This document shows positions 1-64,000 of a stretch of DNA of 64,000 nucleotides, one piece after another. Position numbers and translations under genes: made by a program. The notes below the pieces were generated by a model that was not told the origin of the DNA, searched no databases, and saw nothing but the letters and a program-made list of their open reading frames with translations. Source of the stretch: Chitinophagales bacterium (GTDB taxonomy: Bacteria; Bacteroidota; Bacteroidia; Chitinophagales; JADIYW01); NCBI GenBank assembly GCA_023957245.1, contig JAMLHJ010000008.1:124001-188000 (forward strand), given 5' to 3'. The number at the start of each line of letters is the position of its first letter. Position 1 is the stretch's first letter.

Positions 1-1413
1 AGCTAGTGCCAAACTCAAATTATACTGTGCACGATAGTTATTAGGTAAAAACTTTAAAGAATTAACAAATTGCTCTGAAGCTTCTTTATACTTCATTTGA
101 TGAAATAAAATACAACCCTTATTAAATGAAGATTGAGCTTTAAGTACAGAGTCTGCTTGACCTTGAATGACTTGATCAAAAATTATCAATGAACTATCTT
201 CTTTATTATTCATCTGCAAGGCTACCCCAAAATTATATACATGATTTCCAGCACTATCTTTTGATAATATAGCTCGATAATTTTCTAAGGATGCTGCATA
301 TTCTCCTGTCTTAAAAAGTTCATCAGCTTTGATGGATTCATTTTTCTTTGTGCAAGAAATCAAAAATCCCAATAAAAGAATAAGTAATAAATTGGTTGTT
401 TTATTCTTATTGCGAAAACTCAATACATGTATTCCTGCTAATTCAAACATTAATAAAATTATAGCAGGAAATAAAAACCATTGAAAATAGCTTTTGTATC
501 TTGTATAGACACGCTCCTCTCCTTCTTTATTTCTAGTCCATTTTACACTTCTATTAATTTCTTTAAGCGCTTGTTTTGATGAAGTAATATTAAAATATTT
601 TCCACCTCCTGCTGAAGCTATTTCTTTAAGCGTATTTTCATTGAGACGACTCAATATTAATTCTCCCTGCCTGTCTCTTTTATAAGATTGTCCACCAGCC
701 ATTGATTTATCAGGAATAGGTGCTCCAGCCTTTGTTCCCACACCTATTGTATGAATAATCATATTTTTTGACGAAGCCATTTTGGCAATATTTACTGCTT
801 TGCTATCATGATCTTCTCCATCAGAAAGCAATACCAATATTTTCTGTTTATTCTGAGAATTGCCTTTCATTGATTCAGCTAATTGAATTGCATCACCAAG
901 AGCAGTTCCTTGGGTAGGCATCATATCTGTATTTACAGAATTCAATTGCATTTCAAACGCACCATAATCAGTTGTAAAAGGCATTTGGATATATGCTTTA
1001 CCAGCAAAAACAATAAATGCTATTCTATCTCCACCCAATGATTCCACTAGATTAGATAGAAATTTTTTACTCACTTCCAACCTGCTAGGAGCAATATCTT
1101 TTGCCAACATACTATTTGATAAATCTAAAGCAACGATAATATTGCTATCCACATTTGTCACCGTTTCCTCTTCTGAGCCAGATTGTGGGTTGGTCATTGC
1201 CAATATTATCAACATGACAGATGTTAGCCATAAAAGTTTTTTCAATAAAAGTTGTTGAGGAGAACCTGATTGCATCAAAGATTTCACTTTATCTGCACTA
1301 CCTATTTGCACTAATTTTTGCTCTCTCTTCCTTTTGATATAAATAAACAAAAATGCTATTACTGGTATTGTCAGATACCACCAAAATGTATCAATATGTT
1401 CAAATTGCCACAT
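1..1413 (-). CDS. batB: BatB-BatC fusion: VWA membrane protein with C-terminal TPR region (partial)
   Basis: Translated by hand from the ATG at 1413; the frame is open to the window edge (471 codons seen), so the C-terminus is missing. There are two N-terminal membrane segments (about residues 12-26 and 60-73), then a von Willebrand A domain with the MIDAS motif DLSNS at 97-101, another membrane segment at about 312-330, and then a TPR-like region beginning after a short Cys-containing stretch. The VWA part corresponds to BatB and the TPR tail to BatC, which are separate proteins in some Bacteroides. The start lies 3 bases after the batA stop, so the two are co-transcribed. Bat proteins are envelope proteins linked to stress or oxygen tolerance, but their exact role is not settled. 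Identity is firm; function is inferred from family. Confidence 0.85.
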   Translation of the reverse strand, partial: MWQFEHIDTFWWYLTIPVIAFLFIYIKRKREQKLVQIGSADKVKSLMQSGSPQQLLLKKLLWLTSVMLIILAMTNPQSGSEEETVTNVDSNIIVALDLSNSMLAKDIAPSRLEVSKKFLSNLVESLGGDRIAFIVFAGKAYIQMPFTTDYGAFEMQLNSVNTDMMPTQGTALGDAIQLAESMKGNSQNKQKILVLLSDGEDHDSKAVNIAKMASSKNMIIHTIGVGTKAGAPIPDKSMAGGQSYKRDRQGELILSRLNENTLKEIASAGGGKYFNITSSKQALKEINRSVKWTRNKEGEERVYTRYKSYFQWFLFPAIILLMFELAGIHVLSFRNKNKTTNLLLILLLGFLISCTKKNESIKADELFKTGEYAASLENYRAILSKDSAGNHVYNFGVALQMNNKEDSSLIIFDQVIQGQADSVLKAQSSFNKGCILFHQMKYKEASEQFVNSLKFLPNNYRAQYNLSLALA

Positions 1414-1416
1414 ACT

Positions 1417-2415
1417 TTACTGTTCTAGCTTTAAATAGATAAATTTCACACCCCATTCCATAAAGAGGATAAGTAATCCTACTAATAGTAGATAATAAAA
1501 CAATTCTTCCTTAGGTGTATAGGCACTAACTTTAATTTTTGTCCTTTCTAATTGGTCGATTGTATGATAAATTTGTTCAAGCTCTTGATTATTCTCTGCT
1601 CTATAATATTCACCACCCGTATTTTTAGCAATCTGTTTTAACAAGTCCTCATCAATTTGAACTTCCATTTCTTGATATGCTGTTCGCCCAGTGAAAGGAT
1701 CAGGTACGGGATAAGGAGCAGTACCATTACGACCGATACCGATTGTATAAACTTTTATATTCTCAGCCTTTGCCATTTCCATAGCTGTTTGAGGATCAAT
1801 ATATCCAGTATTATTCACTCCATCTGTCATCAATATGATGACTTTAGATTTGGCTTCACTATTCTTCAAGCGACTTACAGCTGTCGCTAATCCCATTCCT
1901 ATAGCTGTCCCATCTTCTAAGATACTTGGTTCTATATTTTTCAGAAGGGTATTCAGTACGCCATAATCAGTAGTCAATGGGCATTGAGTGAAACTTTCTG
2001 CAGCAAAAATGACTAAGCCTATTCTATCATTGGTTCTTTTATTTATAAAATCTTCAGCGACATGAATAGCCGCTTGCAATCTATCAGGTTTAAAATCCTG
2101 CGCCAACATACTACCAGAAATATCCAAAGACAGCATAATATCTATGCCTTCAATACTTAATGGCGTACTACCAATAGGTTTCTGAGGTCTTGCTAATGCT
2201 ATTATTAATAATGTCAATGCAATTAACCTCAAATAAACAGGTAGATGTCTCCACTTCACTCTACCACTTTTAGCAGGAATCCCAACAGCAGTATAAGAAG
2301 GGATTTTTATTCTCTTAGATACAGAGCCTTCTGTCTTTTTATAATGTCGCCATAAAAAGGGAAGTATCAACAAAAGCAACAAAAACCAAGGATAAGCAAA
2401 ACTGATATTACTCAT
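1417..2415 (-). CDS. batA: BatA-like VWA domain membrane protein
   Basis: A 332-residue inner-membrane protein with hydrophobic segments near residues 8-22 and 60-76, a von Willebrand A domain with the metal-binding DISGS motif at 98-102, and a C-terminal membrane segment near 306-325. This is the usual BatA layout: a periplasmic or cytoplasmic VWA domain held between membrane anchors. The start overlaps the end of the upstream membrane protein gene by 8 bases, and batB follows after 3 bases, so translation is probably coupled. With MoxR and DUF58 upstream it forms the standard MoxR-VWA system, thought to act as a chaperone-like or metal-dependent assembly system at the envelope. Confidence 0.88.
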   Translation of the reverse strand: MSNISFAYPWFLLLLLILPFLWRHYKKTEGSVSKRIKIPSYTAVGIPAKSGRVKWRHLPVYLRLIALTLLIIALARPQKPIGSTPLSIEGIDIMLSLDISGSMLAQDFKPDRLQAAIHVAEDFINKRTNDRIGLVIFAAESFTQCPLTTDYGVLNTLLKNIEPSILEDGTAIGMGLATAVSRLKNSEAKSKVIILMTDGVNNTGYIDPQTAMEMAKAENIKVYTIGIGRNGTAPYPVPDPFTGRTAYQEMEVQIDEDLLKQIAKNTGGEYYRAENNQELEQIYHTIDQLERTKIKVSAYTPKEELFYYLLLVGLLILFMEWGVKFIYLKLEQ

Positions 2416-3334
2416 TTTTCACCTCCATATTATCAGAGTCTGCCAATCCATCAAATCCTATCAGTTCTCTAACTTTCTGAAGAGCTACTTTTTGTTCGTC
2501 TTCTGAAGTACCTTGTTTTGCAAATTTCACATGATCACAAATAGTTAGCACTTCTGAAATTTTTACTAATTGAGATGAATATTTCTGACTATTTGCTATC
2601 ACACCCAGCACTTCTCCAGTTGAAAAAAATGGTGCAGGAATACTCCAAGCCCGCTCCATATACAACCTAAGTATATCTGATAGTAAAGCCCAATCTTTCT
2701 TTTCCTTTACAAATGGTATTCTCCCCTCTAAATCTATGAGTTGCTCATAAGCCCACTGTCTTGGATTTTTATCTATCGGTATGCTCAATTGTGATTTTTT
2801 CCGTTTCCAATAATACAAACCACCGATTATCACCAAGACAAAAGCTATCAAAGCTAATATTAAATAGATATTCCAATTTGTTGAAGGAACTGTATATAAT
2901 GGCCCATAAGCTTTTCTTAATGCGTCTGTAGTATCAACGGCAATTCTTTGAACCTGAAATCCGTCTGCATAAAGCATCAACGTGTCAAAATGATTGTTCT
3001 GACTATATGGAACTGCAATCTGAGCCCTATCCCCTGAAACACTATCATAAGCAACATAAGCAAATCTAGTTTTATATATCAATGAATCTCCGCTATTCAA
3101 TACTTCCTCTCCATTTATTGAAGACTCCTTCACTTTCTCCAAACCATGTACATCTGGTGCAATAGATGGCAATTGAACTTTGATATTTTTTGCTGTCTTC
3201 ACCTCAATATCTAAATAAAATAACTGACCTACAAATATTTCATTCTGACCAAAAGAAGCAACTCCACGAATATTCTCATTCGCCATCAAAAAAATGGGAA
3301 AGCAAAGAATATAAAAAATCAAGCACTTTTTCAT
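2408..3334 (-). CDS. Bat operon single-pass membrane protein (BatD-like position)
   Basis: A 308-residue protein with an N-terminal signal peptide (hydrophobic to about residue 18), an extracytoplasmic beta-rich region to about 150, one membrane segment at about 155-177 followed by a basic cluster (YYWKRKKS), and a cytoplasmic C-terminal helical region. It sits between the DUF58 gene and batA, one base after the former and overlapping the latter by 8 bases. The place and topology resemble short BatD/DUF4381-like proteins of Bacteroidota Bat operons, but I cannot assign the family with certainty. A partner role for the VWA proteins is inferred from context only. Confidence 0.7.
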   Translation of the reverse strand: MKKCLIFYILCFPIFLMANENIRGVASFGQNEIFVGQLFYLDIEVKTAKNIKVQLPSIAPDVHGLEKVKESSINGEEVLNSGDSLIYKTRFAYVAYDSVSGDRAQIAVPYSQNNHFDTLMLYADGFQVQRIAVDTTDALRKAYGPLYTVPSTNWNIYLILALIAFVLVIIGGLYYWKRKKSQLSIPIDKNPRQWAYEQLIDLEGRIPFVKEKKDWALLSDILRLYMERAWSIPAPFFSTGEVLGVIANSQKYSSQLVKISEVLTICDHVKFAKQGTSEDEQKVALQKVRELIGFDGLADSDNMEVKNE

Positions 3335-3335
3335 T

Positions 3336-4214
3336 CTAAACTCGTTTCATCCTTTGAAAAAAAAACAATTGCAATCTCTTTATATAATCTTCTTGGTCAG
3401 ATAGCATGATTACATCAGCTTTAGCTTCTAAAAAGACCTTTTTAAAATAGCTATTTCGGTATTGTGATTGTTGTTGATACCATGTTTGATAGATTTTGGA
3501 AGAAGTATCCACCCACTGAATATCATTTGTTTCTACATCTTGAATTTGAACCAAACCAATATCTGGCAACATGTCATCAAGAGGATCCTTTACTGCTACA
3601 CCAATAACATCATTTTTTGCACTTAGGATTGAAAGCGAATTTTTATAATTATCAAACAAGAAATCTGATAACAAAAAAACAACAGCATTCCGTTTTTGAA
3701 TTTTACAGAAATAATTGATTGCAGACTCAAAATTTGTAGTGCTGTTTGTAGAAGGTTCAGTCACAATTATAGCTCTTATCATTTGTAATATCTGTTGATA
3801 TCCCTTTTTCGGCGGAAGAAATAATTGAACTTCTGAATCAAATAAAAGCAACCCTATATTATCTTGGCTTCTATTTGCAGAAAAAGCCAATGTCGCTACA
3901 AGTTCAGCTATTCGTTCTTTCCTATCCACTTTACCTATTGAAGTCATCACAGAATGACTAATATCCACAAGAAACATTACTGTCTGCTCCCTTTCTTCAT
4001 GAAAAAGTTTGACGTAAGGAGATTTCATCCTCGCTGAAACATTCCAATCAATATGTCGAATATCATCACCATAAGAATATTCTCTCACTTCACTAAACTC
4101 CATTCCTTTCCCTTTGAATGCAGTATGATAAGCTCCAGCAAATTGTTGATTGGAGAGCAACTTTGAAGTAATTTCAATCTTCTTAATTCTTTGAATGATA
4201 CTTATAATATCCAT
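3336..4214 (-). CDS. DUF58 domain protein
   Basis: A 292-residue soluble protein. The N-terminal third carries the DUF58 signature: a GxGxEFxEVReY stretch, GDDIRHIDWNVSAR, and a following VKLFxEEREQ segment. A VWA-like fold follows, beginning with FLVDISHSV. DUF58 proteins are almost always encoded beside a MoxR AAA+ ATPase and VWA proteins, as here. Its start ATG shares one base with the moxR stop (TAATG), so translation is coupled. The biochemical role of the family is not established; it probably acts as a partner of the MoxR chaperone. Confidence 0.88.
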   Translation of the reverse strand: MDIISIIQRIKKIEITSKLLSNQQFAGAYHTAFKGKGMEFSEVREYSYGDDIRHIDWNVSARMKSPYVKLFHEEREQTVMFLVDISHSVMTSIGKVDRKERIAELVATLAFSANRSQDNIGLLLFDSEVQLFLPPKKGYQQILQMIRAIIVTEPSTNSTTNFESAINYFCKIQKRNAVVFLLSDFLFDNYKNSLSILSAKNDVIGVAVKDPLDDMLPDIGLVQIQDVETNDIQWVDTSSKIYQTWYQQQSQYRNSYFKKVFLEAKADVIMLSDQEDYIKRLQLFFFQRMKRV

Positions 4215-5221
4215 TATGGAACATCAACTCTTTGAATAATTTTATCGATAATCTGTTCACTAGTTATTAGTTCTGCCTCAGCCTCAAAAGTCAAGCCTAT
4301 TCTATGCCTCAATACATCTACTACGACTGCTTTAACATCTTCAGGAATTACATAAGCTCTTTTATTGAGAAAAGCATGGGCTCTAGCTCCCATTGCCAAA
4401 CTAATAGAAGCTCTTGGTGAGCCTCCATAAGAAATATAATTACTTAATTCCGGCAATCTATATTTTTCAGGTTGACGAGTAGCAAACACTAAATCCAATA
4501 TATACTGTTCAATCTTTTCATCCATGTAAATTTCCTTTACAACAGACCGTGCATTAATAATCTCTGAGCTATTCACACAAGGTTGAATTTTGGGCCACTC
4601 ACCAATAGTATTCATTCTCATTATTAATCTTTCTTCCTCATATTTAGGATAAGAAATCACTACTTTCAACATAAATCTATCTACTTGAGCTTCGGGCAAT
4701 GGATATGTACCTTCCTGTTCAATAGGGTTTTGAGTTGCCATGACTAAAAATGGCTCTGGCAATTGAAAAACATTCTCCCCTATTGTTACAGTTCTTTCTT
4801 GCATGGCTTGCAATAATGCAGACTGAACTTTTGCAGGAGCACGATTAATTTCATCTGCTAAAACAAAATTGGAAAATATTGGCCCTTTTTTCACTTCAAA
4901 TATTCCCTTATGTTGCTGAAAAATCATAGTTCCAATAATATCAGCTGGTAATAAATCGGGAGTAAACTGAATTCTGCTAAAATCAACAGAAACAGCTTCC
5001 GAGAGCGACTTGATAGCCAAAGTTTTTGCCAAGCCAGGAACTCCCTCCAACAAAATATGCCCATTAGTCAACAATGCCAATAGTAATCTATCTACCATAC
5101 CTTGTTGACCTACTATCACTTTTGATAACTCTTTCCTTAATACATCAACAAATGCACTATGTTCCTGAACTTTGAGTTGCAATTCTGAGAGTGAATTTGC
5201 ACTTAAATTATTTATATCCAT
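4214..5221 (-). CDS. moxR: MoxR family AAA+ ATPase
   Basis: A 335-residue AAA+ ATPase with Walker A GVPGLAKT at residues 60-67, Walker B with sensor region VLADEINRAP near 120-129, and the MoxR-typical segment MATQNPIEQEGTYPLPEAQ after it. MoxR ATPases are thought to act as chaperones in the maturation of partner proteins that contain VWA domains. It is the first gene of the moxR-DUF58-batD-like-batA-batBC operon. The 260-base gap upstream holds no gene; I see no clear promoter element there. Confidence 0.9.
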   Translation of the reverse strand: MDINNLSANSLSELQLKVQEHSAFVDVLRKELSKVIVGQQGMVDRLLLALLTNGHILLEGVPGLAKTLAIKSLSEAVSVDFSRIQFTPDLLPADIIGTMIFQQHKGIFEVKKGPIFSNFVLADEINRAPAKVQSALLQAMQERTVTIGENVFQLPEPFLVMATQNPIEQEGTYPLPEAQVDRFMLKVVISYPKYEEERLIMRMNTIGEWPKIQPCVNSSEIINARSVVKEIYMDEKIEQYILDLVFATRQPEKYRLPELSNYISYGGSPRASISLAMGARAHAFLNKRAYVIPEDVKAVVVDVLRHRIGLTFEAEAELITSEQIIDKIIQRVDVP

Positions 5222-5481
5222 TAGATACTTTTAAAAAATTCTAAACCGTATGTAAACATTATAACTATATACTTCACTTCTCCTATTAAGTAACTTTCAA
5301 AAAGAAGAAAGTTTGTACATAACATTCTGAGTAAAGAAAGTACGAATTTAAACAATAGCTAAAGCTTACAACACTTTACAGGGTTAAAATATGTTAGACA
5401 ATTATGCAGTCCACTATATTAAAAGTTAATAGTGTTCTACAAAATCAAAAACAGTAAAATAAAATCAAATTAGATAAGGAA

Positions 5482-5883
5482 TTATACTTTCTGACATAAT
5501 TCGATTAAAGTGCCACCTGTAGTTTTAGGATGAAAAAAGCAAACCAATTTTCCCAAAGCACCGATATATGGAGCTTCTGATAATGGTCTAAAGCCTTCAG
5601 ATTTCATACGTGTCATTTCTACATTAATATCATCTACTAAAAAAGCAACATGATGAATTCCTGGACCTTTAGAGGATAGAAATTTAGCAATTGTACTATC
5701 TGAAGATGTTGGTTCTAAAAGTTCAATTTTAGTATTACCCAATTCATAAAAAGTAGCAACTAACTTTTGTGACTCAATTATTTCTTTGTGAAAAGGTTCT
5801 ATATCTAAAATAGCATTAAACAATTGAATACCTTCCTCTGTATTATTTACAGCTACACCTATATGGTCGATTTGTTTTATCAT
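5482..5883 (-). CDS. mce: Methylmalonyl-CoA epimerase
   Basis: A 133-residue protein of the vicinal oxygen chelate (VOC) superfamily. It interconverts (R)- and (S)-methylmalonyl-CoA in propionate and succinate metabolism. Visible metal-binding elements are the N-terminal DHIGVAV, the GIHHVAFLVDD motif in the second half and the terminal GTLIEL. Length and motif order match methylmalonyl-CoA epimerases rather than glyoxalase I. It is transcribed divergently from the cysteine desulfurase gene and stands alone; the mutase genes are not in the window. Confidence 0.88.
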   Translation of the reverse strand: MIKQIDHIGVAVNNTEEGIQLFNAILDIEPFHKEIIESQKLVATFYELGNTKIELLEPTSSDSTIAKFLSSKGPGIHHVAFLVDDINVEMTRMKSEGFRPLSEAPYIGALGKLVCFFHPKTTGGTLIELCQKV

Positions 5884-5945
5884 AAACTATAAAGAAATTA
5901 TATAGTTTGTAAATTTAACTATTAAAGCTATTAAAAAATAAAGAG

Positions 5946-7085
5946 ATGAGCTCATTTATATATTTTGATCACAATGCAACAACACCCGTTGATAATAGAG
6001 TTTTGGAAGCGATGTTACCATATTTCACACAAAACTATGGCAATGCCGCTAGTATCACCTATAGCATGGGACTTAACGCTAAAAACGCAGTAGAAGCGGC
6101 AAGAATACAAGTTGCCAGTCTAATCAATTGTATAGCACAAGAAATAACATTTACATCAGGGGCAACAGAAGCAATCAACACCGCAATTAAAGGGGTATTT
6201 TGGAGATACAAAATTAAAGGAAATCATTTTGTCGCATCTAGAACAGAACATAATGCTGTAATAGACGCATTACAATGGATAGAATCACAAGGCGCAGAAG
6301 TAAGCTATTTAGATGTGGATGAAAACGGATTAATCAATATAGAACAGCTCAATCAACAAATTAAAGAAAATACTGTCGCTGTAGTAATAATGTTAGCAAA
6401 TAATGAAACTGGTGTAATTCAGCCAATAAGAAAAATTGCAAAAGTTGTTCATGATAAAAAATCTATTCTCATTTGTGATGCAACACAAGCTATAGGAAAA
6501 ATACAAGTCGATGTGCAAGAATTAGGAATTGATATCCTCGTATTAAGCGCGCATAAGTTTTATGGGCCTAAGGGTGTAGGAGCTTTATATCTCAGAAGGA
6601 AAAATCCAAGAGTAAGTATAGAGCCTCTAATACATGGAGGAGGACACGAAAGAGGCAATCGATCAGGAACATTAAATGTTCCTGGAATAGTAGGTTTAGG
6701 GAAGGCTGCTTTATTAGCTACTGAGTATATTAAAATGTATCAAGAAAAGATTACTCCAATAAAAGAACATATCGAAAACCAACTTATTAAAAAAGACATT
6801 GCAAAAATAAATGCTCATCAAGTCAATCGACTCCCAAATACAATAAATGCTCAATTATTGCATCTAAAAGCAGAAACAGTAATTAAAAAGATTCAAAACA
6901 AGATTGGTATTTCAACAGGTTCTGCATGTAGCAGCTCTAGACCCGAACCATCACATGTTTTACTAGCCATGGGATTATCACCACAACAATCTCATCATAC
7001 TATAAGAATTAGTTTAGGAATAGAAAATACAATGGAAGATGCTGAGGTCTTTTTAAAACTGATAGAAGAAATCACAGTATTCTAA
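5946..7085 (+). CDS. Cysteine desulfurase (IscS/NifS type)
   Basis: A 379-residue PLP enzyme that removes sulfur from L-cysteine to give alanine and an enzyme persulfide for Fe-S cluster and thio-cofactor assembly. Key elements are the N-terminal DHNATTP, the EHNAV histidine motif, SAHKFYGPKGVG with the PLP lysine, and the active-site loop STGSACSSSRPEPSHVL with the catalytic Cys. The longer loop carrying SACSS is that of the NifS/IscS group rather than SufS. No iscU or suf genes are adjacent, so the target pathway cannot be read from context. A bidirectional terminator follows directly. Confidence 0.92.
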   Translation: MSSFIYFDHNATTPVDNRVLEAMLPYFTQNYGNAASITYSMGLNAKNAVEAARIQVASLINCIAQEITFTSGATEAINTAIKGVFWRYKIKGNHFVASRTEHNAVIDALQWIESQGAEVSYLDVDENGLINIEQLNQQIKENTVAVVIMLANNETGVIQPIRKIAKVVHDKKSILICDATQAIGKIQVDVQELGIDILVLSAHKFYGPKGVGALYLRRKNPRVSIEPLIHGGGHERGNRSGTLNVPGIVGLGKAALLATEYIKMYQEKITPIKEHIENQLIKKDIAKINAHQVNRLPNTINAQLLHLKAETVIKKIQNKIGISTGSACSSSRPEPSHVLLAMGLSPQQSHHTIRISLGIENTMEDAEVFLKLIEEITVF

Positions 7086-7101
7086 AAGTATATTTAAAAA
7101 G

Positions 7102-7127
7102 AAAAGCGACTCAGATGAGTCGCTTTT
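7102..7127. terminator. Bidirectional rho-independent terminator
   Basis: A perfect 12-bp stem (AAAAGCGACTCA with TGAGTCGCTTTT) closed by a 2-base loop. It ends in a T-run on both strands and lies between two convergent genes, the cysteine desulfurase (plus) and gldN (minus), so it can stop transcription from both sides. Confidence 0.85.
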
Positions 7128-7140
7128 CAAATTCTATACT

Positions 7141-8034
7141 TTAAAATTCCCAGAGATCATGTTCAAAATTGAAAATTTTCTCCTTAATTCTTTCTGATTC
7201 ATATAATTGATCGATAGGATCTTCCCAAATATCTTTCACACGTTCATCACGAACATTATCTTCTTTGTAGATAACAGAACTGAATAATCTAAGTGTAAAG
7301 ATATCGTCCCACGTCAATCTAACTCCATCAGGGAATGGGTTAAATGCTTCTGTTTTCACTAAAACATTTCTCAAATTAGGCATGAAAATCCAAAACAAAG
7401 CTTTAGTTCCTCTAAAAACACCTTCTTCACTGTAGTCATCCATAATAGGAGCAATACCTAAAATACGGACTTGCATAGTAGAAGACTGTTTATTGAAATA
7501 CCAAACTTCTTTCAATCTATACTGCTTTACATTTTCGAAATTAAAATCTTTTGTAATCACAGTAGGAATTAAACTATCAGGATTCATAGCATCAGGTACA
7601 TAGATAGTATCAGAAGTAGAACCAGTCATAGCTAATGCGTCATCAGGATTGATTGGATTTTTGAAATCATCATCATTCGCACCAAATACTGGAACTTCGC
7701 CAGATTTAACAGCATCGATAAGAATATTAATGAGGGGAGCTTTAGGATAGCTAAAAGGAAGGTTCATTTTCTCCCTAGTATCAATAACTCTCCATATATC
7801 CTTTCTCCAAAAAACATCCGCTTCTCTAACAAAATCTGGATCTAGAACAAGTCTTTGTCCTGTAATTTCTTGAATCCACGGAAGGACTTGTAATTCTGTT
7901 TGTTCCGTTTTATCAGTACTAGGTGCTTCAGTTGCATCTACAACTTGCATAGTAGGCTGTTGTGCATTAGCATTGAACGCTAATACAACACCGAATGCGG
8001 TAGGAAATAATGATTTTAAAAAAATGCTTTTCAT
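7141..8034 (-). CDS. gldN: Gliding motility / type IX secretion protein GldN (PorN)
   Basis: A 297-residue protein with a signal peptide ending near AFNANAQ. GldN/PorN is a periplasmic protein that, with the lipoprotein GldK/PorK, forms the large ring at the outer membrane of the type IX secretion system (T9SS). The body shows the family's LWxxDIWRVIDTREKMN-like segment after residue 70 and the KEVWYFNKQSSTMQVRI segment in the middle. It is the last gene of the gldKLMN set, in the canonical order, 19 bases after gldM. Confidence 0.93.
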   Translation of the reverse strand: MKSIFLKSLFPTAFGVVLAFNANAQQPTMQVVDATEAPSTDKTEQTELQVLPWIQEITGQRLVLDPDFVREADVFWRKDIWRVIDTREKMNLPFSYPKAPLINILIDAVKSGEVPVFGANDDDFKNPINPDDALAMTGSTSDTIYVPDAMNPDSLIPTVITKDFNFENVKQYRLKEVWYFNKQSSTMQVRILGIAPIMDDYSEEGVFRGTKALFWIFMPNLRNVLVKTEAFNPFPDGVRLTWDDIFTLRLFSSVIYKEDNVRDERVKDIWEDPIDQLYESERIKEKIFNFEHDLWEF

Positions 8035-8053
8035 TTAAGTAGTTTTGACAATA

Positions 8054-9682
8054 TTAGATCAGAGTAAATACAATACCCGGAATTCTTCTAGCTGTACCAT
8101 CTGGTCCTTTAACTCTGATTTCTTCAAAATATACAGAATCACCAGGTTTCATTTCCTTTTGGAAACTTTGAACCTGAGAGTTAAAATAAGCTCCATTACA
8201 TACTGCAGATACAGGATCTTGACGTTTAGGAACGAAAGTTACTTGATAAGAAATAACTTCAAAACGAGCGTCAAAATCAAAGTTTTCCAAGATAGCAGAT
8301 AAACCATTTTGAACACGCATTTCAGCAGAAGAAACACGACCTCCTTTTTTACCTCCGACACTAGCCACTGGGTCTGGTATCATTTTCACTCTAAATTCTT
8401 TAGAAGTTAATGTTTTACCTTTTGCTGTAACATTAACTTGAGTTTTCCCAGAATTAGTTACACGAACAACATAGTGTCCACCTGAGCCTGAAATTGAACC
8501 TCCAGAAACAGATACGTTCAAATCTTGTGCTCTTACACCTGCAGCAGAAACATCTACTGGGTTATCTACACCAATATAAAATACATTCATCTTGGTAGGA
8601 GATACAGTTGCAAAAGGAGCAGCTACAGTATATTTAAATTCAGGTAATTTATAAGAAGCTACTTGATTTGTTCTATCATTTCTAACATTGATAGTACCAG
8701 AAACTGGGAACTCACCAACACTAGTAGCAGTACGTTTAAAAGTACCAACACCATCAGAGTTGACAGGTAAGCCACCACCGTTCACAGTGATAGAAACGTT
8801 ATTTGTTTTAGAGTTAAAAGCAGCTAAGAATACTTCAGCTTCAAAAGTCTCACCTAACATTACATAAGAGGTAGGAGCTACTATCTTTGCTTGGAATTTA
8901 TCAAATACGATTTCATCCACTTGAAGTTCTTGAGCTTGACCAATTTTTGAGAAGAAATAACCAGCCAAATCATTTTCAATTCCTTTAATATCTGAGCTGA
9001 ATTTAGTCAACATCGTTTGAGATGCAATAGCTGGAATTTGACCAAAACTCTCTCTCACCCAGTCATTTGCTGGATTGGCAACAGGATTCCTTTCATTAGA
9101 TTTTGAAGGAGCTTGAGAAGCTAAAATAGATACTTTACCATTATCTATCACCATATTAAATGGCCAGTTTGCAGTAACTTGCTTAACATCAGCAGTATCA
9201 ACAAGAGATACAAACTTAGTTAATGCTTGTTCAATCTTAGCTTGAAGTTCATAACCTTTCCCGCCCTTAACATTACCTCTTTCGACACCTTCTACAAGAA
9301 ATCTAGTTGACAAATCAACGTCATCACGTTTTTTCATGTCACCATGGAACTCTTCAGCAGGTCCACCACCTTGTTCAACAAGTTGGCTGATAAGAGATTC
9401 TATATATCCTTCCAAATCCTCAGCAACAGTTTTTGCTTCATTTAATTTTGGTTCATATATAGCAAATTTTGGGTTGCCTGGTTCTTTTGCTTTTTTAGCA
9501 GCAAAACTTTCGTAAATATTTTTCTTTCTAACATCGATAGTTTCTGATGATTTAATCAAACTCTTATTGATTAATGAGAATGCATTTAAGAGTTCAGCAG
9601 AAACGTTCAAGGCTAGCATAGCTGTCAACACGATATACATCATGTTGATCATCTGTTGCCGGTTTTCCTTAGGTATAGCCAT
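8054..9682 (-). CDS. gldM: Gliding motility / type IX secretion protein GldM (PorM)
   Basis: A 542-residue inner-membrane protein with one N-terminal membrane helix (about residues 12-35, MMYIVLTAMLALNVSAELL) and a long periplasmic part with four domains expected for GldM. GldM couples the proton-driven GldL motor to the GldKN ring and thus powers T9SS export and gliding. The start follows directly after a basic MAIPKENRQQ cytoplasmic tail, as in other GldM proteins. It is placed between gldL and gldN in the usual order. Confidence 0.94.
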   Translation of the reverse strand: MAIPKENRQQMINMMYIVLTAMLALNVSAELLNAFSLINKSLIKSSETIDVRKKNIYESFAAKKAKEPGNPKFAIYEPKLNEAKTVAEDLEGYIESLISQLVEQGGGPAEEFHGDMKKRDDVDLSTRFLVEGVERGNVKGGKGYELQAKIEQALTKFVSLVDTADVKQVTANWPFNMVIDNGKVSILASQAPSKSNERNPVANPANDWVRESFGQIPAIASQTMLTKFSSDIKGIENDLAGYFFSKIGQAQELQVDEIVFDKFQAKIVAPTSYVMLGETFEAEVFLAAFNSKTNNVSITVNGGGLPVNSDGVGTFKRTATSVGEFPVSGTINVRNDRTNQVASYKLPEFKYTVAAPFATVSPTKMNVFYIGVDNPVDVSAAGVRAQDLNVSVSGGSISGSGGHYVVRVTNSGKTQVNVTAKGKTLTSKEFRVKMIPDPVASVGGKKGGRVSSAEMRVQNGLSAILENFDFDARFEVISYQVTFVPKRQDPVSAVCNGAYFNSQVQSFQKEMKPGDSVYFEEIRVKGPDGTARRIPGIVFTLI

Positions 9683-9725
9683 TATTAATTCGTTTTATTG
9701 AATGATTAAAAAATAAAACGAGTGA

Positions 9726-10325
9726 CTATGCTTTCATAGCAGAAAGCATATTACCATATACTTTTGTCAAATTGCCTAGGCTAGAAGATAAAGCGCCCAT
9801 AGCATCATTTGCTTGCTTAGTCTGAGCTTCAATATTCTTAGACAAAGCAGTCATTGAATCAGCAGCTTGTTTAGTTTGAGCCACAAATTGTTCAGTAGCA
9901 GCATGAGCATTTAATACACCAGAAATTGAATTAACATTTTCACTCAATTTTTTCAAATTATCACCAAGTCTATTGATAGTTGATTGGTCAATTTTAGCTT
10001 CATCTAGCATTTTGTCTAAAGCAACTGTAGAACCGCTACCTGCCGCAGCTTTTGGTGCTGCCAAACCTTGAAGTGGTTGTATTGTCCCATCAGCGTCTTC
10101 AAGACCTGGGAACAATTTACTCCAATAATAATCTGGTTCTGGTGGAATAATTCCCGATATAGCGAAGATAACTGCTTCTGTCATAAGCCCTACAGTAAGT
10201 GCAACGTTCGCCCATGGCTGGTGAGTCAACTTACCCCATGCCCCTATAATTACTACCGAAGCACCGACGCCAAATAGTAAATTCTTAGCGTATTTAAATC
10301 CTTTTGAATGAAAAACTGAAGCCAT
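9726..10325 (-). CDS. gldL: Gliding motility / type IX secretion motor protein GldL (PorL)
   Basis: A 199-residue protein with two N-terminal membrane helices (about residues 13-32 and 40-60, including GVGASVVIIGAWGKL) and a cytoplasmic helical tail. The first helix pair with GldM forms the proton-driven rotary motor of the T9SS. A glutamate is present in the second helix (TEAVIF), the position thought to be part of the proton path in GldL. The C-terminal part contains two similar segments around AxTKQAxDxMxALS, a heptad-like duplicated region. Confidence 0.93.
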   Translation of the reverse strand: MASVFHSKGFKYAKNLLFGVGASVVIIGAWGKLTHQPWANVALTVGLMTEAVIFAISGIIPPEPDYYWSKLFPGLEDADGTIQPLQGLAAPKAAAGSGSTVALDKMLDEAKIDQSTINRLGDNLKKLSENVNSISGVLNAHAATEQFVAQTKQAADSMTALSKNIEAQTKQANDAMGALSSSLGNLTKVYGNMLSAMKA

Positions 10326-10372
10326 AAAATTGTGTTTGTGTTATTGGTTAAAAAATTAAAAATTATATAGTG

Positions 10373-11656
10373 TTATTTAAAATCATTGATTGAACGCCCC
10401 ATGAAAGGCATTACGTTTCTAAATCCGATGAAAGATTTTGAAGAATCTTGGTATTCCCAGCTTCTAGTGCTAGTCTGTAAGAAATAAGCAATATCTTTCC
10501 AAGAACCACCACGAACCACTTTTCTTTTCAAGCTAGATGGATCGCCTTCTTTTGCATCATAACGAATATCTGGGTTCATATCGTGCATAAATGCATAAGA
10601 ATTTTCAGAAAAAGAAGATAAAGTCCATTCAGCTACGTTTCCTGCCATATTATATAGACCGTAATCATTAGGCCAATAAGATTTAGCATTTACTGTATAG
10701 ATACCACCATCATCTGCATAAGAGCCGCGACCAGGTTTAAAGTTAGCTAACAAACATCCTTTTGTATTTCTGATATAAGGACCTCCCCAAGGATATGGAG
10801 ATAATTGTTTTCCACCTCTAGCTGCATATTCCCATTCATGTTCAAATGGCAATCTGAATTCTTCTGGGAATGCTTCACCTTTTGATTCTTTAAATACTGT
10901 CCACAACGAAGTTCTCCAATAAGCAAATGCATTAGCTTGTTCCCAAGTAACACCTACAACTGGATAATCATCATAAGCAGGGTGAGTATAATATGTTCTA
11001 GTCATTGGCTCATTATAAGAATAAGAGAAATCTCTAATCCATGCTTGTTCATCAGGCCAAATATTGACAGTTTTTCTTTCGATAAAAGAAGATCTAGGTT
11101 TGCCTTTATTTTCAGCTTTTGCCATTTCTCTCCATTTCACCCAAGTATATTCATAGGTTAATTTACTAGGATCTAACTCTCTTCTACCATATATTCTATT
11201 TTCTGGAGTGTAAAACAATTCTTCAACTTGCTTAGCATCTTCTCCTTCAGGAGACCAATCAATCGGATAATCCCAATTGATACGTTGCTCACCACCACCA
11301 CCTTCTTCTGAAGAAATAAGATGTTCTCCACCAATCAATTTATGAGCCATAGAATCTCTAACCCAATCTGTAAATTGACGATATTCATTATTAGTAATCT
11401 CAGTTTCATCCATAAAGAAGCCGACAATTGAGATTTGTTTATTGGTAGCTTGCAATGAATAAACGATATCTTGATCAGATGGGCCTGTATGAAAAGTACC
11501 AGATGGAACATAGACCATACCATAAGGCATCAATCCTGCATCCCATTTAGGTCGATCAGTTGCCCCTACTAACTGACCTTCTTGCCCACTTTCTTTATTA
11601 CATCCCACTAGAACAAGTAGGAAAAGGGCATTTAATAATAATTTCGATTTGTTCAT
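10373..11656 (-). CDS. gldK: Gliding motility / type IX secretion lipoprotein GldK (PorK)
   Basis: A 427-residue lipoprotein with lipobox LVGC at about residue 19. The body is a formylglycine-generating-enzyme-like (sulfatase-modifying factor) fold: it opens with MVYVPSGTFHTG, contains FFMDETEITNNEYRQF, and ends with VVRGGSWKD and a final GFRNVMP. GldK uses this fold structurally, with GldN, in the outer-membrane-associated T9SS ring. It is first in the gldKLMN run; 111 bases separate it from porP upstream, enough room for its own promoter. Confidence 0.93.
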   Translation of the reverse strand: MNKSKLLLNALFLLVLVGCNKESGQEGQLVGATDRPKWDAGLMPYGMVYVPSGTFHTGPSDQDIVYSLQATNKQISIVGFFMDETEITNNEYRQFTDWVRDSMAHKLIGGEHLISSEEGGGGEQRINWDYPIDWSPEGEDAKQVEELFYTPENRIYGRRELDPSKLTYEYTWVKWREMAKAENKGKPRSSFIERKTVNIWPDEQAWIRDFSYSYNEPMTRTYYTHPAYDDYPVVGVTWEQANAFAYWRTSLWTVFKESKGEAFPEEFRLPFEHEWEYAARGGKQLSPYPWGGPYIRNTKGCLLANFKPGRGSYADDGGIYTVNAKSYWPNDYGLYNMAGNVAEWTLSSFSENSYAFMHDMNPDIRYDAKEGDPSSLKRKVVRGGSWKDIAYFLQTSTRSWEYQDSSKSFIGFRNVMPFMGRSINDFK

Positions 11657-11767
11657 CGTACAGTTCCTTTATCGTTTGTATTGGTTCTTTATAAATTTAG
11701 ATAAATAACGAAGTTATAGAATTTTTTAACTCAATATAACTTTATTGTAAAATCTTTAACATTTTTT

Positions 11768-12751
11768 TTAGAGATATCTTGGATGGTTCACAATTTTACT
11801 CCTATTCGTAACATATCTTTTAGGAATTATGTATTGAAATGATACCTCATGTGAGCCACTATTCACTGTTTTTAATTCATTTAATACTATATCAAAGCTA
11901 TACATAATTGCTATATTATCTACTATATTAACTTTTGTTATGAGAAATAACGACTCAAAGCTATTATTATTATATCCTCTAGTTCCAATACCCAAAGAAT
12001 ACCTTTTATCAAAAGTCGAGGATAAAGATATATCAAGTTGATAATTTACCAAATCAGATTTAAAAAGAATTTTTGGATCTATGCTAAATTTTTCGTTAAT
12101 AGGTATAGAAGAACCTAATCCTATTCCAAAATATCTACCATTTGATATCCTTAAATCTGTATTTAATCCATTAATTTTTGTTTTAAAATCTCCCAAATTA
12201 TCAATAAATGCATGTGCATAAAACATGGAGTGAATATATGCTGCACCCAAAGCAATATTGGCTCTAAAACCAGACTCTTTTCTTCCACTAAGGCTAGGGT
12301 CTTCAATAGGTAATTTATCTGAAGGAGTCGTCAATTTAGAGCCATCTAATATTGAACCAACCATTCCTATATTAGCACCAATACTAAGGATATTATCTTT
12401 TAAAGGAATAGAATACGCATAAGAGATATTTGCACTTGTATATGATGAAGCCCCTAATCTGTCATGAGCTACAAATATACCTCCACTACTATTCTTTATA
12501 GGTAATTTCATATCAGCTCCTGCAAAAATTGACATAGGAGCACCATCTAATCCGACCCACTGATATCTATACGTTGCAAACGTCCTAAGTCCTTCTGACT
12601 GTCCAGATAGAGCAGGTTGAATCATTTGTGTATGCCACTGAGAGATATGAGTACTATTTAGATATACTTGCGCTTTACCTTCTGAAAAAAATAGAAAGAA
12701 TATAAACAGAATACAACTTCGTATAATTATATAACTACCACTTACTTTCAT
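11768..12751 (-). CDS. PorP/SprF family type IX secretion outer membrane protein
   Basis: A 327-residue protein with a signal peptide (to about residue 27) and a PorP/SprF-type beta-barrel. Typical features are the opening HISQWHTQMIQPALSG segment, the TYRYQWVGLDGAP motif, and many alternating beta-strands. PorP-type proteins bind PorM-linked components and are needed for secretion of T9SS cargo with type B C-terminal domains. It lies directly upstream of gldK and 35 bases downstream of hemD, so it may be part of the larger operon. Confidence 0.9.
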   Translation of the reverse strand: MKVSGSYIIIRSCILFIFFLFFSEGKAQVYLNSTHISQWHTQMIQPALSGQSEGLRTFATYRYQWVGLDGAPMSIFAGADMKLPIKNSSGGIFVAHDRLGASSYTSANISYAYSIPLKDNILSIGANIGMVGSILDGSKLTTPSDKLPIEDPSLSGRKESGFRANIALGAAYIHSMFYAHAFIDNLGDFKTKINGLNTDLRISNGRYFGIGLGSSIPINEKFSIDPKILFKSDLVNYQLDISLSSTFDKRYSLGIGTRGYNNNSFESLFLITKVNIVDNIAIMYSFDIVLNELKTVNSGSHEVSFQYIIPKRYVTNRSKIVNHPRYL

Positions 12752-12786
12752 CTATATATTTTACAATTCAAAGTAAGTTAGGCAAA

Positions 12787-13563
12787 TTATTTCATTTTAT
12801 TCGCCTCTTCTATATAAGCTTTCACCGCACTTGCCATAGAAGGATATATTGGGCTAGGTGCTTGAATATCTATTCGAAGGTCTTTTTCTCTTGCTGCTTC
12901 AGCTGTTGTATTGCCAAATACAGCGATACGAGTTTCCTCTTGAACAAAATCTGGAAAATTTTTAAAAAGAGAACCTATTCCTGTAGGGCTAAAGAAAACC
13001 AATATGTCGTATTTAACATCGCTCAAATCTGACAAATCACTTGCTAAAGTCCTAAACATTATCGCTTCTGAAAAGTCAATATTAGCATTTGTCAATAAGT
13101 CGATTATTCCTTGGTCTCTTACATCTGAACATGGCAGAAGAAACTTACCTTCTGTTTTATCTTTGTGTTTAACTAATGTTTCAACTAGTTTAGTAATCTT
13201 ACCATCTCCAAAAAACACCTTTCTTTTTCTATATTGAATATATTTCTGTAAATACAAAGCAATAGCTTCGCTAATACAGAAATATTTAGTGTCTTCAGAC
13301 ACCTTCACTCTCATTTCTTCGCATAATCTAAAATAATGCTCAATGGCATTTTTGCTAGTAAAAATCACAGAAGAATATTGATCTATATATATTCTAGATT
13401 TTCTAAAATCTTTAGCTACAACACCATCTACATAAATAAACTGTCTAAAATCTACTTTCACACCACACTCTGTAGCCAAATCCCAAAATGGAGATTTACC
13501 ATTCTCAGGAGCCGGTTGAGATATCAGTACTGATTTTACTTCTTTCAATGTATTTACTTCCAT
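12787..13563 (-). CDS. hemD: Uroporphyrinogen-III synthase
   Basis: A 258-residue protein of the HemD fold, which closes and inverts ring D of hydroxymethylbilane in heme and cobalamin synthesis. The family is poorly conserved, but SSVIFTSKNAIEHYF, the FFSPTGIGSLF segment, and the closing AVFGNTTAEAAREKDLRID region are characteristic. It follows the DUF4271 gene by 28 bases and precedes porP. HemD next to a DUF4271 protein and T9SS genes is a recurrent arrangement in Bacteroidota as I recall it. No other heme synthesis genes except hemW are in the window. Confidence 0.8.
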   Translation of the reverse strand: MEVNTLKEVKSVLISQPAPENGKSPFWDLATECGVKVDFRQFIYVDGVVAKDFRKSRIYIDQYSSVIFTSKNAIEHYFRLCEEMRVKVSEDTKYFCISEAIALYLQKYIQYRKRKVFFGDGKITKLVETLVKHKDKTEGKFLLPCSDVRDQGIIDLLTNANIDFSEAIMFRTLASDLSDLSDVKYDILVFFSPTGIGSLFKNFPDFVQEETRIAVFGNTTAEAAREKDLRIDIQAPSPIYPSMASAVKAYIEEANKMK

Positions 13564-13591
13564 TTCAATTGCTATTTCATCCTTTTTCCTA

Positions 13592-14467
13592 TTATACTTT
13601 CAACCAAAATTCTTTAACAATCTTGATTAAAATCAAATAAGGGATGATTTTAAAAGTGCAAAGGTACATAAAAAAATAAATCAAATAATCTTTCCATTGT
13701 CCTTTCCATAAAATCATGGCTCGAATAGTCGAAAAAGTAAAGATAATAAGGGTAGGAACAACAAAAATGATGATAATAGATTGGGAATTAAATCTGAATG
13801 CATTAAGATATGCTACTAAAATGATAATTGCAAATGGCAAAATCAACCAAGTATTAATAATAAAATGTTGAGTAAAATATATTTTAAATCTATCACTCAC
13901 ACCTACAATACTCATCACTATATATTCCAATAAATATTTCAATGCAAAAAATATAATTGCCAAACCTATCCCTATCAACATATACTCATTACTCAAGTAT
14001 ATTTTTGCTCCTAAATAGTAATATAAAAAGTATTGACAGACGATCACCAACACAATGCTTCTAATCAGAAAGACTAATAATATTGGAATTAGCTCTGATA
14101 CTCTCATATTTCGATAGCGCAATTGAAATACTTTATCATTAAACAGACCTAAAAAGCTACTGTGATAAAAGTCTTTAAAGCCAAATTTTAAAAACAACAA
14201 TAATATCAATATCAAAGGGATGCCCAATAGCATAGAAGGATTATTAATCTGCCTTTTGAGTTGCTGAACATCCCAAATTGGCGCATCATCTACCCTATCA
14301 TTCTCAATATTAACGACAATATTGGAAACAGCTTCATTATTTGAATTTTGAATCAGAAAAGAGTCCACAAATTCAGGGCTATATTCTCTATTTTGAGCTG
14401 ATACATTATTCAACTGCAAAAAACCAAGTAATAAAATAAGATACTTCACTTTAGAAAATATTAACAT
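13592..14467 (-). CDS. DUF4271 domain membrane protein
   Basis: A membrane protein of about 291 residues with a signal peptide and at least six hydrophobic segments in the C-terminal two thirds. I place the start at the ATG at 14465-14467 (MLIFSKVKYLILLLGF), which gives a clean signal peptide and a 17-base overlap with the upstream gene. A longer reading to 14587 would begin with a charged, non-membrane stretch encoded inside the BamA-like gene. DUF4271 has no known function; its regular neighbour in Bacteroidota is hemD, as here. Confidence 0.75.
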   Translation of the reverse strand: MLIFSKVKYLILLLGFLQLNNVSAQNREYSPEFVDSFLIQNSNNEAVSNIVVNIENDRVDDAPIWDVQQLKRQINNPSMLLGIPLILILLLFLKFGFKDFYHSSFLGLFNDKVFQLRYRNMRVSELIPILLVFLIRSIVLVIVCQYFLYYYLGAKIYLSNEYMLIGIGLAIIFFALKYLLEYIVMSIVGVSDRFKIYFTQHFIINTWLILPFAIIILVAYLNAFRFNSQSIIIIFVVPTLIIFTFSTIRAMILWKGQWKDYLIYFFMYLCTFKIIPYLILIKIVKEFWLKV

Positions 14468-16205
14468 ACCCAAAATGAATCTTAGATGATCTAAAATCAA
14501 TCGGATTTGATTGTTGCCTTCCCACTGCATAGCTGACTCCAAATATACCTGCTTTTGTTTCAAATGCGATTCCTGCTCCCATCCCAAAAGGGAAATTATT
14601 ATTAAATTTTTCTTCTAGCTTTCTTGATACCCATGCAGCATCAAAAAAAGTGTAAAAATAAGAGTTTTGTTCAAGTATAAATCTATATTCTAAAGTGGCA
14701 ATTGCAAAATGTTGTGCATATATCGATTCTTCATCAAATCCACGTAAAATTTTGGCTCCACCTATTCTATACAACTCATTCTCCAATAGACCAGTACTCA
14801 TTTTAGAAGCACCTTGAAAACCCAATTTTATGACTTGTCTTTTAGCAATAGGTATATAAGCACTTAACTGAGCCTTGAATTGCATTTGCATAGTTTTCAA
14901 TGCAATGGAATCATAAAGCCTAGAATAATCTTCTCCCATATTTAAGATAGTATTATTAGGTTTAATTTTGCGAGTACCAATCTGAAAATTAATACTTGAT
15001 TCAATACCTCTTTGAGGATTAAAAAGATAATCTAGGTTCTCAAAATAACCTTCCAATCCATAAAACAATCCATTGACATCTTGAATATTAGGCAATTTAT
15101 GATTTCGCTTTAATAATAAGGTATCAACATGCAAAACAATCGTTTGAGAGTTTTCAATATAACCTTTTACAAAATTATTGCCTTTGATTCGATATGGAAC
15201 ACCAAGTGTCCAATTGAGGTCTAAATAAGAAGAGTCTCTCTTATCCAACATAAAAGTACCTGAAGCACCAATAGAAGATTGTAAAATATAAGGATAGTTA
15301 AATTTCAGATTGAGTTTCTGCGAATTGGCTTTGACTCGCTTCCATTCAAAAAAAATCTCCTCTCCTCTTTTAAAAGCATTTTGCAATTGTAGTCTAGCTT
15401 CTCCAGTAATCAATATTTTATTATTCCCATTTTCATTACTCGGCAATAATCCAATAATAAAGTCAAACTTACTCACCTTTCTTTGAGCGAGATAAACATT
15501 CATAGTCGCCTGATGGCTATTAAAAAATATTGTAGAAGGTTTGACAAACTTTACAAACGGGAGTTTTTTCAATAAATCATCACTTTCTTTCAATAATGAC
15601 TCTTTATAAGGGCTATTTTTTTTAATTCCTAAATAAGATTTTAAAAAAGACTCTGATATTTTACCATTCTCTCTATTTTTAATACTATCATAAGTAATCA
15701 AAGGACCTTTATCCAAATGTGCTTGCATTGTAAAATGTGTTGCTTCAACTTGCAAGCTATCCCAAGTTATTTCAGCAAAAGGATGTCCATTTTCTTGTAG
15801 ATAAATTAATTGCTTATCCAAGGTGCTTATCGTTTTATTGATAGCATCCAATTCTTCCTGTTGAGATTTCCTTTTACTTTTCACCTCTAAATCAGGCAGA
15901 GAAGCATTAACCGTATATTTTTTGCCAATATGCAACCTAGCATACAATGTATCATTATCTTGTCCCCATATAGAATCGACAGAAGCTTCCAGATACATGT
16001 CTGTATGAAAATCTTTGAGTAATTGACTGAGGTACTCTTCTCGTTTAATTTGAGTAGAAAAAGATTGTATATCAGGTAATCTATATTTTTTAATCTGTTG
16101 CTCAACAATAATTTTCAAAAAATAGCCATTATCCTTGCTCCACACATCAGATATCCTCAAAAGAGAAAACAAAATAATCCAACAAAAGAGCTTCAATGGT
16201 CGCAT
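14451..16205 (-). CDS. BamA/TamA family outer membrane protein
   Basis: A 584-residue protein with a signal peptide (to about residue 23), a periplasmic region with POTRA-like parts (to about residue 235) and a C-terminal 16-strand-type Omp85 barrel. The barrel shows the family hallmark GGAKILRGFDEE, the conserved [IV]RGF loop element of Omp85 proteins, and ends in an aromatic residue. The N-terminal periplasmic region is shorter than in BamA (5 POTRA), so this is an accessory Omp85/TamA-like protein. It heads the run BamA-like, DUF4271, hemD, porP and gldKLMN. Confidence 0.82.
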   Translation of the reverse strand: MRPLKLFCWIILFSLLRISDVWSKDNGYFLKIIVEQQIKKYRLPDIQSFSTQIKREEYLSQLLKDFHTDMYLEASVDSIWGQDNDTLYARLHIGKKYTVNASLPDLEVKSKRKSQQEELDAINKTISTLDKQLIYLQENGHPFAEITWDSLQVEATHFTMQAHLDKGPLITYDSIKNRENGKISESFLKSYLGIKKNSPYKESLLKESDDLLKKLPFVKFVKPSTIFFNSHQATMNVYLAQRKVSKFDFIIGLLPSNENGNNKILITGEARLQLQNAFKRGEEIFFEWKRVKANSQKLNLKFNYPYILQSSIGASGTFMLDKRDSSYLDLNWTLGVPYRIKGNNFVKGYIENSQTIVLHVDTLLLKRNHKLPNIQDVNGLFYGLEGYFENLDYLFNPQRGIESSINFQIGTRKIKPNNTILNMGEDYSRLYDSIALKTMQMQFKAQLSAYIPIAKRQVIKLGFQGASKMSTGLLENELYRIGGAKILRGFDEESIYAQHFAIATLEYRFILEQNSYFYTFFDAAWVSRKLEEKFNNNFPFGMGAGIAFETKAGIFGVSYAVGRQQSNPIDFRSSKIHFGYVNIF

Positions 16206-16223
16206 TCAATACTACTTAATCTG

Positions 16224-16231
16224 TAAATTTG
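16224..16231 (+). promoter_or_regulatory. Bacteroidota-type -7 promoter element (TAAATTTG) for hemW
   Basis: TAAATTTG matches the TAnnTTTG consensus of Bacteroidota housekeeping promoters exactly and lies 15 bases before the ATG at 16247. It decides the start: the possible upstream TTG at 16229-16231 lies inside the element and would not be transcribed. No good -33 element is visible. Confidence 0.6.
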
Positions 16232-16246
16232 AGATATTTTTGGCAA

Positions 16247-17380
16247 ATGGCAGGTATTTATATTCACATTCCTTTTTGTAAACAAGCTTGTCATTATTGC
16301 AATTTTCATTTCTCTACCACTTTTGAAAAATATAGAGCTCAAATGATAGATGCGATAAGTCAAGAAATTTATATTCAAAAAGATTTTTTTGGCTCCTCTA
16401 AAACGCAGTTGCAATCTATATATTTTGGAGGAGGAACTCCTTCTCTTTTGAATAACTCCGAATTTCAACAAATATGGAGAGCATTGGAAGCTAACTTCGA
16501 TTTATCTCAATTAAAAGAAGTGACCTTAGAAGCCAATCCTGATGATATGGATAGTCCTTTTTTTGATATGCTAGCACAGTCTTCTATAAACAGATTGAGT
16601 ATAGGAGTACAATCTTTTGACAATCTAGATTTAGCCTATCTTAATAGAGTACATAATGGTGAAAGTGCTATTCATGCGATTACAACATCATTGAATCAAG
16701 GGATAGAAAAAATTTCTACAGATTTAATCTTTGGTATTCCGACTTCAGGAATCCCTAGATTGGAAAAAGATATCAGGTTGCTAGCCGACCTTGGTGTAAG
16801 TCATATTTCTATATATGGCTTAACAGTAGAAAAAAACACAGCCCTCGATTTGCTAATTAAAAAACAAAAGTCTATCCCTGTCGATGAAGAAAAATCTGCT
16901 TTAGAAATGGAATGGCTAATGGATTTTATGCCCACATTGGGATATCAGCAATATGAAATTTCCAACTTTGCCCTTCCTGGTGATGAGGCTATTCACAACA
17001 ATAGTTATTGGCACGACATTCCTTATTTAGGTATTGGACCATCTGCACACAGCTACAAAACACCTTTTAGATATTGGAATATTGCCAACAATATGCGTTA
17101 TATCCAATCTATCGAACAAGGGATACTTCCTCAAGAGACCGAACATATTCATCTTCACTCTCAATACAACGAATGGATAATGACCAAAATACGTCTAAGA
17201 GAAGGTATCAATGTTCAATTATTAGAAGAATTATTCGATGGAGAAATTTCCAAACATTTTCATAGCACAGTCAAAAAGCATTTAGCTTCAGGATTATTAC
17301 AGTTCCAAAATAATCACTACATATTAAGTACTAAAGGAAAATTACTGACAGATAATATTACTGCTGATTTATTTCTTTAA
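16247..17380 (+). CDS. hemW: HemW-type radical SAM protein (heme chaperone; formerly HemN-like)
   Basis: A 377-residue radical SAM protein with the CxxxCxxC motif in PFCKQACHYCNFHF near the N-terminus, the GGGTPS motif, and the conserved GVQSF and IYGLTVEKNT stretches. HemW is thought to carry heme to respiratory enzymes; it is close to oxygen-independent coproporphyrinogen oxidase HemN but shorter and lacking the HemN N-terminal extension. The chosen start (MAGIYIHIPF) is fixed by the promoter element at 16224-16231. It is divergent from the BamA-like gene. Confidence 0.88.
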   Translation: MAGIYIHIPFCKQACHYCNFHFSTTFEKYRAQMIDAISQEIYIQKDFFGSSKTQLQSIYFGGGTPSLLNNSEFQQIWRALEANFDLSQLKEVTLEANPDDMDSPFFDMLAQSSINRLSIGVQSFDNLDLAYLNRVHNGESAIHAITTSLNQGIEKISTDLIFGIPTSGIPRLEKDIRLLADLGVSHISIYGLTVEKNTALDLLIKKQKSIPVDEEKSALEMEWLMDFMPTLGYQQYEISNFALPGDEAIHNNSYWHDIPYLGIGPSAHSYKTPFRYWNIANNMRYIQSIEQGILPQETEHIHLHSQYNEWIMTKIRLREGINVQLLEELFDGEISKHFHSTVKKHLASGLLQFQNNHYILSTKGKLLTDNITADLFL

Positions 17381-17399
17381 ATATTAAAAGTGATGAAGC

Positions 17400-18071
17400 C
17401 TAAGATAACTGCAAAGATTTATTCTTAATTACGCCTAATACAATAAGCCCCTGAGCAGTGAGATATGTACTCATTGTAAATATTCTACCAAATGCAAATT
17501 TGCCAAAAAACAATTGAATAGCTATTGAAAAATCACTTATAACAAATAAGAAACTACCTACTATAACCAAAATCCAAGAAATTTTTGTAGCCGCATACTT
17601 TCTATTAATGGCCATGATAAGCATGATGATAATTATAAATGCATATAAATATATCGGAGCTTTGGGAAATTCACTTTCTTGGGGAGATAATAGCATAATG
17701 ATATAAATCCAAAAAGCCAAAAAAGGAATAATCAAATAAGGCTGCTCCATTATAAAATGAGTAGCTCTCAATTTTTGGACTTCGAAAGAGTACAGAGCAA
17801 TATAAAAAAGATGTCCTACTAAAAAAGAAAGTAAACCAAAAATAAAAAACAAAACACCTTGTCCTTGTAAAAACATATCCCCAAGCCATCCACAAAATAC
17901 ACCCCAAAATAAATATTTGGAATAGATAGTTTTCAGTTGAGTGCTTTTCCAAACTATCAACATTAATATAGGCATCAGCAAAGGTTTAGACCAATAAGTC
18001 AAAGTTGCTTGTTGAGTGAAGATTGTCCATAAATGAAAAATACAGACAGCGATATATAGTATCCAAATCAT
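17400..18071 (-). CDS. Lysoplasmalogenase (YhhN / TMEM86 family) membrane protein
   Basis: A 223-residue, highly hydrophobic protein with about eight membrane segments. It shows the family features FLWGVFCGWLGDMFL near residues 55-70 and the closing VISDFSIA and FGRIFTMSTYLTAQGLIVLG, where the aspartates and polar residues in membranes are those conserved in TMEM86/YhhN. Members hydrolyse the vinyl ether bond of lysoplasmalogens; activity in this organism is inferred. It is convergent with hemW, 19 bases away. Confidence 0.8.
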   Translation of the reverse strand: MIWILYIAVCIFHLWTIFTQQATLTYWSKPLLMPILMLIVWKSTQLKTIYSKYLFWGVFCGWLGDMFLQGQGVLFFIFGLLSFLVGHLFYIALYSFEVQKLRATHFIMEQPYLIIPFLAFWIYIIMLLSPQESEFPKAPIYLYAFIIIIMLIMAINRKYAATKISWILVIVGSFLFVISDFSIAIQLFFGKFAFGRIFTMSTYLTAQGLIVLGVIKNKSLQLS

Positions 18072-18219
18072 AAAAACAATAAATTTACCTCATTCAACAA
18101 ACTTTAGTTTTTGTTGATTTAAAGTGAAATAATCAATAAAGAATAAAAGTAACAATCTCTCAAACAATAATTCCATTTAATATTTGGTAAATTTACCCAA
18201 TAACACATACAACTATAAT

Positions 18220-19020
18220 ATGAACATTTTAATTATTGGAGGAGGAAACATGGGTAAATCCCTCGCCCAGAGCATTATCCAAGCCCAAATTATACCTTCA
18301 AATCAACTATTTATTTTTGAAAAAGATGAAAGTAAGATTGAGGAGCTTAATCAACAAAAAATCGGAATTGCATTTTCCAATCCCAATGAAAATTTCAAAG
18401 ATGCAGATTTATATATTTTAGCAGTAAAGCCACAAGATTCTGCTAATATTTATCATTTAATAGCTCCTCATATTCATCCAGACAAGATTGTGCTTTCCAT
18501 TATGGCAGGTATCAAAATTGAGAGTATAAAAATAGGTACTAATGCTCAAAAGATTGTTCGCACTATGCCCAATCTACCATGCATTGTCAATAAAGGAACA
18601 ACTGGATTTATCACGCAAGGCTTAAATGACAGAGATAAAGAGTTCATATCCCAACTTCTTCAAACGACAGGAATAGCATTGGAAGTCGATGAAGAAAGTA
18701 AAATAGATGCAATTACAGCTATTTCAGGAAGTGGACCAGCTTATGTTTTCTATTTTATGGATGCGATAGTACAAGCTGCTATACAATTGGGATTTGACAA
18801 AAATGAAGCTACTCAAATTGTCGTTCAAACATTTGAAGGCAGTATTGAATTATTTAAAAATAATCCATTCTCTTGCAACGAATGGATACAAAAAGTTTCT
18901 TCCAAGGGTGGCACTACTGAAGCAGCAATGGAGATATTTGATCAATTCAATATGAAAAACCAGATTGGCAAAGGTGTATTGAGAGCAGAACAACGATCTA
19001 AAGAATTGAGTAAAGGATAA
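18220..19020 (+). CDS. proC: Pyrroline-5-carboxylate reductase
   Basis: A 266-residue enzyme that makes L-proline from pyrroline-5-carboxylate with NAD(P)H. The N-terminal Rossmann motif is IIGGGNMGKS; later come AVKPQD, the AGI segment, RTMPNLP and the ProC signature AITAISGSGPAYVFYFMDA with TTEAAM. The ATG at 18220 is chosen over a TTG at 18184, because the extra 12 residues precede the usual MNILIIGGGNMG start and lie in promoter-like sequence (TATTTG and TAAATTTA). Confidence 0.92.
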   Translation: MNILIIGGGNMGKSLAQSIIQAQIIPSNQLFIFEKDESKIEELNQQKIGIAFSNPNENFKDADLYILAVKPQDSANIYHLIAPHIHPDKIVLSIMAGIKIESIKIGTNAQKIVRTMPNLPCIVNKGTTGFITQGLNDRDKEFISQLLQTTGIALEVDEESKIDAITAISGSGPAYVFYFMDAIVQAAIQLGFDKNEATQIVVQTFEGSIELFKNNPFSCNEWIQKVSSKGGTTEAAMEIFDQFNMKNQIGKGVLRAEQRSKELSKG

Positions 19021-19197
19021 ATCTCTCCTTATTCATTCTTGGAAATTCCACATTCAACAATTTAAAACAAATTCATTAATTTTAGCTTAGTAATTTTTTA
19101 AAATTTTCCTTGTTTAATTTAAAATTTTTAAATAAAATAACAATAAAATTATCAAATCGGCAAAAATTGATAAATTGAAAAAAAAATTCAAAAAAAA
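19021..19197. other. AT-rich gene-free stretch upstream of the metY leader
   Basis: This part of the 382-base gap between proC and metY is almost pure A and T, with long A-runs near 19177-19199. I see no ORF, tRNA or hairpin of note. The A-rich tract directly upstream of the putative -33 element could act as an UP-like or bent-DNA element; that is inference. Confidence 0.5.
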
Positions 19198-19230
19198 TTT
19201 TGTGGTGTCATATCAAAACTTCTACCTTAG
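19198..19230 (+). promoter_or_regulatory. Putative promoter of the metY leader (TTTTG, 20-base spacer, TACCTTAG)
   Basis: TTTTG at 19198-19202 and TACCTTAG at 19223-19230, spaced by 20 bases, resemble the Bacteroidota -33 (TTTG) and -7 (TAnnTTTG) elements, with one mismatch in the second. If the usual distance holds, transcription begins within a few bases of the ATG at 19238, which would make the leader ORF leaderless or nearly so. Not verified. Confidence 0.45.
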
Positions 19231-19237
19231 CGAAGCA

Positions 19238-19291
19238 ATGAAAAAGAACGTAAACAGACAAATGTGTTGTAGCAGCATCAAAGATGTGTGA
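19238..19291 (+). CDS. Met-Cys-Cys leader peptide of the metY-metX operon
   Basis: A 17-codon ORF starting at ATG 19238 and ending in TGA at 19289-19291. The peptide is MKKNVNRQMCCSSIKDV, with adjacent Met, Cys and Cys codons at 19262-19270. It lies in the leader of the sulfhydrylase gene metY, a pathway whose product is homocysteine/methionine. It is followed by a strong intrinsic terminator at 19326-19356. Leader peptides rich in the regulated amino acid, with a downstream terminator, are the hallmark of transcription attenuation; polycysteine leader ORFs are known in mycobacteria. Coding is inferred from composition and placement, not from homology. Confidence 0.6.
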   Translation: MKKNVNRQMCCSSIKDV

Positions 19292-19339
19292 GAAACGCTT
19301 GTGTCTAATCGTGAACAATATAACCAAGGCTTCTCTACA
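19287..19339 (+). promoter_or_regulatory. Candidate antiterminator pairing
   Basis: Bases 19287-19294 (TGTGAGAA) can pair with 19331-19339 (TTCTC, a bulged T, ACA), giving 8 pairs with one bulge. The 3' strand overlaps the left arm and loop of the terminator, so the two folds exclude each other. The 5' strand overlaps the leader stop codon, so a ribosome reaching the stop would cover it, whereas one stalled at the Cys codons would leave it free. The pairing is seen; its function is inferred. Confidence 0.45.
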
Positions 19340-19356
19340 TTGAGAAGCCTTTTTTT
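19326..19356 (+). terminator. Intrinsic terminator (attenuator) upstream of metY
   Basis: A perfect 10-bp stem (AAGGCTTCTC with GAGAAGCCTT) closed by loop TACATT, followed by a T-run. It lies after the leader ORF and 47 bases before metY, where no upstream gene on the same strand needs termination other than the leader itself, which points to attenuation. Confidence 0.85.
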
Positions 19357-19390
19357 ATTAAAAATTTTAACTACAAATATTAACCATTAA

Positions 19391-20698
<1,308 letters not shown>

Positions 20699-20717
20699 TC
20701 TTTAAACTAATTAACTA

Positions 20718-20760
20718 GAGTGAGAATAATTATCTTTTATTCTCACTCTTACTTATTTTT
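20718..20760 (+). terminator. Hairpin with T-rich tail between metY and metX
   Basis: A perfect 12-bp stem (GAGTGAGAATAA with TTATTCTCACTC) with a 7-base loop, followed by TTACTTATTTTT. It ends just before the metX ATG at 20768. It may terminate most metY transcripts, or its stem could block metX initiation, so metX may be expressed less than metY. Confidence 0.6.
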
Positions 20761-20767
20761 GCGAATA

Positions 20768-21790
20768 ATGTCAGTAAAAATACTTTCTCATCCCTCATCA
20801 TTTCCATTAGACAGTGGTACTGTTTTACCTTCTATAGATATTGCTTACCATACTTTCGGTCAATTGAATGAGGATAAAAGTAATGTTGTTTGGATATGCC
20901 ATGCATTCAGTGCAAATAGTGACCCGAGTGATTGGTGGCCAGGCATGGTAGGAGAAGGAAAATACTTTGATCCCAAAAAATATTTTATTGTATGTGCCAA
21001 TATGTTAGGTTCTTGCTATGGCACCACTGGGCCATTGAGCATCAATCCAGCAACGAATGAGCCTTATTACGGAGATTTTCCTATAGTGACGGTAAGAGAT
21101 ATGGTAAGAAGTCTTATTATATTGAGAAAGCATTTAGGTATTGAAAAGATTTGGTTTTCTCTAGGATTTTCAATGGGAGGGCAACAATTATTAGAATGGC
21201 TAATTCTAGAGCCGGGATTAATAGAAAATGCATTATTAGGAGCTACCAACATACAGCACTCACCTTGGGGAATTGCCTTTAATGAAAGTCAAAGGATGGC
21301 AATTGAAGCAGATCAAACTTTCGGAGAAAAAAATCCACATGCAGGAGCCAAAGGTATGGGAGTAGCAAGAAGTATAGGTTTGATTTCATACAGAAACTAC
21401 CAAGCCTATGGCAAAACTCAAAAAGACGACTCCAATGAACTGCTGTCCAATTTTAAGGCATGCAGCTATCAAAGATATCAAGGAGAAAAATTGATAAAAA
21501 GATTCAATGCTTACTCCTATTATAGGCTTTCTCAAGCGATGGACAACCATAATATCATGAGAGGAAGGTCTTCAAATCCTCAGGATATCCTTTCTCAAAT
21601 TCCAACAAAGGTTTTAGTATTAGGAATTGATTCTGATTATTTATTTCCTATTCAAGAACAAGAATTATTGGCTAAATATTTACCTCAACATCAATTTGTA
21701 AAAATCAGCTCAGATTATGGACATGATGGTTTTTTAATTGAATTTGAAAAGATAAGTATTGTTCTTAACGAGTTTTTGGGTATAAACTAA
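20768..21790 (+). CDS. metX: Homoserine O-acetyltransferase
   Basis: A 340-residue alpha/beta-hydrolase-fold enzyme that transfers acetyl from acetyl-CoA to homoserine, giving the substrate of MetY. Catalytic elements are the nucleophile serine in GFSMGGQQLLEW, the aspartate in LGIDSDYLFP, and the histidine in DYGHDGFLIE. An upstream GTG at 20720 would add 16 residues encoded by the hairpin, so the ATG at 20768 is preferred. The stop overlaps the convergent permease stop by 3 bases. Confidence 0.92.
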   Translation: MSVKILSHPSSFPLDSGTVLPSIDIAYHTFGQLNEDKSNVVWICHAFSANSDPSDWWPGMVGEGKYFDPKKYFIVCANMLGSCYGTTGPLSINPATNEPYYGDFPIVTVRDMVRSLIILRKHLGIEKIWFSLGFSMGGQQLLEWLILEPGLIENALLGATNIQHSPWGIAFNESQRMAIEADQTFGEKNPHAGAKGMGVARSIGLISYRNYQAYGKTQKDDSNELLSNFKACSYQRYQGEKLIKRFNAYSYYRLSQAMDNHNIMRGRSSNPQDILSQIPTKVLVLGIDSDYLFPIQEQELLAKYLPQHQFVKISSDYGHDGFLIEFEKISIVLNEFLGIN

Positions 21791-23208
21791 ATAACTCCTT
21801 TTTGATTTTTCCACATATAGTATATTGGGATACCCAACAAAATAATGATTAAACCAGGCCAAGTATAAGTCGGCTTGTATATCAATAATCCTACCCCGAT
21901 TGCCAATGCAACAAATACATAAATAAGAGGCAAAACAGGATAGCCAATTGTCTTATATGGCCTTTCTATTTCAGGATGTTTCTTCCTTAAAATGATAACT
22001 GCCAATACCGTCAAAGCATAAAATATCAGAACAGCAAAGATGATATAATCCAATAAATCACTAAAGCGACCTGTCAGACATAATATACATGCCCAAGCAC
22101 ATTGTAGCCAAAGCCCCCAAGCGGGTACGCCATTCTTATTCAACAAACTCACTTTTTGAAAAAACAAACCATCTTTAGCCATTGAATAATAAACCCTAGC
22201 ACCTGAAAGAATCATCCCATTATTACATCCAAATGTAGAAATCATCACCATTACAGCTATAACAAGCGTACCAAAACTACCCAATATTTTTTGAGATGAT
22301 GCAATTGCAACTCTGTCGTATTCAGCAAAAGCTATCTCTGGCATAGTCAATGTAGCCATATACATCAGATTGATAGCAATATATAAGACTGTGACTATCA
22401 GTGTGCCATACACTAAACTTAATGCAATATTTCGTTCAGGATTTTTAATTTCTTCTCCGACAAAAGTTACACCATTCCAAGCATCACTTGCAAAAATAGA
22501 ACCGACCATTGCTGCGACAAAACCTCCCCAAAAAGCTCCTTCAGTAAAAGGCATTACCATATTACCTTCATTCCATTGTATCTTGAACCATGCTAAAGCC
22601 CAATTTGCATCCCAAACTTGAGAATTAAAACCTATTGTCAATCCTAAAACAATCAATCCTCCCAATGACAAAATTTTAACCATTGTGAGGACGCTCTGGA
22701 GTACCTTGCCTTCTTTCACTCCTTTGGAATTGAGCCAAGTTAAAAATATAATTGAGGCAATCGCTAATATTTCTGCTCCAGAAATTTCTAAAGAGCCAAT
22801 ACTAAGAAACAAACTAGACTCACTAACACTAGGAAATATGTATGAGGCAAACTTAGAAAATGCTATTCCCACAGCTGCAATACTACCAGCTTGGATAACC
22901 ATGAAGAATGCCCAACCAAATAGAAAAGCAACCAGCCGACCATAAGCTGCACGTAAATAAACATATTGACCTCCTGCCCCTGGGAACATAGAAGCTAACT
23001 CTCCAAAACTTAAACCTGCAATAATTGTAATCAAGCCAGTAATTGCCCAAATCAAAATCAACCAACCAGCGCTACCTACATTTCTTACAATATCTGAACT
23101 TACAATAAAGATACCCGAACCAATCATCGAACCAGCAACTAGCATTGTTCCATCAAACAAGCTAAGGGCTCGTTTCATTTCTACTTTCTCTTCGTTTTGT
23201 TCTATCAT
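21787..23208 (-). CDS. Amino acid permease (APC superfamily)
   Basis: A 473-residue protein with 12 predicted membrane segments and APC/LAT-type elements: GTMLVAGSMIGSGIFIV in the first helix and SELASMFPGAGGQYVYLR-like sequence (FGELASMFPGAGGQYVYLRAAYG). It probably imports or exchanges amino acids; the substrate is not readable. It lies convergent to metX, but their joint regulation is not shown. A cluster of basic residues precedes the last two helices (ILRKKHPEIERPYKTIGYP), typical for the family. Confidence 0.88.
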   Translation of the reverse strand: MIEQNEEKVEMKRALSLFDGTMLVAGSMIGSGIFIVSSDIVRNVGSAGWLILIWAITGLITIIAGLSFGELASMFPGAGGQYVYLRAAYGRLVAFLFGWAFFMVIQAGSIAAVGIAFSKFASYIFPSVSESSLFLSIGSLEISGAEILAIASIIFLTWLNSKGVKEGKVLQSVLTMVKILSLGGLIVLGLTIGFNSQVWDANWALAWFKIQWNEGNMVMPFTEGAFWGGFVAAMVGSIFASDAWNGVTFVGEEIKNPERNIALSLVYGTLIVTVLYIAINLMYMATLTMPEIAFAEYDRVAIASSQKILGSFGTLVIAVMVMISTFGCNNGMILSGARVYYSMAKDGLFFQKVSLLNKNGVPAWGLWLQCAWACILCLTGRFSDLLDYIIFAVLIFYALTVLAVIILRKKHPEIERPYKTIGYPVLPLIYVFVALAIGVGLLIYKPTYTWPGLIIILLGIPIYYMWKNQKGVI

Positions 23209-23266
23209 AATTTTAAGACAAAGACAATAAAATCATTTTTATATAAGGAAATCAATCAACAAATAA

Positions 23267-23563
23267 CTATTTGACTTCAAAATCCACACATGCACGAGCT
23301 GTACGAACCTTTGAAATCAATTCTCCCGCTTTTTTATGCAAAGGGTGAACTTGGTAAGCATTTAAAGCTTCTATACTTTCCAAATCACATGTCAAAACAA
23401 TATCCCAATTGTCTATAGGAGTTTCAGGGTGATTGATACCCACTCTTACACAAAGCAATCCAGGAATCTTGTCTTTTAAATCTTCCAAAGCAACTTTTAT
23501 CTTATCTGCATTTTCAGCTTTATTCTCTTCTTGTAATTTCCAAAAAACAATGTGACGAATCAT
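23267..23563 (-). CDS. Dabb (stress-responsive A/B barrel) domain protein
   Basis: A 98-residue dimeric alpha/beta-barrel protein. It has the family start MIRHIVFWKL, the central GLLCVRVGINH, and the closing YQVHPLHKK segment. Such small proteins occur in stress and polyketide contexts; no function can be assigned here. It lies 58 bases upstream of the permease gene on the same strand, a possible but unproved operon. Confidence 0.8.
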   Translation of the reverse strand: MIRHIVFWKLQEENKAENADKIKVALEDLKDKIPGLLCVRVGINHPETPIDNWDIVLTCDLESIEALNAYQVHPLHKKAGELISKVRTARACVDFEVK

Positions 23564-23726
23564 AAATACTATTTAAATCTATTCTATAATTGAGAAATAT
23601 TTCTCTGCATAAAGCTAATCAAACAATAAAGAATTATTCTAAAAAAATGAAATTGAAGTTTACAGCTATTTAAAAACCAATATTAAAAGAATAGTACAAT
23701 TATGAAAAATACCCTATTTTGACACT

Positions 23727-24221
23727 ATGAATTTAAAATCTTATTCAAAAATATTACTTGCAATATTTCTTTTCTGGACTTTGTGGGGAATAAATGGATG
23801 TCAAGAATATGACAATAATAACGCAACATTATTAGAAACTGCGTCTCTTACTCAGGAGTCTTCTGCTGAAAACACCACAATAGATTTAAGCATTGCAGAT
23901 TTATCTGATGAACAATTTGTCATTGATTATTTGAAAGAACATCACCAACTTCCAGATTATTATATTACAAAAAGGGAAGCAATTGAAGCAGGTTGGCAAG
24001 CCAGCAAAGGTAATCTTTGTGAGGTTTTACCTGGCAGAGTAATTGGTGGAGACAGATTTGGCAACAGAGAGAAGAAATTACCACAAAAGCAAGGGAGAAA
24101 ATATTTCGAAGCAGATATCAATTATAATTGTGGGAGAAGAAATGCTGAGCGCATCATATTCAGCAATGACCAACTCATATACGTTACTAAAGACCATTAT
24201 ACTACATTCCAAAAAAGATAA
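23727..24221 (+). CDS. Barnase-family ribonuclease, predicted lipoprotein
   Basis: A 164-residue protein whose residues 62-164 align along their length with barnase: DYYITKREAIEAGW, ASKGNL, the GGDRFGNRE segment, FEADINY and DHYTTFQK. By alignment from memory, the general base Glu is E128, Lys K82, Arg R138/R142 and the catalytic His H157. The N-terminus is a signal peptide ending in lipobox INGC (Cys25), so it should be lipid anchored; QEYDN after the Cys is acidic, as in surface-export signals of Bacteroidota lipoproteins. Two extra Cys (98, 135) could form a disulfide. The barstar-like inhibitor gene follows after 5 bases. Confidence 0.88.
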   Translation: MNLKSYSKILLAIFLFWTLWGINGCQEYDNNNATLLETASLTQESSAENTTIDLSIADLSDEQFVIDYLKEHHQLPDYYITKREAIEAGWQASKGNLCEVLPGRVIGGDRFGNREKKLPQKQGRKYFEADINYNCGRRNAERIIFSNDQLIYVTKDHYTTFQKR

Positions 24222-24226
24222 ATATT

Positions 24227-24502
24227 ATGAAAAATATTGTTATTGACTTTAAAGAAATAAAAGAAATAGAAAATTTTTACACAATTATCCAAAACGAGCT
24301 TAATCTTCCCGATTCCTTTGGAAATAATTTAGATGCACTTTATGATGTTCTTACTTCAGAATGGGAAATGCCATTACAAATAAAATTTGAGCACCTCACT
24401 CCTTTGCAATTAATACAATTTGAAGCACTTATTAATACTTTGAAAGAAATAGAATTAGAGCTTGATGGATTTTATTTTGACTATTATATTACATTGAAAT
24501 AA
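24227..24502 (+). CDS. Barstar-family ribonuclease inhibitor
   Basis: A 91-residue protein without signal peptide, so cytoplasmic, with the barstar core LPDSFGNNLDALYDVLT near residues 27-43. The aspartates at 36 and 40 correspond to barstar D35 and D39, which bind the barnase active site. Placement 5 bases after the ribonuclease gene makes an immunity function very likely: it should protect the producer against the RNase before export. It ends 36 bases before the convergent fabG. Confidence 0.9.
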   Translation: MKNIVIDFKEIKEIENFYTIIQNELNLPDSFGNNLDALYDVLTSEWEMPLQIKFEHLTPLQLIQFEALINTLKEIELELDGFYFDYYITLK

Positions 24503-24538
24503 TTATCAAAGATTCCATCTATAGCAATAGAAAATCAA

Positions 24539-25270
24539 TTATTTAACACCTCCACACACTTGCAATACCTGACCTGTAATATATGATGACATTTGAGAAG
24601 CCAAAAAAACAGCTACTTGTGCAACTTCTTCTGGTTGTCCAATTCTTTGTAAAGCAATAGATTGTTGAAACTCCTTTTGAGAACTCTCATCTAATTGTTC
24701 TGTCATGTCAGTATTAATCCATCCTGGAGCAATGACATTACAACGAATATTTCTACTACCATACTCTTTAGCAATAGATTTTGACAAACCAATTATTGCA
24801 GATTTTGATGCAGCATAATTGGCTTGACCTTGGTTGCCATAAATTCCCATTATAGAACTAATATTAATAATAGCACCTCCCGATTTCAGCATATATTTCA
24901 AGACAGATTTAGAGAGCCAATAAGTAGCTTTCAAATTTGTATCCATGACAATATCCCAATCTTCATCTGACATCCTGAGGAGGAGATTATCTTTAGTAAC
25001 TCCAGCATTATTGACCAAAATATCAATTTCACCCAGAAATTGAATGCTAGAATTGATAGCATTTAAAACCTCATCTTTCTGAGTAACATCACATTTTACA
25101 GCTTGAACATTATCTGCACCCAATTCTTGAACAATTAACTCTGCTTTATCTTGTGCATTATTAAATGTAAAAACAACTTTTGCCCCTTGAGCAACAAAAG
25201 CCCTGACTATCGCTTCTCCTATACCACGAGAACCTCCAGAAATCAGAGCTGTTTTATCTTTGAGCAACAT
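24539..25270 (-). CDS. fabG: 3-oxoacyl-[acyl-carrier-protein] reductase
   Basis: A 243-residue SDR enzyme that reduces 3-oxoacyl-ACP with NADPH in fatty acid synthesis. It has the cofactor motif SGGSRGIGEAI, the NNAGVTKDNLLLRMSDEDWD stretch typical of FabG, the catalytic YAASK with its Ser (INISSIMG), and the end motif ITGQVLQVCGG. It follows sucD by 30 bases on the same strand; no other fatty acid genes are nearby. FabG assignment rests on the NNAGVTKDNLL segment. Confidence 0.9.
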   Translation of the reverse strand: MLLKDKTALISGGSRGIGEAIVRAFVAQGAKVVFTFNNAQDKAELIVQELGADNVQAVKCDVTQKDEVLNAINSSIQFLGEIDILVNNAGVTKDNLLLRMSDEDWDIVMDTNLKATYWLSKSVLKYMLKSGGAIINISSIMGIYGNQGQANYAASKSAIIGLSKSIAKEYGSRNIRCNVIAPGWINTDMTEQLDESSQKEFQQSIALQRIGQPEEVAQVAVFLASQMSSYITGQVLQVCGGVK

Positions 25271-25300
25271 AAATAATGGGAGCTATATGAAAGCAAAAAA

Positions 25301-26173
25301 TTATTTTTTCAATGCTTCCGCCATAGTTTTACCCAAAAATGCAGGTGAATCTACAACGTGAATACCGCACTCACGCATTACTTTCATTTTAGCTGCAGCT
25401 GTGTCTTCTGCACCACCAACAATCGCCCCAGCGTGTCCCATTCTTCTTCCCTTAGGCGCAGTCTGACCAGCAATAAATCCTACAACAGGTTTAGTGGCAT
25501 TTTCTTTAATCCATCTAGCAGCTTCAACTTCCATTGAACCACCTATTTCACCTATCATAATAATACCTTCTGTATTAGGGTCTGCCATTAAAAGCTGAAC
25601 AATATCTTTCATAGTAGAGCCAATTACTGGATCGCCACCGATACCGATACAAGTGGACTGCCCTAATCCAGCTTTTGTCACCTGATCTACTGCTTCATAA
25701 GTCAATGTTCCTGATTTAGAAACAATTCCTATTGTACCTTGTCTATGAATAAATCCAGGCATAATTCCTACTTTACATTCACCTGGAGTAATAATACCAG
25801 GACAGTTAGGACCAATTAATCTTACACCTTTCTTCTGAACAAAAGCTTTAGCTTTCACCATATCTTGAGCAGGGATACCTTCAGTAATACAAACTATCAA
25901 ACCTATACCTGCATCAGCAGCTTCAATAATAGCATCGGCAGCAAAAGCAGGTGGCACAAAAATAATAGACACATCTGCACCAGTAGCTTTAACAGCATTT
26001 TCAACAGTGTTAAAAATAGGTCTATCCAAGTGAGAACTTCCTTCTTTACCAGGAGTTACGCCGCCGACAACATTTGTACCATACTCAATCATTTGAGTAG
26101 CATGAAATGTACCTTCTTTACCTGTAAACCCTTGTACAATTACTTTTGAGTTTTTATTCACTAATATGCTCAT
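25301..26173 (-). CDS. sucD: Succinate-CoA ligase, alpha subunit
   Basis: A 290-residue protein: the ADP/GDP-forming succinyl-CoA synthetase alpha subunit of the TCA cycle. Visible are the CoA-binding start [35 protein letters not shown], and the active-site His loop [12 protein letters not shown]. The beta subunit (sucC) is not in the window, so the subunits are encoded apart. It starts 11 bases after the mlaF stop, so it may be part of the transport operon. Confidence 0.94.
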
Positions 26174-26184
26174 ACCTAAATATT

Positions 26185-26955
26185 TTATTTATTTTTTAAA
26201 GCTAATCTTGCATTTCTAGCTTCTTTAAGAAATTGAGATGCAAAGATAAAATCCATTAATTCTTTATTATCTGTTTCAAATAAGGTTTCATTATTCCCTT
26301 CCCAGTGTTTCACTCCCTGATGCAAAAATAATATCTTATCACCATTGGCTATAACAGTATTCATGTCATGAGTGTTCACAACAGTTGTCATATTATACTC
26401 AATAGTCAATTCTTTTATCAATTCATCTATCACAATTGAAGTCTGAGGATCCAAGCCTGAATTGGGTTCATCACAAAAAAGATACTTAGGAGTCATTACA
26501 ATCGCCCTCGCAATTCCTACCCTTTTCTGCATACCTCCACTTATTTCAGAAGGCAGTTTATGATTTGCATTAAAAAGATTGACTCTCTTCAATACTTCAT
26601 TGACTCTATCCTTTTTATCACTCAAAGACATGTGAGTAAACATATCCAAAGGGAACATGACATTTTCTTCGACAGTTTTAGAGTCAAAAAGTGCATTCCC
26701 TTGGAACAACATACCCAGTTCACGACGTATTCTCTTTTTACCCTCACTGTCCATGCTGATAAAATCTTCACCATTGTATAAAATTTGACCAGCGGAAGGA
26801 ACTATTAATCCTACAGTACTTTTTATTAAGACTGTTTTCCCAGAACCACTTTTGCCGATAATCAAATTGACCTTGCCTGGTTCAAAAGTCGAGCTAATAC
26901 CTTTTAAGACTTCGGCTTTGCCAAAACTTTTACTTACACCTATTAACTCTATCAT
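26185..26955 (-). CDS. ABC transporter ATP-binding protein, MlaF type (lipid transport)
   Basis: A 256-residue ABC ATPase with Walker [10 protein letters not shown], signature [15 protein letters not shown], Walker [16 protein letters not shown] and switch histidine THD. The EISGGMQKR signature and NSGLDP are typical of MlaF/Ttg2A. With MlaE-like permease it forms the ABC part of an MCE lipid transport system. The ATG at 26955 overlaps the permease stop as ATGA; a longer reading to 27003 would start inside the permease gene. Confidence 0.85.
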
Positions 26956-27689
26956 ATCATCAACCAAGCTATCAAATAATCTGCCACGAGAATAGCAATA
27001 CAACTAATTACAACAGCCTTAGTACTAGCTTTACCTATTTCCAATGCCCCACCTTTGGCATAATAACCTTTAAAGCAGGAAATTGAAACAATCAAAAAAC
27101 TAAACGCAACTGCTTTAATCATCATGATTAATGCATTTTTAGGCACAAAGAAACTCAATACTCCTTGTATATACTCTGTTGAAGAGACATATCCAGAAGT
27201 CATACCAGCTAACATTCCTCCATAAATACCGTTAGCTGCTGCAATCACAACTAGCAAAGGTATCATAGTCACTGCTGCAATCAACTTAGGGCCCACTAAA
27301 TATGCAGTGGTATTGACACCCATTATTTCAAGCGCATCAATCTGCTCAGTTAAACGCATAGTACCCAGTTCAGATGCAATATTTGAACCCACTTTCCCTG
27401 CCAAAATCAAAGCAGTAACAGTAGGAGCAAATTCCAAAATCATAGATTCTTTCACAACATAACCCACAAAATACATTGGGGTAATCGTTGTTGAAAGGTT
27501 GTACGCAAATTGAACAGCTGAAACAGCACCAATAAAAAATGAAATAATAATCACTATCACTAATGAATCTACTCCTATCTGATACATTTGCCTCAATGTT
27601 TCTATCCAATACATTGTTTTTCGCTCAGGTCGAACGAAAAGGCTTTTCAGCATCAGCATATATTTTCCAAATTGAAATAAAGACTCCAT
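26952..27689 (-). CDS. ABC transporter permease, MlaE type
   Basis: A 245-residue integral membrane protein of the MlaE/DUF140 family. Family motifs include RQMYQIGVDSLVIVIIISFFIGAV near the N-terminus, the REL-like region EFAPTVTALILAGKVGSNIASELGTM, and the EQIDALEIMGVNTTAYLVGPK stretch. It should move phospholipids between inner membrane and an MCE protein. No MCE-domain (MlaD) gene lies in the window; downstream of mlaF there is sucD. Confidence 0.88.
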   Translation of the reverse strand: MESLFQFGKYMLMLKSLFVRPERKTMYWIETLRQMYQIGVDSLVIVIIISFFIGAVSAVQFAYNLSTTITPMYFVGYVVKESMILEFAPTVTALILAGKVGSNIASELGTMRLTEQIDALEIMGVNTTAYLVGPKLIAAVTMIPLLVVIAAANGIYGGMLAGMTSGYVSSTEYIQGVLSFFVPKNALIMMIKAVAFSFLIVSISCFKGYYAKGGALEIGKASTKAVVISCIAILVADYLIAWLMI

Positions 27690-27763
27690 ATTTAAGTCGT
27701 TAAAAATAACTTATTTTTACAACAAACTGATTTAAAACCAATAGGAATTTTATTTTGAACGTT

Positions 27764-28465
27764 ATGAATATTGTAATTACTGGAGCTTCTAAGGGTATCG
27801 GCAAAGCTCTTGCTACCAAATTTGCACAACAAGGTCACAACATTGCTATCTGTGCAAGAAATTTTAAACCACTCAATACATTGAAAGAAGGACTTTTAGA
27901 AAAGTATCCAAATATAAATATCATCAGTGAAGTTGCTGACGTATCCATTAAAGGAGATATCGAAAGATTTGCAAACAATATCCTAAAGGAATGGAAAAAT
28001 ATAGATATTGTAATCAATAATGCAGGTATATTTATTCCTGGAGCGATAAAAGATGAAGATGAAAAAAATCTTCCACTAATGATTGAAACCAATTTGTATA
28101 GTGCTTATTATCTCACAAAACTTCTGTTGCCTAGTATGATACAAGCTAAGAGTGGACATATTTTCAATATTTGCTCCATCGCTAGCTTCCAAGCCTATCC
28201 CAACGGAGGTTCATATTCCATATCTAAATTTGCCTTGTTGGGATTTTCCAAGTGTCTGCGTGAAGAATTGAAACCTCATGGAATCAAAGTTACACATGTC
28301 ATGCCTGGTGCTACATTGACAGACTCATGGCAAGGAACGGAATTACCTATAGAAAGATTTATTCCTGCAGAAGATATTGCAACATTGATTTATACCCAGA
28401 CACAATTAAGTCCTAGTACAGTAGTTGAAGACATTATTATTCGACCACAATTAGGCGATATATAA
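27764..28465 (+). CDS. SDR family oxidoreductase
   Basis: A 233-residue classical short-chain dehydrogenase with cofactor motif TGASKGIGKALA, the NNAGIF motif, catalytic Ser in ICSIASF and YSISKFALLGF with Tyr and Lys. It resembles sepiapterin/3-oxoacyl reductase-like members that act on small ketones; the substrate is unknown. The ATG at 27764 gives the usual start close to the TGASKGIG loop; a TTG 9 bases earlier is part of a promoter-like TATTTTG. Confidence 0.85.
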   Translation: MNIVITGASKGIGKALATKFAQQGHNIAICARNFKPLNTLKEGLLEKYPNINIISEVADVSIKGDIERFANNILKEWKNIDIVINNAGIFIPGAIKDEDEKNLPLMIETNLYSAYYLTKLLLPSMIQAKSGHIFNICSIASFQAYPNGGSYSISKFALLGFSKCLREELKPHGIKVTHVMPGATLTDSWQGTELPIERFIPAEDIATLIYTQTQLSPSTVVEDIIIRPQLGDI

Positions 28466-28469
28466 TCAA

Positions 28470-29627
28470 TTAATTTGTTATGGGATTGAGCTGATAGCTA
28501 TTGTGGTCTAAAAACACATGAAAATCAGTCCATCCTGCAACTTTGCCACCTCTTTCATCAGGTTTGTAATAATCAGTAGAAAGGAAGTGAACACCCTTAG
28601 CCTTTCCTGTGTCCCATTTGGAGTAATCTCCAGATCTAGCTTCACTTACCCCTCCTATCATACTACGAACCAAGAAGCCTTTTTTCACTAAGTCTTCAAT
28701 ATCAGAGGCAAATGGGTCATTTCTCTTTATAAAAGCAGCATCAGGATCTGACGTTTTAGATGGAGTAAATACTAGCTTGCCTTCCAACGAGGGAGTCCCT
28801 TGTTTATATTGATTAGAAAACTCTTCAACATCAAACATAAACATTACTTTACCTCTTGCCTCTCCTATTGTCAGCCAACCTTCTTGCAATACCCCTTCTC
28901 TAAGTGTCGCATGATTTCTTCTAATATCATCTGGCTTAATTATCTGTTCACGAGGAAAAACTTGCAAAATCTCTTTTTCGATTTCAGCAGTATTTTCAGC
29001 ATCCCAATTTTCTGCCTTTGTAAATCCTAGTCCAGATAAAAAATCTCCAGCAGTAGCTGTTTTGGTTTCAATATAAACATACACTGGCAAATGATCTGGA
29101 TAATTGTCAGACCATTTTTTAATATCCATTAACGCATCAATGAATGTATAGTAATTTGTCTCAAAATCTATATCTGGAATATGTAATACTTTAAGACCTG
29201 GTTGAAGCAATGCATCTATATGAGAAGCTGGATCACGTGCTGTCCAAGTATATCCTGCACGATTATAAAATCGACCTCCTTGTTTGTCTCCATAAATATC
29301 AATTTCCAAATGTCTCACTCCATACCTTTCAAGTTGGGTATAAAAGTCAACATGATCATACTGCCATTCCATAAACAATTCTGAAGCCACTGGAAGCAAA
29401 TGATTCAAAAACAAATAAATCTCTTTATCCGTATGCTTTCTATAACTATTATGGCTGCTCAGATACTGAAGCTGGTTCATTTTTAAGTTATTGGGAACTT
29501 CTGCATCTTTATAAACTATCGGAGGAAGATTTATTGTCTTGATTTCTTTTGGAGTTTCCTTGTCCTTTGAGCAACTCATCAATAAAACGACGATAGACAA
29601 AAACGACAAGAACAAATTTTTACTCAT
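28470..29627 (-). CDS. Calcium-dependent phosphoinositide phospholipase C-like lipoprotein
   Basis: A 385-residue protein with signal peptide and lipobox LMSC (Cys about residue 19), followed by acidic SKDKE. The body has QLQYLSSHNSYRK with a catalytic-type His, HLEIDIYGD, the VLHIPDIDFE segment and a second DxTxKAKG-type ending. This is the bacterial Ca2+-dependent PI-PLC family (PF16670-type), TIM-barrel phosphodiesterases. It is likely exposed at the outer membrane and cleaves phosphoinositides or related phosphodiesters; substrate is inferred. It converges on the SDR gene, 4 bases away. Confidence 0.78.
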   Translation of the reverse strand: MSKNLFLSFLSIVVLLMSCSKDKETPKEIKTINLPPIVYKDAEVPNNLKMNQLQYLSSHNSYRKHTDKEIYLFLNHLLPVASELFMEWQYDHVDFYTQLERYGVRHLEIDIYGDKQGGRFYNRAGYTWTARDPASHIDALLQPGLKVLHIPDIDFETNYYTFIDALMDIKKWSDNYPDHLPVYVYIETKTATAGDFLSGLGFTKAENWDAENTAEIEKEILQVFPREQIIKPDDIRRNHATLREGVLQEGWLTIGEARGKVMFMFDVEEFSNQYKQGTPSLEGKLVFTPSKTSDPDAAFIKRNDPFASDIEDLVKKGFLVRSMIGGVSEARSGDYSKWDTGKAKGVHFLSTDYYKPDERGGKVAGWTDFHVFLDHNSYQLNPITN

Positions 29628-29754
29628 AATATATTTATTTATTCCTAAATTATAAAAAACAAACTAGAATAAGATACTATTCAGAAAAATTGTAGTTAAA
29701 TATAGAAAATTGCAGAAAAAAGCTAACTTCATTATCCTATAAACATCTTTTATC

Positions 29755-30324
29755 ATGAAACAGATATTATTATATGCTATTGCCTTTATTTTATTTTCAG
29801 GAGTAGGCAATGCTCAAGTGAACGTCAATGGTGTAAATCTAAGTGCAAAATTAAAAACTAGTACAGCTGAGCTACAATTGAATGGTGCTGGAGTACGTAA
29901 AAAAGCAATTTTCAAGGTATATGTACTAGGGCTTTATCTCAAAAACCCATCTAAAGATGCTAATGCTATCTTGAATAGTAAAGAAGAAAAAGCGGTAAAA
30001 CTACAAATCACTTCTAGCATGGTCAATAGCAAAAATATGGAAGAGGCTGTAAGAGAGGGTTTTGATTTATCATTGAATGGGAAAGTAGGAGCTCTTCAAA
30101 GTAAAATAGACAACTTTATAGAAATTTTTTCTCATGAGGAAATAAAAACTGGCGACTATTTCATTTTAAATTATGTACCTGGAGTAGGTGTAAAATCTTC
30201 AAAAAATGGCAAACATTTAGCTACTGTTGAAGGTGATGATTTTGCAAAAGCATTATTTGGCATTTGGTTAGGAGCAAAACCTGTAGAAGCTGCATTGAAA
30301 ACAGCGTTACTTGGAGGGAAATAA
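29755..30324 (+). CDS. Chalcone isomerase-like protein, secreted
   Basis: A 189-residue protein with a signal peptide (cleavage near GVGNAQ). The body has the chalcone isomerase-like fold: NGAGVRKKAIFKVYVLGLYL, the EEKAVKLQITSSMV region and a closing DDFAKALFGIWLGAKPVEAALKTALLGG. Bacterial members do not act on flavonoids; the fold also binds fatty acids in plants. A lipid-related periplasmic role is plausible but unproved. It is divergent from the PI-PLC gene, which may share the intergenic region as promoter. Confidence 0.82.
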   Translation: MKQILLYAIAFILFSGVGNAQVNVNGVNLSAKLKTSTAELQLNGAGVRKKAIFKVYVLGLYLKNPSKDANAILNSKEEKAVKLQITSSMVNSKNMEEAVREGFDLSLNGKVGALQSKIDNFIEIFSHEEIKTGDYFILNYVPGVGVKSSKNGKHLATVEGDDFAKALFGIWLGAKPVEAALKTALLGGK

Positions 30325-30355
30325 AAAGTTTTCTAAACAATTTAAGAACGTATTG

Positions 30356-30440
30356 CTTTCTTTTTGATTTAAAATAGAATCAGAAAGGAAATAAACTATA
30401 CAAAAACACCAAACTGTACTAAAGAAATACTAATTTCTTT
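30356..30440. repeat. AT-rich inverted repeats upstream of the LuxR-type regulator
   Basis: AAAGAAAT (30421-30428), loop ACTA, ATTTCTTT (30433-30440) is a perfect 8-bp inverted repeat, followed by another AGAAAT at 30442-30447. A weaker imperfect stem (CTTTC...TGATT with AATCA.GAAAG) lies at 30356-30387. These could be a terminator or a regulator site; I cannot decide. Confidence 0.4.
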
Positions 30441-30547
30441 GAGAAATCTATTTAGTTAGATATTTATTGAGATTTGAAATTCATTTGTCAAAACCATTAT
30501 TATTCTCACTAGTTTCATTTATTCAAACACATAAGACCAACAACAAA

Positions 30548-31303
30548 ATGAATACAACAAAAGCTGAAGCTATTTTTAACACGATTAGTATAGTTGATGC
30601 TTTTGAAAATTTAGGAGAAGAAGAATTAAACCAATACTATAATTTCTTAGATGAAATTTCTGAAAGTCAGAATATGGTATTGATGATTCTCAATAAAGTG
30701 ACTTTAAAATACGAACATGTTACGCCTAATTTTAACCAATTTTGGGGTTTAGAATCATCAGAAGTAATAGATTCTTTTAAAGACTTTTTTCCTAAAGTAT
30801 TGGAAGATTTCCATCCATTGGAAGAGTGTATAAAAGTTCATGAAGAACTTATGCAAAATTTCACAGCAGATGAAAGAATGTATTTTAACAGTACATTTTT
30901 TGGTGCCAAAGCAAAAACAAAACAAGGAAATTCGATTCGCATTATTTGGCATGTCATACCATTAGTTTTAAATGGGCAGAAACAGTCTAAAATCCTTTTG
31001 TCTTACATGAAAGATGTAACTCATCTGTCAGAAGGTGATAATTATTGGTTTAGAATACAAACACCAAACAATACATACTGTTGGTTTTCTGATTCAAAAA
31101 ACACTAAAAAGAAAGATATTATCTCCAAAACTGAGTTATTATGTATCAAACTATGGGCTTCTGGAAAGAAAATAGATGAAATAGCTGAAAAACTATTTAT
31201 CAGCAAAAATACAGTCAATAATCATTTAAAGGCTATTAGAAATAGATTGAGCCTACGAAGCAATACCGCCATTGTAGAGATTTGTAACTTATTACATATT
31301 TAG
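30548..31303 (+). CDS. LuxR-family regulator with N-terminal PAS-like domain
   Basis: A 251-residue protein. The C-terminal helix-turn-helix is of LuxR type (TELLCIKLWASGKKIDEIAEKLFIS, then NTVNNHLKAIRNRL). The preceding region resembles a PAS domain, with FNQFWGLESSEV and a final IRIIWHVIPLVLNGQKQSKILLSYMKDVTH. It likely senses an intracellular signal. The ATG at 30548 is preferred to an upstream TTG at 30467. It precedes the FISUMP gene on the same strand by 134 bases with a hairpin and a promoter between, so it may regulate that gene; this is inference. Confidence 0.8.
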   Translation: MNTTKAEAIFNTISIVDAFENLGEEELNQYYNFLDEISESQNMVLMILNKVTLKYEHVTPNFNQFWGLESSEVIDSFKDFFPKVLEDFHPLEECIKVHEELMQNFTADERMYFNSTFFGAKAKTKQGNSIRIIWHVIPLVLNGQKQSKILLSYMKDVTHLSEGDNYWFRIQTPNNTYCWFSDSKNTKKKDIISKTELLCIKLWASGKKIDEIAEKLFISKNTVNNHLKAIRNRLSLRSNTAIVEICNLLHI

Positions 31304-31319
31304 TTTCTTATTATGGCAC

Positions 31320-31340
31320 AAATAGCCATTTTGGCTATTT
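31320..31340 (+). terminator. Hairpin downstream of the LuxR-type regulator gene
   Basis: A 9-bp stem, AAATAGCCA with TGGCTATTT, and a TTT loop, 16 bases after the stop codon. No long T-run follows (ATATAATTTA), so it is a weak terminator or an mRNA 3' end structure. Confidence 0.5.
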
Positions 31341-31360
31341 ATATAATTTAGCATCCTTAT

Positions 31361-31368
31361 TATGTTTG
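31361..31368 (+). promoter_or_regulatory. -7 promoter element (TATGTTTG) upstream of the FISUMP gene
   Basis: TATGTTTG fits TAnnTTTG exactly. It is 69 bases upstream of the ATG at 31438, giving a leader of about 60 bases. A TTTTG lies at 31329-31333, 27 bases upstream, slightly farther than usual. Confidence 0.5.
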
Positions 31369-31437
31369 TAAACTAAAAAATTAGCAATTCATTGGATATG
31401 TATATTGTTAATCAATTTTACATCTAAATAATACAAC

Positions 31438-34400
31438 ATGCTTCATCTTATCAAGAAACTCAGCTTAACTGCTTTAATGTTAGCATTTGTTCTTACTTCT
31501 TTTGTCTATGCAAATTGTGAAAACCCTAAGAACCTACAAACAATAATTTCCGGAAATCAGATTACTTTTTCATGGTCAGGAACACAAGACCATGACATTT
31601 ACGCTATTTTATTATGGGATAATAATAAACAACAAAATTCCAATGCTTTCACTTCCATAGGCTCATCATTCTCAACAACAAGTATTCAGAATGGAAATTA
31701 TAAATGGAGAATAAAAGCAATATGCAACCTGACAGATACTTCAGAATGGGTATGGGGAAATGATTTTATTTTTGCAGGACAATGCCCACCTCCTTCAACT
31801 GCCAATGCAGGATTGGACAAACTCAACCTTTCAGGAACAAATGTAAGTTTATCGGCAAACAATCCTGCTATAGGCACAGGAACATGGTCAATTGTTAGTG
31901 GCATTGGTGGCAATATAAACTCTCCTTATAGCAATATAAGTAATTTTGAAGGTATAGCAGGAAATACATATACACTTCGCTGGACAGTCAGTAATACTTG
32001 TGGCAGTAATTATGATGATGTCATTATATCTTTTCAAGAAGCGTGTCCTCAAGTACCTCCGATAAATATTGGTCCAGACCTTAGTGTTCGCTCAACAGCA
32101 ACAATCTTAGCACCTAAACCAAGTGGAATGATAACAACCCATTATTGGGAAGTGAAAAAAGATGGGATGTTTATTCAAAATTCAAGTAGCAACCCTTTAA
32201 TATTGCATGGCACTATAGGCGATTATTATCAAGTGACTTGTTATGTCACTAATGGATGCAGTACTTCATCTGATGATATCAATATTGTATTTTGCCCTGA
32301 CCAAGTGAATGCTGGTGTAAATCAAATTGTATGCGGAAGTACAACAAGCCTTTCTGCCATAGGAGTAGGCTCATGGACGATATTAAGTGGAGATGGAGGA
32401 AGTCTCGGAGATCCAACTAGTGCCTCAAGTACCTTTACTGGAACTATTGGAACAGAATATGCATTACAATGGGGAGGAACTGATAATTGTGGCAGTAATT
32501 ATGATACTGTCCTTGTAACTTTCAACTCTCCTCCTATACAACCTGAAGTATCTGGAAAAGGGTGTTTGCCTACTGGAGAATATATGCTTAGTGGAAAAGT
32601 AAATCCAGGAGAGATAGGCACTTGGTCGGTAACACAAGGAGATGGAGGTATATTTTCAAATATTCATGACCCTGAAAGTGCATTTATAGCCCAAGCCAAT
32701 CAAACATATATAGTAAGGTGGACTGTTAGCAATGATTGTGGTAGTGCTTATAAGGAATTGACAAATATAAAAAAGAAGAAAATTAACAATCCTCATCTCA
32801 ATTCCAATCTAGAATATGGCACAGTTACAGATATTGACTGCAATGAATATCCTACAATTCAGATAGGCAGTCAAACTTGGATGGCTGAAAACCTAAGAAC
32901 AAGTAGATTGAATGACAATTCTTACAGTATTCCATACGCTGCATTTTCTGAAATCAACTCTGAAAATCTTGCTGTCGCATACCATGCAATCTATGGCACA
33001 CAAATTCTTAATTACTGGTCAGACACCGCTTATGGAATGTTATATAATTGGGGAGCTGCAAGGAACCCAAAACTTTGCCCTAAAGGTTGGAGGGTACCTT
33101 CTCAAGAAGACTTTCTCTTCATTCAAAATCTTGCCGAAACTCTAAAATCAACATCTGGTTGGGACATAGCAGACCCTAGGGTTAATAATGAATCCGGATT
33201 TTCAGCAATACCATCTGGGCGTAGAACTTCCAACACTATTGGATATAACGGAGGAGGTACATTTGCATATTATTGGACAAACTCTATAATTCCTACAGGT
33301 CTTAATGAGTATAGTGCTTTGGGTCAACTTATCAACTCAAATTTATCAGGCAATCCATTTAATGGAATACCCACACCATTTAACTATCTATTAGCTTGCC
33401 GTTGTATAAAAGACGACTGTAAGAAAACCCCTACTGCCAATGCAGGGGCTGACAAATTGAATATTATTGGGACGAGTGCATCTCTAAATGCCGACAATCC
33501 CTCTTATGGCACTGGTCAATGGACTATCATCAGTGGAGAAGGAGGAAGTATTCGTAATAACTTCCCTCTAAACAGTATGAATTACTTAGATGGGAAAGCA
33601 GGTGAAACCTATTTGCTACAATGGACTGTAAGTGGAGCTTGTGCTAGTGCTTCTGACACAATGATGGTGAGTTTTTGTCCTTCTATTTCAACTGCTGATG
33701 CCGGAACAGACCAATTAAACATTATAGGGACGAGCACATTATTAAATGCTAGCAGTGTTGAACATGGCTCAGGTTCATGGAGTATTATCAGCGGAGCAGG
33801 AGGCTTCATCAACAGTCCACAAAATCCACAAAGTTCATTTATAGGAACTGAAGGAAACACCTATGTACTACGATGGACAGTTAGCACTTCCTGCACAAGC
33901 AATTACGATGACGTATCTATAAGTTTTGAAAAATTCCTTAACCCTGACCTCAATTATGGTACAGTTACAGATATTGATGGCAATAGCTATGCGACTATTC
34001 AAATTGGCAATCAAATTTGGATGGCAGAAAATCTAAAAACCACTCAATATAACGATGGAACTTCTATTCCAAACATTACACTCGACTCCCAATGGGCTGC
34101 CCTTAGTACAGGTGCATGGTGTTATTACAATAATGACTCTACAAAAAACAACCCTTATGGCAAGATGTACAATTGGTATTCTACAATAACTGGAAAATTG
34201 TGCCCTCTAGGTTGGCGAATTCCTACTCAAAGTGACTTTGAGCAGCTAGCATCTTATCTGAGTCCAGGTACTGGTGGAAAGTTAAAATCTATAGCAGGTT
34301 GGATGAGCCCCAACACAGGAGCAGATAACAGCACTGGATTCGCAGGTTTGCCTGGAGGCACTCGTGATGCTAATGGCGTATTTAGTGGATTAGGAAACCT

Positions 34401-34536
34401 CGGATCTTGGTGGACAAATACAGATTTGGATGGTGTAAATGCATGGCTACGCCAATTAAAATATAATAAAGATACTTTTAGCAATAATGGGCTTAATCAT
34501 AAAAGAGCTCATTCTTGTAGATGCATTAAAGAGTAA
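31438..34536 (+). CDS. Secreted two-arm repeat protein with two FISUMP domains
   Basis: A 1032-residue protein with a signal peptide (to about residue 25, FVYA). An N-terminal fibronectin-like region is followed by Ig-like repeats of the pattern TANAGxDxLNxxGTS...GTGxWxIxSGxGG...YxLxWTVS, three before the first FISUMP domain (about residues 459-660) and two before the second (about 839-1032). FISUMP (Fibrobacter succinogenes major paralogous) domains show YGTVTDID, TIQIGxQxWMAENL and LCPxGWRxPxQ and end in CRCIK. There is no visible T9SS C-terminal domain, lipobox or membrane anchor. Localisation is outside the inner membrane; function is unknown. Confidence 0.88.
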   Translation: MLHLIKKLSLTALMLAFVLTSFVYANCENPKNLQTIISGNQITFSWSGTQDHDIYAILLWDNNKQQNSNAFTSIGSSFSTTSIQNGNYKWRIKAICNLTDTSEWVWGNDFIFAGQCPPPSTANAGLDKLNLSGTNVSLSANNPAIGTGTWSIVSGIGGNINSPYSNISNFEGIAGNTYTLRWTVSNTCGSNYDDVIISFQEACPQVPPINIGPDLSVRSTATILAPKPSGMITTHYWEVKKDGMFIQNSSSNPLILHGTIGDYYQVTCYVTNGCSTSSDDINIVFCPDQVNAGVNQIVCGSTTSLSAIGVGSWTILSGDGGSLGDPTSASSTFTGTIGTEYALQWGGTDNCGSNYDTVLVTFNSPPIQPEVSGKGCLPTGEYMLSGKVNPGEIGTWSVTQGDGGIFSNIHDPESAFIAQANQTYIVRWTVSNDCGSAYKELTNIKKKKINNPHLNSNLEYGTVTDIDCNEYPTIQIGSQTWMAENLRTSRLNDNSYSIPYAAFSEINSENLAVAYHAIYGTQILNYWSDTAYGMLYNWGAARNPKLCPKGWRVPSQEDFLFIQNLAETLKSTSGWDIADPRVNNESGFSAIPSGRRTSNTIGYNGGGTFAYYWTNSIIPTGLNEYSALGQLINSNLSGNPFNGIPTPFNYLLACRCIKDDCKKTPTANAGADKLNIIGTSASLNADNPSYGTGQWTIISGEGGSIRNNFPLNSMNYLDGKAGETYLLQWTVSGACASASDTMMVSFCPSISTADAGTDQLNIIGTSTLLNASSVEHGSGSWSIISGAGGFINSPQNPQSSFIGTEGNTYVLRWTVSTSCTSNYDDVSISFEKFLNPDLNYGTVTDIDGNSYATIQIGNQIWMAENLKTTQYNDGTSIPNITLDSQWAALSTGAWCYYNNDSTKNNPYGKMYNWYSTITGKLCPLGWRIPTQSDFEQLASYLSPGTGGKLKSIAGWMSPNTGADNSTGFAGLPGGTRDANGVFSGLGNLGSWWTNTDLDGVNAWLRQLKYNKDTFSNNGLNHKRAHSCRCIKE

Positions 34537-34538
34537 AT

Positions 34539-34575
34539 AGGCTTTTTATAAAAAAATAGAATGATTCAAAAGCCT
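34539..34575. terminator. Weak inverted repeat between convergent genes
   Basis: AGGCTTTT (34539-34546) and AAAAGCCT (34568-34575) form an 8-bp stem with a 21-base AT-rich loop that contains an A-run. It may act as a weak bidirectional terminator for the FISUMP gene and the DnaQ/GIY-YIG gene. Confidence 0.35.
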
Positions 34576-34585
34576 GACAAACACT

Positions 34586-35928
34586 CTAAACATCACCATT
34601 TACTCCCAAGTCAATGATATTTAGACTAGCTTTTTTTTGACGAATAAATTGTAAAAAGAATCGTCTTAACTCTGACGTCTCTACTACATCTACTTTCACA
34701 TCATACACTTCATCATAATCTACATACTTGGGATCATCAACTAAAGCATAACCTTGAAGTTCATAATTTTTCACAATATAAATTACAGAAAGCTCTTGAT
34801 AAGGTTTAGATTCTATTATCCAACAATTCTGAAATGGGTAGGTGATCGATTGCACTAGATTGAAAACAATATGATTGTACTTATCAACACTAAGATGTTT
34901 TTTATCAGTTGATGATAAATCTATCTTTTTATACAATTGTTGAATATACTTAGTCCCTTTTATTACTGAGGTGAATTTAAAAAAGGGAGTATCCTCTTCT
35001 TTATTTATATCACTAACAACTATATCTGTATAACCTTCAATATCCCTTCTGAGATATACTCCTGCTTTATTCTTAATAGGTTTAATATTCTTATTCCCTA
35101 TAGGTTTAAATAAGACAACCTCTTTATTTTCTAGCATTAATGCAGACATTTCAGAAGGCATTTCTTCAAAGTCAAATCTCTTTAGCTTTTGAATCCATTT
35201 ATACTTATTCTGAGAAAATTCTTGTTTGAAATGAGCCAAAATACCATTCCTTAAATTTTTGGTCTTGGACACATAGATAATACTGTCATCCTCATCATAA
35301 AATCTATAGAGGCCCACTGTTTCGGGTACATTATCTAGGTCATCAACATTAAATCCTTGAGGAAAATAATCAGGATTGATTTCATCAGACCTAATTTCTT
35401 CAAAAATCTTTTGTCTATCAGTATTCCAGATTTTTTCAAATAGTCTTGCAGTTGCTTCTGTATCTCCAAATGCACGATGTCTATTAGAAACTGGAATTCC
35501 AATAGATTGACATAATTTTCCTAAACTATATGAACTTTGATTCAAAAATACTTTTCTACTTAATTCTACCGTACAAATATGGTCAGAACGAAATGTAATC
35601 TGATTGGCCTTAAAGGATGCTTTCAAAAATCCATAATCAAATTTCACATTATGAGCAACGAAGACATGACCTTTTAGCATTTCAAATACTTCATCAGCCA
35701 CCTCGCTAAAAGTAGGTTCATTTCTAACCATCCCATTTGAAATACCTGTAAGCTTTGAAATAAATGGCTGAATGGGCCTTTCAGGGTTGATTAATGATTG
35801 ATACTCATCAATTATTTTTTCTCCGTCATGAATGATAATAGCTATTTCAATTATCCTATCATAGTAAAAATTGCCTCCTGTAGTTTCTAAATCAACTACA
35901 GCAAAGGTCAGTTTTTTATTATTATCAT
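34586..35928 (-). CDS. DnaQ-type exonuclease with GIY-YIG domain; start displaced by one base
   Basis: A DEDDh exonuclease followed by a GIY-YIG domain and a C-terminal region. Exo I (VVDLETTGG) lies in frame upstream of the first in-frame ATG at 35731, so the real N-terminus is further up. The frame is open to an in-frame stop near 35960, but no in-frame ATG, GTG or TTG occurs before Exo I. An ATG at 35928 is one base out of frame: seven A's instead of the six at 35912-35917 would give MIIIKKLTFAVVDLETTGG. Exo II (AHNVKFDYGFL) and Exo III (HRAFGDTEAT) are intact. The GIY-YIG part is degenerate (YVSKTKNLRNG where YVGKxxNxxxR is usual). Confidence 0.75.
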
Positions 35929-35945
35929 TAACAGACAGGGAATGC

Positions 35946-37064
35946 TTATTTATTAATCATGACAGGCATGACTAGCATCAACAAATCCTCATTTTCATCT
36001 TGGTCACTAGGTCTCACAATTCCTGCTCTAGTAGGCGTAGAAAGCTCCATTCTTATTTCTTGTCCTGCAAGTGTAGTAAGCATTTCAATCAAAAACTTAG
36101 AATTGAAACCTATTTCTAAATCCTCACCAGAATATTCGCAAGACAATACCTCATTAGCTTCATTTGAAAAATCTAAATCTTGTGCAGAAACAGTTAAAGT
36201 ATTTCCTACTATTTTCATTACAACCTGACTTGTTGTTTTATTTGAAAATATTGTTGTTCTCCTTAAAGAAGACAATAAATCTTCTCTGCTAATCACTAAC
36301 AAATTAGGATTCTCTTTAGGAATAACAGTATTGTAATCAGGGAACCTTTGATCTATTAATCTACAAGCTAAATAAACATTGCCTATATTGAAAAATACAT
36401 TATCCTTATTATATCTCAATGAAACCATTGTATCATTATTCGGCACAACAGCTTTCAACTGATTTAATGCTTTTTTAGGGATAATGAAACTACCAGACAC
36501 ATCTGATGTAATATCTTTTCTGTTAAATTTTACTAGTTTATGCGCATCTGTAGCAACGAATGTGAGACCATCTTCATTAATTTGAATCAAAACTCCATTC
36601 ATCGCAGGTCTTAACTCATCACTACTGACAGCAAAAATCGACTTAGTAATGCCTGTAGATAAAACATAAGCAGGTACATTTAATTCTTGCACATCTTCCT
36701 CAATAGGAATTTTTGGGAAGTCATCACCGTTTTCGCCAGAAAGCTTATAGTTTCCATTATCTGAAGTCAATTCTACTGCAAAAGTATTCTCATCAAAAGA
36801 AATCGTCACAGGTTGCTCTGGAAGCTCTTTTAAAATACTCATTAAAATTTTAGCTGGAATTGCAATTTTAAAATCTTCGGTAGCATCTACTTCAAAAGTA
36901 ATTGAGATAGAAGTTTCCAAGTCAGTAGCAGAGACTGACAAATTGCCCCCATTTATATCAAAAAGAAAATCTTCTAAAATGGGAAGTACGGTATTAGTAC
37001 TAATAACACCTGATACTTTTTGAATATTTTTCAAAAGTGTACTGGAAGATACAATCAATTTCAT
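35946..37064 (-). CDS. dnaN: DNA polymerase III beta subunit (sliding clamp)
   Basis: A 372-residue clamp protein with three similar domains and the conserved DNA-encircling layout: the start MKLIVSSSTLLKNIQKVSGVI, the middle TDAHKLVKFNRKDI and the closing LMLVMPVMINK, where the conserved C-terminal MP motif is present. It tethers DNA polymerase III to DNA. Here it is not next to dnaA/recF. It precedes the DnaQ/GIY-YIG gene on the same strand, only 17 bases before that gene's out-of-frame ATG, so the two may be co-transcribed. Confidence 0.95.
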   Translation of the reverse strand: MKLIVSSSTLLKNIQKVSGVISTNTVLPILEDFLFDINGGNLSVSATDLETSISITFEVDATEDFKIAIPAKILMSILKELPEQPVTISFDENTFAVELTSDNGNYKLSGENGDDFPKIPIEEDVQELNVPAYVLSTGITKSIFAVSSDELRPAMNGVLIQINEDGLTFVATDAHKLVKFNRKDITSDVSGSFIIPKKALNQLKAVVPNNDTMVSLRYNKDNVFFNIGNVYLACRLIDQRFPDYNTVIPKENPNLLVISREDLLSSLRRTTIFSNKTTSQVVMKIVGNTLTVSAQDLDFSNEANEVLSCEYSGEDLEIGFNSKFLIEMLTTLAGQEIRMELSTPTRAGIVRPSDQDENEDLLMLVMPVMINK

Positions 37065-37083
37065 TCGGTCAAAATTTGTTGAA

Positions 37084-37091
37084 CAAAAATA
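37084..37091 (-). promoter_or_regulatory. -7 promoter element (TATTTTTG) of dnaN
   Basis: On the minus strand TATTTTTG is an exact TAnnTTTG match, 19 bases before the dnaN ATG. The leader would be about 13 bases. No clear -33 element is seen. Confidence 0.55.
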
Positions 37092-37141
37092 AATAATTCT
37101 GCAAGTTATAAAATTTGATTATCAAAAAACTAACTTGTAGC

Positions 37142-38284
37142 ATGCGAATTGGAATTAATACAAGATTTCTTCTAAAAGATAAGCTAGAAGGCATAGGTGT
37201 ATATACTCAAGAAGTGTCAAATCGAATCGTAAATATACTTCCTGAACATGATTGGTATTTTATTTTTGATAGAAATTATGATGAAAAGTTTATTTCCAAT
37301 GAAAAAATAACCCCTCTCATTTCTAGTCCTCCTGCTAGACACCCTCTTCTTTGGTACTGTTGGTTCGAAAAAAGCTTACCTCGATTATTTTCTAAAAATA
37401 AGATTGATTTATTTTTTTCACCAGATGGATATTTGAGCCTATCTAGTAATATTCCTCAATTATTAACTATTCATGATATCGCATTTGAATATTATCCTCA
37501 AAGCATACCGTGGCTTGTCAATAAATATTATAGATATTATACACCAAAGTATTGTGAAAAAGCGCATCATATATTCACTATTTCTCAGCACACCCAATCA
37601 GACATTATTAACAATTACAATGTAAATGCATTAAAAACATCTGTTATTCCCAATGGAGTCTCAGAAGATTTCAAACCATTAAGTGAACCTCAAAAATCAG
37701 TTGTTAAAAATAAATACACACAAGGAAAACCATATTTTCTTTATGTGGGTGCTATCCATCCAAGGAAAAATGTCATCAGCATTTTCCAAGCCTTTGAGCA
37801 GTATAAAAATACAAACCCTAATTCTCCTTACAAACTAGTTGTCGTTGGGAGAAAAGCATGGGACAATATTGCACTAATGGATTTTTATGCACAGATGAAA
37901 TATAAACAAGATATTGTCTGGCTAGAAAATATTCCTAGAGAACAATTAACTCAAATCATAGGCACAGCCACTACTATGATATATCTTTCACTATACGAAG
38001 GCTTTGGATTGCCGGTGATTGAATCTATGGCCTGTGGAGTTACATGTATCACTAGTCTAAATTCTCCGATGGAAGAAGTGATTTCAGATGGAGGCATTAT
38101 TGTCAATCCATTAAATATAAGTGAGATATCAAATGCAATGACTCAAATAAGCTCCAATCAGCCTTTTCTTCAACAATTAAATAATAAATCTTTAGAACGT
38201 TCAAAAAAATATAGTTGGGATATTGCAGCTCAATCTATTGCTAATAAAATCGTATCTATATCGAGCATCAATAAGCAGAGATGA
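37142..38284 (+). CDS. Glycosyltransferase family 4 (GT-B fold)
   Basis: A 380-residue protein with a GT4 layout: N-terminal MRIGINTRFLLKDKLEGIGVYTQE, HDIAFEYYPQSIPW, VIPNGV, the FLYVGAIHPRKN nucleotide-sugar-binding start and YEGFGLPVIESMACG with the conserved EGFGLPxxExMAxG. Likely transfers a sugar during surface polysaccharide or glycan synthesis; donor and acceptor are not readable. The ATG at 37142 gives the normal N-terminus; a TTG at 37115 is less likely. Confidence 0.88.
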   Translation: MRIGINTRFLLKDKLEGIGVYTQEVSNRIVNILPEHDWYFIFDRNYDEKFISNEKITPLISSPPARHPLLWYCWFEKSLPRLFSKNKIDLFFSPDGYLSLSSNIPQLLTIHDIAFEYYPQSIPWLVNKYYRYYTPKYCEKAHHIFTISQHTQSDIINNYNVNALKTSVIPNGVSEDFKPLSEPQKSVVKNKYTQGKPYFLYVGAIHPRKNVISIFQAFEQYKNTNPNSPYKLVVVGRKAWDNIALMDFYAQMKYKQDIVWLENIPREQLTQIIGTATTMIYLSLYEGFGLPVIESMACGVTCITSLNSPMEEVISDGGIIVNPLNISEISNAMTQISSNQPFLQQLNNKSLERSKKYSWDIAAQSIANKIVSISSINKQR

Positions 38285-38362
38285 GATTCAATTTTATCTA
38301 ATATTTTTCATAATTTTATAGCCATCCAAATTACATTCATTCTAGCTTATTGTACTACCGCT

Positions 38363-39583
38363 ATGCATAAATATGACTTCAATCTCCTTTTCAACAACAA
38401 GACTGTAGGAATACTAATAGTGAATTCATCAGGAAAAATCATAGAAGCTAATTCGTTTATTACTGACCAATTTGGATATAATTATGATGAACTAATAAAT
38501 ATGTCTGTCGATGATCTTGCTCCATCAGAGGTAGCTAAGCATCATAGTCATCACAGAAATAGTTATGAAAAAAATCCCCATGCAAGAATTATGGGTGCAG
38601 GATTGGATTTATATGGCAAAAAAAAAGATGGAAGCATTTTTCCTATTGAAATCAGTTTAAGTCCATTTGTCAAAGATGGTCAATCTTATACAACTGCATT
38701 TATTATGGATATTAGTATAAGAAAAGCGAATGAAGAGAAAATCAATAAGCAAAACCAAGAATTACAACTGATAAAGAAAGAACTACAAGAATTCAATTTA
38801 GAACTAGAAAACAAAGTAAGCCAAAGAACTTCTGAACTAGAAGAAACATTGTCTAAATTGGAAGATTCTAAAAATGAATTGAAAGATGCATTGGATAAAG
38901 AAAGAGAACTAGGTGAATTAAAATCTAGATTTCTCAGTATGGCTTCTCATGAGTTTAGAACTCCGTTAAGCACTATCTTATCCTCAGTGGGTCTAATAAA
39001 AAGATATATTGAGAATGAACAAGTCCAAAACTGTGAGAGGCATATTGAACGAATCAGAACATCTGTAGAACATCTGAATGCTGTATTGGAAGACTTTCTA
39101 TCCTTAGGAAAAATCGAAGAAGGACAGATAAAAATGAATAATGAAGATTTTGACATCAATGAAGAAATAGAAAACATTGTTGTTGAAATGCGTGACCTAA
39201 GTAGAGCTGGTCAGACAATAATGGTTTTCCCTTCTGAAAAGACAATATTATACACGGACAAACATCTTTTGAAAATCGCTTTTTCCAATCTATTATCCAA
39301 TGCTATCAAATTTAGCCAAGAGTATAGCACTATAGAAGTAATTTTAGAAAAAGAAAGTAATCAGTTTTTAATCCATGTAAAAGATTATGGGATAGGGATT
39401 CCTTTAGAAGACCAGAAGCATCTATTCATGAGATTTTTCAGAGCAAGCAACTCTTCAAATATTCAAGGAACTGGACTTGGACTCTTCATTGTGAAGCGAT
39501 ATATTGATATATTAAAAGGAAGCCTTAGCTTTGTTTCAACACCCAATAAAGGCACGACAATCACTATAGCATTACCAATATGA
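38363..39583 (+). CDS. Soluble PAS histidine kinase with FixL-like PAS domain
   Basis: A 406-residue kinase with no membrane segment: PAS domain (about 1-125), coiled coil (about 127-180), HisKA with H-box MASHEFRTP and phospho-His196, and HATPase with N-box NLLSNAIKFS, G1 DYGIGIP and G2 GTGLGLFIVK. The PAS segment HHSHHRNSYEKNPHARIMG aligns without gaps to the heme-binding part of FixL as I recall it, with His61 at the proximal heme ligand and Leu80 where FixL has the distal Arg. Heme binding is therefore possible but not shown. The stop overlaps the response regulator start (ATGA). Confidence 0.88.
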   Translation: MHKYDFNLLFNNKTVGILIVNSSGKIIEANSFITDQFGYNYDELINMSVDDLAPSEVAKHHSHHRNSYEKNPHARIMGAGLDLYGKKKDGSIFPIEISLSPFVKDGQSYTTAFIMDISIRKANEEKINKQNQELQLIKKELQEFNLELENKVSQRTSELEETLSKLEDSKNELKDALDKERELGELKSRFLSMASHEFRTPLSTILSSVGLIKRYIENEQVQNCERHIERIRTSVEHLNAVLEDFLSLGKIEEGQIKMNNEDFDINEEIENIVVEMRDLSRAGQTIMVFPSEKTILYTDKHLLKIAFSNLLSNAIKFSQEYSTIEVILEKESNQFLIHVKDYGIGIPLEDQKHLFMRFFRASNSSNIQGTGLGLFIVKRYIDILKGSLSFVSTPNKGTTITIALPI

Positions 39584-40632
39584 AAAAAATACTAGTCATA
39601 GAAGATAATCACGATATCAGAGAAAATATCTGTGAAATACTAGAACTCTCAAATTATGAAACCATTCAAGCTCCCAATGGAAAAATCGGAATTAAAATTG
39701 CCAAAAGCGACTCTCCTGATTTAATTATTTGTGATATCATGATGCCTGAAATAGATGGATATGGAGTATTGGATGCATTGAATAAAGAAAGTCTCACAGC
39801 TAAAACTCCCTTTATCTTTCTGACTGCCAAATCAGAAAAAGCTGATTTCAGAAAAGGGTTAAGCCTTGGTGCTGATGATTATATTACCAAACCATTTACA
39901 GAAGAAGAACTACTTCTAGCTGTCGAGATGAGATTGAAAAAATTTGAGGCTTTTAGTGACAATTTTAATGGGCAAACAATTGGACATTATGCTGAAAGAA
40001 GTTTTCAACCTGCAGACCTTGATGTACTATTAGACATAGAAAATAGAGAGATAAAATCCTTTAAGAAAAAAGATTTTTTATACAATGTAGGACAAAGACC
40101 TTCTCATCTTTATTACCTTAAAAAAGGTGCTATAAAAACTTATCGCATTCATGAAGATGGCAAAGAATTAATAACAGATATCCATAAACCCAATTCATAT
40201 TTTGGATATTATGCGTTACTGAAAGAAATTGCATATTTAGATTATGGTGAATTTATCGAGCCTTCAGAAGTTGCCTTAATTCCTAAAAATGACTTTCTTA
40301 ATCTCATCTACAACAATATGGATATTGCTCAACAATTTATGAAAAGATTGACTAATGATATTGTTGAAAAGGAAGAACAACTCTTACACATGGCTTACGC
40401 TACTCTACGTCAAAGAGTTGCAAGAACACTATGCGAATTATACACCAAATTTAAAAATGAAAATAACGAAGCAGTGATTACACTGACAAGAGAGGAAATA
40501 TCAAAATATATTGGCACTGCTAGAGAGTCTTTTATCAGAATCATGAGCGACTTAAAAGATTTAGGCGTTTTAGAAATAATCGAAGGAGATATTGTGATAA
40601 AAAATATTAAAAAGCTAGAAGCTTTTCAATAA
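39580..40632 (+). CDS. Response regulator with CRP/FNR-type effector domain
   Basis: A 350-residue protein: receiver domain with phospho-Asp52 (ICDIMMPEIDG) and Lys in LTAKSEK, followed by a cyclic-nucleotide-binding-like domain (about 140-250) and a C-terminal CRP-type winged helix (EISKYIGTARESFIRIMSDLKDLG). The CRP-like HTH is of the FNR class (TRESFIR). Translation is coupled to the PAS kinase by an ATGA overlap, so the two form one system, kinase to regulator. No Fe-S Cys cluster is visible at its N-terminus, so it does not sense oxygen as FNR does. Confidence 0.88.
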   Translation: MKKILVIEDNHDIRENICEILELSNYETIQAPNGKIGIKIAKSDSPDLIICDIMMPEIDGYGVLDALNKESLTAKTPFIFLTAKSEKADFRKGLSLGADDYITKPFTEEELLLAVEMRLKKFEAFSDNFNGQTIGHYAERSFQPADLDVLLDIENREIKSFKKKDFLYNVGQRPSHLYYLKKGAIKTYRIHEDGKELITDIHKPNSYFGYYALLKEIAYLDYGEFIEPSEVALIPKNDFLNLIYNNMDIAQQFMKRLTNDIVEKEEQLLHMAYATLRQRVARTLCELYTKFKNENNEAVITLTREEISKYIGTARESFIRIMSDLKDLGVLEIIEGDIVIKNIKKLEAFQ

Positions 40633-40682
40633 GCTTTAGTTATTTCAAATATCAAACCTATCAATTTTAACAGCTATTTATA

Positions 40683-40690
40683 TAGTTTTG
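40683..40690 (+). promoter_or_regulatory. -7 promoter element (TAGTTTTG) of murF-alr
   Basis: TAGTTTTG fits TAnnTTTG exactly, 33 bases before the TTG start at 40724. Confidence 0.5.
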
Positions 40691-40723
40691 AAACGATAAT
40701 ATTGACCTATTAAACATGTTCCA

Positions 40724-43192
40724 TTGAGAGAATATTTAGTTGAAGAGATAGCTCAAGCTGTCGATGGCAAGATTGAAGGAAAAATTATTCCACAATCTAT
40801 CAATTTAATATCAATAGATTCTCGTAGGTTGCTCAATCCTGAGAAGACCCTTTTTATCGCTTTAATGGGAAAAAATAAAGATGGACATCAATTTATTTCA
40901 GACGCACATCTTAAAGGTGTTCGAGTCTTTCTCGTAGAGCATACAGAATATCAACTATTTCAAGATGTCATCTTCATTATTGTAAAAGACACTTTAAAAG
41001 CACTTCAACAATTTGCGACTTACCACCGCAATCAATTTCAATTCCCCGTAATAGGTATCACTGGAAGTAATGGAAAAACAATTGTTAAAGAATGGCTCAA
41101 TCAAATGCTCAGCCAAGAGTATGACATTTGTAGAAGCCCCAAAAGTTATAACTCGCAACTAGGAGTTCCATTGTCAATCGTACAAATGGAAAAACATCAT
41201 AATCTTGCCATCTTTGAAGCTGGAATCTCAACCATTCATGAGATGGAAAATTTAGCCAAAATGATACAACCTTCTATTGGGATATTTACCAATATCGGGC
41301 CAGCTCATGATAGTGGATTTAAAAATCAACAAGAAAAAATAAAAGAAAAACTTAAGCTATTTACAGACTGCAAATTATTGATATATTGTAACGATTACAC
41401 ATCCATCGCTTCCGAGATTCCACAAAGTTTAACTACTGCCTCTTGGGGAAAAAGCAATTCTTCCAAATACCAAATAGTTGCACAAACCAGTCAGAACAAC
41501 TGCACTCATATTGAGCTTCAATTTAATAGTAAAAAATATGATTTCAATATTCCATTTTCAGATAAAGCCTATATAGAAAACTGTTTGCATTGTATTGTTT
41601 TTATGCTTGAACTTAATATTCATCCTGCTACTATTCAAACTAGGATTTCCCAATTGAGGATATTGCCTATGCGTTTGGAGTTAAAATATGGTATTAACGA
41701 TTGTATAATTATTGATGATAGTTATAGTGCAGACTTACTCTCTCTTGAAAAGGCACTTGAATTTTACAATCAACAAGAAAGCAAGAAAAAACGTACTTTA
41801 ATCATTTCTCCTTTTGCACAATCAGGGATGGATGATTTGCAGTTAATTGAAAAGTTGCTCAATATTATCCGTCAACAAAAATTTCAAAAAATTATTTTTG
41901 TAGGCGACCTATTTCTTCAAAATTATAATAAGCTCAGTCATTTAAAAGCAGAGCTTCATTGTTTTTCTACTACAGAAGATTTGCTAAATCAAATTGAGGG
42001 AATTCATTTTGACAGAGAATTAATTCTTATCAAAGGGGCAAGGCAATTTCAATTTGAAAAAGTTTCGCATCAATTACTCGGACAATCTCACCGAACAGTG
42101 TTTGAAATTAATTTGAATGCCTTATCTGAAAACTTTGATATTTTTAAATCTTTTTTGAAAAAGAAAACAGGAATAATTCCTATGGTCAAGGCTTTTTCTT
42201 ATGGCATTGGCAGTGTAGAAGTTGCTACAATTTTAGAAGAAAAAGGTGTGGATTATTTAGCAGTTGCTTATGTTGATGAAGGCAGGCAATTGAGAGAAGG
42301 AGGAATCTCCACTCGTATAATAGTGATGAATCCTTCTATTCAAGATTTTTCAAAAATGGTAGAATATCAATTAGAGCCAGAAATCTATCATATATCCATT
42401 TTAGAATCATTGATTTATTATTTAGAAACAAATGGATATAGAGGGTATTTCCCTATTCATGTGAAAATAGAATCAGGAATGAATAGATTGGGCTTTCAAT
42501 CTTTTGCCATTAATCAATTAATTGAAACACTCCAAAACCAAGAAGTAGTTAAAGTCGCTACAATCTTTTCACATTTAGCAGCTTCTGATGAGCCAGAGAT
42601 GGATGACTTTACTCATGAACAGCTAAAACGATTTGAAGAACTAAGCACCACTATCCTCAACTCTCTAGATTATCCAATAAAAAGACATATACTTAATTCT
42701 TCTGGTATAATAAGATTTACAGATTATCAATATGATTACGTCCGTTTAGGAATTGGATTATACGGAATAGATAGTTCACATTCTATCCAGTCTAAGCTAA
42801 CAACTATTGGCACATTAAAAACTACTATATCCCAAATAAAAGACATACATCAAGGAGAAACTGTGGGATATGGAAGAAGAGGTCACAAAGATCATCCTAT
42901 CAAAATAGCAATTATAGCTATTGGTTATGCAGATGGATATGATAGGCGTTTTAGTAATGGCATAGGAGAGGTATTTATTAGAGGGCAGAAAGCAAAAATT
43001 ATTGGAAATATTTGCATGGATATGTGTATGGCAGATGTTACTCATATAGACGAAGTAAAGGAAGGTGACGAAGTAGAAATTTATGGAAAGAATATTTCCA
43101 TCATAGAATGTGCAGAAAAAATTGGAACAATTCCTTATGAATTGCTCACCAAAATATCAAGAAGAGTAAGAAGAATGTATTTTTGGAATTAA
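40724..43192 (+). CDS. Bifunctional MurF - alanine racemase
   Basis: An 822-residue fusion. The N-terminal part (to about 455) is a Mur ligase: P-loop GITGSNGKT at 111-119 and NIGPAHDSGF, adding D-Ala-D-Ala to UDP-MurNAc-tripeptide. The C-terminal part (about 458-822) is alanine racemase, with the PLP lysine K489 in MVKAFSYGIGS and the GYADGYDRRF loop with the catalytic Tyr. The fusion couples D-Ala production to its use and is a normal arrangement in Bacteroidota. The start is a TTG; the only nearby ATG (40716) is out of frame and ends at once (TGA). Confidence 0.92.
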   Translation: MREYLVEEIAQAVDGKIEGKIIPQSINLISIDSRRLLNPEKTLFIALMGKNKDGHQFISDAHLKGVRVFLVEHTEYQLFQDVIFIIVKDTLKALQQFATYHRNQFQFPVIGITGSNGKTIVKEWLNQMLSQEYDICRSPKSYNSQLGVPLSIVQMEKHHNLAIFEAGISTIHEMENLAKMIQPSIGIFTNIGPAHDSGFKNQQEKIKEKLKLFTDCKLLIYCNDYTSIASEIPQSLTTASWGKSNSSKYQIVAQTSQNNCTHIELQFNSKKYDFNIPFSDKAYIENCLHCIVFMLELNIHPATIQTRISQLRILPMRLELKYGINDCIIIDDSYSADLLSLEKALEFYNQQESKKKRTLIISPFAQSGMDDLQLIEKLLNIIRQQKFQKIIFVGDLFLQNYNKLSHLKAELHCFSTTEDLLNQIEGIHFDRELILIKGARQFQFEKVSHQLLGQSHRTVFEINLNALSENFDIFKSFLKKKTGIIPMVKAFSYGIGSVEVATILEEKGVDYLAVAYVDEGRQLREGGISTRIIVMNPSIQDFSKMVEYQLEPEIYHISILESLIYYLETNGYRGYFPIHVKIESGMNRLGFQSFAINQLIETLQNQEVVKVATIFSHLAASDEPEMDDFTHEQLKRFEELSTTILNSLDYPIKRHILNSSGIIRFTDYQYDYVRLGIGLYGIDSSHSIQSKLTTIGTLKTTISQIKDIHQGETVGYGRRGHKDHPIKIAIIAIGYADGYDRRFSNGIGEVFIRGQKAKIIGNICMDMCMADVTHIDEVKEGDEVEIYGKNISIIECAEKIGTIPYELLTKISRRVRRMYFWN

Positions 43193-43297
43193 TTTTTTAA
43201 TTATCAAGATAAAACAACTACATAATTTTACTATATTTTAAAAAAATTAATTTCAAGTCATTAACTTTAAACGTTCTATAATTTTTGTGACTTTCTA

Positions 43298-46200
43298 ATG
43301 CTTAAACGATTATTTACAACAGTAATATTACTATTGATATTATTTCCATTAAAATCTGCTAATTACTATTGGATAGGTGGAGATGGAACTCCTGGAGGAA
43401 CTTATGCCAATCCTAAAAATGGAAGTTGGAGTATATTGAGCAATTGGAGAGACTCAACAATTGGTGGGAATATCCCAAGTAGTGTTCCATCAACCAAAGA
43501 TGACGTATATATCAACATTCCAAGTGCAGCAGTCACCATCAACATTCCTTCATCAGAAATCTTTTCTAAAAACTTCACATTTAATGGCAATGGGAAAGTA
43601 TCTTTTGACCTTCCTAGTAATACTACAATCAATTGTAATGGCTCTTTCACTTGGAATGGCTCTGGTGAATTAATCATGGGCGCCAATTCCAATATCAATA
43701 TTAAAGAATCTATTACAATTGGAGCGGCAGCCAACATCAATGTTTCTCCTTTAAACAGCTTTATTAATTTGATAGGCGATGGTGGAAATTATAATATCAA
43801 TACAAATAATGCCTTATTAAATGTTTACAATTTTAATATAAATTCTCTAAAACCTAGTACCAACTATACTTTCACAAGTCCATTAAACACCTCTAGATTA
43901 GTTATTAATGCAGGAGTTATTGACTTTGGAAACTTTAATTATAGCTTATCTTTTTTTTTATGTGACAACACAAGTCCAAGAGTGTTAAATCTGAACAGTT
44001 CAAAATTTGACATATCCAATTCATTTAGAGTTGGAGGGAATGGTCTTGTTGTTAATTCTGGAAGCTCTGAAATTATACTCAATAATAATTCATCCTTTAT
44101 TTTCAACTCTACTAGTCCATTAAAATTTAATAAAGTTACAACAAAAAATAATATTCCAACAGCCACAGCAGCAACGATTAACTCGTTAACAACACCTGGA
44201 TTACTAGAGTTTCAAGTTGTAAATATTTTTCACCCATTAAAAGTTATTGCTAGAGGGATATCAATAGATACAGTTATTTTTAACGGCAACACCTCCCTTT
44301 CTTTACCTTCAAAAGATATTGTACCTAGTAACAATTTTAACAAAATCAATAAAGCGATTATTTCTTCTTCAGGATGTTCTCTTCCTCTTTTAGAAAACTT
44401 AGGTGTAGGAGTTGTAGATTTAAGATTAGGAGGTAATTTGACAACAACTGCCTTGGCAACAAAAAATATACATGTTACAACTGGGAGTTTGACGGTTAAT
44501 ACATGGTCTGACATAGCTGACAACCTCAATATTTCTGGTACATCCTCTAGTACTCCTAACAACTTTTATTGGACGAATTCTTCTGGAAACATGAAATGGA
44601 GTGACAAGAACAATTGGAGGCTAGGAAGTTGTAGTGGTACTATTCCATCATGTCCACCTAGCTTTAATGACAATGTGATAATCGATGGATGTGGCCCTGG
44701 TATTGATAGAATCAATATGGATGTTGAAGGTAGTGTCAATAATATAACTTGGACTACAAATGTTGCAAATGGGCAAACTATCCTTATTGGAAGTGAAGAT
44801 TTAAATGTCTATGGTAATTTTGATATTCAAAAAAATGGACTAATCATTACTCATACTAAAAACATCAATTTTAACGGTAAAAATAATAGTATTAGTTCTG
44901 GCACAACAAATATTTCTTCTAATATCATTATCAATTCCTCAGGTATATTCAATATCAATAATGATTTAAAAACGAAAGGAAATTTCGTCCATAAATTTGG
45001 AACATTAATCACCAATAATTTTAATATCAATTGTTTATCCTTTACTAGTGGAGATCCTGACAATTTTTATTTTGTTTCTCAAAGTTGTAAACCTGCTAGA
45101 ACATTAGACTTAGGTTCTTCAACAATTACTATGTCAGCTGGAGGCAATAGTAATCCACTATTGATATATGCTGGAAATTTAACTCTCCCTGCCAATACCT
45201 CCACATTCTTATTGACTGGCTCAGGTAACTCAAATGATATTTTAACTGCTTCCATTTATTCGACATGTCAAACTAAAAATCTTGCATGGAACAATATTTT
45301 CTTTACTGGGAATGGGGACTTTACTCAATATCTTGATGTCAATCAAACCATTGCTACTAGAAATACTTTTAAAAACATCCGTTTCAGTTCAAATGGAAAG
45401 ACGAGTTCATATCTTTCTTATGATACCTTATTTATTCGTTCAGGTAAAACATATACTTTCAATTCAGCAGCAGCAGCAGTTCAGCATATTATCAATAGCA
45501 CTATAGAGATAGAAGGCTCAACAGCTTGTGATGCCTTGACATTTATTCAAGGAACTACATTTCCAATAAACCTGCGCAAAACATCTGGCACTTTACAATT
45601 CAACAATGTTATATTAAGAAATGTAACAGGAACGGGAGGTGCTACTTTTAATGCTATTCAGTCTGTCAACGCGGGAAATGTTACCAATTTTAATTTTAGT
45701 TCATCAATTCCTAATTCAGATTATTATTGGAATAATTCTGCTGGGGGAGATTGGAATGATTGTAACAATTGGTCTATTGGTTCTCCTTCAGGTCCCAACC
45801 CTACAGTTTTACCCTCTCCTGTTTCTAATGTACATTTCTCTATTCCAATCAACGGAACGATTAAAGTATCATCCACCTCTTTCTGCAAAAACATGACATG
45901 GACTTTACCTTCTGGGAATGCTATATTTTCAGGAGATAAACCTATTTATGTTTTCGGTTCTATGAATCTAGAAAGTAGTGCTAGACTAAATTGGCAGTAT
46001 AATGGTTACTTATATTTTATTTCTGATGTCCCTAATAATGATATTCAACTCAATGGGCAAATTCTAAATAACAATATTTACTTTGTCGGCAATGGAGAAT
46101 ATAATTTAAAAAGTCCACTTATCCTTGGAAAAGGAGCTACTGCAAGTGATTATTTTAATGTTTATATTGAAAGTGGCACATTCAATACAAGCAATTTTAA

Positions 46201-49200
46201 TATTCAAGCAGGAAGCTTTATTTCAACAACAGACTATATTAGAAATATTAATTTGGGAAGTTCGACAATAACAACTTTACTGAATGGAGTAACTATTAAT
46301 GGAACCAATCTCAATCTAAATTCTGGAACCTCCACATTCGTTTGTAACAGTACTTTTACAATACAAAATAAAGGATTAAATTTTTATAATATCCTATTTA
46401 ATGGCTCAGGAGCAAAAGATATGTTGAATTACTCTAGCACTAATCCTGCAGCACCATTACCTTTTTATAACAATGTTACATTCCTTAACAACGGTAGTAT
46501 TTCTGGAAACCACGTTTATGATTCTCTAGAATTTTCTACAGGTAAAACATATAAAATAGCATCTAACTCTGTACAAAAAATCATTAAAACACTCATTGCT
46601 TCTGGAACGCCATGTGAATTCACAACCATTCAGGGAACAATTTCAGGTCAAACTGCAGGGTTCTTTAAAACAACAGGAAACGACATACACCTTTATCAAG
46701 TTTACTTAGTTGATATTGCAGGTTTAAAAACAAATCCAAATGATGGAAGTTCAAGCACTGCATCATACTTCGCATCTGGCAACAGCACATCTAATGGCAA
46801 TACTCCAGGTTGGACAATCGGAGAATCTCCTGATTTTCAATTTGGATTTGGAGGAGGAAGAATAGATTCTTTAAAATGCACTGATTTCCCTTATACTATC
46901 TCAACTTCAACTTTTTACAAACCAAAATCTTATCTATGGAGCGATGGTAGTACAGCATCTACTTTTGTAGCTAATCAACCAGGAAAATATTCTTTAACAG
47001 CCTTCTATGAAAATAATTGTAAGTACACAGACTCCATTTATCTATTTCTTGACGACAAAGTTGATTTTATTTTCAATTCCAAAAATCCAACTTGTTACAA
47101 CTCTACTAATGGTGTTATAGAAGTGATACCTAACGATTCTCAAACACATACTTATATTTGGAAAAATCTTGCAGATACAACAGCTAAGATTTCTAATCTT
47201 GTTTCAGGAACATATTCAGTTACTGTCAATAAAGGAATCTGTACTAAAGATGACTCAATCAAAATATTTAAAGACACAATAAAAGTAACTTTATCACCTA
47301 CAGACCCTGGTTGTTTAAATAATGATGGGCAGATTCAATCAAATTCTATCTATACTCAAGGAAATGTAATTTATTCATGGACTCCTGCAAGCGCAGGAAA
47401 TACAGCTTTAATAACTGGACTTAGTGGAGGAGATTACATACTGCAAATTACTGATGACTCGCTTTGTACAGCAATTGATTCAACTCATTTAACATTTATT
47501 CCCTTACCGACAGTTAGCTTCAATCCAATTCCAGATTTTTGTGAAAACAACAATACTCCCATAAATCTCAGCAATTTCGCTTCACCAGCTGGCGGTCGCT
47601 TTTTTGGCAACGGCATTACAAGTACATCATTTACTCCAAGTATTGCTGGAGAAGGAACACATTTATTATCTTATGAGATAAGTGATACTAACAATTGTAA
47701 AGACACTGCTTCAGTCAATGTGCTTATCAATGATACTTCTATTGTCCAAATTTCAGCTACAATCTGTGCATTAGATTCTTTTCAAGTTGGTAACCAATTT
47801 TATAACAAAGATGGCACATACTCTAATATTTTAAGTAAATCAAATGGTTGTGATTCCTTAGTAATTCTCCAACTTCTAACAATTCCATTACCTGACACTA
47901 CTATTGCCAACCCAACTGATTGCGAAGGGAATACAATCACATTGCCTGATGGTAGTTCTTTTGTATCTGATACATCTCACTCAATTACATTTAAAAACTT
48001 TGTCAATTGCGATAGTACTGTAAAATATATTCTCTCATTTATTCCTAAAATTAGAATGACCGTACAAAGAGAAATATGTGATGGTGATATTTTCTCTTTT
48101 GGCAGTGCTAACTTAACTGTATCTGGAACATATATTGACACTTTCCCATCTTCTGTGAATTGTGATTCAATTGTAACACTACAACTCATCGTCCACCCAC
48201 TTTCTCCAATTACAAGCATAGCTGTGCAAGGTTGTGAAGGCAAAACTGTCACCTTGCCAGATGGATTTGCGATGACTTTAGATGGTTTTCATGATATAAT
48301 TCTTCCAGATATACACTCTTGCGATAGTACAATTAGATATAATGTACAATTTGTCAAAACGATACAAGTTGCCATTTCAGACACTATCTGTGACAACCAG
48401 ACTTATATATTAGGAAGTCAAACCCTCCAATCTTCAGGCATTTATACAGAAACATTCTTATCATCTGCTGGTTGTGATTCCATTGTAACATTGACACTCA
48501 CAGTCTATCCTACATATCCTTTAAAGACCTATCTATTTGAGCCATGTGAAGGAGATTCGCTTACTTTGCCAGATGGAGCAATAGTCTATTCCAATGTCAA
48601 GCAGACTTTCAATCTTCAAGCATTTTATGGTTGTGATAGTATAGTACAATACGATATAAGATTCAAACCTATCTTAAAAGAAACAATTTCTCCAATAATT
48701 TGTGCCAATGAGTATTTCAATCTGAATGGTCAAATGCTCAATTTGAGTGGAACATATAAGGATACAATATTATCTTCTATCAACTGTGACTCAATTATTA
48801 CAGTACAACTTACTGTGGTACCATTGCCAGATACAACCATTTTAGATATTCTTAGATGTAATGGAGATTCATTTACTTATCCAGATAATTCTACTACAAG
48901 CATTTCTCAATCAAAAGATTTCAAATATCTCACTGCTAATAATTGCGATAGTATAGTCAGATACAAAGTCTTGTTTTTAGATAAAATTCTCAATACCGTA
49001 TTTGATACTATTTGTGCTAATCAGACATATAGTTTTGGTGGAAATAATTTTAATACAACAGGAACATATATTGATACTTTTCAGGCATCTATTGGTTGTG
49101 ATTCAATCGTGACACTCCAACTTCAAGTCAATCCCCTTCCTCCCATTTTTGCGATTAATCTCACTCCATGTGAAGGAGACACAGTTGTTCTGCCAGACAA

Positions 49201-50587
49201 TAGTTCATTTATAAAAGATGCTATAAAAGATATTATCCTTCCTAATTTTCAAGGTTGTGATAGTACTGTCAGATATACCATTAAGTATATTCCTACGATA
49301 AGAACGCAAAAAGATACTGCAATTTGTGAAGGACAGACATTTGCATTCGGATCTCAAAATATCACTTCTGCAGGAACATATACTGAAATATTTAATGCGG
49401 CAACTGGCTGTGATTCTATTGTAACATTAAATCTGTCAATAATTTCAATTCAAATTGGAATTGACCAATCTGAAATCTGTGAATACCAAACAGCAAAATT
49501 ATCCATTAAGAACAGTTCGCCTACACAAATAGCATGGTTTCGAGATGCTAATGATTTAAATAAAGCTACTCCAACAATAAATGTTCAAACAGCTGGAAAT
49601 TATTATGCAGTAGCTGGACAAGGAACAGGATGCCGTGATACTTCCAATACTATCACTCTCAATATCAAACCTACACCTATAATAAATTTAGGAACAGACC
49701 AATTGATATGCCAAGGAGATTCTATTCTCTTTGATGGCAGCTATCCAAATGCCAATTCTAGTTATATCTGGAATAACGGCCTACAAACAGCTTCTATCTA
49801 TGCTAAAGATTCTGGAATATATGCAGTAACAGTCAATTTGAATGGCTGTTTATATACAGATTCTATACAATTAACTGTTCAAGCTCTTCCAATTGTAGAT
49901 TTAGGTGCTGATTTTAGTGCATGTATAGATAGCATTGCTATTCTTTCCAATAACAATGAACCAGGAAAATACAAATGGAATGACGGCAGCACTTCTACTT
50001 CATTAAATGTGACCACAAATGGTATATATACATTGGAAGTCACTCAAGGAAAGTGTAAAAATTCAGATTCTATTCAAGTGACCTTTGAATTAGTTCCTCC
50101 TATAATTGATTTAGGTATAGATACTTCTTTCTGTGTCAATAAATTTGTAACAATTGGTAGTGAGGTGAGCAACGCATTAAACTATGAATGGAACACTGGT
50201 GCTTCTACCTCATATATTGACGCTAAAGAAGCAGGTGTCTATACACTAAAAGTCAGTAATCAATGTGGATTTTCAATTGACTCTATCCAGATTACTCAGG
50301 AAAATTGTGAATGTGGAGTTTTTGTACCTAAAGCGTTTTCTCCTAATAATTCAAGTAATAACAACTTAAAACCTATTGTTACTTGCCTCCTATCTGATTA
50401 TTACTTCGCTGTATATAATCGTTGGGGTGAAAAATTATTTGAGAGTACCACTATTGGAGAAAGTTGGGATGGAACTAAAAATGGAAAAGAACAACCATTG
50501 GATGGATATACTTTCTATGTCAAATATAGATTGGATCAAGAAGAGCAATACCAAGAACTGACTGGAGTAGCTGTTTTAATAAGATAA
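43298..50587 (+). CDS. Giant surface protein with T9SS gliding-type C-terminal domain (SprB-like)
   Basis: A 2429-residue secreted protein: signal peptide (to about residue 20), three W-rich modules near residues 22, 423 and 808 that each begin YYWxxxxG...W..xxNW and are followed by long beta-helix-like, Asn/Ser-rich repeats, SprB-like repeats at about 1262-1408, six A and five B repeats at about 1489-2048, Ig/PKD-like domains (about 2049-2338; LGxDxxxC) and a type B C-terminal domain at 2339-2429 (CGVFVPKAFSPNN, VYNRWGEKLFES, GxWDG). The CTD directs export by the T9SS, probably with attachment at the cell surface. It is likely an adhesin for gliding or attachment. Confidence 0.9.
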   Translation: MLKRLFTTVILLLILFPLKSANYYWIGGDGTPGGTYANPKNGSWSILSNWRDSTIGGNIPSSVPSTKDDVYINIPSAAVTINIPSSEIFSKNFTFNGNGKVSFDLPSNTTINCNGSFTWNGSGELIMGANSNINIKESITIGAAANINVSPLNSFINLIGDGGNYNINTNNALLNVYNFNINSLKPSTNYTFTSPLNTSRLVINAGVIDFGNFNYSLSFFLCDNTSPRVLNLNSSKFDISNSFRVGGNGLVVNSGSSEIILNNNSSFIFNSTSPLKFNKVTTKNNIPTATAATINSLTTPGLLEFQVVNIFHPLKVIARGISIDTVIFNGNTSLSLPSKDIVPSNNFNKINKAIISSSGCSLPLLENLGVGVVDLRLGGNLTTTALATKNIHVTTGSLTVNTWSDIADNLNISGTSSSTPNNFYWTNSSGNMKWSDKNNWRLGSCSGTIPSCPPSFNDNVIIDGCGPGIDRINMDVEGSVNNITWTTNVANGQTILIGSEDLNVYGNFDIQKNGLIITHTKNINFNGKNNSISSGTTNISSNIIINSSGIFNINNDLKTKGNFVHKFGTLITNNFNINCLSFTSGDPDNFYFVSQSCKPARTLDLGSSTITMSAGGNSNPLLIYAGNLTLPANTSTFLLTGSGNSNDILTASIYSTCQTKNLAWNNIFFTGNGDFTQYLDVNQTIATRNTFKNIRFSSNGKTSSYLSYDTLFIRSGKTYTFNSAAAAVQHIINSTIEIEGSTACDALTFIQGTTFPINLRKTSGTLQFNNVILRNVTGTGGATFNAIQSVNAGNVTNFNFSSSIPNSDYYWNNSAGGDWNDCNNWSIGSPSGPNPTVLPSPVSNVHFSIPINGTIKVSSTSFCKNMTWTLPSGNAIFSGDKPIYVFGSMNLESSARLNWQYNGYLYFISDVPNNDIQLNGQILNNNIYFVGNGEYNLKSPLILGKGATASDYFNVYIESGTFNTSNFNIQAGSFISTTDYIRNINLGSSTITTLLNGVTINGTNLNLNSGTSTFVCNSTFTIQNKGLNFYNILFNGSGAKDMLNYSSTNPAAPLPFYNNVTFLNNGSISGNHVYDSLEFSTGKTYKIASNSVQKIIKTLIASGTPCEFTTIQGTISGQTAGFFKTTGNDIHLYQVYLVDIAGLKTNPNDGSSSTASYFASGNSTSNGNTPGWTIGESPDFQFGFGGGRIDSLKCTDFPYTISTSTFYKPKSYLWSDGSTASTFVANQPGKYSLTAFYENNCKYTDSIYLFLDDKVDFIFNSKNPTCYNSTNGVIEVIPNDSQTHTYIWKNLADTTAKISNLVSGTYSVTVNKGICTKDDSIKIFKDTIKVTLSPTDPGCLNNDGQIQSNSIYTQGNVIYSWTPASAGNTALITGLSGGDYILQITDDSLCTAIDSTHLTFIPLPTVSFNPIPDFCENNNTPINLSNFASPAGGRFFGNGITSTSFTPSIAGEGTHLLSYEISDTNNCKDTASVNVLINDTSIVQISATICALDSFQVGNQFYNKDGTYSNILSKSNGCDSLVILQLLTIPLPDTTIANPTDCEGNTITLPDGSSFVSDTSHSITFKNFVNCDSTVKYILSFIPKIRMTVQREICDGDIFSFGSANLTVSGTYIDTFPSSVNCDSIVTLQLIVHPLSPITSIAVQGCEGKTVTLPDGFAMTLDGFHDIILPDIHSCDSTIRYNVQFVKTIQVAISDTICDNQTYILGSQTLQSSGIYTETFLSSAGCDSIVTLTLTVYPTYPLKTYLFEPCEGDSLTLPDGAIVYSNVKQTFNLQAFYGCDSIVQYDIRFKPILKETISPIICANEYFNLNGQMLNLSGTYKDTILSSINCDSIITVQLTVVPLPDTTILDILRCNGDSFTYPDNSTTSISQSKDFKYLTANNCDSIVRYKVLFLDKILNTVFDTICANQTYSFGGNNFNTTGTYIDTFQASIGCDSIVTLQLQVNPLPPIFAINLTPCEGDTVVLPDNSSFIKDAIKDIILPNFQGCDSTVRYTIKYIPTIRTQKDTAICEGQTFAFGSQNITSAGTYTEIFNAATGCDSIVTLNLSIISIQIGIDQSEICEYQTAKLSIKNSSPTQIAWFRDANDLNKATPTINVQTAGNYYAVAGQGTGCRDTSNTITLNIKPTPIINLGTDQLICQGDSILFDGSYPNANSSYIWNNGLQTASIYAKDSGIYAVTVNLNGCLYTDSIQLTVQALPIVDLGADFSACIDSIAILSNNNEPGKYKWNDGSTSTSLNVTTNGIYTLEVTQGKCKNSDSIQVTFELVPPIIDLGIDTSFCVNKFVTIGSEVSNALNYEWNTGASTSYIDAKEAGVYTLKVSNQCGFSIDSIQITQENCECGVFVPKAFSPNNSSNNNLKPIVTCLLSDYYFAVYNRWGEKLFESTTIGESWDGTKNGKEQPLDGYTFYVKYRLDQEEQYQELTGVAVLIR
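47761..49440 (+). repeat. Alternating A/B protein repeats (6 A, 5 B) in the giant surface protein
   Basis: The A unit has the core ICxxxxFxFG...SGTYxDTF...GCDSIVTLQL and the B unit CEGxxxTLPDG...CDSTVRYxIxF. They alternate strictly A1 B1 to A5 B5 then A6, in total about 560 residues, roughly 51 residues per unit. Each unit has two cysteines, one at the start and one in CDS, suggesting an intra-unit disulfide. The repeats are diverged at DNA level, so they are old rather than freshly amplified. Confidence 0.85.
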
Positions 50588-50610
50588 ATCAATAGGCTGA
50601 AAATAAAATA

Positions 50611-50643
50611 AGGGGCACTCATTTAACTTTGAATGCCCCTTTT
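50611..50643. terminator. Bidirectional terminator between the giant adhesin and the zinc peptidase gene
   Basis: AGGGGCA (50611-50617) pairs with TGCCCCT (50634-50640); a further TCA/TGA pairing follows after one mismatch. A-rich sequence lies 5' and a T-run 3', so it can work on both strands, and it lies between convergent genes. Confidence 0.8.
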
Positions 50644-50662
50644 CTTATTAAATCTGAAATTC

Positions 50663-51337
50663 TTAATCTCTCCTATTGTTCAAGATACTGATATAGTATA
50701 GCAATTGAGCTAAAGATGCTAATGCTGCAACAACATAAGTCATAGCTGCCCATTTCAAAGCATTTTTAGCTTTATCATGTTCTAATCTATTCAATATACC
50801 AGCACCGTCCAACCATTTTAAAGCACGATTGGAGGCATCAAACTCGACTGGAAGAGTTACAAATGAAAAGATAGTCGTCAACGCAAACATTGCAATACCA
50901 GCTATTAATATCATTGCATTTCCTGAAGAATAATATAAAAATATACCTCCCATAATCAACCAAGGCATCAATTTAGATGAAACACTCAGAGCTGGAACCA
51001 TTTTCGACCTAAAGCCCAACCAAGTATATGCATGAGCATGTTGAACAGCATGTCCACATTCGTGAGCAGCTACAGCTGCAGCCGCTACTGTATTTTGAGC
51101 ATATACCCAATCACTTAGATTGACAGTTTTATTTGCTGGATTATAATGGTCTGTCAATGCTCCAGGTGTAGAAATTACTTTTACATCATTGATACCATTA
51201 TCTCTCAACATTTTTTCAGCTATTTGAGCACCTGTCATTCCAATAGGAATTTGAGAGTACTCCTTAAACTTACTCTTCAATCTAGCACTCACTATCATGC
51301 TGAGTACTGTAAAAACGATAATAATTAAATAGAACAT
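50663..51337 (-). CDS. Membrane zinc metallopeptidase (YugP family)
   Basis: A 224-residue protein with an N-terminal membrane segment, a gluzincin-like HECGHAVQH motif (the HExxH-type zinc site), and three or four hydrophobic segments behind it, including WLIMGGIFLYY and the final VVAALASLAQLLYY. It fits the Zn_peptidase_2/YugP family of predicted metallopeptidases with unknown targets; DAxxxALxxL (DASNRALKWL) is the usual third-ligand region. It heads the strand after the DUF4286 gene, 13 bases apart. Confidence 0.85.
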   Translation of the reverse strand: MFYLIIIVFTVLSMIVSARLKSKFKEYSQIPIGMTGAQIAEKMLRDNGINDVKVISTPGALTDHYNPANKTVNLSDWVYAQNTVAAAAVAAHECGHAVQHAHAYTWLGFRSKMVPALSVSSKLMPWLIMGGIFLYYSSGNAMILIAGIAMFALTTIFSFVTLPVEFDASNRALKWLDGAGILNRLEHDKAKNALKWAAMTYVVAALASLAQLLYYISILNNRRD

Positions 51338-51350
51338 AATTGTTGTTGTT

Positions 51351-51653
51351 TTAAATTTTTTCTAAAATACTGCAAAAATATAACACTTTTTCCCCATACA
51401 TTTTGAAAAGCTCTCCTTTCAATTTGCTATCTATTGTCATCAAATGCTGATTATAAGTTGCCATATCTTTTAAGAAATATTGCAAGGTAATAGTCATCGC
51501 TTCAGATTCATCAACATTCAAAAGTTTAAATAGCTTATAATCCATCAATTTTTCATCAAAATTCAATGATGGAATATGCTCCTGTTGAATAAAAGATTTA
51601 AAAGCTTCTACCACTTCCAATTCTACGTTAAAGGTTATATTATACAGAATCAT
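51351..51653 (-). CDS. DUF4286 family protein
   Basis: A 100-residue protein with the start MILYNITFNVE, a central FKSFIQQEHIPS and the closing FKMYGEKVLYFCSILEKI. It fits the small DUF4286 family of Bacteroidota, alpha/beta proteins of the ferredoxin-like type as far as one can guess. Function is unknown. It lies between the TPR protein gene (35 bases) and the zinc peptidase gene, all on the minus strand. Confidence 0.7.
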   Translation of the reverse strand: MILYNITFNVELEVVEAFKSFIQQEHIPSLNFDEKLMDYKLFKLLNVDESEAMTITLQYFLKDMATYNQHLMTIDSKLKGELFKMYGEKVLYFCSILEKI

Positions 51654-51688
51654 CCAAGCAAAAATAATGCTGTTTTTTAGTATTTGTA

Positions 51689-53521
51689 TTATAGCTTATC
51701 TCCTCTTAAGAATCTATAACGTTTTCTTGCATCAATCACAAAAATACTATCAGGATAGTCCAATAATATTTTCTCATAATAGTTCATTGCCTTTTCAGGA
51801 ATATTCAATTGATAATCATACAATTCAGCCAATTGGAACAAAGCGTCATCCGCAAGAATACTTGTCGGAAAATGTTCAACAATATGAAATAGATTCTTTT
51901 CTTTAGATTCCAAATCTTGAAGCTTTTCACTGATTTTAGCCTTCATAAAATAAATATCATCTTCCAATGGGTGCCCTGAATAATTGAGCAACATTAAATC
52001 CGCAATCTTATTTGCTTGTTCCAACTTATTCTGGAAAAACAATAAATCCATCTCTGAATAAGATTTCATAGCAGCCTTATCTTCTTCATAATCCTGATTA
52101 TAATTATCAGAAATAAATGAAGCCAATTCTATTGCATCATTACTTATCAATTCAAATGTATTGCCTTTAATGACCTTTAATTGTGTCAATGCCCAATCAA
52201 AATCTCCTTTAAAATAAGACAATCTGGCATTTCTATACTTTGCCTCTTCTCCAATTGGTGTGCCTTTAAAATCTTTTGCAACTTGAGTATAAAGCAAAAT
52301 GGACTCCCATGGTTCATTATTCATTATATAATAATCTCCTAAATCCATTTTTGCAGTGGCAATCAAATCTTTATGGATATCCTTTTCATTGATTAACTTA
52401 GATAAAATTGCAATAGCAGAATCAGTATTATAGAAATATCTCGCTTCCAAATCTGCCAAATCTATCTTAGCCATTGCAATTTGTGAAGGCTGAATACGAC
52501 CATTAATCAGACGCAAATAGCTATCTTTTAATTGGAGTAAATCTTCTTGAGTATAATTCTTTTTTTGAAGAATAATTGATTTTTGAGTAGAAATATATTC
52601 TAAATTGGCAATAGAAAAGTAAGGATTATTCTCTCCTTTCTCAATAAGATATTTATACGCTTTTAATGCCGTTTTAAAATCCTTTTCCCTAAATGCTAAT
52701 CTTGCAATTTCAAGCATTTGCTCCTCATTTCCTTTCTTCAACAAGTCCAACGAACGTATCTGGCTATATGCAGAAGCATAATCTTCTTGCTTTTTATAGA
52801 GCCAAGTCAACATTTCTAATGCCGCCAAATCTTCTTTATTCCTACCAATTGCAGCCAGCAATTGTGCTTCTAATATATCTGCCTTCTTCTTATCTTCTAC
52901 TTCTGTGTCAAGCAAATTAATAATTGCATATAGATCATTGGGATGTCCAGATAAATACTGAACAAAAGAAGATACCATCGCTTCAAAATCTCCCATTTTA
53001 CCTTCAATATAGGCTAGCTCTAAAGTATATATTTCAGGTTTTTTAAACACCTCTTGTCCTCTAAGGTACAACTGTTTTGTCCAATCAAACTTTTTAGCAT
53101 CTATAAGAAATAGGGCTATTTGTTGAATTTGATAACTATTGTTTTTTACTGCTTGAAGTGATTTTGAGAGTTGCTTCTGAGCACCTTTTTCATTTCCAAT
53201 CCGTTCATAAAATAATGCTAATTGGAAAAGGAATAAAGGTTGTTCTCCTGAAACTAGATATGCTTTATTAATTAAATTCTCTTCTCCTTTTTCATCTTTT
53301 AATGCTTTTAGAGATTCGATATAGCTATCATAAATATCAAAAAACGTCTCCGAATTCCCACTCAGCTTCTTAAATAAATCAATCGCTTTTTCATATTCAC
53401 CTTGCTCATAGAACTGCATAGCAATCGCCATATCATCTTTGCTTTCTTGAGCAGATAATAAAGTATTAAAGCTGCTGATACAGCATAAAATGAGAATGAA
53501 ACATCTTTTGAACAGATTCAT
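51689..53521 (-). CDS. Tetratricopeptide repeat protein, secreted
   Basis: A 610-residue protein with a signal peptide (cleavage near LLSAQ) and TPR units over almost all its length, beginning with AMQFYEQGEYEKAIDLFKKL and closing with AMNYYEKILLDYPDSIFVIDARKRYRFLRGD. The TPR array should mediate protein contacts in the periplasm. The end segment with LADDALFQLAELYD resembles YbgF/BamD-type outer-membrane assembly proteins. The partner is not known; it is flanked by the DUF4286 gene and by tolC. Confidence 0.8.
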   Translation of the reverse strand: MNLFKRCFILILCCISSFNTLLSAQESKDDMAIAMQFYEQGEYEKAIDLFKKLSGNSETFFDIYDSYIESLKALKDEKGEENLINKAYLVSGEQPLFLFQLALFYERIGNEKGAQKQLSKSLQAVKNNSYQIQQIALFLIDAKKFDWTKQLYLRGQEVFKKPEIYTLELAYIEGKMGDFEAMVSSFVQYLSGHPNDLYAIINLLDTEVEDKKKADILEAQLLAAIGRNKEDLAALEMLTWLYKKQEDYASAYSQIRSLDLLKKGNEEQMLEIARLAFREKDFKTALKAYKYLIEKGENNPYFSIANLEYISTQKSIILQKKNYTQEDLLQLKDSYLRLINGRIQPSQIAMAKIDLADLEARYFYNTDSAIAILSKLINEKDIHKDLIATAKMDLGDYYIMNNEPWESILLYTQVAKDFKGTPIGEEAKYRNARLSYFKGDFDWALTQLKVIKGNTFELISNDAIELASFISDNYNQDYEEDKAAMKSYSEMDLLFFQNKLEQANKIADLMLLNYSGHPLEDDIYFMKAKISEKLQDLESKEKNLFHIVEHFPTSILADDALFQLAELYDYQLNIPEKAMNYYEKILLDYPDSIFVIDARKRYRFLRGDKL

Positions 53522-53605
53522 ATTCCTAATATAATGCTATCCAATTACTAAAAGTATTTCTACTCAATAATAATATCTAATAGTATGTCCCTATTGTGGA
53601 ATCAA

Positions 53606-54943
53606 CTAATTATTGCCCATTGCTTTATTGATATCCGTTTTGGCAATCAATACTTTATATGTTGCATTGACTAATGTAGCTTGAGTAGTATAAAGTTGTT
53701 GCTCAGCATTTGTCAATTCCAAACTTGAACCTACGCCTTCTTTATATTTGATTTGAGCTACCTTATAAATTTTTTCTGCAAGGATTAAATTTCTATTGGT
53801 ATTATTGTACTCATTCACAGCATTGCTATAATCCAATCTTGCTTTCTGATAAGATAGTTTAAAACTTTCCATCAATTGATCTCTACCTATACGGATTCTT
53901 TGCAAATCCTGTTTTGCACTGTTCACCTTAGATCTTCTACCGAAACTATCCCAAATCGGAACGTTCAATTGCACACCGAAATATCTTACATTAAACCAAG
54001 GATAATCATCTCCAAACTTAAAAAAGGAAAATTTCTCTCTTTGTGCAGATGATGCCAAAGAGCCAAAAGCTGTCAATGACGGCAAATTGCTATACTTCAA
54101 TCTTTTAATATTAGTCAGATTGACTTGTTCTCTTAAATTCATTAAATGTAATTCACTCCTATTCTCAAAGCCCACAGTTTCAGGTAGTGCTACAACGTTA
54201 GAATCTACAAAATCAGAAAGTTGCTGTACCAATTGAATTTCTTTTTCAACAGGATATCCCATTTGAAATTTCAATACAACTTCTGTTAATTTGACATTAT
54301 TCTCCAATGAATTGACCTGAGTTTTAAGATTGGCAAGAGATAAAGTCAAACGGTCAACATCAATTTCTTCTACTAAGCCATTATCATACAATGTCTTTGT
54401 GTCTTTATATAAAGCTTCAAGATTTTTAATGTTTTTGGATACTATTGCTACACTTTCACGAGCCAATAAGACATTATAGTACGACCTTGAAATCATATCT
54501 TTCAAATCTTCTACTTTGACCACCTTTTCTTGTTCTGTCATGTGAACAAAAATATCAGCAGCCTTCAATCCTACTAATATTACTCCGTTAAAAATTGTTT
54601 GAGATGCAGTAATATCTACATTGACATTCTCTGGCATACCAAATTGAATAATCTGACTCTCTGGCATACCAAATGTTCCAGCAGGAATAATTGTAGAATT
54701 AAGTTGACCATAGTGAACATATTTTAAATCTCCATTCACTTGAGGCAAAAGATAAGATAGAGACTCTTTTACTTTCAATTTGGCCTGATTCACTTCTACT
54801 TGCTTCAATGCAATATCCTTTGAGTTTTGAATAGCATAAGTTTTTGCATCTTCTAAAGTAAAAGAACTTAAATCTTGTGCATTCACCAAACTCCCACATG
54901 TTGCAACGACTATTACAACAAGACTCCTAACTATTTTTATCAT
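53606..54943 (-). CDS. TolC family outer membrane efflux protein
   Basis: A 445-residue protein with a signal peptide (to about residue 22) and the TolC repeat layout: DAKTYAIQNSKDIALKQVEVNQAKLKVKE near the N-terminus and a matching second half (NAVNEYNNTNRNLILAEKIYKVAQIKYKEGVGSSLELTNAEQQL). It forms an outer membrane channel for export with a membrane-fusion protein. No MFP or pump gene follows in the window; downstream is the TPR gene. It is translationally coupled to the tetR gene (ATGA). Confidence 0.88.
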   Translation of the reverse strand: MIKIVRSLVVIVVATCGSLVNAQDLSSFTLEDAKTYAIQNSKDIALKQVEVNQAKLKVKESLSYLLPQVNGDLKYVHYGQLNSTIIPAGTFGMPESQIIQFGMPENVNVDITASQTIFNGVILVGLKAADIFVHMTEQEKVVKVEDLKDMISRSYYNVLLARESVAIVSKNIKNLEALYKDTKTLYDNGLVEEIDVDRLTLSLANLKTQVNSLENNVKLTEVVLKFQMGYPVEKEIQLVQQLSDFVDSNVVALPETVGFENRSELHLMNLREQVNLTNIKRLKYSNLPSLTAFGSLASSAQREKFSFFKFGDDYPWFNVRYFGVQLNVPIWDSFGRRSKVNSAKQDLQRIRIGRDQLMESFKLSYQKARLDYSNAVNEYNNTNRNLILAEKIYKVAQIKYKEGVGSSLELTNAEQQLYTTQATLVNATYKVLIAKTDINKAMGNN

Positions 54944-55584
54944 AAACCGACTGTCAATTTTTTATTCACTTGTAATTCTAATTTCTCTATGCCTTGATGA
55001 GAACATATCGAATAAATATGCATCATCAAATGCTCTTTATAAACTGTATCCAATGCAATATTTGTTTTCAATACACTATGCTGTATCATAGCACTATCCA
55101 AAAGGCTAATATAAATATATGCCACTATATGCGATTGCAAGTTGGGACGATAATCCCCTGACAAAATCCCACATTTGATATTCTTTAACAAATATTGATG
55201 AATAACTTCCACCTTAAACTCATTAATCAACTCCCATGCATGAGGATAATACATCCGCAAATCTTGAATTGTGTTTTTAGAAAACACCTTAAAAACTTCC
55301 ACATTCAAAGCTCCTAGCTCCAACATCTCTGCAATAGGTTCAAGGCCTTTACTCGTTACTTGACCAATCTCTTCCTTTTTCTTATTCAATACATCTGCAA
55401 CACATGCATTGACAAGCTCTTCTTTAGATGAAAAATATTGATAAATAGTCTTCTTAGATATTCCCAATTCTTTAACAACTCTATCAACAGTAACAGACCT
55501 TATACCATTTCTGATAAAAAGCTGGGTAGCTACTTCTATTATATTTATTTCCGTTGGAGAAACAATTAAATCTTTATGTTGCAA
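54940..55584 (-). CDS. TetR/AcrR family transcriptional regulator
   Basis: A 214-residue regulator with an N-terminal TetR helix-turn-helix (IIEVATQLFIRNGIRSVTVDRVVKELGISKKTIYQYFSSKEELV) and an alpha-helical ligand domain. It starts with TTG at 55584: an in-frame TAA lies four codons upstream and no in-frame ATG exists at the N-terminal end. It probably represses itself and tolC, as in typical efflux operons. The gltA gene is divergent. Confidence 0.88.
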   Translation of the reverse strand: MQHKDLIVSPTEINIIEVATQLFIRNGIRSVTVDRVVKELGISKKTIYQYFSSKEELVNACVADVLNKKKEEIGQVTSKGLEPIAEMLELGALNVEVFKVFSKNTIQDLRMYYPHAWELINEFKVEVIHQYLLKNIKCGILSGDYRPNLQSHIVAYIYISLLDSAMIQHSVLKTNIALDTVYKEHLMMHIYSICSHQGIEKLELQVNKKLTVGL

Positions 55585-55607
55585 GACTGAGTTGTTTAAT
55601 AAGTATG

Positions 55608-55615
55608 CAAAAGTA
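55608..55615 (-). promoter_or_regulatory. -7 promoter element (TACTTTTG) of tetR-tolC
   Basis: On the minus strand TACTTTTG fits TAnnTTTG exactly, 23 bases before the TTG start at 55584. It supports TTG as the true start of the regulator. Confidence 0.5.
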
Positions 55616-55856
55616 AAAATTTCATTTGGAAACTTTCATCTATGCAATAGTTTTCTATGTGGATTTATGAACAAATTTACCTTATGTAAATATTTCTATT
55701 CAAAAATGTAAGAAAAAGAAGCTCATAATAGCAAAATAGCAAAAAGTCAGTTAACAAATTGTATAATTTACCGTTATAATCCTAAAGAGGGTAAATAAAA
55801 AATAAACTTTTGTTTAACTTAGCACATCTTTTGAAATAACGATAAATTCAATAAAA

Positions 55857-57113
55857 ATGTCTGAAAATATTGTAACTATACAACTCGACGGAAAAGAAAT
55901 TAATTTGCCTGTCATTATAGGAACTGAAAATGAAAAAGCTTTAGATATTGCTAAATTAAGAGCAGAATCTGGTTATATCACTTTAGATACTGGGTATAAA
56001 AATACTGGTGCTACAAGCAGTGCTATTACTTTTTTAAACGGAGAAGAAGGTATTTTACATTATCGTGGTTATGATATAGCTGATTTAGCTGAAAATGCAT
56101 CTTTCACTGAAGTTTCTTACCTATTATTATATGGTGAATTACCCTCTGCTGCTCAATTAGCAGAGTTTGAAGCATCTCTATCTGCAAAAAGTAATCTTCC
56201 TAATGGTTTTGCTGATTTACAAAAAGCATTCCCTTCTGAAGGTCATCCAATGTCACAATTGGCAGCAGGAATATGTCTGCTTTCTAACTATTACAAAGGA
56301 AATATTTCAGCTCCTTCTGATGAAAACATTCACACTATCATAGGCGCATTTGCTCCAGTAGCTGCTAATATTCAAAGAAATTTCTTAAATAAAGAGTTTG
56401 TACCATCTCCTGGTAAAGGATTAGTTCATGACTTTTTGACTATGGCATTTGGCGAAGAGCCAGATGAAGTCATTGTAGATGCTATGGATAAATTATTAAT
56501 TCTTCATGCAGACCACGAACAAAACTGTTCAACTTCTACTGTAAGAATGGTAGGTTCATCTCATGCCAATGTTTTTGCATCTATCACAGGTGGTATCAAT
56601 GCATTATGGGGACCATTACACGGAGGAGCCAATCAAAGTGTACTAGAAATGTTGGAAGCTATCAAAGCTGATGGTGGAGATATTGACAAATATGTTGCAA
56701 AAGCTAAAGACAAAGACGATCCATTCAGATTGATGGGCTTTGGACACAGAGTATATAAAAACTTTGACCCTAGAGCTAAAATCATCAAAAAAGCTGCGGA
56801 TAATGTCTTGAATAAATTAGGAGTGAAAGATGAGACGCTCTCTATAGCTAAAAAGTTAGAAGAAATTGCATTGAGTGATCCATATTTTGTTGAACGTAAC
56901 CTATATCCTAACGTAGATTTCTATTCTGGAATTATTTATAAAGCAATAGGATTCCCAACAGAAATGTTTACTGTATTATTTGCATTGGGTCGTATCCCTG
57001 GTTGGGTTTCAAACTGGAAAGAAATGTTGGACAGAAAAGAACCTATCGGTCGTCCACGTCAAGTATATACAGGTGCTACGCTGAGAAAGTACGTTCCTAT
57101 ATCTGAAAGATAA
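55857..57113 (+). CDS. gltA: Citrate synthase
   Basis: A 418-residue citrate synthase condensing oxaloacetate and acetyl-CoA. Catalytic elements are LILHADHEQNCSTSTVRMVGSSHAN, GPLHGGANQ with one His, and MGFGHRVYKNFDPRA with the second His and Asp, all present. The N-terminal extension with TLDTGYKNTGATSSAITFLNGEEGILHYRGYDI marks the hexameric bacterial type. It is followed by a strong terminator. Confidence 0.96.
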   Translation: MSENIVTIQLDGKEINLPVIIGTENEKALDIAKLRAESGYITLDTGYKNTGATSSAITFLNGEEGILHYRGYDIADLAENASFTEVSYLLLYGELPSAAQLAEFEASLSAKSNLPNGFADLQKAFPSEGHPMSQLAAGICLLSNYYKGNISAPSDENIHTIIGAFAPVAANIQRNFLNKEFVPSPGKGLVHDFLTMAFGEEPDEVIVDAMDKLLILHADHEQNCSTSTVRMVGSSHANVFASITGGINALWGPLHGGANQSVLEMLEAIKADGGDIDKYVAKAKDKDDPFRLMGFGHRVYKNFDPRAKIIKKAADNVLNKLGVKDETLSIAKKLEEIALSDPYFVERNLYPNVDFYSGIIYKAIGFPTEMFTVLFALGRIPGWVSNWKEMLDRKEPIGRPRQVYTGATLRKYVPISER

Positions 57114-57133
57114 ACACTTATATAATTATACTT

Positions 57134-57161
57134 AAAGCCGGCTAATTTAGTCGGCTTTTTT
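57134..57161 (+). terminator. Rho-independent terminator of gltA
   Basis: AAAGCCG (57134-57140) pairs with CGGCTTT (57152-57158), with further pairs in between (GCTA with TAGT, one G.T), followed by a T-run. It lies 20 bases after the citrate synthase stop. Confidence 0.85.
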
Positions 57162-57350
57162 ATTGGAATAAAGTAAGAACTAAAATCCATAAAACAAGTT
57201 CAGTTTATAACAATCATAGTATAAACATGCTATATATTTCAATACAGATTGAATAATAAATGTAATACAATGAGCTTATCTCCTTTAGTTTAAAGAAGAA
57301 ATAAGAGAAAAATGAAGATTAAACCACCCCTTAATCTAGCTTATAAAGAC

Positions 57351-57375
57351 AAAAAAACCTCTTCGGAAGAAGAGG
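57351..57375 (-). terminator. Rho-independent terminator of the outer membrane protein gene
   Basis: CCTCTTC, loop GGAA, GAAGAGG gives a perfect 7-bp stem with a tetraloop; on the minus strand it is followed by TTTTTTT. It lies 34 bases after the stop of the gene starting at 58216. The stretch from 57162 to 57350 between the two terminators shows nothing more. Confidence 0.85.
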
Positions 57376-57409
57376 CTATAATAACGCAATAAAATAATAG
57401 CAGAAGCTA

Positions 57410-58216
57410 CTAAATTCTTCTAGAACCACCTAGTCTATATCCGATAGTTGTTTGTAACACTATATTTCTATATGCACTAGGAGGTGCTGTAAATTCTTTC
57501 ACAAAGAAGTCCATCATCCCTGTATTAATTCTTAAATCAAAGTTGATTCCAGACTTCATCTCATAGTTTCCACCTACATTCAAACCAAAGTCCCAGTCCT
57601 TGATTTTATCACTTTCATTGAATGGCATGGTTCCTTCTGCAGGATTTCCCTCCCACTCAGGATAGTTGGCACTGCCTACCATGATATCTTTTGCTGTACC
57701 AGTCATTTCTTTTTTGAAATTATATCCGACATAGCTACCAAAAGAAAATGACCATCCTTTTCTAAAATGTAATTGTGCTGTTACAGGCACAACCAAATAT
57801 CTATTATTAAACTTACCACCTTCAACGAAAGCATGTTTAAGATAAATAGAAGAAATTTCGCCTGGTTCTGTTATAGGTTGACCATTGATAGAGATATACT
57901 TACCAATATCTCCCACATACTCAAAATTGTCATAAGGAGTTTCAAACCTTGCCTTCATAGAATATGTTTCAGCTCCAATCTCTACAGACCACTTCGGTGT
58001 AAATTGATAAGAATAAAACAATCCTATAGAAGGAGCAGGCAATGGCAAACCTGAAGCTCCTGAAGGGATAGCTCCTGCTGGCACACCAAAGGATGCCCCA
58101 ACACGAATACCCGCATCACTTCTTCCTTTTTGAATATTTTTTATTCTTGCTTGTACAGTGAAAACTGTAAAACTTAATGCAATAAGAAATAGAAATCTAA
58201 GCTTTTTCATACTCAT
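57410..58216 (-). CDS. Outer membrane beta-barrel protein
   Basis: A 268-residue protein with a signal peptide (to about residue 23) and a beta-barrel-like body ending in RNIVLQTTIGYRLGGSRRI. It has alternating strands rich in aromatic residues, e.g. GLFYSYQFTPKWSVEIGAETYSMKA and GWSFSFGSYVGYNFKKEM. It resembles PorT/OmpW-like 8-strand barrels of Bacteroidota. The start may also be the ATG at 58210. It follows the PCMF lipoprotein gene by 5 bases, and both likely form one operon. Confidence 0.72.
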   Translation of the reverse strand: MSMKKLRFLFLIALSFTVFTVQARIKNIQKGRSDAGIRVGASFGVPAGAIPSGASGLPLPAPSIGLFYSYQFTPKWSVEIGAETYSMKARFETPYDNFEYVGDIGKYISINGQPITEPGEISSIYLKHAFVEGGKFNNRYLVVPVTAQLHFRKGWSFSFGSYVGYNFKKEMTGTAKDIMVGSANYPEWEGNPAEGTMPFNESDKIKDWDFGLNVGGNYEMKSGINFDLRINTGMMDFFVKEFTAPPSAYRNIVLQTTIGYRLGGSRRI

Positions 58217-58221
58217 TGATT

Positions 58222-58989
58222 TTAGTTATGATATTCAACCTTTACATTATCTATATACAATGTATTGCCTGGTTGACCTTCAAAATCATCACCTGCTTCA
58301 CTAGAAGAGAAATAGATAACGACTCTATCAGGCTTTTCGGTATTGTTATTTTTATATACGACATCAAAATCAAACTGTCCATACTCTAACTGCTCTGTAT
58401 AAAATATTTTCCTACCAAAACCTAAAGTATCAATCGAACAATCTGCTTTCATCTTAGTTACAAAGCAATATGCACTAGCACTATCTCCTAGAACTGGAAG
58501 ATATTTATATTCTCCACTCACTTTCTTAGGACGTTTCTCAAATTTTTTGCCAAATTTTAAAGAAGCCAATGGATTAGACAAGTCTATCTTAAAATCGCCA
58601 GATGCTACAGATCCTGCAACGATAGTTTTTTTACCTAATAGAACAGTTTCACTGGTTTTAAGCATAATAGCATAATCTTTACTTGCACTATCTCTCACTT
58701 CTTTAAATACTACAACAGGGACTTTTGCGACACCAATATCTCCAGAACCTTTATTGGGAGTTGCCCAAAATTCTTTAGGAGAAGGTTCTTCATATTTAGT
58801 ACCAGGACCTGTACCTGAATACCACTCATTAAAATTCAAATTTGGAATATCTGAAAAGATTTCACCCGAAGGGGTTTCTTTACATTCTTTTGGAGGAGGT
58901 GTTTCTTTAGGGTCTTTATTACAAGAAACAAAAACAATTGAACCAACTAGAATAAAGGAACAAAATTTTAATACATTGTTTATTATCAT
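58222..58989 (-). CDS. PCMF-like (carbohydrate metabolism) lipoprotein
   Basis: A 255-residue lipoprotein with lipobox VSC (Cys about residue 23), followed by NKDPKETPPPKE, a charged linker. The body opens with IPNLNFNEWYSG and the FWATPNKGSGD stretch and ends with DDFEGQPGNTLYIDNVKVEYH, a pattern of the putative carbohydrate metabolism (PCMF, PF13201-type) domain seen in Bacteroidota lipoproteins. It probably binds glycans at the outer membrane; that is inferred. The barrel gene follows after 5 bases. Confidence 0.75.
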   Translation of the reverse strand: MIINNVLKFCSFILVGSIVFVSCNKDPKETPPPKECKETPSGEIFSDIPNLNFNEWYSGTGPGTKYEEPSPKEFWATPNKGSGDIGVAKVPVVVFKEVRDSASKDYAIMLKTSETVLLGKKTIVAGSVASGDFKIDLSNPLASLKFGKKFEKRPKKVSGEYKYLPVLGDSASAYCFVTKMKADCSIDTLGFGRKIFYTEQLEYGQFDFDVVYKNNNTEKPDRVVIYFSSSEAGDDFEGQPGNTLYIDNVKVEYHN

Positions 58990-59006
58990 TTGTGACTTTT
59001 ATTACA

Positions 59007-59014
59007 CAAAGTTA
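59007..59014 (-). promoter_or_regulatory. -7 promoter element (TAACTTTG) of the PCMF lipoprotein operon
   Basis: On the minus strand TAACTTTG fits TAnnTTTG exactly, 17 bases before the ATG at 58989. This is the same distance as for dnaN and trmB. Confidence 0.55.
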
Positions 59015-59140
59015 ATTTAAAATACCCATTCATACTATACCTACAAACAGTTACACATAATTATCCACATTTTCAAGATAACATATCTTTAATACTAATT
59101 GAATTTTCCTATTTTAGCAAATCATTGAATTATACGATAT

Positions 59141-60046
59141 ATGTTAGAGCTTTTACAATACTGGTTGAAATGGTGGAAACACATTGCAATCTTTTGTGGG
59201 ACAGCCATTTTGCTGAGTATCATCATCACTTCCCCTACTATCATGAAACCATATTATCAATCAAAGATGATTTTCTATCCTGCCAATCCTGCTACCAATG
59301 ATAGAGGTGTTTTATTTAGTGAAGGAAGTACTCTTGTGGATAATTTTGGCTCAAAAGATGACATCAACAGATTCTTGGCAATTGCAAATTCAAAAGAATT
59401 GACAAAATTTATGGTAGATTCTTTCAATCTAAGAAAGCATTATGGTATAAAAGAAAAGGGATATTATTATGTAGGAAGAGAATTTAGCAGCAATTATAAA
59501 GCGATAAGAAATGATTTAGGAGCTGTAGAATTGAAAATAATAGATACAGATCCTGAGTTAGCCGCTAAAATGGTAAAAGCTGCTGTCAACCAAATTGATA
59601 AATCGTATAGGATGATTCTTTCTGAAAACAAAAGAACGACTTATGAAATCCTAATGAATGAAGCTGAATGGGCTGGGAGAAGACTCAGGGCTTTGGCGGA
59701 TTCTCTCAATCAAGCAAAAAAAGGAGCTGTATATTCTTATGATAAAGATGGAAATTTAATAGGTGAAGAGAATTTAAGAATGTTGGATAAAGATTTTCAA
59801 AATCAGAATGCTTATATCGGAACCTTATATTCTATTTCCAACCAATTCAATATCAGTATGTCGAATAAGTATCCTACTATTTATGTTGTAGAAGATGCTT
59901 CAGTTGCTGAAAAGAAAATAAAACCAGTGAGATGGCTTATTGTACTCTTTACAGCTATCGGTTCTTTTATGGCTGCAACTATTGTAATTATTTTAATAGA
60001 ACTATTAAAGCATGCAAAGCTATCCAATTCAGCAATGGGTGACTAA
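59141..60046 (+). CDS. Wzz/chain length determinant family protein
   Basis: A 301-residue protein with a membrane segment near residues 17-34, a large periplasmic helical part (SSNYKAIRNDLGAVELKIIDTDPELAAKMVKAAVNQIDKSYR) and a C-terminal membrane segment (WLIVLFTAIGSFMAATIVIILIELL) preceded by the proline-rich-type motif VVEDASVAEKKIKPVRW. This is the polysaccharide co-polymerase layout (Wzz), controlling the chain length of surface polysaccharide. It overlaps the ligase gene by 35 bases. Confidence 0.82.
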   Translation: MLELLQYWLKWWKHIAIFCGTAILLSIIITSPTIMKPYYQSKMIFYPANPATNDRGVLFSEGSTLVDNFGSKDDINRFLAIANSKELTKFMVDSFNLRKHYGIKEKGYYYVGREFSSNYKAIRNDLGAVELKIIDTDPELAAKMVKAAVNQIDKSYRMILSENKRTTYEILMNEAEWAGRRLRALADSLNQAKKGAVYSYDKDGNLIGEENLRMLDKDFQNQNAYIGTLYSISNQFNISMSNKYPTIYVVEDASVAEKKIKPVRWLIVLFTAIGSFMAATIVIILIELLKHAKLSNSAMGD

Positions 60047-61481
60047 AAACGAAACACTCCTTTATTATATTATTGGAGTGATAATGTTGGTCGCTATGAG
60101 CCTAGCTGTATGGGTAGATAAATATTATTTAGCTGTCATTCCATTATTAGCAATAATGGCAGCAATTTTCACTTTCCAACCTTATTGGTTATTTCTTGCA
60201 CTAATAGTTGTTCTTCCTTTTTCTCTAGAATTTGAGATAGGTTCCTTTGGAATCGACTTACCTTCCGAACCTTTATTAATAGGATTATCTACTCTCTCTA
60301 TATTCTGGTGGATTAGCAAACTCGAACGTGATGCAAAGATATTATTTTCCTATCCTATTATATGGATGTTGTCTATTCATCTGATTTGGACATATATCTG
60401 CATTTTTTCTTCTAGTGATTTAATTATTTCCCTGAAGTATGCATTAGCAAAATCTTGGACAATAATAGGTTGCGTCATCGGAGCCTACTGGTTAGTCAAT
60501 AATTATATGCGATTAATTGTCACATTATCTGTTTTATTCCTTTCAACATTAGTGACAATAGGAATTATTATGGTGCGACATGGATTAGATGGATTTACTT
60601 TTGACTCTATCAATGCAGCATGTAATCCTCTATATAGAAACCATGTTATCTATGGTGTTTTCATTACAATGCTTCTTCCATTTCTTTGGATGCTTCGCAA
60701 TATCTCTCGTCCAAAATCTGTAATAAGACTATTCATCAATATCTCTATAGTTGTTTTTATTGTAGCAATTTACTTCACATACACACGGGGAGCATGGTTA
60801 GCATTACCTGTCATGGCGATAAGTATCTATTTGATTAAAATGAAATTAATGAGATTTGCTTTCCCTACAGCTATCTTAGCTGCAATATTATTTTTCACAT
60901 ATCTATCAAAAGATTATAGATACTTGCGATATGCTCCAAATTATGAAGAAACTATTTATCATGATGAATTGGGAGAGCACCTTTCTGCCACTTTAGAAGG
61001 ACAAGATATGTCCACAATGGAAAGATTTCATAGGTGGATTGCTGCATTCAGAATGTTTAGAGAAAAACCAATTATGGGAGTAGGCCCTAACACTTTTGTC
61101 CAAAACTATAAACCATATACCTCCCCTAGCTTTGAAACATACATCAGTGAAAACACAGAAAGATCTACTGTACATAATTATTTTATTTACATTTTAGTAG
61201 AGCAAGGAATTATAGGATTTATTATCCTACTTCTATTAGTAGGGACATTTTTCAGTTACGGAGAATACAAATATCACCAACTTAATCATCCCCAATACCG
61301 ACAGATTTATCTTTTCTGCATGTTGTGTGGAGTTGCATTCTGGCTCAACAATGTTTTTAGTGACTTATTAGAAGCTAATAAAGTAGCTCCATTATGGCTA
61401 TTTACTATTGCTTGGATGCTAAGAGTTGAACAATGGGATAAGAAATCAAGTGACAGAAATAGCCTATTAAAGACTTCATAG
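60012..61481 (+). CDS. O-antigen ligase/polymerase family (Wzy_C) membrane protein
   Basis: A 489-residue protein with about 12 membrane segments and the Wzy_C-type loop, FTYTRGAWLALPVMAIS, followed by a periplasmic loop with RFHRWIAAFRMFREKPIMGVGPNTFVQNY and HNYFIYILVEQGIIGF. Such proteins join or polymerise surface glycans at the outer face of the inner membrane; ligase versus polymerase cannot be told apart here. The ATG at 60012 lies inside the Wzz gene, a 35-base overlap pointing to coupling. Confidence 0.85.
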   Translation: MQSYPIQQWVTKNETLLYYIIGVIMLVAMSLAVWVDKYYLAVIPLLAIMAAIFTFQPYWLFLALIVVLPFSLEFEIGSFGIDLPSEPLLIGLSTLSIFWWISKLERDAKILFSYPIIWMLSIHLIWTYICIFSSSDLIISLKYALAKSWTIIGCVIGAYWLVNNYMRLIVTLSVLFLSTLVTIGIIMVRHGLDGFTFDSINAACNPLYRNHVIYGVFITMLLPFLWMLRNISRPKSVIRLFINISIVVFIVAIYFTYTRGAWLALPVMAISIYLIKMKLMRFAFPTAILAAILFFTYLSKDYRYLRYAPNYEETIYHDELGEHLSATLEGQDMSTMERFHRWIAAFRMFREKPIMGVGPNTFVQNYKPYTSPSFETYISENTERSTVHNYFIYILVEQGIIGFIILLLLVGTFFSYGEYKYHQLNHPQYRQIYLFCMLCGVAFWLNNVFSDLLEANKVAPLWLFTIAWMLRVEQWDKKSSDRNSLLKTS

Positions 61482-61509
61482 AACTTTTAAAGCAGTTCAA
61501 ACAAATCAT

Positions 61510-61517
61510 TATCTTTG
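61510..61517 (+). promoter_or_regulatory. -7 promoter element (TATCTTTG) of trmB
   Basis: TATCTTTG fits TAnnTTTG exactly, 17 bases before the ATG at 61535. A leader of roughly 10 bases is implied. Confidence 0.6.
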
Positions 61518-61534
61518 CACCAATTTTTATCAAA

Positions 61535-62188
61535 ATGGGAAAAGACAAATTAGTAAAATTTGAAGCCATCAGGCACATGGACAATGTATATGAGAACAAT
61601 CCTATACATAAAGGTCAATGGGCAAAAGGTCATTTTAATAATAATCAACCTATTGTATTAGAATTGGCTTGTGGGAAGGGTGATTATGCAAGAGGATTAG
61701 CACAAGTATTTCCAGATAAAAATTTTATAGGTGTAGATATCAAAGGAAATAGATTATTTACTGGAGCCAATTTGGCAAGACAGCACAATCTCAATAATGT
61801 TGCATTTATCCGTACACAGATTGACCATCTCGATCAATATTTTGAAAAAGATGAAGTAGATGAAATATGGATAACATTTCCAGACCCTTTTTTAAAAGAT
61901 AGTAGGCATAAGAAGAGATTGACTTCCAAAAAATTCATAGAGGTATATCGTCAATTTTTAAAACCCAGCGGTGTAGTGAATCTCAAAACAGATTCTCCCC
62001 AATTATACGCTTATACTAAAGAAGTTGTCAGCGAATTGAATCTTACAGTTATCAAAGATTATTCAGATGTATATGCAATGGAAAAACAAGAAACTGAGCT
62101 TTATGGCATTCAAACTTATTATGAAAAAATGCATTTAAAAGATAATCGCACAATTCACTTTATCTCTTTCCAAATTGATGAAAAATAA
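61535..62188 (+). CDS. trmB: tRNA (guanine-N7)-methyltransferase
   Basis: A 217-residue SAM-dependent enzyme methylating G46 of tRNA variable loops. The SAM-binding motif is VLELACGKGDYARGLAQ, followed by FIGVDIKGNRLF; the TrmB-specific WITFPDPFLKDSRHKKRL lies near residues 107-127. This fits TrmB in length and order. It has its own promoter and is followed by gldA after 56 bases. Confidence 0.93.
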   Translation: MGKDKLVKFEAIRHMDNVYENNPIHKGQWAKGHFNNNQPIVLELACGKGDYARGLAQVFPDKNFIGVDIKGNRLFTGANLARQHNLNNVAFIRTQIDHLDQYFEKDEVDEIWITFPDPFLKDSRHKKRLTSKKFIEVYRQFLKPSGVVNLKTDSPQLYAYTKEVVSELNLTVIKDYSDVYAMEKQETELYGIQTYYEKMHLKDNRTIHFISFQIDEK

Positions 62189-62244
62189 GTTATTCTCACA
62201 TTCATTATATTTATTACTCAGCCTTATTTTATTAAATTCGTATA

Positions 62245-63156
62245 ATGTCTGTTCAGATACAATCTTTATCTAAAACCTATGGCGAACAAATAGCCGTCAA
62301 CAATATATCTTTTGAGATAAAAGAAGGAGAAATATTAGGCTTTTTGGGACCCAATGGTGCAGGAAAATCTACCACGATGAAAATGATTACTGGCTACCTA
62401 CCTCCAAGTGCTGGTCAAGTCTTCATCAATGGTATTAATATGCAAACAAATCCTATTGAAGGACGAAAACTAATCGGATATCTCCCTGAAAGTAATCCGC
62501 TTTATAAGGAAATGTATGTCAAAGAATATTTGAATTTTATTGCTGGAATATACCGATTAAAATCACCAAAGACAGCGGTAAAAAATGTAATAGAAATGAC
62601 GGGCTTGGGTTTGGAGCAAAACAAACAAATCCATCAACTCTCCAAAGGTTACAAACAGAGAGTCGGGCTAGCACAAGCACTTATTCATGATCCCAAAATA
62701 TTGATTTTAGACGAACCTACTACAGGATTAGACCCCAACCAATTGAGTGAAATCAGAAAACTTATTGTTGAGCTAGGAAAATCTAAAACAATTATTTTCT
62801 CTACACATATTATGCAGGAAGTTCAAGCAGTGTGCAATAGAGTGATGATTATTCAAAAAGGGAATATAGTTGCTGACAATACAATCAATGGCTTATCTCA
62901 GCAACTATTGGGGGCAAATACAATTCAATTTACTCTGGAACGCCCCATTGACATGCATTGGTTTGACAAATTTGATTTTATTACATCTATTTCTCAAACA
63001 GATAAATTTTCGTACCGATTGTCTGGAACAGATATTTTCAGGATGAAAAGAACACTTTTTGAATTTGTATCCAAACAAGACAATGCCATTTTACAATTGT
63101 CTGACTACGGAACAAATCTGGAAGACGTATTCAAATCATTGACAAATACACAATAG
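62245..63156 (+). CDS. gldA: Gliding motility ABC transporter ATP-binding protein GldA
   Basis: A 303-residue ABC ATPase: Walker A GPNGAGKST, signature LSKGYKQRVGLAQALIHDP, Walker B ILILDEPTTGLDPNQ, and switch His (STHIM). The C-terminal extension beyond the ATPase is that of the GldA/ABC-2 group. Its genes gldA-gldF-gldG are adjacent, as the parts of one transporter required for gliding in Flavobacterium johnsoniae. GldF starts 3 bases behind it. Substrate unknown. Confidence 0.9.
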   Translation: MSVQIQSLSKTYGEQIAVNNISFEIKEGEILGFLGPNGAGKSTTMKMITGYLPPSAGQVFINGINMQTNPIEGRKLIGYLPESNPLYKEMYVKEYLNFIAGIYRLKSPKTAVKNVIEMTGLGLEQNKQIHQLSKGYKQRVGLAQALIHDPKILILDEPTTGLDPNQLSEIRKLIVELGKSKTIIFSTHIMQEVQAVCNRVMIIQKGNIVADNTINGLSQQLLGANTIQFTLERPIDMHWFDKFDFITSISQTDKFSYRLSGTDIFRMKRTLFEFVSKQDNAILQLSDYGTNLEDVFKSLTNTQ

Positions 63157-63159
63157 TTT

Positions 63160-63888
63160 ATGTGGAGTATTTATAAAAAAGATTTATCACAATTCTTCAG
63201 TTCCTTGACAGGATATGTTGCCATCAGCATTTTCCTTTTAGTGACAGGATTGAATGTATTTGTATTTGAAGGAAATGTATTTGAAAGTGGTTATGCCACT
63301 TTAGATATATTTTTCTCATTGACACCTTGGATACTCATACTAATAATTCCAGCTATCACAATGAGGAGTTTTGCAGAAGAATTACAAAGTGGAACGTATG
63401 AAATGTTAGCCACAAAGCCCCTATCAGAATCTCAGATACTATTAGGAAAGTTTTTTGCAGCTTGTACACTTTTGATGATAGCATTGGCTCCTACTTTGAT
63501 TTATTTTATAGCAGTTTCTTCTTTGAGCATAGATGGCGCAGGTATTGACACTGGCGCCACTTGGGGTTCATATATAGGGCTTTTATTTATAGGCATTTTA
63601 TTCTGTTCAATAGGTATATTATCTTCTATATTATCTTCCAATCAAATCGTTGCCTTCCTCTTAGGTGTATTCTTATGCTATCTCATATTTGATGCATTTT
63701 TAAGGATAAGTAATATGGAGTTTTTATCCAGTCAAATGAGTTATATCATCATGTCACTGGGAGCGAGCGTACATTATGATGCGATAAGTCGTGGCGTAAT
63801 TGACACTTCTGACTTATTCTATTTTTTTGGCACAACAATATTTATATTGATGCTATGCCGTTTTTATCTCGAATCTAAAAAGTGGTAA
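63160..63888 (+). CDS. gldF: Gliding motility ABC transporter permease GldF
   Basis: A 242-residue ABC-2 type permease with six membrane segments. It opens with MWSIYKKDLSQFFSSLTGYVAISIFLLVTGL and contains PWILILIIPAITMRSFAEELQSGTYEMLATKPLSESQILLGKF, the canonical GldF stretch. It forms the membrane part with GldA and GldG. The start is 3 bases after gldA, and gldG begins 1 base after its stop. Confidence 0.92.
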   Translation: MWSIYKKDLSQFFSSLTGYVAISIFLLVTGLNVFVFEGNVFESGYATLDIFFSLTPWILILIIPAITMRSFAEELQSGTYEMLATKPLSESQILLGKFFAACTLLMIALAPTLIYFIAVSSLSIDGAGIDTGATWGSYIGLLFIGILFCSIGILSSILSSNQIVAFLLGVFLCYLIFDAFLRISNMEFLSSQMSYIIMSLGASVHYDAISRGVIDTSDLFYFFGTTIFILMLCRFYLESKKW

Positions 63889-63889
63889 G

Positions 63890-64000
63890 ATGGCAAAAAA
63901 GATAAAAACTACAATCTGGGTTCAATCATTCAAAAAATTAGGTATAGGAATAGCCTTGTTGATTATACTACTACTAATTACTCAGCGATATTCATACCGC
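63890..64000 (+). CDS. gldG: Gliding motility ABC transporter GldG (partial, 5' end)
   Basis: Translated by hand from ATG 63890; 37 codons are in the window. The start is MAKKIKTTIWVQSFKK, followed by a membrane segment (LGIGIALLIILLLITQRYSYR) as in GldG, the ABC-2-like substrate-binding/auxiliary subunit with an N-terminal membrane anchor. The identification rests on position after gldA and gldF and on this start. The remainder lies beyond the window. Confidence 0.8.
   Translation, partial: MAKKIKTTIWVQSFKKLGIGIALLIILLLITQRYSYR

Follow-up and report, generated by a model that had tools for sequence, protein, structure and literature searches.

Leader-peptide attenuation is a classical regulatory mechanism. 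Members of the Bacteroidota mostly make no use of Shine–Dalgarno sequences. A form of such attenuation keyed to cysteine has reportedly been described by Canestrari et al. in 2020 as polycysteine leaderless short open reading frames (ORFs) of mycobacteria. These mycobacterial ORFs are cited in PMC13236596 and PMC9094748, and the available part of PMC13236596 gives their mode of regulation as translation attenuation. In the Rhodobacterales, the uORFC-8-2 motif was defined upstream of cysS on a comparative basis, according to the portion of PMC8632094 at hand. Within the Bacteroidota, the accessible passages of PMC9723704 report clues of leader-peptide attenuation upstream of amino-acid biosynthesis operons in Flavobacterium psychrophilum. 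A literature search restricted to open-licence papers, and hence weak as evidence, returned the Rhodobacterales and mycobacterial cysteine leaders but none described for metY in Bacteroidota.

The window analysed here is a stretch of 64,000 nucleotides from a Chitinophagales bacterium (contig JAMLHJ010000008.1, positions 124,001 to 188,000). Direct reading of the sequence places the end of proC at 19020 and metY at 19403-20698, with the switch parts in between: positions 19199-19358 hold a promoter, a leader ORF, a hairpin over Cys codons, an antiterminator and a 10-bp intrinsic terminator, all before metY-metX. The product of MetY is homocysteine, one step from cysteine, which weighs against the cysteine reading. 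The features are as follows.

19199-19202, forward strand: -33 element TTTG of a Bacteroidota sigmaA-type promoter, 20 nt 5′ of the -7 box
19223-19230, forward strand: -7 element TACCTTAG (consensus TAnnTTTG, 5/6), ending 7 nt before the leader ATG
19238-19291, forward strand: leader peptide ORF MKKNVNRQMCCSSIKDV, probably leaderless
19265-19270, forward strand: tandem Cys codons TGT TGT, putatively regulatory, with an ATG just before; relatives have CC, CCCC or CCCCC in the matching position
19256-19306, forward strand: hairpin 1:2, part of the minimum free energy structure, which sequesters the Cys codons along with the 5′ strand of the antiterminator
19285-19300, forward strand: antiterminator 5′ strand (region 2), pairing with 19327-19339 at -10.5 kcal/mol
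19326-19339, forward strand: terminator 5′ arm and loop (region 3), the alternative partner of 19285-19300
19326-19358, forward strand: intrinsic terminator, a perfect 10-bp stem (19326-19335/19342-19351) with a loop of 6, followed by a T-run
19403-20698, forward strand: metY, O-acetylhomoserine aminocarboxypropyltransferase (TIGR01326, 646 bits, above cut-off), the putatively regulated gene
20768-21790, forward strand: metX, homoserine O-acetyltransferase-like, the second gene (top family TIGR01392, 336 bits, cut-off 500)

All elements named in the original prediction are found on direct reading, including the ATG at 19238 that opens the 17-codon ORF (closed by the TGA at 19289-19291), the -33/-7 pair right before that ATG, and the perfect 10-bp terminator with T-run upstream of metY. 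Its central proposal, that a Cys-coding leader governs metY-metX by attenuation, is strongly supported by comparative data, while the response to starvation itself is inferred. The locus is very probably a cysteine-responsive, ribosome-mediated transcription attenuator of metY-metX, a reading reached in the absence of expression, start-site or ribosome-profiling data. The assignment of metX also falls below the NF001209 threshold (314 versus 331), and a metX gene lies in the flank of 76 of 99 metY loci. The leader peptide, lengthened by three Gly as padding, had no match in NCBIfam.

Taken alone, the window sequence is inconclusive and only suggestive of an attenuator: when 400-nt upstream regions are shuffled, about 6% of them (4.7/79) contain a short ORF with CC by chance. 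The element stands far above chance because it is conserved in relatives. Two further genomes of the window genus, which sits in a small family, were compared. In the closest congener, whose MetY is 94% identical, the leader ORF is 96%, the promoter 93% and the terminator 94% identical, versus 66% in the upstream DNA. The leader of the other congener (G002) reads MKKTMNCQMCMMYIQDV, with Cys-Met-Met and no tandem Cys. Another genus of the family carries MLNRFSMNMFCCCCMTV, MIKSFSPNTMCCCCTTE, MIKIFSMNAMCCCCKTE, MKHLTANMMMCCCCLTNGKGD and MKSFLNNIMCCCCKTETEGFV at the equivalent place, each followed by a terminator. The check that had been proposed, conservation of the Cys codons in relatives, was thus passed, with the codons kept and expanded to CCCC. 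As the Cys runs mix TGT and TGC, it is the coding, and so the amino acid, that is conserved and not one base sequence.

Of the 10 metY genes in the family whose upstream sequence is long enough, 8 are preceded by a leader ORF; among the family metY genes examined, those of G010 and G005 have no recognisable Cys leader upstream. Some details of these loci are recorded for their own sake. The metY genes of L008 (in G010) and L020 are preceded by a terminator without a Cys leader, and L008 has a short MFFL ORF instead. G010 and L020 share the same metY identity, start and terminator. The metY match of G010 carries one in-frame TGA, possibly the mark of a decaying gene or a sequencing error.

The promoter seen in the window has an equivalent in all eight family leaders. 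In each of them, 2-10 nt separate the ATG from the end of a TAnnTTTG-type -7 box that matches at 5/6 or 6/6 positions, the background rate of such a match being 8.5%, and TTTG (once ATTG) lies 19-20 nt 5′ of the box. The -7 box spans -12 to -5 in F. psychrophilum, as given in the available part of PMC9723704, so that the start is predicted at about 0-6 nt before the leader ATG, with a 5′ UTR of 0-6 nt. The family leaders are probably leaderless; promoter placement is the sole support for this, without start-site mapping.

Downstream of the leader, two terminator-like sites were found (one hairpin, counted on both strands) versus 0.3 in shuffles. The RNA of 19190-19380 folds better than 200 of 200 dinucleotide shuffles (z -3.7). 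Across eight family sequences, compensatory changes occur at four of the eight aligned pairs of the terminator stem. RNAalifold, run on the family alignment, recovered the terminator only and missed the antiterminator because the register of the latter shifts between genera; per-locus duplex tests were used in its place. The antiterminator had been predicted as a pairing of 19287-19294 with 19331-19339. That pairing exists, but it is only part of a longer duplex, 19285-19300/19327-19339, which comprises 13 bp with two small bulges. The energy of the window antiterminator alone reaches only P 0.05-0.08 relative to shuffles.

The comparison between genomes is more informative, as the segment after the Cys codons matches the terminator arm of its own locus. 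In the window the two are GAGAA..GCUU/AAGGC-UUCUC, and in relatives GAAAGGC/GCCUUUC, GGGAAAGGU/GCCUUUCCC and GGAAGGCU/AGCCUUCC. The pairing has a combined P of 1e-9 over 22 automatically found terminator-type leaders, which come from several families and some of which are related. In the GC-rich f22 group, the antiterminator energies are individually not above shuffles. The second check that had been suggested, covariation of terminator and antiterminator in relatives, is borne out by the compensatory stem changes and by an antiterminator that changes along with the terminator.

In 18 of 20 leaders, the antiterminator begins 3-16 nt past the final Cys codon; the null gives a mean of 6 such leaders and a maximum of 12. 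L030 and L082 were left out of this test, their terminators being automatic pickups that are apparently false. Such spacing would be expected for a stalled ribosome on the Cys run that must just clear the antiterminator. Relative to the stop codon, by contrast, the antiterminator edge lies anywhere between +9 and -40. It had been proposed that the 5′ strand, overlapping the leader stop codon, is placed for control by the ribosome; placement relative to the Cys run agrees with this, but the stop codon does not set the spacing.

The trp-like regions 1:2, 2:3 and 3:4 are all present in the window. Hairpin 1:2 is formed by 19256-60/19302-06, 19264-68/19294-98 and 19272-79/19283-89. In the window leader it should, on the folding model, favour termination if the leader is untranslated, as in trp; in most relatives it was not seen to limit antitermination. 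Folding with an imposed ribosome footprint, before the 3′ arm of the terminator is made, gave modelled antiterminator occupancies in the window of 0.10 when no ribosome was present, 0.84 when one was stalled at Cys and 0.36 when it stood at the stop codon. The modelled occupancy was higher for the stalled ribosome than for the one at the stop in 11 of 11 leaders. At equilibrium, the terminator of the full-length RNA is favoured in nearly every state, so the switch must be kinetic and decided during transcription. A ribosome attenuator is expected to have an ORF with regulatory codons, an intrinsic terminator and a mutually exclusive antiterminator whose placement lets the ribosome position decide, and the locus has all three, with translation of the ORF inferred.

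The proposed sequence of events would be as follows. Transcription would start at, or a few bases 5′ of, the leader ATG, and the ribosome would load on a nearly leaderless ORF. When Cys-tRNA is scarce, the inferred stall at the tandem Cys codons would open the hairpin that covers them. The stalled ribosome would leave 19285-19300 free to pair with the terminator 5′ arm, and through this putative antitermination the RNA polymerase would read into metY-metX. With ample Cys-tRNA, the ribosome would reach the stop codon and cover 19285-19300, the terminator would form, and transcription would end before metY. The resulting change in readthrough is likewise inferred.

The Cys leader extends well beyond the window family. 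The comparison covered 79 metY loci of other genomes, labelled with few exceptions as Bacteroidota or their relatives. A CCC-containing ORF of at most 50 codons lies within 400 nt upstream of metY in 30 of them, with 0.17 in shuffles, none on the reverse complement and 1/76 in the region 800-1200 nt upstream. In a sample from the window's order, a Cys run of at least three precedes metY at 22 of 40 loci. Met-free runs of 3-9 Cys are the commonest pattern, Cys is near-constant, and the longest examples reach CCCCCCCC; CMC and CMCC variants also occur. Two pattern scans were of little use: TTTG..ATG..TGYTGYTGY in the family was dominated by coding-strand repeats, and ATGTGYTGY matched 75 times in the genome to which the window belongs, without being informative.

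The idea that the leader also precedes cysK or cysS in near relatives of the window was not supported, with CCC upstream of 0/30 cysK-like genes and 1/30 cysS genes. Elsewhere in the phylum, other families carry short ORFs with a terminal Cys run of CCCC or more. These lie 60-65 nt before cysS (L295, L323, L326) and 69-156 nt before cysH-type PAPS reductase genes (L298, L324). They also occur upstream of PhyH-family genes (L317, L340, L342) and of a RimK-like ATP-grasp gene (L336), where a link to sulfur is unexplained. In one genus (L267, L270, L274), a conserved 49-codon Cys/Lys-rich ORF (MLKLPIIQNQIS...CKCECDGKKKCCKKYKHGKRCKSCPKRKD) lies about 270-320 nt upstream of cysS and resembles a small protein more than a leader.

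At many Bacteroidota metY loci, the Cys leader has a SAM-I riboswitch (RF00162, 56-86 bits) on its upstream side. This tandem was found at L025, L043, L047, L051, L069, L077, L079, L082, L084, L089, L099 and others. Of 14 loci measured, 13 have 7-16 nt between the end of the aptamer and the leader ATG, which makes the leader, and not metY, the next gene of the riboswitch. The exception, L024, has 359 nt between the two; the leader of L073 is Cys-rich without a CC run. In the Balneolaceae L044 and L095 the order is reversed, with a Cys/Met leader and intrinsic terminator first and SAM-I second, adjoining metY, the elements lying about 100-420 nt upstream of the gene. RF00162 was not detected in the window or its family. 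At tandem loci, it is inferred that SAM-I would gate translation of the leader, which would then read Cys-tRNA. The evidence leans, without great force, towards a phylum-wide cysteine sensor of which the window element is the terminator-type branch, with SAM-I and leader acting elsewhere as a two-input SAM/cysteine RNA device that controls metY. No description of a SAM-I and Cys-leader tandem was found in open-licence papers, a weak form of evidence.

Several other readings of the window element can be set against cysteine-responsive attenuation. It is unlikely, though it cannot be dismissed, that the leader senses methionine, or methionine and cysteine together, rather than cysteine. MetY and MetX supply homocysteine for methionine, Met codons stand beside the Cys codons, the G002 leader contains MNCQMCMM, and many relatives have CMC or CMCC runs; yet the runs are most often Met-free, leaders of the same type stand before cysS and cysH, and SAM-I already senses Met/SAM at many of these loci. 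Because Cys is near-constant and those other leaders precede cysS and cysH, cysteine is favoured as the signal, an inference drawn from sequence comparison. With only two Cys codons in the window leader and Cys-Met-Met in G002, methionine may contribute and is not excluded.

It is very unlikely that the leader acts by another route, such as Rho access, translational coupling or the kind of reinitiation seen with mycobacterial poly-Cys leaders, with the hairpin merely terminating readthrough from proC. The many Bacteroidota poly-Cys leaders upstream of metY in which scans detected no terminator would be compatible with such control, and the mycobacterial leaders work at translation according to the available part of the source that cites them (PMC13236596). 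Against it, the terminator arm in the window family covaries with the post-Cys segment at a fixed spacing from the Cys run, and the hairpin lies 3′ of the leader's own promoter, so that metY transcripts starting there would be affected too. Scarcely credible is a protein- or metabolite-binding RNA, akin to a riboswitch, that governs the terminator beside an incidental short ORF. The 5′ region is indeed well folded and conserved, and SAM-I precedes metY in related bacteria. However, no Rfam family reaches its gathering score in the window, and the best sub-threshold match is Phe_leader (RF01859; 23.4 bits, E 0.22, gathering score 55), a family to which the window element does not belong and which is itself a leader-peptide attenuator. 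Moreover, the stretch from Cys run to terminator is unconserved in sequence across genera, whereas the Cys codons persist.

Ribosome-mediated attenuation keyed to cysteine would give the Bacteroidota, where leader-peptide attenuation has received little study, a concrete cis-acting sensor of sulfur. The apparently leaderless family leaders offer a natural test of transcription–translation coupling in Bacteroidota. A SAM-I aptamer followed by a Cys-run ORF suggests that the real target of a riboswitch can be a regulatory peptide, which, if true, would change the reading of Bacteroidota SAM riboswitches before metY.

Compared with described systems, the window element resembles the trp, his and phe attenuators in its short ORF with tandem regulatory codons, its protector 1:2, antiterminator 2:3 and terminator 3:4, and a decision that would rest on ribosome position. 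It differs from them in having Cys codons, metY-metX as target, a Bacteroidota host and a probably leaderless start. The uORFC-8-2 motif shares the upstream ORF, two tandem Cys codons inside a stem and a following intrinsic terminator, but is confined, in the available part of PMC8632094, to Alphaproteobacteria and cysS, with Cys usually at peptide positions 14-15; the window element, which precedes metY in a Bacteroidota genome, is not a member. The mycobacterial polycysteine ORFs, as far as the available parts of the papers citing them go, are leaderless and short, contain Cys codons, precede sulfur-metabolism genes and respond to cysteine. The window leader resembles them as a short Cys-coding ORF before such genes, its leaderless start being supported by promoter placement only and its response to cysteine inferred. 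They are actinobacterial and translational, whereas the window family has an intrinsic terminator and a covarying antiterminator, an architecture that argues for transcriptional control. The F. psychrophilum operons belong to the same phylum, and the main-text passages available from PMC9723704 name no cysteine leader or metY. SAM-I (RF00162) and the metY SAM-V riboswitch (PMC6061858) also exert cis-acting RNA control of metY-type genes; the window has no such riboswitch, and other Bacteroidota have SAM-I directly before the Cys leader. Within the limits of the open literature, leader-peptide attenuation and its cysteine versions elsewhere were already known, and what appears new is the probable cysteine-keyed, ribosome-mediated attenuation in the Bacteroidota.
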